In this document: positions 1 through 19,372 of the stretch, piece by piece
How the letters are laid out: each line of letters starts with the position of its first letter
How positions within the stretch are numbered: the stretch's first letter is position 1
Assembly: GCA_028714395.1 (NCBI GenBank)
Contig: JAQTMJ010000001.1
Span: 1-19,372, forward strand
Length of the DNA stretch: 19,372 nt
Direction of reading: 5' to 3'
From: Candidatus Iainarchaeum sp.
GTDB lineage: Archaea > Micrarchaeota > Micrarchaeia > Anstonellales > Bilamarchaeaceae
The notes under the pieces: generated by a model
Databases searched by the model: none
Seen by the model: the letters and a program-made list of their open reading frames with translations, nothing else
Told to the model about the DNA's origin: nothing
Made by a program: the position numbers and the translations under genes

Positions 1-654
1 GTGCTTTTTGTGGTGGATTCGCCGGGCGGAAGCGTAGTGGGTTCCCAGGAAATTTACCGTGCAGTGAAGAATCTCAGCAAGCCCAAGGTGGCCTATTTCC
101 GCGAGACCGCGGCCTCGGGCGCATATTACCTTTCGACCGGAGCGGATTACATAATAAGCGAGCCCAGCGCGCTCACCGGGAGCATAGGAGTGATAATGAC
201 TCTCGCCGACCTCTCGGGTCTTTTTGAAAAGATAGGGTACAACATGACCGACATAATAAGCGGGGAGAGCAAGGACATGGGCTCCCCGGGCAGGCCGCTC
301 ACCGCGAAAGAGCGCACCATCCTCCAGACCCTTGTTGACGAGATTTTCCAGGACTTCAAGTCCGCGGTAATAAGTAACCGCGGCTCCAGGTTGAACATGG
401 CGAAATTCAACGAGATTCTTGACGGACGGGTGGTGAGCGGGAAGCAGGCCAGGGAAATCGGCCTGGTGGATGCCGTGGGAAGCAAGCAGGACGCCATACT
501 GAAGGCTGCGCAGATGGGCAACATAACCGATGCCGAGCCCCGCCTGTGCGAGATAAGCACTTCTTCCGGGAGCGGCGGGCTTTTCGGCGCCAGCTCCATG
601 CTCGGCGGATTGTTCAGCCAGACCCAGAAGAAGGTAAGTGTTAAATATGAATGA
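1..654 (+). CDS. sppA: Signal peptide peptidase SppA-type serine protease, 5'-truncated by window edge
   Basis: C-terminal 217 residues of a membrane-bound serine protease of the SppA (S49, ClpP/crotonase-fold) family, which in archaea degrades cleaved signal peptides and other membrane-associated peptides at the cell surface. Seen directly: the DSPGG oxyanion-type motif at residues 6-10, the nucleophile motif AASGAYY with Ser39, and a candidate general-base Lys91 (GESKDMG) 52 residues later. As I recall, the archaeal SppA catalytic Ser and Lys have this same spacing. The TGSIGV segment (59-64) is also typical. The GTG at base 1 is not a credible start, because the N-terminal membrane anchor and first part of the domain are missing, so the gene begins before the window. 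It overlaps the next gene by 8 bases, so the two are probably co-transcribed. The C-terminal tail is Ser/Gly-rich. Family call is firm; physiological substrate is unknown. Confidence 0.93.
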   Translation: MLFVVDSPGGSVVGSQEIYRAVKNLSKPKVAYFRETAASGAYYLSTGADYIISEPSALTGSIGVIMTLADLSGLFEKIGYNMTDIISGESKDMGSPGRPLTAKERTILQTLVDEIFQDFKSAVISNRGSRLNMAKFNEILDGRVVSGKQAREIGLVDAVGSKQDAILKAAQMGNITDAEPRLCEISTSSGSGGLFGASSMLGGLFSQTQKKVSVKYE

Positions 655-1015
655 TAGGAAGGGCAGGGTCATGGGAGAAGGACCCGTCCTTGCAGTCCTT
701 TTCCTCCTCGTGCTTCTTTTCGTCCTGGCCATGCTGGCTTACGTTTTCCGTTCCCCCGTTACCTACAATGCGGGAAATTCATCCATTCCCCTCCTTAATG
801 CGAGCCCTGGATGTATCCCAGGAGTCAGGATGAACTGCACCAACTCCCTTGGCTGCTCAGGGCAGAAGCTGTGCGTGGAAAGCAGCTGGACTGAATGCGT
901 GACCCGGCGGGTGTGCACTCCTGGCCAGAAGGGCGCCTGCCACGTAAATTCCTGCGAGATGGGCTATGCGACCTGCGACTCCTGCGGCGTATACGTGAAC
1001 TGCACGCCGCGCTGA
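647..1015 (+). CDS. Membrane-anchored protein with two tandem cysteine-rich repeats
   Basis: A 122-aa protein of unknown function. It has a short basic N-terminus, one hydrophobic segment (about residues 13-33) and an extracytoplasmic domain with 11 cysteines. The cysteine region is two copies of a unit of about 28 residues, about 56-84 and 90-119. In both copies CxPG is followed by a Cys 8 residues after the first, then another Cys 12 residues later. The pattern resembles CxPG...C...W..C repeats that I recall from some bacterial surface lipoproteins, but I cannot name a family. Four NxS/T sequons support an exported domain. The ATG at 647 overlaps the sppA stop; GTG 638 is an alternative start. 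The only nearby SD-like bases are AAGGT at 631-635. Coupling to sppA suggests a cell-envelope role. Real gene likely; function unknown. Confidence 0.75.
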   Translation: MNDRKGRVMGEGPVLAVLFLLVLLFVLAMLAYVFRSPVTYNAGNSSIPLLNASPGCIPGVRMNCTNSLGCSGQKLCVESSWTECVTRRVCTPGQKGACHVNSCEMGYATCDSCGVYVNCTPR

Positions 1016-1017
1016 AC

Positions 1018-1055
1018 CCCTCGAAGAGGGCCGCTGGTGGAGTTACCACCGGTGG
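1018..1055 (+). other. Two adjacent hairpins after the cysteine-repeat gene
   Basis: Three bases after the stop codon there is a perfect 5-bp stem with a GAA triloop (CCCTC 1018-1022, GAGGG 1026-1030). It is followed at once by a 10-bp stem with two G-U pairs and a 5-nt loop (1031-1040 with 1046-1055). There is no T-run directly after; the first T5 is at 1075-1079, inside the TATA box of the next operon. This could be a transcript 3'-end structure between the sppA operon and the pilin-like operon. Terminator function is not shown. Confidence 0.35.
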
Positions 1056-1073
1056 GAGACGAGATGGAATCAG

Positions 1074-1083
1074 GTTTTTAAAC
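1074..1083 (+). promoter_or_regulatory. TATA box of the pilin-like operon
   Basis: GTTTTTAAAC is centred about 25 nt before the ATG at 1103. That is the spacing expected for an archaeal promoter whose transcript starts at or next to the start codon (leaderless). It marks the 1103-4598 genes as their own transcription unit. Confidence 0.55.
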
Positions 1084-1102
1084 GTTCGGTGCATAATTCA
1101 AA

Positions 1103-1696
1103 ATGATGGCACGCGCATTCATATTCTCGTTAGACGCGTTTGTGGCGTTTTCCCTGATACTGGTAGTGCTTCACGCGCTCATTTTCCTTGCCGCAGTGCC
1201 TTCCAGCTATTACGGCGCGCTCATGCAGGCAAACTATCTAGCAAGGGACACCCTGCTCTCGCTCACCGTTGCCCAGGCCAACCGCGTTGCGGGGCCGGAT
1301 ATGGCAGCTGAACCCCCTGGAGTTTCGCTCCTGGATTACGTTATAGCTCATCCTGCTCCGGATGTAATCCAGCGCCGCGTGGGCGACCTCATCCCCATCC
1401 AATACGGCTACAGGCTGGAGATATGCAAGCCCGATATTGGCGAGGCCTCGTGCAGTGCGGTGTACGACACCGCAGCTAACCCGGATGACCCGCACAACAA
1501 AGTGTACAACAAGCTCCAGGTCTCGTCCAATTCCATCTATTTCGGCTATATCAGCGAGCGCACGGGCTACGACAACGGCTACTGCTACATAACCTGCCAC
1601 GGGCGTCCGTGCCAGGACCTGTGCAAACAACCATTATCCAAATACGACACGGGCACCGCGGAACTCGGGCTTGTGAGACTCACGGTGTACAGGTGA
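1103..1696 (+). CDS. Pilin-like exported protein A, first gene of the operon
   Basis: 197 aa, function unknown. The N-terminus is short and basic (MMARA), followed at once by FIFSLDAF and a hydrophobic helix to about residue 31. This is the layout of archaeal class III (type IV pilin-like) signal peptides, where a prepilin peptidase cuts after a small residue preceded by a basic one. The acidic residue is an Asp at +6 rather than the canonical Glu at +5, so processing is not certain. The ectodomain has six cysteines, four of them clustered at about 155-173, suggesting disulfides. Start: ATG 1103 (or the adjacent ATG 1106), placed by the TATA box 25 nt upstream. The stop TGA is part of the next gene's Shine-Dalgarno site. 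Homology cannot be assigned; real gene very likely. Confidence 0.72.
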   Translation: MMARAFIFSLDAFVAFSLILVVLHALIFLAAVPSSYYGALMQANYLARDTLLSLTVAQANRVAGPDMAAEPPGVSLLDYVIAHPAPDVIQRRVGDLIPIQYGYRLEICKPDIGEASCSAVYDTAANPDDPHNKVYNKLQVSSNSIYFGYISERTGYDNGYCYITCHGRPCQDLCKQPLSKYDTGTAELGLVRLTVYR

Positions 1697-1700
1697 AATG

Positions 1701-3278
1701 ATGCGCAAATCCCGCGGCTTCTTTTTCGTGCTCATCTCCTTCATACTGATACTCTACATTTTTGTGTACCTTACCGCGTGGATAAACGCCTCGGAAATCG
1801 CGGAAAAATCGTCCTCGGAAAAGTTCAGGGCTGCGGGCATAGACGGCATAGTCTACGAGCTCAATGAGCAGAAATTCTCGGATTTCTTCAAGGGCGCGGG
1901 CTACTACGCCCTGTTCAGCATAAACAACTATTCCTCGGACTCGGCGCACACGCTGAAATACGACAAGGGCAGCAGCGACGAACTCGTTTACCTGCGGAGC
2001 GCATTCCTCTCGCTCGTGGAGCACGGCAATTCCTCATCCTCGAACTTTGATGGCGCCCCGCTTGCTTATTCATCATCCGAAGCGGACACCTACACCTTTG
2101 ACGCCTGGCTCAGGAACCTGAACGCCACCCTTGCGCCGGCCGGGCTGAGAGTGACAAAATTCCAGCTCTCCAACGAGCAGTTCTACAACGGCGACACTCC
2201 GGTGACCTTCGTGGGCGCGGTTACGCTCGACCTCACCGTTGAAGATTCGCTTTCCACCATATCCATCACAAGGAATTTCACCCTCAGGCAGACCTTCAAC
2301 ATCAGCGGATTCCCTGACCCGATGATAAAAAGGGAGAGCGAAAAGCTGCCCCTGACCGAGACTGTGGAGAGGCAGATATACTACAACCCGGATTACGAAC
2401 CTTCGGATCTCAAGCCGATTCTTGTTGACAATGAAACCGCGGGCCAGGGCTTCTTCTACGGGCCACTTATAGATGTGGATTCTGTCACCCCGACACATCC
2501 ATTCGCAGGGCTGCGCGGAACCTACATACTCGTGGGCAACTACAGCGACATATACAATCTCCAGGGCCACCAGGAATTCGGCGCATACATAGTGACCAAC
2601 GACCCCACTTACTCTAGTTCAGATGACTGCTCTGAAAAAAATGAGCTTAATACGTTCATTCCGCTCAATTGGTCCAAGTCCGGCGGCCATTGCATTGCAA
2701 CCTGCGCCGTATCAGACCCGGACGTGTGCGCCCCGGACAAGCCGTTCGCGGTAATAAAAGACTTCCATATGAATGATTATAGCGAGTACAACGGCAGCCG
2801 CATGGCCCTCCTCATAGCCAACCACACCGTCAGCGAGGTGCAGGGCACCCCGGAGCTCAAGAACCAGCTCGTGGAAGTGTATGACATAGAGAACCTCCGC
2901 GACGCAGCAATGTGCACCTATTACATACACACCGGGCGCGCCCCATCCTATCCGCAGAGGCTGAGCAAGGACGCCCTTTCCCTCAGCAGCACTGATTACG
3001 GAATTGAAACCTTCCTTGTGGGCACCTGGGCAGGAGGCGAGGACCTTCCCCTTACCCTGTACCAGGAGTACAGCAGGGTGGACTGGGAATTCTTCAAAAA
3101 AGTCGATGGAGAGAAAATCCGGGGCATGCCCGGATGCAAAAATCCAAACATGTGCGCAGCCCCGGTGGGCAGCAACGCGCCGCTGGGCCATTTCGCCCTC
3201 AGCCCCGAATCAATAGACCTTTACGAAGTGCAGGGCATCGCCTGCGAACACGGAAAAGCGAGGTGTGATGAACCATGA
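1701..3278 (+). CDS. Large pilin-like surface protein B with many N-glycosylation sequons
   Basis: 525 aa, the largest protein of the operon, family not recognised. N-terminus MRKSRG then FFFVLISF and a single membrane helix to about residue 28, followed by about 495 residues predicted outside the cell. The ectodomain is rich in Ser, Tyr and Asn, has 11 NxS/T sequons and nine cysteines, most in its last half. The acidic residue usual at +5 of pilins is absent from the N-terminal helix, so this may be an anchored adhesin or minor tip subunit rather than a polymerising pilin (inference). Start: AGGTGA (1691-1696) sits 4 nt before ATG 1701, better spaced than ATG 1698. The gene's TGA overlaps the next ATG. 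A surface-exposed role is well supported; the exact function is not. Confidence 0.75.
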   Translation: MRKSRGFFFVLISFILILYIFVYLTAWINASEIAEKSSSEKFRAAGIDGIVYELNEQKFSDFFKGAGYYALFSINNYSSDSAHTLKYDKGSSDELVYLRSAFLSLVEHGNSSSSNFDGAPLAYSSSEADTYTFDAWLRNLNATLAPAGLRVTKFQLSNEQFYNGDTPVTFVGAVTLDLTVEDSLSTISITRNFTLRQTFNISGFPDPMIKRESEKLPLTETVERQIYYNPDYEPSDLKPILVDNETAGQGFFYGPLIDVDSVTPTHPFAGLRGTYILVGNYSDIYNLQGHQEFGAYIVTNDPTYSSSDDCSEKNELNTFIPLNWSKSGGHCIATCAVSDPDVCAPDKPFAVIKDFHMNDYSEYNGSRMALLIANHTVSEVQGTPELKNQLVEVYDIENLRDAAMCTYYIHTGRAPSYPQRLSKDALSLSSTDYGIETFLVGTWAGGEDLPLTLYQEYSRVDWEFFKKVDGEKIRGMPGCKNPNMCAAPVGSNAPLGHFALSPESIDLYEVQGIACEHGKARCDEP

Positions 3279-3673
3279 GAGGCCAATCCGCACTTGAAAC
3301 GCTGGTGACCGTTTCCGCGCTCCTTGTGTTTTCCGTGCCCGTGGTGCTCCTGGTGCTCTCAGCCTCGGCCCTGAGGCTCGAGGACCTGTCCGTCTTCCAG
3401 GGCCAGACCTCGGTCCAGCAGCTCTCGGACAGCATAAACGAAGTGTACCTACAGGGCAACGGCTCCTCGCGCTCCATACTCGTGCAGCTTCCCTCGAACA
3501 CCCGAAACCTCACGGTTTCCGGCAATTCACTCACCCTCTACCTTTCCACCCAGAACGGCGTTTACGCCCTATCCCATCCGCTCCTTGCGAACGCCAGCGA
3601 ATACATTATCTCCAGGAGCGGGCTGGTCAATATGGAGATAAGCATGGAGGGGAACACGGTGGTGATACGATGA
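3275..3673 (+). CDS. Type IV pilin-like protein C with class III signal peptide
   Basis: 132 aa. The N-terminus MRGQSALETLV is a textbook archaeal class III signal peptide: a basic-small cleavage site (RG), Gln at +1 and Glu at +5 of the mature protein, then a hydrophobic helix to about residue 33. Such proteins are processed by a PibD/EppA-type prepilin peptidase and assemble through the helix into pili, archaella or pseudopili. The remaining ectodomain of about 100 residues looks beta-rich and has three sequons (NGS, NLT, NAS) and no cysteine. Start: GGTGTGA at 3262-3268 is 6 nt upstream of ATG 3275, and the start overlaps the upstream stop (ATGA), implying translational coupling. It could be the major filament subunit or a minor pilin. 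Confidence 0.82.
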   Translation: MRGQSALETLVTVSALLVFSVPVVLLVLSASALRLEDLSVFQGQTSVQQLSDSINEVYLQGNGSSRSILVQLPSNTRNLTVSGNSLTLYLSTQNGVYALSHPLLANASEYIISRSGLVNMEISMEGNTVVIR

Positions 3674-4140
3674 GGAAAGCACAGGTAGCGCTCGAATTTT
3701 TCCTCTATTCCGCAGTGTTCCTGGTGATAGTGCTCGCGGCCTATTTCGCCATATCATTTGTCCAGAGCGCGGACATAGCCAACAAGGAATCCTCGTACGT
3801 GAAGTGGTTCGGCGAGACGTTTTACTCGGCCACCACCACGGCGATGGCGGGCCAGGGCGGCTTCAGGTACACCATAAAGTTCGACAAGGACATACTCGGC
3901 GCGCCCTACGACATTTATTTCCAGCCCGCGCACGGGGCGCAGGGCGGCTTTGTATACATAACCTGGAGCAGCACCAACGCCACCTATACCTATCCCATAG
4001 GAAACATGCCCATCGTAAGCGCGGACTCCTGCGTGCATGTTTCGCAAAGCGGCCAGTTGCTCACCATAACCCCTTCCAGGGGCACGCTCACATTCTACAA
4101 CGACGGAACCAGGATTTTGCTCTCCCAGGGGTGTTCATGA
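3670..4140 (+). CDS. Type IV pilin-like protein D with class III signal peptide
   Basis: 156 aa. The N-terminus MRKAQVALEFFL has the KA cleavage site, Gln at +1 and Glu at +5 that define archaeal class III signal peptides, followed by a hydrophobic helix to about residue 32. The ectodomain is Gly/Tyr/Thr-rich, with one sequon (NAT) and two cysteines near the C-terminus (a possible C-terminal disulfide like that of many pilins). Start: ATG 3670 overlaps the stop of gene C (ATGA), with GGTGAT at 3661-3666 upstream. Genes C and D are the two members of the operon with canonical pilin N-termini, so one is the most likely major subunit. Function assigned from the signal peptide only. Confidence 0.82.
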   Translation: MRKAQVALEFFLYSAVFLVIVLAAYFAISFVQSADIANKESSYVKWFGETFYSATTTAMAGQGGFRYTIKFDKDILGAPYDIYFQPAHGAQGGFVYITWSSTNATYTYPIGNMPIVSADSCVHVSQSGQLLTITPSRGTLTFYNDGTRILLSQGCS

Positions 4141-4598
4141 TGTTCATGCAAAGGCGCCTGAAAAAGGGGCAGTATTTCAGCTTCGACGCAATAATCGCAT
4201 CCACCATATTCATAATAACGTTCGTGTCGCTCCTCACCTACTGGTTCAGCGTGAAATCCGCTCTGGACTCCAAGGACGACGACATAAGCAGGGAGGCGGC
4301 CCGCATAAGCGACGTGATGTTCACGCCCGCCTACCTCCTCAGCTCCTACGCGGACAATAGAGTGGACTCATCGGAGCTTTCCGGGCTCCCTTCGGACGAG
4401 ACCGCGCTCAGGAAGGAATTCAACAGCCCCTACAAGATCTACTTAGCATTCACTTCGCAGTCCGGCTCGCAGATACTGGACCGCGGCGAGCCTCCTCCCG
4501 CGGATGCGCACAACGTGGCAAAAGTAAGAAGGATATTCGTGCTGGATGACGGAGCTAAAGACGTCCAGGCCGCCATGGACCTCTATCTGTACAATTAG
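4140..4598 (+). CDS. Pilin-like protein E, last gene of the operon
   Basis: 152 aa, family not recognised. The N-terminus is MFMQRRLKKG then QYFSFDAIIAST and a hydrophobic helix to about residue 32. A KKG cleavage site followed by Gln fits a class III signal peptide, but as in gene A the acidic residue is Asp at +6. The ectodomain is charged and predicted alpha/beta, with no cysteine. Start: three ATGs are in frame (4137, 4140, 4146). GGGGTG at 4128-4133 is 6 nt before 4140, the best spacing, and that ATG overlaps the preceding TGA. No T-rich terminator follows; the gene faces a convergent minus-strand gene 20 bp away. A and E may be a related pair of minor subunits bracketing the operon. Confidence 0.72.
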   Translation: MFMQRRLKKGQYFSFDAIIASTIFIITFVSLLTYWFSVKSALDSKDDDISREAARISDVMFTPAYLLSSYADNRVDSSELSGLPSDETALRKEFNSPYKIYLAFTSQSGSQILDRGEPPPADAHNVAKVRRIFVLDDGAKDVQAAMDLYLYN

Positions 4599-4618
4599 TC
4601 TCACTTCGTTCGCTTCGA

Positions 4619-5569
4619 TTAAGTCCTTTCAAACAACCCTACGATTACTGCAGGCCGATCGTTGTCATAAAATACCCTAGAACCATTCATTCTAAATCTC
4701 GGATCAACCAACGCTTTTAAGTCATCTGGCGTCCTGAGATTATATTCGAGGAAAAGTGAGGATAAAATTACCTCATCCATCATAATCCACCGCGTATCGT
4801 CTATCCTCCTTATGCACGCTTCTCTACGCTCTGGATTTTCATAGCCCAAGCGAAGAGCAGATACAAGACCCATAGCATTCGCTGTTTTCATGTCTCCCAT
4901 GCAACTCAACGTATCAATGATCTCAAGGCGTCGCAAGAAAGTTTCCGTATCACAATTGACTAGAGAACAATACGAGTCTAGCCCGCAAATCTCGAATACA
5001 ATAGGCTCGTAACGTTTTGCTAGGTCATACCACTTAGAGCTAGGGTTCAGTTTTGCTTCAGCCAGTATTACATCAACGATATCATAAATTTGCCGTTCAC
5101 TCCTGAGATTTGCGTTTATGGGGGAATCGCTGTGGTGGCAAAGCCAGATAAAGCGATCCCCCGGCAACAGTACAGCAGCTATATTTCCGCTTGAAACTCC
5201 AACATTAGTATATTCCAAAGAAAATGGCGTAATCGCCGCAACCTTTAATCCATCTTGCTCGATCCGTGAGAACGGGATTCCCACTTCCATATCGCAGTAT
5301 GTTGTTGGTACAACCGGGGCTGATTTCATCTCCGCAATGTCAAAATTAAGAACTCTTTTCTTTTCGGCGCCGGTGCTCAAGAGTCGTGCCAATTCTCCTC
5401 GCCCTCCTCCAATGACCAAAAGAACTGGCGAATCAGAAACCTGCTCGCCTACAAGTTGTACCATTAGCGGGAATTTATCAAATGGAAATACGGATGGCAA
5501 TAACCGACAAATATGGTTCCACCCTTCTTTTGCTTTATGACTCTGGAGACGAATTGGACTAATGCTCAT
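4619..5569 (-). CDS. Putative SAM-dependent methyltransferase-like protein, AT-rich orphan
   Basis: 316 aa. Residues about 49-62 hold VLLVIGGGRGELAR, a glycine-rich motif I of class I (Rossmann) methyltransferases, and NFDIAEM at 75-81 supplies the acidic residue (Asp77) that would bind the SAM ribose. A CDMEVGIPF stretch and a later LPGDRFIWL strand fit motifs further along. The C-terminal 170 residues are helical and not recognised. Substrate unknown. Start: an earlier ATG at 5587 is in frame, but a TATA box centred near 5598 is 29 nt from ATG 5569 and only 11 nt from 5587, so 5569 is preferred as a leaderless start. The gene is visibly AT-richer than its neighbours (38% G+C over 5041-5100, against 55% over 3721-3780), suggesting recent acquisition. 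The fold call is moderate. Confidence 0.62.
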   Translation of the reverse strand: MSISPIRLQSHKAKEGWNHICRLLPSVFPFDKFPLMVQLVGEQVSDSPVLLVIGGGRGELARLLSTGAEKKRVLNFDIAEMKSAPVVPTTYCDMEVGIPFSRIEQDGLKVAAITPFSLEYTNVGVSSGNIAAVLLPGDRFIWLCHHSDSPINANLRSERQIYDIVDVILAEAKLNPSSKWYDLAKRYEPIVFEICGLDSYCSLVNCDTETFLRRLEIIDTLSCMGDMKTANAMGLVSALRLGYENPERREACIRRIDDTRWIMMDEVILSSLFLEYNLRTPDDLKALVDPRFRMNGSRVFYDNDRPAVIVGLFERT

Positions 5570-5592
5570 ATAACTATCAATTATCACATTAA

Positions 5593-5602
5593 TTTTATAA
5601 AT
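5593..5602 (-). promoter_or_regulatory. TATA box of the methyltransferase-like gene
   Basis: Minus-strand ATTTATAAAA is centred about 29 nt before ATG 5569. It decides between the two possible start codons of that gene. Confidence 0.5.
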
Positions 5603-5626
5603 GGATTGGTAGGCCAGTCTAACGTA

Positions 5627-6907
5627 TCATAGTCGGCCCGCTTCCCTGATTATTTTCCCGAAAAGCGAGCTGTGCGTTGCTTTCTCCACGATAAACGTCA
5701 CTCTTTTTCCCATCAGTGCCTTCCCGGCTTTCAGCACCACCTGCCTATACCCATCAGTTCTCCCCTTCACCTGCCCCCGGTTTCCCTTCTCAAGCACCAG
5801 CGCCTCCATCTCCCTTCCCAGAAATTTCTGCGCATTCCCATCCGCAATTTCCCTTATGAGCGCATGCATCTCCCTGGTCCTTTGCTTCGCAGTCTCGCTC
5901 TTCATCTGCTTGAGCTTTTTCGCCTCGGTCCCGGGCCTGGGCGTAAACCTGGAGAGATTCACCACATCAGGTCTCACGCGTTCAAGCAATTCCACGGTTT
6001 TAGCATAATCATCCGCGCTTTCCGTAGGATACGCTACTATCACATCAGTTGCAATAGTTATGTCGGGATAAGCAGTCCTGAACTCCTTTACCGCATTCTC
6101 AAAATCAGCAACCGTGTGCCCTCTTTTCATCTCCCTGCACACTTTCTCGCTCCCGCTCTGCACAGGGATATGGAGGAATTTGAACATCTTTCCGCTTCCG
6201 AACGCTTCAACAAGCGCAGGGCCCAGCCTTTTCACGTGCTGCGGATTTATCATCCCCAGCCTTATCCTGAAATCCCCGTCAATTTTGCACAGTTCCCTGA
6301 GCAACTTAGCCAAATCCGTTTTGATGTCCAGCCCGTAAGCACCTGTATCCATCCCGGTAAGCTGGATTTCGCGCGCCCCATTGCGCACCGCCTCCTCCAC
6401 CATGCGCACAACCTCTTTAGGAGGATAGCTGAAGAACAGCGGCCTTGCAATTTTCGTCTGGCAGAACGCGCACCTGCTCACGCACCCCTCCTCAATCGGC
6501 ACGCGGGCAATGGGCGCGCCCATCTCCCTTGCAATCCCGCTCTTATTCCCGAATTCGTTGAAGAACACGGGATGCCTTCCATCTAACGCGATTTCAACCG
6601 CTTCGCAAATGCGCGAGGTGGAGCCCGCGCCCACGAGCGGCGCTTCCGGGGTGATTTCCCTTATCCTCCCTGAGTTCGCAGTGAGGCATCCGGCCACCAC
6701 CACCTTCTTTCCATGCGCAGCAAGCTTCTCCAGATGATTCAAAATCTTGTTCTCGGTCGCGCCCTTAACGGTGCACGTGTTCAGCACCACCACGTCCGCT
6801 TCCTCCTCGCTTTTAGCGAACGGGTAGTTCCTGAGCAGCGCTCTCATCGCATCGCTGTCGCTCTGGTTGAGCGTGCATCCCCATGTCCTGATAAAAACTG
6901 AGCTCAT
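5627..6907 (-). CDS. tRNA t6A37 C2-methylthiotransferase, archaeal/CDKAL1 type
   Basis: 426-aa radical-SAM methylthiotransferase, converting t6A to ms2t6A at position 37 of ANN-decoding tRNAs. Seen: the N-terminal UPF0004 domain with its three cluster cysteines (Cys11, Cys45 in NTCTVKGATE, Cys74 in AGCL); the radical-SAM motif CVSRCAFC (Cys142, 146, 149), an x3-x2 spacing; the radical-SAM barrel with IPVQSGSEKVC; and a C-terminal TRAM RNA-binding domain from about residue 360. All six cluster cysteines are present and the length is normal. The NTCTVKGATENK form and overall layout match the archaeal/eukaryotic branch better than bacterial MiaB. Seven nt separate it from the dnaG stop, so it is probably the distal gene of that operon. 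Confidence in the reaction is high by family; the tRNA set is inferred. Confidence 0.93.
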   Translation of the reverse strand: MSSVFIRTWGCTLNQSDSDAMRALLRNYPFAKSEEEADVVVLNTCTVKGATENKILNHLEKLAAHGKKVVVAGCLTANSGRIREITPEAPLVGAGSTSRICEAVEIALDGRHPVFFNEFGNKSGIAREMGAPIARVPIEEGCVSRCAFCQTKIARPLFFSYPPKEVVRMVEEAVRNGAREIQLTGMDTGAYGLDIKTDLAKLLRELCKIDGDFRIRLGMINPQHVKRLGPALVEAFGSGKMFKFLHIPVQSGSEKVCREMKRGHTVADFENAVKEFRTAYPDITIATDVIVAYPTESADDYAKTVELLERVRPDVVNLSRFTPRPGTEAKKLKQMKSETAKQRTREMHALIREIADGNAQKFLGREMEALVLEKGNRGQVKGRTDGYRQVVLKAGKALMGKRVTFIVEKATHSSLFGKIIREAGRL

Positions 6908-6914
6908 TCACAGC

Positions 6915-8291
6915 TCACTTGCTCTTCGTCACTATGTGCATCTCGTCGGGCTTCTTGGTGACGTTTCCCAGCCTAACCCCTATGAGCGTCTTCACCCCCT
7001 TGGCAGACGCGATGTCCACCAGCCTCTGGGTGATTATGCCGTCGAAAACCACGGTCTCGACTCCGGGGAGCTCCTCTATGGTCTTTATCACGTCCCTCAC
7101 CGGCACCTCCCTTGCGAACACGCCGTCCTTTATGTACACCCTTGCCTTGAGCGTGTTGCTGAGCTCGTTCAAATCAGACATCAGCTCCTCGGTGCTCTTC
7201 TTCGCCACCTGGGGCCTGGGTTCATCCCTGGGCTCCTGCCGCTTGGGCTCCGGAGCTTCCTGGGGCGCAATTATCTGCTGGATGCGCTCGAAAATCGGCT
7301 TCACCGAAGGAGCAGGTGCAAACTGCCTCCTCGGCTCCTCGCGCATCTCCCGCTCCCTTCTCTGGGGCATCGGCTGCGGTTCAGGTTTCCTCTCCTCCAC
7401 CTGCGTCGGCTGCTCGGCCACATACCTCCTAGTCTGGTAGGACTGCGCGAAAGGCTTGCTCTTCTGCCCGTCTATCTGGTCGAAGGGCACCTTGTTCCTG
7501 AGCACCTTTATTATCTCCTTGCGCGTGAGCTCCTCCACTTCCTTCCCCACGGGTGCGCGGGCCACGAAATCAATCTCTACTCCGCCCTGCGAGAGTTCGT
7601 TCAGTATTATGTCGCCGCCCCTGTCCCCGTCCAGGAACACCGTGACTTCCTTTCCCTTGGAAAGCTCCACAACGCTTCTCGGAACTCTCGCTCCTCCTAT
7701 GGCAATCACATTAGTTATGTCATTCTTGAGCAGGTTTATCACGTCCGCCCTGCCTTCCACGAGCATTATTTCCTCCACCTTCTCTATGCTCGGGCCGCAG
7801 GCCAGCTTCTCAGGGCCGTATTCGCTCACTTCCGAGCTCTTCACCTGGTCCCGCACCATCTCGCTTATCTCCTTGCTTTCCGGTATCTCGGTGCTGAGCA
7901 TGTTCTTGAGCAGGTTCTTCGCCCTCTCCACGAGCACCTTCCTCTTCTGGCTCCTCGTGTCCTCTATCTTCTGCACCCTCACCCTCCCGTCGCAGGGCCC
8001 TATCCTGTCCACAATCTCGAGCGACGCCGCAATTATGGAAGTTTCAACCATGTCCAGGCTGCTGGGCACCTTCACCATCCCGTAGGTTTTTCCGCCGCGG
8101 CTGTTTAAGTCCACGTCTATCCTTCCTATCCTTCCGTTCTTCTGCAGCTCCCTCAGGTCCAGATCGTCCCCTAGCAAACCCTCGGTTTGGCCGAATATTG
8201 CGCCCACCACGTCCGGCTTGTCCACCAACCCATCCACTTCTATTTCCGAATAAATCAGATACTTGACCGTATCAATGTATGTCTTACCCAT
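6915..8291 (-). CDS. dnaG: Archaeal DnaG-type primase-like toprim protein
   Basis: 458 aa. Archaeal DnaG has a bacterial-like toprim domain; it is associated with the RNA-degrading exosome and has reported primase activity in some species. Numbering from ATG 8291: toprim Glu179 in LVEGRADVINLL and Asp221/Asp223 in FLDGDRGG are all present. The conserved N-terminal region with its EGLLGDDLDLREL motif precedes it. Between about residues 275 and 350 lies a long linker rich in Pro, Glu, Arg and Gln, followed by a conserved C-terminal domain. Start: GGTGA lies 5 nt before ATG 8291. A GTG at 8300 is also in frame, but it is part of that same ribosome-binding site, so I prefer 8291. The ribosome-binding site overlaps the stop codon of the upstream DUF167 gene. 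Confidence 0.95.
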   Translation of the reverse strand: MGKTYIDTVKYLIYSEIEVDGLVDKPDVVGAIFGQTEGLLGDDLDLRELQKNGRIGRIDVDLNSRGGKTYGMVKVPSSLDMVETSIIAASLEIVDRIGPCDGRVRVQKIEDTRSQKRKVLVERAKNLLKNMLSTEIPESKEISEMVRDQVKSSEVSEYGPEKLACGPSIEKVEEIMLVEGRADVINLLKNDITNVIAIGGARVPRSVVELSKGKEVTVFLDGDRGGDIILNELSQGGVEIDFVARAPVGKEVEELTRKEIIKVLRNKVPFDQIDGQKSKPFAQSYQTRRYVAEQPTQVEERKPEPQPMPQRREREMREEPRRQFAPAPSVKPIFERIQQIIAPQEAPEPKRQEPRDEPRPQVAKKSTEELMSDLNELSNTLKARVYIKDGVFAREVPVRDVIKTIEELPGVETVVFDGIITQRLVDIASAKGVKTLIGVRLGNVTKKPDEMHIVTKSK

Positions 8292-8296
8292 CTTTT

Positions 8297-8557
8297 TCAC
8301 CTTTCATTTTTTTGTATTTCGAGCAGCCCGGAAAACACTTCCCCGGTTTCCCCCTCTATCTCGAGGACCTTGTTCCTGGAGGTGCGCCCTCTCACCAGCG
8401 CCACCTTCCTTCCCAGCCTTTTCCCGAGCTCCTTCACGAGCCTCAGGTTGGCTTCGTTGCCCTCGGCTTTGGCCGGCACGCGTATTTTCGCAATCCCATT
8501 TTCCATGGAAATTGAAAATTTTTTCGCGTTCGGTATTACCTTTGCTTCGAGCCTCAT
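8297..8557 (-). CDS. DUF167 / YggU family protein
   Basis: 86 aa, matching the small DUF167 family of single-domain alpha/beta proteins widespread in archaea and bacteria, with no established biochemical role. Characteristic features seen are the VIPNAKKFS start strand, the central IRVPAKAEGNEANLRLVKEL segment (residues about 25-44, with the family's invariant Pro-Ala-x-x-Gly-x-Ala/Glu-Asn core) and the later LVRGRTSRNKVLEI strand. Full length. Start ATG 8557 is preceded by a GGATGGT stretch that can act as a ribosome-binding site. Its TGA is embedded in the dnaG Shine-Dalgarno region, so translation of the two is likely coupled. Confidence 0.88.
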   Translation of the reverse strand: MRLEAKVIPNAKKFSISMENGIAKIRVPAKAEGNEANLRLVKELGKRLGRKVALVRGRTSRNKVLEIEGETGEVFSGLLEIQKNER

Positions 8558-8568
8558 TTTACCATCCA

Positions 8569-8586
8569 GGCAGCGGAAAGGCTGCC
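8569..8586 (-). other. Hairpin in the leader of the DUF167-dnaG operon
   Basis: GGCAGC and GCTGCC (8569-8574 and 8581-8586) form a perfect 6-bp stem with a 6-nt loop, a few bases before the DUF167 ribosome-binding site. No function known; possible mRNA leader structure. Confidence 0.35.
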
Positions 8587-8615
8587 CATGGAGTCCAGAG
8601 AGAATAAGTAGGAGA

Positions 8616-8675
8616 GCTGTGCACTGTTGACCGGTCCTTCAAAGCTTGAAGCTCAGGGGGCCATCCGTGCACAGC
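8616..8675 (-). ncRNA. Structured element, possible small RNA or 3'-end structure
   Basis: A perfect 9-bp inverted repeat, GCTGTGCAC (8616-8624) and GTGCACAGC (8667-8675), encloses a second stem (8633-8636 with 8659-8662, one G-U) and a central 6-bp stem with an AGC triloop (CTTCAA 8637-8642, TTGAAG 8646-8651). The nested three-stem layout is about 60 nt, the size of an archaeal guide RNA or a structured leader or terminator. It starts 7 nt after the CBS-protein stop codon, so it could be that mRNA's 3' end. Strand is assumed from the flanking genes. I cannot fit it to a named RNA family; no clear K-turn or correctly placed ACA box is seen. Confidence 0.35.
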
Positions 8676-8682
8676 GTTAGCG

Positions 8683-9105
8683 TTATCTTGCCAATGCCCT
8701 CTCTTCTATCAGGTCTATAACCGAAGGCAGAAGCCTTGCGATGTCACCCTCGCTCAGTATCCCGATCAGCTCCTTGCCGTTGTTCACGACCGGGAGCCTC
8801 TTTATCTTGTTTCCCTTCATGGCCCGCGCCGCCTCCTCGAGGCTGGCCGTGGGCTTTATTACCCTGAGCGGCTTAGACATCGCATCGTCCACCGTGACTT
8901 TCTTAGGGTCCTTCCCAGCGGCTATGACCTTGTGCACTATATCGCGCTCGGTTATTATCCCGAGGGCTTTCTTTCCCTCCACAACAACTATGGAGCCGAT
9001 ATTGCACCTTTTCATCATCCTGGCCGCATCGGTCAGTGGACTTCCAGTAGCGATTACTATAACGTTTTTAGTCATTACGTCTCCTACTCTCAATTCTGAA
9101 CTCAT
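8683..9105 (-). CDS. Tandem CBS-domain protein
   Basis: 140 aa made almost entirely of two CBS domains, about residues 7-62 and 72-127. Each ends with the typical motif (GIITERDI and GILSEGDI), and each begins with a VxDxM element (VGDVMTKN, VDDAMSKP). A CBS pair forms a Bateman module that senses adenine nucleotides or SAM; with no catalytic domain attached, it presumably regulates a partner protein by binding. The partner cannot be read from the context. Start: a palindromic TATA box (9127-9136) is centred 26-27 nt before ATG 9105, so the mRNA is probably leaderless and this is the first gene of a minus-strand unit. Confidence 0.92.
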   Translation of the reverse strand: MSSELRVGDVMTKNVIVIATGSPLTDAARMMKRCNIGSIVVVEGKKALGIITERDIVHKVIAAGKDPKKVTVDDAMSKPLRVIKPTASLEEAARAMKGNKIKRLPVVNNGKELIGILSEGDIARLLPSVIDLIEERALAR

Positions 9106-9126
9106 AGTTTATTTGTGGCGAATAGG

Positions 9127-9136
9127 ATTTATAAAT
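9127..9136 (-). promoter_or_regulatory. TATA box of the CBS-protein gene
   Basis: ATTTATAAAT is centred 26-27 nt before ATG 9105, the ideal leaderless spacing. The sequence is palindromic, but on the plus strand no start codon sits at a fitting distance. Confidence 0.6.
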
Positions 9137-9215
9137 CTGCCCTATAACCCGGCATTGCTATGCAAAGAATGAGACGGACGAAAAGCTTAGATGTTGCTAA
9201 AAATAGCAGAACAAG

Positions 9216-9225
9216 TAATTAAAAA
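9216..9225 (+). promoter_or_regulatory. Weak TATA-like site before the 9259 gene
   Basis: TAATTAAAAA is centred about 39 nt before ATG 9259. A start of transcription near 9246 would leave a leader of about 13 nt that still contains GGTGG. A small hairpin (TGCTA/TAGCA, 9194-9207) lies just upstream. Confidence 0.35.
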
Positions 9226-9258
9226 CGTTCCCCTGCAATATCTAGTAATGGTGGTTTC

Positions 9259-9720
9259 ATGAAATTTACCTTCAAATCCCCAAATTTTGCCCTCAGGTCC
9301 ATGGAATTGCAAAAAAGGGTGTCTGCCGCAGAAAAGGTTGTAAAAGGAATTCTTCCCCCCGGGTTTGGTATTCAAATTGAACCGATGTTCGAGAAACAAA
9401 CACCTGTTGATGCCAAAAGATTCCGCTGCGCATATTCGCCCACACCCATAGAGAAGTTTCCTGGCTTGCCGAAACGGATTCACGATGGCCCTTTGTATGC
9501 CCGATTGAATATCAATTTCGCAACCGCAACTACCGCACCCCTAGTACAGGTTCTTGTTCCTCAGATCGGAAAACCTGAAATCAGGTACGCAGCCTATAAG
9601 GATAAGTTCTTGGCAGAAGAGGTGGCTGCGGCCCTTAGAAGGGCCGGACTGTTTCTAGTTAAGCTGAAAATACAGTTAGGTTTGGAACCATCCAAATACG
9701 GGGAAATCCGCCATAGGTAA
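9259..9720 (+). CDS. Hypothetical protein, 153 aa
   Basis: Not recognised. It is a basic, soluble protein with no membrane segment or cysteine cluster. The first half is rich in Pro, Lys and Phe (motif KGILPPGFGIQIEP, about residues 29-42). The second half contains a beta-like stretch (LYARLNINF) and then a predicted helix (FLAEEVAAALRRAG) ending in a basic tail. Start support: GGTGG at 9250-9254 lies 4 nt before ATG 9259, and a TATA-like site is upstream. A 98-codon reading frame on the opposite strand (9187-9483) has no ribosome-binding site and is judged a shadow. It stands alone between the divergent CBS gene and the RNase H gene. Moderately likely to be real. Confidence 0.55.
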   Translation: MKFTFKSPNFALRSMELQKRVSAAEKVVKGILPPGFGIQIEPMFEKQTPVDAKRFRCAYSPTPIEKFPGLPKRIHDGPLYARLNINFATATTAPLVQVLVPQIGKPEIRYAAYKDKFLAEEVAAALRRAGLFLVKLKIQLGLEPSKYGEIRHR

Positions 9721-9757
9721 AATCCGCACTCCAAGAAATTCTATTTTGGGATATGCG

Positions 9758-9765
9758 TTTATATG
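9758..9765 (+). promoter_or_regulatory. TATA box of the RNase HI gene
   Basis: TTTATATG is centred about 33 nt before ATG 9795, predicting a transcript with a leader of only a few bases and no Shine-Dalgarno site. Confidence 0.45.
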
Positions 9766-9794
9766 CACTACCCTACATTTAGCCTCTGGATTCA

Positions 9795-10187
9795 ATGCTC
9801 ACAATAAACACTGACGGCGCCTGCTTCTCGAATCCAGGCCCCATGGGCATAGGCGTAGTAATAATAAAAAAGGGCAAGATCATCGGCCAGATAAGCGAAT
9901 TCCTCGGGAAAGGCACCAACAACATCGCCGAGTACACAGCGGTGCTCAAGGCGCTCGAATTTGCGAAAAAGCTCGGGGAAACCGAAGTGGAAATAAGGAG
10001 CGACAGCCAGCTTCTTGTAAAGCAGCTGAAAGGGGAATACAAGCTAAAAGCACCGCACCTGCGCGAGCTCAAGCACAAAATCCTGGAAGCCGCGAAAGGG
10101 ATGGATTTAAATTTCAAATGGGTTCCGCGCGAGCAGAACGGTCTTGCGGACAAGCTTTCCAAGGATGCGATAGTGAATAAAATTTAA
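9795..10187 (+). CDS. rnhA: Ribonuclease HI (type 1)
   Basis: 130-aa RNase HI, which hydrolyses the RNA strand of RNA-DNA hybrids (R-loops, primer remnants). All four catalytic carboxylates of the DEDD set are seen: Asp7 (NTDGA), Glu46 (NNIAEYTAV), Asp70 (RSDSQLLV) and Asp119 (GLADKLS). The short length and the lack of a basic protrusion match archaeal type 1 enzymes of the Sulfolobus/Halobacterium kind rather than E. coli RNase HI. The N-terminal MLTINTDGACFSNPGPMG stretch is diagnostic. Start: a short leader is predicted from the TATA box; no other ATG fits. Its stop codon overlaps the stop of the convergent downstream gene within TTAA (10184-10187). Confidence 0.95.
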   Translation: MLTINTDGACFSNPGPMGIGVVIIKKGKIIGQISEFLGKGTNNIAEYTAVLKALEFAKKLGETEVEIRSDSQLLVKQLKGEYKLKAPHLRELKHKILEAAKGMDLNFKWVPREQNGLADKLSKDAIVNKI

Positions 10188-11503
10188 GAAATACGGTCCC
10201 CGTTCATTCCCGTGATTCCGTTCAATACGAATCCTTTAGGTATGTCCCATCCTTCATCCTGCCTGCCGAATTCCCTGTCCATGAGTTTCTTGAATTTTGC
10301 AAGGAATTCGGAAAAATCCTGGAATTCAATTTCCTTAAGTTTCCTGAATACGCGCTTGAGCTTTCCCTTGGTTTCTTTATCCAGCCCGCTTTCCATGCCT
10401 GAGCACCTGAAAAAATCCCGTTCATTCATCACGAATATCAGCTTCCCGTTTCCCAAGAGGCTAAATTTTCTATCCATATTATCCGCATTCTCTATTTCAC
10501 GCAGGCTTCCGTCGCATACGAACGCGGTTATATTGAACGTCTTTCCGGACCTATCGTAATACGCCTTTATCCAGGGAGCGAGCAGGTTGGGGAGAGAATC
10601 GGTTGCCTCTTCAATGCCCATGCCGGAACGGCTCATCGCGCTCGGATTCCTCACTCCGAGTATGGGATTTGGAGCTTCGCTTACCTTTACTGGGAGCCCA
10701 AAATAGAGTTGAATGAAGATAGCTGCAATATCCCCAACAGCTTTATCGTTCCCCTCTCCAAGCATGCAGGGAAGCGCATGCGTAAGTTCATGAAGCCCTA
10801 TCTCTACGCTTGAAGCGAAAATCGTTGCCCAGTCTGCCTTTGATCCGTCGGGCTGAAGTTCCTTATCCGGATCGGGGTCGTAAACCATCTTGCCTTTGTA
10901 AACATTCCAGAGAAAGTAGTAGGGGTACTTCATAAACTCATAGCGGAACCCTCCTCCGTTGTTGGAAAAATCTATGTCAGGCAGCTTTGTTATGCCCCTT
11001 GCTTCGGGTACTTTGCTGCACATATACATCCCGCCCATCCAGATTCCTATTGCCACAAGCGCTTCCTCAGCCCTCCAGAAAGCGCCCGGAGTTATCCTTC
11101 CATCCGCTAATGCATTGTTGAGCCTGTCAGTTATCCATCCATCGTTTTTTTCAAGCCATTCGGCAAACCTTTCAGCTTTGCTGTTTTCGTTCCCTGCATA
11201 GTACTGCCTTAAAAGCGGCGCAAAAATTGCCGCAGCGGAATCAAACTTCATATCCTTGGGATTCGCAAGTTTTTCAGAAAATGATTTTTTCCAGTCTTTT
11301 TGCATGCTGTTTGAAGCACTATTCTCAATAAGCGGCTCTATTTTTGTAATCTGGGCCGGAACGGATGCAGTAAGCACTTCCTTTGGAATCTGGACTGGTT
11401 TTGGAATCTGGGCCGGAGCAGATCCAGTAAACATAATAGTGGAGAGCAGTACTCTGGGCGCTATTCCTTGTAGTATCCGTCCAACTTGCATGGCAACCAA
11501 CAT
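10184..11503 (-). CDS. Putative exported HExxH zinc-metallopeptidase-like protein
   Basis: 439 aa, family not identified. The only diagnostic feature is HELTH at residues 238-242 inside a hydrophobic helix (SVEIGLHELTHALP), the zincin signature with two His ligands and the catalytic Glu. A third ligand is not obvious: Glu250, Asp258 and Glu277 are candidates. Upstream lies a Trp/Gly/Tyr-rich region (MGGMYMC, YPYYFLWN). Residues about 9-31 form a weak hydrophobic stretch ending in APA that may be a signal peptide. Start: the frame is open to 11587, but that N-terminus runs across a TATA box (11535-11543). ATG 11503 follows AAGGTGT and is preferred, with ATG 11491 as alternative. The C-terminal 120 residues are Lys-rich and charged. 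Enzyme activity is inference from the motif. Confidence 0.6.
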   Translation of the reverse strand: MLVAMQVGRILQGIAPRVLLSTIMFTGSAPAQIPKPVQIPKEVLTASVPAQITKIEPLIENSASNSMQKDWKKSFSEKLANPKDMKFDSAAAIFAPLLRQYYAGNENSKAERFAEWLEKNDGWITDRLNNALADGRITPGAFWRAEEALVAIGIWMGGMYMCSKVPEARGITKLPDIDFSNNGGGFRYEFMKYPYYFLWNVYKGKMVYDPDPDKELQPDGSKADWATIFASSVEIGLHELTHALPCMLGEGNDKAVGDIAAIFIQLYFGLPVKVSEAPNPILGVRNPSAMSRSGMGIEEATDSLPNLLAPWIKAYYDRSGKTFNITAFVCDGSLREIENADNMDRKFSLLGNGKLIFVMNERDFFRCSGMESGLDKETKGKLKRVFRKLKEIEFQDFSEFLAKFKKLMDREFGRQDEGWDIPKGFVLNGITGMNGDRIS

Positions 11504-11534
11504 ACACCTTATATCATTATTTAAAACATAAGAG

Positions 11535-11543
11535 TATATAAAG
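11535..11543 (-). promoter_or_regulatory. TATA box of the HExxH protein gene
   Basis: Minus-strand CTTTATATA, centred about 35 nt before ATG 11503, puts the transcript start near 11512 with AAGGTG in the short leader. A second TATA-like site (minus-strand GTATAAAAAA, 11598-11607) lies further out. Confidence 0.4.
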
Positions 11544-11581
11544 TGGGCGGTTTCGGCCTCATTCTGACTGTTGTGATAGCC

Positions 11582-11603
11582 ACCCATTTTCTATGGGTTT
11601 TTT
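11582..11603 (+). terminator. Terminator-like hairpin plus T6 (orphan on the plus strand)
   Basis: ACCCAT and ATGGGT (11582-11587, 11593-11598) form a 6-bp stem with a 5-nt loop; the last T of the stem begins the T6 run (11598-11603). No plus-strand gene ends nearby, so it may be coincidence, or the T-run may simply be the minus-strand TATA-like site. Confidence 0.25.
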
Positions 11604-11652
11604 ATACTCGAAGAAACGCAGGGCAGAATTTTTCCTAAAATAAAATTATGTG

Positions 11653-12432
11653 CTATACTCCACCGATAAGTTTGCGAGCTTCATTAATATAGGTTGCAGC
11701 TTCCCTATATTTTGCCCTCCATACGTCTTCTTGCCTAGCTTTTTCTGCAGCTAATCTAGCTTTTTCTGCAGGTGACTCAGTTTTTTCTGCAGCTAATCCA
11801 GCTTTTTCTGCAGCTGCTTTAGCCTCTTGTGCAGTGTTTAGACGATTTGTTGCCGTAGCCAATTGTGATCCAGCGTTTTTTTTGCTGCTACCTGATTTGA
11901 TTCTGTTTTCAAGGTTGTTTATGTCTCTTCTAAGCGCTTCGATATTATAATTTTTCCCCTCTCCCATAGACTTTTTCTTTTCTTCATCACTTATTACTCT
12001 TGCTTTAGGCGGAGATGCATAAGCCAGTCCCTGCGGGTCCCTTTTCGGAACAGTCCTTTGAAGCGAAGCTATTCCTGTGGATGGATTTTTTTGGATGCCC
12101 CATGCTGTTCTTGCTGCATTTTCTATGGCTTCCTTTTGTGATATGGAAAGCAAGAATGTGAATTTTGACATTGCTATTTCCCTGAACAAGTCCACCTGTT
12201 TTTCAGTGAACTTGTAACTGTTCCATTTGCTAGCGAATTCGGCGTAGCAGTCCTTTTTGAAAGTCTCCTGGTTCATCGAAGGCTTTTTATCCAGGAACAT
12301 ATCGTATACTTTTCCAAACGCTTTTTCTGTCGCTTCCCTTGCCATCAGCATCTGCTCTTCTGAAGTGTAAACTTTGGGCGTAAATAAATCTACGGGCTGC
12401 TTGAAAATCTGCCCTCCTTTTTGGTCTGCCAT
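11653..12432 (-). CDS. Coiled-coil protein with alanine/lysine/glutamate heptad repeats
   Basis: 259 aa, soluble, no recognised family. Residues about 1-115 form a helical domain (FTPKVYTSEEQMLMAREATEK and on). Next comes a linker, then a long helical region with heptads of the type xxxAEKA at about 205-232, encoded by four 21-bp DNA repeats. The C-terminus (YINEARKLIGGV) is again helical. No signal peptide or membrane segment. Start: AAAGGTGA lies 4 nt before ATG 12432, with a TATA box near 12470. The DNA is strongly AT-rich (30% G+C over 11941-12000, 38% over 11881-11940), unlike the adjacent pgk. With the HExxH gene it makes a lineage-specific-looking pair. Real gene likely; function unknown. 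Confidence 0.65.
   Translation of the reverse strand: MADQKGGQIFKQPVDLFTPKVYTSEEQMLMAREATEKAFGKVYDMFLDKKPSMNQETFKKDCYAEFASKWNSYKFTEKQVDLFREIAMSKFTFLLSISQKEAIENAARTAWGIQKNPSTGIASLQRTVPKRDPQGLAYASPPKARVISDEEKKKSMGEGKNYNIEALRRDINNLENRIKSGSSKKNAGSQLATATNRLNTAQEAKAAAEKAGLAAEKTESPAEKARLAAEKARQEDVWRAKYREAATYINEARKLIGGV
11737..11820 (-). repeat. Four tandem 21-bp repeats inside the coiled-coil gene
   Basis: Four consecutive 21-bp units (11737-11757, 11758-11778, 11779-11799, 11800-11820) share a TTTTTTCTGCAG or CTTTTTCTGCAG core. A decayed fifth unit (11821-11841) retains TGCAG. Each unit encodes one heptad containing AEK. Confidence 0.8.
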
Positions 12433-12465
12433 TCAATCACCTTTCATAACAATTTCTCCAGTTAG

Positions 12466-12475
12466 CTTTATATTT
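12466..12475. promoter_or_regulatory. Shared divergent promoter region of the coiled-coil gene and pgk
   Basis: The 90-bp gap 12433-12522 holds CTTTATATTT, which reads as AAATATAAAG on the minus strand, about 38 nt before ATG 12432. On the plus strand it lies about 52 nt before ATG 12523, predicting a leader of about 26 nt that includes the pgk Shine-Dalgarno AAAGGTG (12511-12517). Confidence 0.4.
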
Positions 12476-12522
12476 CTTATTCGTTATTCTAAATTTGCTA
12501 TTTTTGCCAGAAAGGTGTTCAA

Positions 12523-13716
12523 ATGAGAAAATACAGCGACCTCAAGCTGAAAGGGAAGGTGGTGTTCAAGCGCATAGACATCAATTCCCCCATAGAAGGC
12601 GGAAAGGTGCAGCCCAACCCGCGCATACTCGCGCACGCAAGAAGCATCGCAGAGTTGCGCGACGCAGGCGCGAAAGTGGTTCTTCTCGCGCACCAGGGGC
12701 GCGCGGGGGAAGAGGATTTCACTTCCCTGGAGCAGCACGCGAAGCTGCTTGAAAAAGAGCTAGGAACCCCTGTTTACTACGTGGAAGATGTGGCCGGGGA
12801 AAAGGCCCAGAAAGCCATAACCCTGCTGAAAAACGGCGAGGTTTTGCTGCTCAACAACGTGCGCATCCTTCCTGACGAAACCAAGTCCGGCGCAGAAAGC
12901 CCGGAAGTGGTGCGTGCGTTAGCCCCACTGGGCCATTACTTCATCCTTGATTCGCTTTCCGTTGCGCACCGCTCCCATGCAAGCGTTGTGGGTTTCACCA
13001 ATCACATGCCCAGCGCAGCCGGAAAGGTGCTCAGCGACGAGCTGGAAGCCCTGAAAAAGATGGACGGCGCGAAGAACATCACGTTCTTCTTCGGCGGCTC
13101 AAAAGTGGCGGATTCGTTCAGGGTGATGGAGCGCTGGCTCGCGAGCGGAAGGGTTAAGAAAATACTTTTGGGCGGCGCCCTCTCGGTTCTCTTCATCTAC
13201 GCGAAAGGATGCAAGATAGGCGAATCCCTTGATTATTTGGTGAAAACGGATTTAGTAAAGCACGCCGGAGGCGCGAAAAGGATGCTGGAGAAATACCCGG
13301 GCAAGATAGAAATTCCGGTTGATGTGGGATTGAACATCATGGGCAAGCGCGTGGACGCCAATGTAAATGAAATAGACCGCGGCATGATATTCGACATAGG
13401 GGAAAAAACCCTCCTAAAATACAAGGAGATAATATTCGATTCGGATTTCATCTTCGTGAACGGCCCTGCAGGCGTTTACGAGCAGAAGGAGTTCGAGTTC
13501 GGCACAAGGCACGTCCTTGAAGCAATTTCCCGCGCCCCGGGATTCTCTTTGGTCGGAGGAGGGCACACCATAACCGCGATAGAAAAATTCAAAATCCCGA
13601 AGGAGAAATTCGGCTACATCTCGCTTTCCGGAAAAGCTCTGGTTGAATACCTGAGCGGCAACGAGCTCCCGGGGCTGAAGGGGCTCAAGGACAACGTCGG
13701 CAAATTCCCGCTCTGA
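12523..13716 (+). CDS. pgk: Phosphoglycerate kinase, archaeal type
   Basis: 397 aa. Catalyses 1,3-bisphosphoglycerate + ADP to 3-phosphoglycerate + ATP in glycolysis, or the reverse in gluconeogenesis, in the cytoplasm. Conserved elements in order: RIDINSP (substrate loop), AHQGRAG (HxGR-type loop of the archaeal form), AHRSHASVVGF, FFGGSKVADSF (nucleotide-domain GGxKV), NGPAGVYE and GGGHT (phosphate-binding end). Length is normal. Some usually constant residues differ: NNVR where ENxR is usual, LDSLSVAHR where NDAFxxAHR is usual, and NGPAGV for NGPMGV. It is thus a divergent but apparently intact enzyme. Start: AAAGGTG 5 nt before ATG 12523. A terminator-like element follows. Monocistronic by context. 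Confidence 0.95.
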   Translation: MRKYSDLKLKGKVVFKRIDINSPIEGGKVQPNPRILAHARSIAELRDAGAKVVLLAHQGRAGEEDFTSLEQHAKLLEKELGTPVYYVEDVAGEKAQKAITLLKNGEVLLLNNVRILPDETKSGAESPEVVRALAPLGHYFILDSLSVAHRSHASVVGFTNHMPSAAGKVLSDELEALKKMDGAKNITFFFGGSKVADSFRVMERWLASGRVKKILLGGALSVLFIYAKGCKIGESLDYLVKTDLVKHAGGAKRMLEKYPGKIEIPVDVGLNIMGKRVDANVNEIDRGMIFDIGEKTLLKYKEIIFDSDFIFVNGPAGVYEQKEFEFGTRHVLEAISRAPGFSLVGGGHTITAIEKFKIPKEKFGYISLSGKALVEYLSGNELPGLKGLKDNVGKFPL

Positions 13717-13732
13717 GCCGCGAAAGCACCAG

Positions 13733-13752
13733 AAATTTTCGCAAAAATTTTT
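13733..13752 (+). terminator. Terminator-like A/T stem with T5 after pgk
   Basis: AAATTTT, CGC, then AAAAATTTTT can fold as an A/T stem ending in T5, 17 nt after the pgk stop. It fits archaeal T-run termination. Confidence 0.5.
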
Positions 13753-13756
13753 GGGC

Positions 13757-13797
13757 ATTTGTAAATTGTGCCTATTCGCATGGGGCGGTTTACAAAT
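13757..13797 (+). promoter_or_regulatory. 9-bp inverted repeat upstream of the ABC importer TATA box (candidate operator)
   Basis: ATTTGTAAA (13757-13765) and TTTACAAAT (13789-13797) are exact inverted copies whose centres are 32 bp apart, about three helical turns. The right arm ends one base before the TATA region at 13799, where the ACAAAT motif occurs again. This is the expected place for a regulator that blocks or recruits TBP/TFB. The factor is not known. Confidence 0.5.
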
Positions 13798-13798
13798 A

Positions 13799-13809
13799 CA
13801 AATATAAAG
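13799..13809 (+). promoter_or_regulatory. TATA box of the ABC importer operon
   Basis: CAAATATAAAG, centred about 28 nt before ATG 13832, predicts a leaderless mRNA and supports that ATG over the in-frame TTG at 13820. Confidence 0.5.
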
Positions 13810-13831
13810 ATTCCCGTCGTTGCTCTATTCC

Positions 13832-15430
13832 ATGCGCAGAGGATATTTCATCATCCTATTCGTAGTTTTCCTGCTTGCCGCGTTCCTCGTGATGGGCTGG
13901 GACTCCCTTCTGCTTCTCTATTACGGGTTCAGGAGCTTCCTGCGCATGATTGCCGCATACGCGCTTTCAGTGATTTTCTCCGTCACCCTTGCGCTCCTGA
14001 TAACCCACAACAAAAGGCTCTCCGCATTCCTTTTCCCCGTTTTGGACGTGCTCCAGTCCGTGCCCATCCTGGGCTTCCTCCCTTTCGCAATCCTCTTCTT
14101 CGTGCACGTTTTCCCCGGCGGCCTGCTGGGCCAGGAATTCTCGTCCATATTCCTGATATTCACCGGCATGGCCTGGGCCATAGCATTTTCCATAGTGGAG
14201 AGCGCATCCTACATAACCAACGACATGCGCGACCTCGCGAAGCTCCTCAACCTCCGGGGCTTCCGCTACCTCACCAACATCGTTTTCCCCATCTCGCTCC
14301 CGCAGTTCGTGTCCAGCTCCATGACCGGCTGGGGCGGGGGCTGGTACTTCCTCGTTGCGAGCGAATACATCACTCTCGGCACAGAGAACATCATGCTGCC
14401 GGGCCTGGGCTCGTTCATCGCGAAATCCGCGTTCTCCTACAACCTCCTCTGGTCCCTGTTCGGGCTCCTGATGCTCGCGTTCATAGTCATAGGAATCAAC
14501 CTCTACGTGTGGCAGCCCCTGCTCAAGAAGAGCCGGGGCACCCTGGAGAAAGCCGACAGCAGCTTCATAGTGGAATCCATGGAATGGATGTACGCGCAGT
14601 TCAGCTCGTTCGGCGAGCGCTTCCAGTCCAGGTCCGAGAAAATAATGGACTACTTCTCGATAAACCCGGAAAATTCCTGGAAGAAGAACGAAACCCTCTC
14701 CACCGCATCCTATTTCATCATGGCCTGCATACTCGCGCTTTTCCTCTACCTGCTTTTCTTCAGGCTTCCCAATTACCTGGACAACCTGCTCATATTCCGC
14801 TACATGCTCTCCTCGCTCGGGCGCATAGCCATAGGTTACGTGATAGCGCTGGTGTGGACCGCTGCGATAGCCATTTTCCTTGCCAGGAACAAAAGGGCGA
14901 TGGCAATCCTGATGCCCCTCTTCGATTTGGGCCAGTCCATACCCGCGATTTCAGTATTCCCCATAGTGGTGGTGCTGGTGGTCCAGACGCTCGGCGGCCA
15001 GCTGGGCCTCAACGTCGCGTCCATCCTGCTCCTGCTCACGGGCATGCAGTGGTATTTCGTTTTCAACCTCGTCCGCGCCGTGCAGACCATACCCGAGGAA
15101 ATATCCGATTTGTCCAGCCTCCTCAGATTGGATACGCTGCAGAAGCTCAGGAACATAATGATTCCTGCGATACTTCCGGCCATATTCATAGCCAGCGTGG
15201 AATCCATAGGGGGCGGATGGAACGCCTCCATAGTCAGCGAGTACATAACAGGCCCGGGCGGAAAAGTTTTTGAGATGGAGGGCCTCGGCTTCCTCCTGTC
15301 CTCATCGGCAGCGAACGCGAACATGGACGGGATTCTGCTCGCCGTTTCAGGCATAACCCTTATAGTGCTGTCCCTCAATTACTTCATCTGGAAGCCGCTC
15401 ATAAGAGGCAGCGACAGGTACAGGTTCTAG
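13832..15430 (+). CDS. NitT/TauT-type ABC transporter permease, two fused permease domains
   Basis: 532-aa integral membrane protein with two homologous BPD-type permease halves in one chain. Each half has a run of membrane helices and a cytoplasmic EAA-like loop that contacts the ATPase: about residues 131-157 (DLAKLLNLRGF to PISLP) and 421-449 (DLSSLLRLDTL to PAILP). The halves align well, e.g. LDVLQSVPILGFLP with FDLGQSIPAISVFP, and both have GGGW followed by SEYI. A soluble linker (about 232-290) joins them. Usual single permeases of this family are about 250-270 aa and work as dimers, so this is a fused dimer. Substrate unknown; family members carry nitrate, sulfonates, taurine, thiamine precursors or riboflavin. 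No binding protein is encoded here. The operon continues with the ATPase 8 nt downstream. Confidence 0.9.
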   Translation: MRRGYFIILFVVFLLAAFLVMGWDSLLLLYYGFRSFLRMIAAYALSVIFSVTLALLITHNKRLSAFLFPVLDVLQSVPILGFLPFAILFFVHVFPGGLLGQEFSSIFLIFTGMAWAIAFSIVESASYITNDMRDLAKLLNLRGFRYLTNIVFPISLPQFVSSSMTGWGGGWYFLVASEYITLGTENIMLPGLGSFIAKSAFSYNLLWSLFGLLMLAFIVIGINLYVWQPLLKKSRGTLEKADSSFIVESMEWMYAQFSSFGERFQSRSEKIMDYFSINPENSWKKNETLSTASYFIMACILALFLYLLFFRLPNYLDNLLIFRYMLSSLGRIAIGYVIALVWTAAIAIFLARNKRAMAILMPLFDLGQSIPAISVFPIVVVLVVQTLGGQLGLNVASILLLLTGMQWYFVFNLVRAVQTIPEEISDLSSLLRLDTLQKLRNIMIPAILPAIFIASVESIGGGWNASIVSEYITGPGGKVFEMEGLGFLLSSSAANANMDGILLAVSGITLIVLSLNYFIWKPLIRGSDRYRF

Positions 15431-15438
15431 GTGCGAGA

Positions 15439-16179
15439 ATGGAACTGATGCTCAAGAACGTTTCGAAAAAATACGAAAGCGAAGGCAAGGAAATACCGGC
15501 AGTAGAGGACATAAACCTGAAGCTGACCCGCAGGGAATCCATCGCGCTGGTGGGCCCCTCGGGCTGCGGAAAAACCACCATAATAAGGATGATTGCAGGG
15601 CTGGAGAAGCCCAGCGCAGGGGAAATCTTCTTCCACGGCAGGCCGCTCACCGGCCCTGACCCGAAGATAATGATGGTGTTCCAGAGCTTCGCGCTCCTTC
15701 CCTGGAAAACGGTGCACGAGAACATAGAGCTTTCCCTTTTGGACCTCCCGCCCGGGAAACGCAGGGAGCTGGTGGACAAGTACGTGGACCTCATAGGGCT
15801 CCAGGGCTTCGCGCGCAACTACCCCAGGGACCTGAGCGGCGGCATGAAGCAGCGCGTCGGGGTAGCGAGGGCGCTCTGCCGCGAGCCCGACATTTTGATC
15901 CTGGACGAGGCGTTCGCCTCGCTGGATTCCCTGACCAGCAGGAACCTGCAGAGCGAAATCCTGCGCTACTACCAGAACAAGAAAATGAAGCCCGACGTTC
16001 TGTTGCTCATAACCCACAGCGTTCCCGAAGCCGTTTATATAGCCGACCGGGTGATAGTGATGAGCCAGCGGCCCGGCCACATAAAGGCGGACCTGCGCAT
16101 AGACCTGGACAAGCCCAAGGACATGCGCGCCCGAAAGTTCCAGGACTACGTGGACGAGATAACTTCCCTGATAACATGA
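15439..16179 (+). CDS. NitT/TauT-type ABC transporter ATP-binding protein
   Basis: 246-aa ABC ATPase that energises the adjacent fused permease. All motifs are intact: Walker A GPSGCGKTT (39-47), Q-loop Gln82 (MVFQSFALLPW), signature LSGGMKQRV (132-140), Walker B ILILDEAF (152-159) with Asp156/Glu157, and switch His193 (LITHS). The LLPWKTVHENI stretch and the GPDPKIMMVFQ loop are typical of the SsuB/TauB/NrtD group. It ends soon after the nucleotide-binding domain and lacks the C-terminal AAA-associated domain that ATPases paired with double permeases often carry; that domain is encoded by the convergent gene 31 bp away. Start: AGGTG 5 nt before ATG 15439. Confidence 0.93.
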   Translation: MELMLKNVSKKYESEGKEIPAVEDINLKLTRRESIALVGPSGCGKTTIIRMIAGLEKPSAGEIFFHGRPLTGPDPKIMMVFQSFALLPWKTVHENIELSLLDLPPGKRRELVDKYVDLIGLQGFARNYPRDLSGGMKQRVGVARALCREPDILILDEAFASLDSLTSRNLQSEILRYYQNKKMKPDVLLLITHSVPEAVYIADRVIVMSQRPGHIKADLRIDLDKPKDMRARKFQDYVDEITSLIT

Positions 16180-16210
16180 ATCATCCAATGGGAATCTCAA
16201 AAACCGGATT

Positions 16211-16699
16211 TCAGACGCGCTTTTGCGGAACTGAGAAAGTGCTCTCCCTGCTGTTGTACTCGAATACCCCGGCGTAGGTCCCCCAGCCCACGAACAGCTT
16301 GTGGAATTTTTCCCTGTCCGCTATGGGGTATCTCTCGCTTATCTTAGTTATCACTTCGCCTTCCCTCACGTATTCAGTTCCCTTGAGCATGCCCACCGCG
16401 GTCCTGAACGGCTCTATCTCCGAAATCCTCTTCCGCAGTATCCTCTTCTTGTCGTCCACGGTCCCGAGGCTCACCGCCTCCCCGTAAATGGTGAGCATGG
16501 TCATGCCGTCCTTCACCTTCATCAGCCCGAACAGCTCGCCCATGTCTATGGCGCTGCCCAGCTCGTCCATGTCCATCTTAAGCTCTTCGCTCAGGAAGGA
16601 CACCTTGGCGCTCCCCCCGTAGGAATACAGCACCTCCACCAGGCCCAGCACCCGTCCCACGCTGGCGTCGGGAAGCGGCATTATCTTGTGTTTAGCCAT
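16211..16699 (-). CDS. Stand-alone AAA-associated domain protein (ABC ATPase C-terminal domain)
   Basis: 162 aa resembling the AAA-associated C-terminal domain (Pfam AAA_assoc_C) found at the end of some NitT/TauT ABC ATPases. Seen: a winged-helix-like first half (VGRVLGLVEVLYSYGG, then LSEELKMDMDELGSAIDMGELFGLMKVKDG and LTIYGEAV at about 70-76) and the hallmark GWGTYAGVFEYN (138-149) near the end. Here it is a separate gene, convergent to the ATPase gene that would normally contain it, with its own TATA box (16726-16736, about 32 nt from ATG 16699). Likely a trans-acting regulator of the transporter ATPase, possibly with DNA- or ligand-binding ability (inference). The domain call is from memory of the family pattern. 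Confidence 0.75.
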   Translation of the reverse strand: MAKHKIMPLPDASVGRVLGLVEVLYSYGGSAKVSFLSEELKMDMDELGSAIDMGELFGLMKVKDGMTMLTIYGEAVSLGTVDDKKRILRKRISEIEPFRTAVGMLKGTEYVREGEVITKISERYPIADREKFHKLFVGWGTYAGVFEYNSRESTFSVPQKRV

Positions 16700-16725
16700 C
16701 AGAATCCAAAAACCAATTCGGATTG

Positions 16726-16736
16726 AATATTTATAA
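16726..16736 (-). promoter_or_regulatory. TATA box of the AAA-associated domain gene
   Basis: Minus-strand CTTATAAATAT, centred about 32 nt before ATG 16699. The short leader contains a CAAT-TCGG-ATTG hairpin-like sequence (16714-16725) close to the box. Confidence 0.5.
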
Positions 16737-16792
16737 GCTTTAATAACAAATTTCTCTCTGCTCCAAAATCACAAAAACCAACTTACAAGAAC

Positions 16793-16803
16793 TTTTATAA
16801 ATT
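16793..16803 (+). promoter_or_regulatory. TATA box of the 16831 gene
   Basis: TTTTATAAATT, centred near 16798. Transcription would start around 16824, downstream of the first in-frame ATG (16816), so the second ATG (16831) is favoured. Confidence 0.5.
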
Positions 16804-16830
16804 AAAGTCAAGATAATGATATGGATTCCA

Positions 16831-17571
16831 ATGGCTGGAGGAAAACTCAGTTCAAAAAAAGGACCGCTGCTGGTCATAGAGATAACTGCGCCTGGCCCCA
16901 CTACGCGCTTCGCCAGCGTATTGCATAAGAATGAAAAAGGAATAGCGCATTACCGGGTTCCCGTAAATAAAAAACACCCGTGCCTGGTTTCCGAAGGGGA
17001 TGAACTGCCTGCAGTCCCGAATGGCTGGAAGCTCCTTCCAGAAATACAGGTTGTGGAGTTAATCCCAAGCTCTTCCAGCGAATGGTTCATCAGGGTGTGG
17101 CCCACTGGCGGCAACGGCAAATCGGAGTTTTACTGCTGCACAGGCCCCTGCAATGTTCGCGAAGGAGACCGATTGCATTCAATTCCAAAAGACTGGAAAC
17201 CCCTTCCACTGGCTAACGAGGAAAAAACCAGCAACAAACTGTTCTCGGATTACCTTAGCCTGGGGGGTTCGCTTTCAGAGATCGATTTCGGGCGGGCGTA
17301 TTCCGCCTTCTGGTCATCCAGGGATTGCGATGTTGCGCGTGAATTGCTGCTGGCATCCCCGGGGGAAAAGGAGCCCATAACCAGACCCGTACTTGAGGCC
17401 GCTGCAAGGATTGTCGCAACTGAGATGTTCAGTCCGTTTACTATCCACAAAAACCCGGAAAAAAGCGCCTGGCTCCTGAAAGAAGCGCGCATTTTTGCCG
17501 CCCTGCTGGGGCAAGAGGGGAGCGAGCCTCAGATGGGGGAAGCCGCACGGTTTGAGAAAACCGTGATGTAA
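16831..17571 (+). CDS. Hypothetical protein with an internal duplication
   Basis: 246 aa, not recognised. The first half contains two related units of about 57 residues, about 13-71 and 72-128. Each ends in a shared pattern: Cys-x-Val, EGDEL or EGDRL, then a Pro, Trp-Lys and Leu-Pro (PNGWKLLP and PKDWKPLP). Each begins with a hydrophobic beta-like stretch (LLVIEIT, VVELIP). The repeats look like small all-beta modules. The second half is helical (SDYLSLGG, VLEAAARIVATEM, AWLLKEARIFAALL). No signal peptide or membrane helix. Start: ATG 16816 is in frame, but it lies only 18 nt from the TATA box centre; ATG 16831, 33 nt away, fits the other promoters in this window. Neither has a Shine-Dalgarno site. 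Probably monocistronic; function unknown. Confidence 0.62.
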   Translation: MAGGKLSSKKGPLLVIEITAPGPTTRFASVLHKNEKGIAHYRVPVNKKHPCLVSEGDELPAVPNGWKLLPEIQVVELIPSSSSEWFIRVWPTGGNGKSEFYCCTGPCNVREGDRLHSIPKDWKPLPLANEEKTSNKLFSDYLSLGGSLSEIDFGRAYSAFWSSRDCDVARELLLASPGEKEPITRPVLEAAARIVATEMFSPFTIHKNPEKSAWLLKEARIFAALLGQEGSEPQMGEAARFEKTVM

Positions 17572-17654
17572 ATTCAGAACTCAAGGTCCCAATCATCGCC
17601 ATTCGCATGGCTCAGAAAATCTGGTTCTCATCAATGATGGAATAAGGAATGGAA

Positions 17655-17677
17655 CAAATAAAAAACAAATAGAAAAA
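17655..17677 (-). terminator. T-rich terminator of tfb
   Basis: Immediately after the tfb stop the minus strand reads TTTTTCTATTTG then TTTTTTATTTG, several T-runs in 23 nt without a strong hairpin. This is the usual archaeal intrinsic terminator form. Confidence 0.65.
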
Positions 17678-18586
17678 CTAAAGGTTTATCTTGAGCCCGA
17701 GCTCCTTCTTGAGCTCCCTGTAGCGGTTCCTTATGGTAACTTCGGTTACCCCGGCAACGTCCGCAACCTCCTTCTGGGTCCTCTTCTCGCCGTGCATCGC
17801 GCTCGCTATGTACAGCGCGGCCGCGGCAACGCCGGTGGGCCCCCTTCCTGAAATGAGCCCCTTCTTAACGGATTTCTTTATGAGCTTCACCGCCTCCTCC
17901 TGCACCGGCGGCCCGAGCTTCAGGGCAGCGGCGAATTTGGGCACGTATTCCGCAGGGTCGGTGAGCGGCACGTCCATGTTCATCTCCACTTTTATGAACC
18001 TATACGCTCTTCCGATTTCCTTCTTCTCTATCCCGGAAGCCTTGGCAATCTCGTCCAGAGTCCTCGGGATTCCATGCATCCTGCATATCGCGTATATGAC
18101 TGCCGATACGACGCTCTCAATGAGCCTGCCCCTTATGAGCTCCTCCTTCACCACCTTCCTGTAAAGCAGCGCGGCGCTCTCCTTTATGTTCTCGGGCAAC
18201 CCAAGGGATGAAGCCACCCGGTCCAGCTCGGCAAGCGCGATTGCGAGGTTCCTTTCCATGGAAGTGGCTATGCTAACTCTCTTGTGCCACTTCCTCATCC
18301 TGTACAGCTGGGCCTGCTTCTTCGGCGATATCCTCACTCCTCTTATGTCCCTGTTGTACTGGTCTATCTCCGTGACAAGGCCCTTGTTCGGCCTCATGAA
18401 CTTCACCGGCGCCCCTCCCCTGGCCCTCTTCTCCTTCTGCTCCGCGTCGAAGGCCCTCCACTCGGGCCCGAAATCCACGATGTTCTCGCTTATTATCAGG
18501 CCGCAGCTTGCGCAGATTATCTCCCCTTTCTCGTAATCCTTTATCAGCTTCTTCCCACCGCATTCCGGGCATTTGTTCTCAGCCAT
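17678..18586 (-). CDS. tfb: Transcription initiation factor B (TFB)
   Basis: 302-aa TFIIB homologue. It binds the TBP-TATA complex and the BRE and recruits archaeal RNA polymerase. N-terminal zinc ribbon: CPEC (Cys6, Cys9) and CASCG (Cys25, Cys28). A B-finger/linker region follows (GPEWRAFD, then RGGAPVKFMRPNKGL). Two cyclin folds cover about 110-200 and 205-300; the second ends with a helix-turn-helix (QKEVADVAGVTEVTIRNRYREL) that contacts the BRE. Full length with all zinc ligands. Start: ATG 18586 is preceded by GAGGGAGAT; the in-frame GTG at 18613 lies within a palindrome and lacks a ribosome-binding site. Divergent from the winged-helix gene. Promoter: TATA near 18648. Confidence 0.96.
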   Translation of the reverse strand: MAENKCPECGGKKLIKDYEKGEIICASCGLIISENIVDFGPEWRAFDAEQKEKRARGGAPVKFMRPNKGLVTEIDQYNRDIRGVRISPKKQAQLYRMRKWHKRVSIATSMERNLAIALAELDRVASSLGLPENIKESAALLYRKVVKEELIRGRLIESVVSAVIYAICRMHGIPRTLDEIAKASGIEKKEIGRAYRFIKVEMNMDVPLTDPAEYVPKFAAALKLGPPVQEEAVKLIKKSVKKGLISGRGPTGVAAAALYIASAMHGEKRTQKEVADVAGVTEVTIRNRYRELKKELGLKINL

Positions 18587-18612
18587 TTTATCTCCCTCGT
18601 TTTGTTTTCGCA

Positions 18613-18629
18613 CCAGCGCGAAGCGCTGG
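18613..18629 (-). promoter_or_regulatory. Perfect 7-bp palindrome at the predicted tfb transcription start (candidate operator)
   Basis: CCAGCGC-GAA-GCGCTGG. The TATA box (18642-18653) predicts a transcription start near 18622, the centre of this palindrome. It could be a DNA operator over the start site, or the 5' hairpin of the mRNA leader. Confidence 0.45.
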
Positions 18630-18641
18630 GAATTAGAATAA

Positions 18642-18653
18642 GCTTTTTAAATT
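18642..18653 (-). promoter_or_regulatory. TATA box of tfb
   Basis: Minus-strand AATTTAAAAAGC, centred about 62 nt before ATG 18586. The leader would be about 35-38 nt and includes GAGGGAGAT as ribosome-binding site. Confidence 0.5.
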
Positions 18654-18689
18654 TTTCCATAATGCGTATGGTATTTTGAAGCATAGGGG

Positions 18690-18698
18690 TTTATATAT
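18690..18698 (+). promoter_or_regulatory. TATA box of the winged-helix operon
   Basis: TTTATATAT, centred about 72 nt before ATG 18766. It predicts a leader of about 46 nt, one of the few clearly leadered transcripts in the window. Confidence 0.5.
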
Positions 18699-18743
18699 GT
18701 TTCGACCAGCCGCGCCCCCATAAAAAAGAATAATAACCATCGC

Positions 18744-18766
18744 TCCCACTTACCTCCGTGGTGGGA
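18744..18766 (+). promoter_or_regulatory. Leader hairpin that would mask the Shine-Dalgarno site
   Basis: TCCCAC (18744-18749) is the exact complement of GTGGGA (18761-18766), which contains most of the Shine-Dalgarno site (GGTGGG 18760-18765) and the first base of the ATG. The 11-nt loop includes ACCTCC. Folding would block translation initiation. It could act as a translational switch; only the pairing is seen. Confidence 0.4.
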
Positions 18767-19062
18767 TGAACTCCTTCGAGCGAATATTCTACTGGCTGTT
18801 CGTGGGTTCCAAGGGCGGAAGGAACCGGGCCCGGATACTCCTGAGGCTGATGAAGGAGCCGCTCAATTCCAACAAGCTCTCGGAGGCGCTCAGGCTGGAC
18901 TACAAGACCATCCAGCACCACCTGGACCTGCTGGAGGAGAACGGAGTGATAGAATGGAGCGGAAAGAAATACGGAAAGGTGTATTTTCCCAGCATGGAAT
19001 TCGAGAGCAACAAAAAAACCCTCCTTCCCCTGGTAAAAAAGGTGATTGAAGATGAACAATGA
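18766..19062 (+). CDS. Small winged-helix (ArsR-like) transcription regulator
   Basis: 98 aa, a single winged helix-turn-helix domain. Seen: a helix (RNRARILLRLMKEPLNSNKLSEAL) leading into the recognition helix LDYKTIQHHLDLLEENGVIE, then a beta-wing (KKYGKVYFPS) and a C-terminal helix ending in VKKVIEDEQ. The N-terminal 15 residues (FERIFYWLFVG) are aromatic and hydrophobic. No metal-binding cysteines, so a metal-sensing ArsR role is unlikely. Start: GGTGGG directly before ATG 18766. Its end overlaps the following membrane-protein gene by 11 nt; such regulator-membrane protein pairs are common in archaea, and the regulator may respond to its partner (inference). DNA-binding role is confident; target unknown. 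Confidence 0.88.
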   Translation: MNSFERIFYWLFVGSKGGRNRARILLRLMKEPLNSNKLSEALRLDYKTIQHHLDLLEENGVIEWSGKKYGKVYFPSMEFESNKKTLLPLVKKVIEDEQ

Positions 19063-19372
19063 CCTGAAGGCTGCGCTGCTCACATTGGCGATATTCCTGG
19101 GCGCGGCGCTCATGCTCTACGTGGGCTACCACACGGTGCCCTTCGACAACCTGAAGGTGCAGTTCCAGCTCAGGCTGGTTACCGACGTTCTCACCCTGGT
19201 GGATCTCGTGCTCATAGCGTTCCTGCTCGTCTCCTACTCCAAGTCCTACCTGAAACTCAAGTCAGAGTTCACGCTGGGCCTGGTGCTGTTCCTCGCATGC
19301 ATGCTCCTGTTCGTGATGAGCTCCAGCCACACCATGCTGGAGTTCCTGGGCTTCTTCTCGGGCAATAACGAG
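19052..19372 (+). CDS. Membrane protein, 3'-truncated by window edge
   Basis: At least 107 codons, open to the end of the window. Start ATG 19052 with GGTGAT at 19041-19046, 5 nt upstream; it overlaps the end of the winged-helix gene by 11 nt in another frame, so the two are co-translated. The visible part has three predicted membrane helices (about residues 7-26, 43-62 and 75-92) with short polar loops (VPFDNLKVQFQ, SKSYLKLKSE). No catalytic motif is seen in the visible part and no family is recognised. Probably the functional partner of the regulator, e.g. a membrane sensor (inference). Confidence 0.72.
   Translation, partial: MNNDLKAALLTLAIFLGAALMLYVGYHTVPFDNLKVQFQLRLVTDVLTLVDLVLIAFLLVSYSKSYLKLKSEFTLGLVLFLACMLLFVMSSSHTMLEFLGFFSGNNE

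What the first reader, a model, noticed from the sequence alone, without database searches (positions are those of the whole stretch)
1103..4598. Compact operon of five pilin-like proteins without assembly machinery
Five consecutive genes, with 4-nt or shorter overlaps or gaps, all begin with a short basic segment, a small residue and a single hydrophobic helix. C and D have exact class III motifs (RG then QSALE; KA then QVALE). A and E have a related form with Asp at +6 (FIFSLDAF, QYFSFDAI), and B has no acidic residue. This looks like a set of major and minor subunits of a surface filament or pseudopilus, possibly of a new type. No ATPase, platform or peptidase is in the window.
Basis: partly seen in the sequence, partly recalled or inferred. 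Interest (0 to 1): 0.75.

Follow-up and report, generated by a model that had tools for sequence, protein, structure and literature searches.

The report
Five-gene pilus-tip module of Micrarchaeota
Five neighbouring genes in an ultra-small archaeon most likely encode the minor parts, probably the starting tip, of a type IV pilus whose motor genes lie elsewhere in the genome, and a set of the same kind recurs in related order in many archaea.

Summary
Five abutting or overlapping genes (A-E, 1103-4598) encode proteins with a basic leader, a small residue and one N-terminal hydrophobic helix. The genome is a Micrarchaeota assembly, probably Anstonellales.

The order A-B-C-D-E is complete in 38 of 41 neighbourhoods read; 3 are cut by contig ends. 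The signature is conserved: Asp+6 in A and E, Glu+5 in C and D, no acidic residue in B.

'Without assembly machinery' is only local. The genome has a prepilin peptidase, a TadC pair beside a typical major pilin, and an ATPase on other contigs. In other families of the class the set lies beside ATPase and TadC in 10 of 20 loci read. Of 16 two-TadC loci read in the same order, 8 carry a paralogous set beside them. Related sets occur outside the phylum.

Best reading: the minor-pilin, probably tip-initiating, module of an archaeal type IV pilus, with B as the acid-less cap. B is predicted with a 49-residue helix plus head (pLDDT 92); the other four were not folded. Partner machine, tip position and function are inferred.

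The parts
1075..1082 (+). TATA-like box TTTTTAAA about 25 nt before the ATG of A; suggests a leaderless transcript starting at A (inference)
   Evidence: Sequence; a T/A-rich box at a similar distance in 17 of 17 loci printed, by eye
1103..1696 (+). A: pilin-like, 197 aa, Asp at +6 (RA|FIFSLDAF), two invariant Cys; remotely related to haloarchaeal DUF7288
   Evidence: (Asp11, Cys165, Cys174 invariant in 34 of 34)
1698..3278 (+). B: large pilin-like protein, 526 aa, no acidic residue in the N-terminal helix; candidate tip/cap subunit
   Evidence: AlphaFold2 pLDDT 92.0, pTM 0.83, helix 6-54 then further helices and a strand-containing head
3275..3673 (+). C: class III signal peptide pilin, 132 aa (RG|QSALE)
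   Evidence: Gln and Glu+5 invariant in 27 of 27; related to D
3670..4140 (+). D: class III signal peptide pilin, 156 aa (KA|QVALE)
   Evidence: Pfam PF04021 below cut-off, E=0.014
4137..4598 (+). E: pilin-like, 153 aa, Asp at +6 (KG|QYFSFDAI); remotely related to haloarchaeal DUF7287
   Evidence: (DUF7287 at E up to 0.05 in 19 of 37 members, best 4.6e-5)

Best explanation
The five genes are one transcription unit that encodes the minor-pilin module of an archaeal type IV pilus. Each product is inserted in the membrane, has its basic leader cut after a Gly/Ala by the A24 (FlaK/PibD-type) peptidase, and is pushed into a filament by an ATPase with two single-domain TadC platforms (my 'System 1'). 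The bulk of the filament is the separate major pilin beside those platforms. By analogy with bacterial tip complexes the set starts the filament: B, the largest and the only one without an acidic residue in its helix, is the cap, and C, D, A and E, each with Glu+5 or Asp+6, join below it. Shown: gene set, order, signature, peptidase, platforms and major pilin in the same genome, linkage of related sets to such machinery in other genomes, and B's predicted helix plus head. Inferred: leader processing, which machine is the partner here, position at the tip, and a role in attachment.
For: Order complete in 38 of 41 loci. Signature conserved. A24 peptidase on own contig C8, above the Pfam cut-off. 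TadC1, TadC2 and a GQAAIEYLMTYGWA pilin adjacent on own contig C86. Class-level loci: ATPase/TadC in the fetched stretch in 10 of 20, nine labelled System 1 by best match. Same-order two-TadC loci read: 16, of which 8 hold a major pilin and no A-E-type set and 8 hold a paralogous C-D-E-A-B set beside ATPase-TadC1-TadC2. Profile-profile matrices give the same-letter pair as best in 15 of 15 rows among the three Micrarchaeota sets. Outside the phylum, D-E-A in order on one strand in 13 of 19 loci by profile and ATPase+TadC in the stretch in 11 of 19. B model. A review states that conserved minor pilins form a tip-located complex capped by a subunit lacking Glu5 and that assembly runs tip to base (PMC10191384, passages).
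Against: No ATPase or TadC in the fetched neighbourhood of any of 41 same-order loci, so the partner is inferred by orthology. The System-1 label is weak: in 3 of the 8 loci with a paralogous set (L272, L278, L280) the ATPase also matched the System-1 query best. In the concatenated tree one machinery-linked set joins the order set with support 0.99, but three others and the split from the paralogous sets have 0.66. G013 (93% complete) has the System-1 operon but no A, B, D or E match. The System-1 ATPase was not found in the window's genome. Set letters in other genomes were assigned with profiles made from the order set, so the matrices are partly circular. Tip position rests on analogy; only B was folded.
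Confidence: 0.7

Rival explanations
1. The cassette is a self-contained filament: C or D is the major subunit of a separate surface fibre or short pseudopilus (secretion or DNA uptake) that borrows peptidase and ATPase.
For: C and D have exact class III motifs. The cassette is away from machinery in all 41 same-order loci read. The 14 genomes have 2 to 7 T2SSF matches each, so more than one machine could serve it.
Against: A separate major-pilin gene lies beside TadC pairs. Several loci that have a set beside the machinery also have a further pilin gene there (L250, L253, L267, L272, L278).
Confidence: 0.14
2. The cassette works with another machine of the same cell (System 3: ATPase plus two-domain TadC; or System 2, which has its own set) rather than with System 1.
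For: System 3 genes are in own genome (C45 and probably C113), and a long two-domain TadC frame in 11 of 14 genomes (my count). G013 keeps Systems 1 and 3 without the cassette. The ATPase labels do not separate Systems 1 and 2 cleanly.
Against: In nine class-level loci the neighbouring genes match System 1 best. System 2 has its own set, also in own genome on C40. None of the loci read has the cassette beside System 3.
Confidence: 0.16
3. The proteins are not filament subunits but single-span envelope proteins that share a processing signal, perhaps tied to the S49 (SppA-like) peptidase encoded upstream.
For: An S49 peptidase gene lies upstream in the window; a gene cluster that I took for the same peptidase, untested by profile, occurs in 24 of 41 order loci.
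Against: Linkage of related sets with ATPase-TadC in other lineages; class III motifs; long helix plus head in B.
Confidence: 0.05

Closest known systems
Haloarchaeal ATPase-TadC locus followed by DUF7287-DUF7288-DUF7261-DUF7266-DUF7289 genes (Haloferax mediterranei pHME505; Halobaculum halophilum plasmid)
   Same: Five single-helix genes beside ATPase and TadC, in 2 of 4 haloarchaeal plasmid loci viewed. The first three match E, A, B in order and in acidic-residue pattern (Asp+5; Glu+6; none). E relates to DUF7287 (19 of 37 members at E up to 0.05; profile probability 87, 85 and 20% for three E sets). A relates weakly to DUF7288 (1 of 34 members; 0, 72 and 15%).
   Different: Fourth and fifth genes have acid-less or PilA-like N-termini; DUF7266 has only 47-57% links to C/D and DUF7289 none above 9%. 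B to DUF7261 is by position and pattern only. One TadC gene; the set is linked to the machinery, unlike the window.
Clade 1 (Epd-like) archaeal type IV pili of Methanococci, Methanothermobacteria and Thermococci (PMC4858521; sections 9, 11, 12 read, other parts as passages)
   Same: ATPase, two TadC components, small major pilins and at least five class III minor pilins per locus in most genomes. A Micrarchaeon, Mia14, is reported to hold a system of this group, a second system and one FlaK-like peptidase (PMC5498576, passages).
   Different: There the minor pilins lie in the main locus and the authors place them near the base. Here they are a separate cassette. I could not compare sequences with named Methanococci or Thermococci.
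Bacterial HIJK minor-pilin tip complex (PilHIJK, GspHIJK)
   Same: A small set of minor pilins with a capping member that lacks the conserved Glu5 (PMC10191384, passages).
   Different: No credible sequence match to solved structures. Asp+6 in two members. Homology of the sets untested.

Membership tests
Type IV filament pilins (class III signal peptide proteins) | Basic leader, small residue at -1, hydrophobic helix, acidic residue at +5 (or a cap subunit without it) | tested here: met
   Met exactly by C and D; by A and E with Asp at +6; B without acidic residue
Type IV filament pilins (class III signal peptide proteins) | Pilin fold: long N-terminal helix followed by a globular head | tested here: inconclusive
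   B only: helix 6-54 and head, pLDDT 92.0, pTM 0.83. A, C, D, E not folded; fold search not possible
Type IV filament pilins (class III signal peptide proteins) | Dedicated prepilin peptidase in the genome | tested here: met
   PF01478 at G000:C8:9593-9922; 51 of 59 relatives; 32.3 bits against cut-off 26.5
Type IV filament pilins (class III signal peptide proteins) | Cleavage of the leader and presence in a filament | not testable with these tools
   Needs proteomics or microscopy
Archaeal type IV pilus of the two-TadC (clade 1 / Epd-like) kind | Secretion ATPase plus two single-domain TadC genes and a short major pilin | tested here: inconclusive
   TadC1-TadC2-major pilin on own contig C86. 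The matching ATPase was not found in the 84%-complete assembly but is in relatives' operons. No tree against named clades
Archaeal type IV pilus of the two-TadC (clade 1 / Epd-like) kind | Minor pilins encoded with the machinery, or orthologous to such | tested here: inconclusive
   0 of 41 order loci linked, 10 of 20 class-level loci linked; profile matrix supports orthology, tree only in part
Haloarchaeal DUF7287/7288/7261/7266/7289 families | Match to the Pfam models above their cut-offs | tested here: not met
   Window E to DUF7287 17.0 bits against cut-off 27; none of A-D matches its counterpart; own-genome search with PF23958: no match
Bacterial HIJK-like tip complex | Complex formation and location at the filament tip | not testable with these tools
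   Complex prediction and experiments not available

The most novel reading that the evidence does not exclude
Archaea have an ancient five-subunit pilus-initiation complex (two Glu+5 pilins, two Asp+6 pilins and one acid-less cap) that travels as a gene block in one cyclic order, A-B-C-D-E or C-D-E-A-B, from DPANN to other archaea. It would be the archaeal counterpart of the bacterial HIJK tip complex. In Anstonellales it has been cut loose from its motor operon and kept intact.
Probability: 0.48. Interest if true: 0.75.

Novelty: new member of a known kind. Interest (0 to 1): 0.5.

Why it matters
Recognising them as a five-part minor-pilin module gives a testable role to hypothetical genes in many Micrarchaeota and other archaea. 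It makes the start of archaeal pilus assembly testable in culturable haloarchaea (the DUF7287-DUF7289 genes), and it points to surface parts with which ultra-small, probably host-dependent archaea may touch other cells.

Tried and rejected
Sequence search of solved structures with all five alignments gave no credible relative; PCNA and designed-propeller hits are local or repetitive and were set aside. Search of viral contigs with D: none. PF06847 (archaeal peptidase model): sub-threshold fragments in 15 of 59 genomes, none in own; PF01478 is the better model. Own C83 ATPase hit: rejected; its 464-aa frame reads as an FtsY-like GTPase, by eye. Own C66 hit: reads as a PIN-domain ATPase, by eye. 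DUF7287 as the name of E: rejected, below cut-off. B equals DUF7261 by profile: not detected. PMC3875500 and PMC6668835 (passages) gave nothing on this set.

Rows dropped: alignments A1-A5 use 34, 36, 27, 33 and 37 sequences of 38, 39 or 41 loci; truncated or misassigned starts were left out by hand. In the signature count the automatic site finder misplaced 1 A and 2 D sequences of the order set, and a few of the other sets; the alignments show the residue in all order-set rows. Outside the order set, 1 of 9 and 1 of 5 B sequences have a Glu at +17 or +16. The tree used 45 loci with at least four of five genes. The 40 order loci, 20 class-level loci and 19 outside-phylum loci were chosen by hand from longer hit lists. 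The names Systems 1, 2 and 3 are mine.

Full report
WHAT IS THERE. The window is contig C1 of an 810,961-base assembly in 134 contigs, 83.7% complete. A scan of named genomes with the E alignment gave 58 loci whose titles are mostly Candidatus Micrarchaeota; the others say archaeon or ainarchaeum. One same-order genome (G061) has a contig of the same length, 920,852, as a record of LFW-35, the type of Ca. Anstonella, so the order is probably Anstonellales (inference). Genes A-E lie at 1103-4598 with a 1-nt gap and three 4-nt overlaps. A TATA-like TTTTTAAA stands about 25 nt before the ATG of A, and a T/A-rich box at a similar distance in 17 of 17 loci that I printed (by eye). The next long frame downstream (4619-5587) is on the other strand, so the five are likely one unit.

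CONSERVATION. A matches in 50 of 59 and D in 48 of 59 relatives. B matches in 79 of 84 genomes of the order or closer (my count from the table) and in 141 of 301 of the phylum. In 41 neighbourhoods (window plus 40 chosen by hand) 38 hold all five in the order A-B-C-D-E on one strand; L079, L086 and L089 are cut by contig ends. In L112 about 1 kb separates D from E; in L094 B is split in two frames. The N-terminal signature is fixed: Asp of A 34 of 34, Gln and Glu of C 27 of 27 and of D 33 of 33, QYFSFD of E 37 of 37, and no acidic residue in the first 18 residues after the cut site of B in 36 of 36. C and D are related to each other, and A and E to each other, by profile comparison.

MACHINERY. 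No T2SSE, T2SSF or A24 match lies on C1, but the genome has them elsewhere. An A24 peptidase is on C8 (above the Pfam cut-off). TadC1-TadC2 and a class III protein GQAAIEYLMTYGWA... are adjacent on C86; an ATPase with a TadC start is on C45. The C83 hit is an FtsY-like GTPase and the C66 hit a PIN-type ATPase, both by eye. The ATPase expected before the C86 TadC pair was not found; that contig begins inside the preceding gene. Same-order relatives show three machines: System 1 (ATPase, usually a coil gene, TadC1, TadC2, major pilin), System 2 (ATPase, TadC1, TadC2 with its own pilin set) and System 3 (ATPase with a two-domain TadC).

LINKAGE. I read 16 two-TadC loci in same-order genomes. Eight (L261, L264, L266, L269, L270, L273, L276, L279) have a major pilin and no A-E-type set. 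Eight (L262 with L285, L267, L272, L275, L278, L280, L286, L287) have a set in the order C-D-E-A-B beside the ATPase, in L278 and L280 with one small gene between. Within these eight, B of L285 and L287 is recognised only by its N-terminus, and C of L278 is cut or unlabelled. The window's genome also has such a second set, C-D-E and then the contig end, on C40. The window-type set is never near ATPase or TadC in the fetched stretches of the order (0 of 41). In class-level families it is in 10 of 20 loci; in nine the ATPase and TadC match System 1 best, several in the order C-D-E-A-B. That label is weak, since 3 of the 8 System-2 loci (L272, L278, L280) also have an ATPase that matched the System-1 query best. 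Profile-profile matrices between the order set, the class-level set and the System-2 set give the same-letter pair as best in 15 of 15 rows; the weakest is B against System-2 B, probability 35%. The letters had been assigned with order-set profiles and by position, so this is partly circular. In a concatenated tree one machinery-linked class-level set (L243) groups with the order set at 0.99; the other three, and the split from System 2, have 0.66.

BEYOND THE PHYLUM. A deep E profile, which includes two haloarchaeal rows, matches 295 of 395 genomes; by my count of the table 51 of 94 outside the phylum, taking handles G301-G394 as those. In 19 loci fetched from such genomes, D-E-A follow in order on one strand in 13 by profile (14 with L350, where A is recognised by its N-terminus), and E is directly followed by A in 17. 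The full C-D-E-A-B is there by profile in 6 of 19, and in 10 if one gene may be recognised by its N-terminus alone. ATPase and TadC lie in the stretch in 11 of 19. L358 does not show the pattern. In 2 of 4 haloarchaeal plasmid loci viewed, ATPase and TadC are followed by five genes that match DUF7287, DUF7288, DUF7261, DUF7266, DUF7289, one of the DUF7261 matches below cut-off. E corresponds to DUF7287 (19 of 37 members at E up to 0.05, best 4.6e-5; profile probability 87, 85 and 20% for the three E sets). DUF7288 links to A (0, 72 and 15%) and also to one E set (88%); DUF7266 weakly to C/D (47-57%); DUF7261 has B's place and acid-less helix but no profile match.

STRUCTURE. AlphaFold2 of B with 36 sequences gives mean pLDDT 92.0 and pTM 0.83: one helix over residues 6-54, further helices, then a head with strands. 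This is what a large minor pilin would look like. The second folding job and all fold searches could not be run.

HOW IT WORKS. The peptidase cuts after the Gly/Ala; the ATPase with two TadC platforms adds subunits from the base; the module starts the filament. [quoted passage not shown] B fits the cap, the other four the body of the tip. The partnership with System 1, the tip position and any attachment role are inferred. G013, 93% complete, has System 1 without any A, B, D or E match, which counts against a strict partnership unless it is an assembly gap.

KNOWN OR NEW. Archaeal type IV pilus loci with at least five class III minor pilins are described for clade 1, and pilins acting in trans for haloarchaea (PMC4858521, sections 9, 11, 12 read). 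Mia14, a Micrarchaeon, is reported to have two type IV pilus systems and one FlaK-like peptidase (PMC5498576, passages); Anstonellales genomes are reported to have type IV pili (PMC8561730, passages). I found no paper on this five-gene module or on the DUF7261-DUF7289 set in the searches, of which I saw listings and the papers named here; most subscription papers are not held. So it is a new member of a known kind; the fixed five-gene block shared across archaea is the part that may be new.

Noticed in passing
window 1-654 and 671-1015: An S49 (SppA-like) peptidase and a one-helix, Cys-rich protein lie upstream on the same strand. A gene cluster that I took for the peptidase (untested by profile) occurs in 24 of 41 order loci and the small protein's cluster in 16 of 41.
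   Followed up: partly
L339:2973-4074 (G000:C40): A response-regulator-like and a KaiC-like gene (by eye) stand directly before the genome's second C-D-E set; PMC4858521 names KaiC-family ATPases as possible pilus regulators.
   Followed up: no
L249:3098-7711, L250:2828-5653, L251:7447-10779, L256:8456-11983: In other Micrarchaeota families A grows to 941-1537 aa and B to 1110 aa while the N-terminal helix signature is kept, as if heads were extended.
   Followed up: no
window 13820-15430: A 536-aa ABC permease with two BPD_transp_1 stretches in one chain, followed by a gene that reads as its ATPase and near an AAA_assoc_C gene.
   Followed up: no
L109:5146-5936: Two extra C-like pilin frames on the opposite strand just before A.
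   Followed up: no
L270 (G013:C2): G013, 93% complete, has the System-1 operon with major pilin but no A, B, D or E match: true loss or assembly gap.
   Followed up: partly
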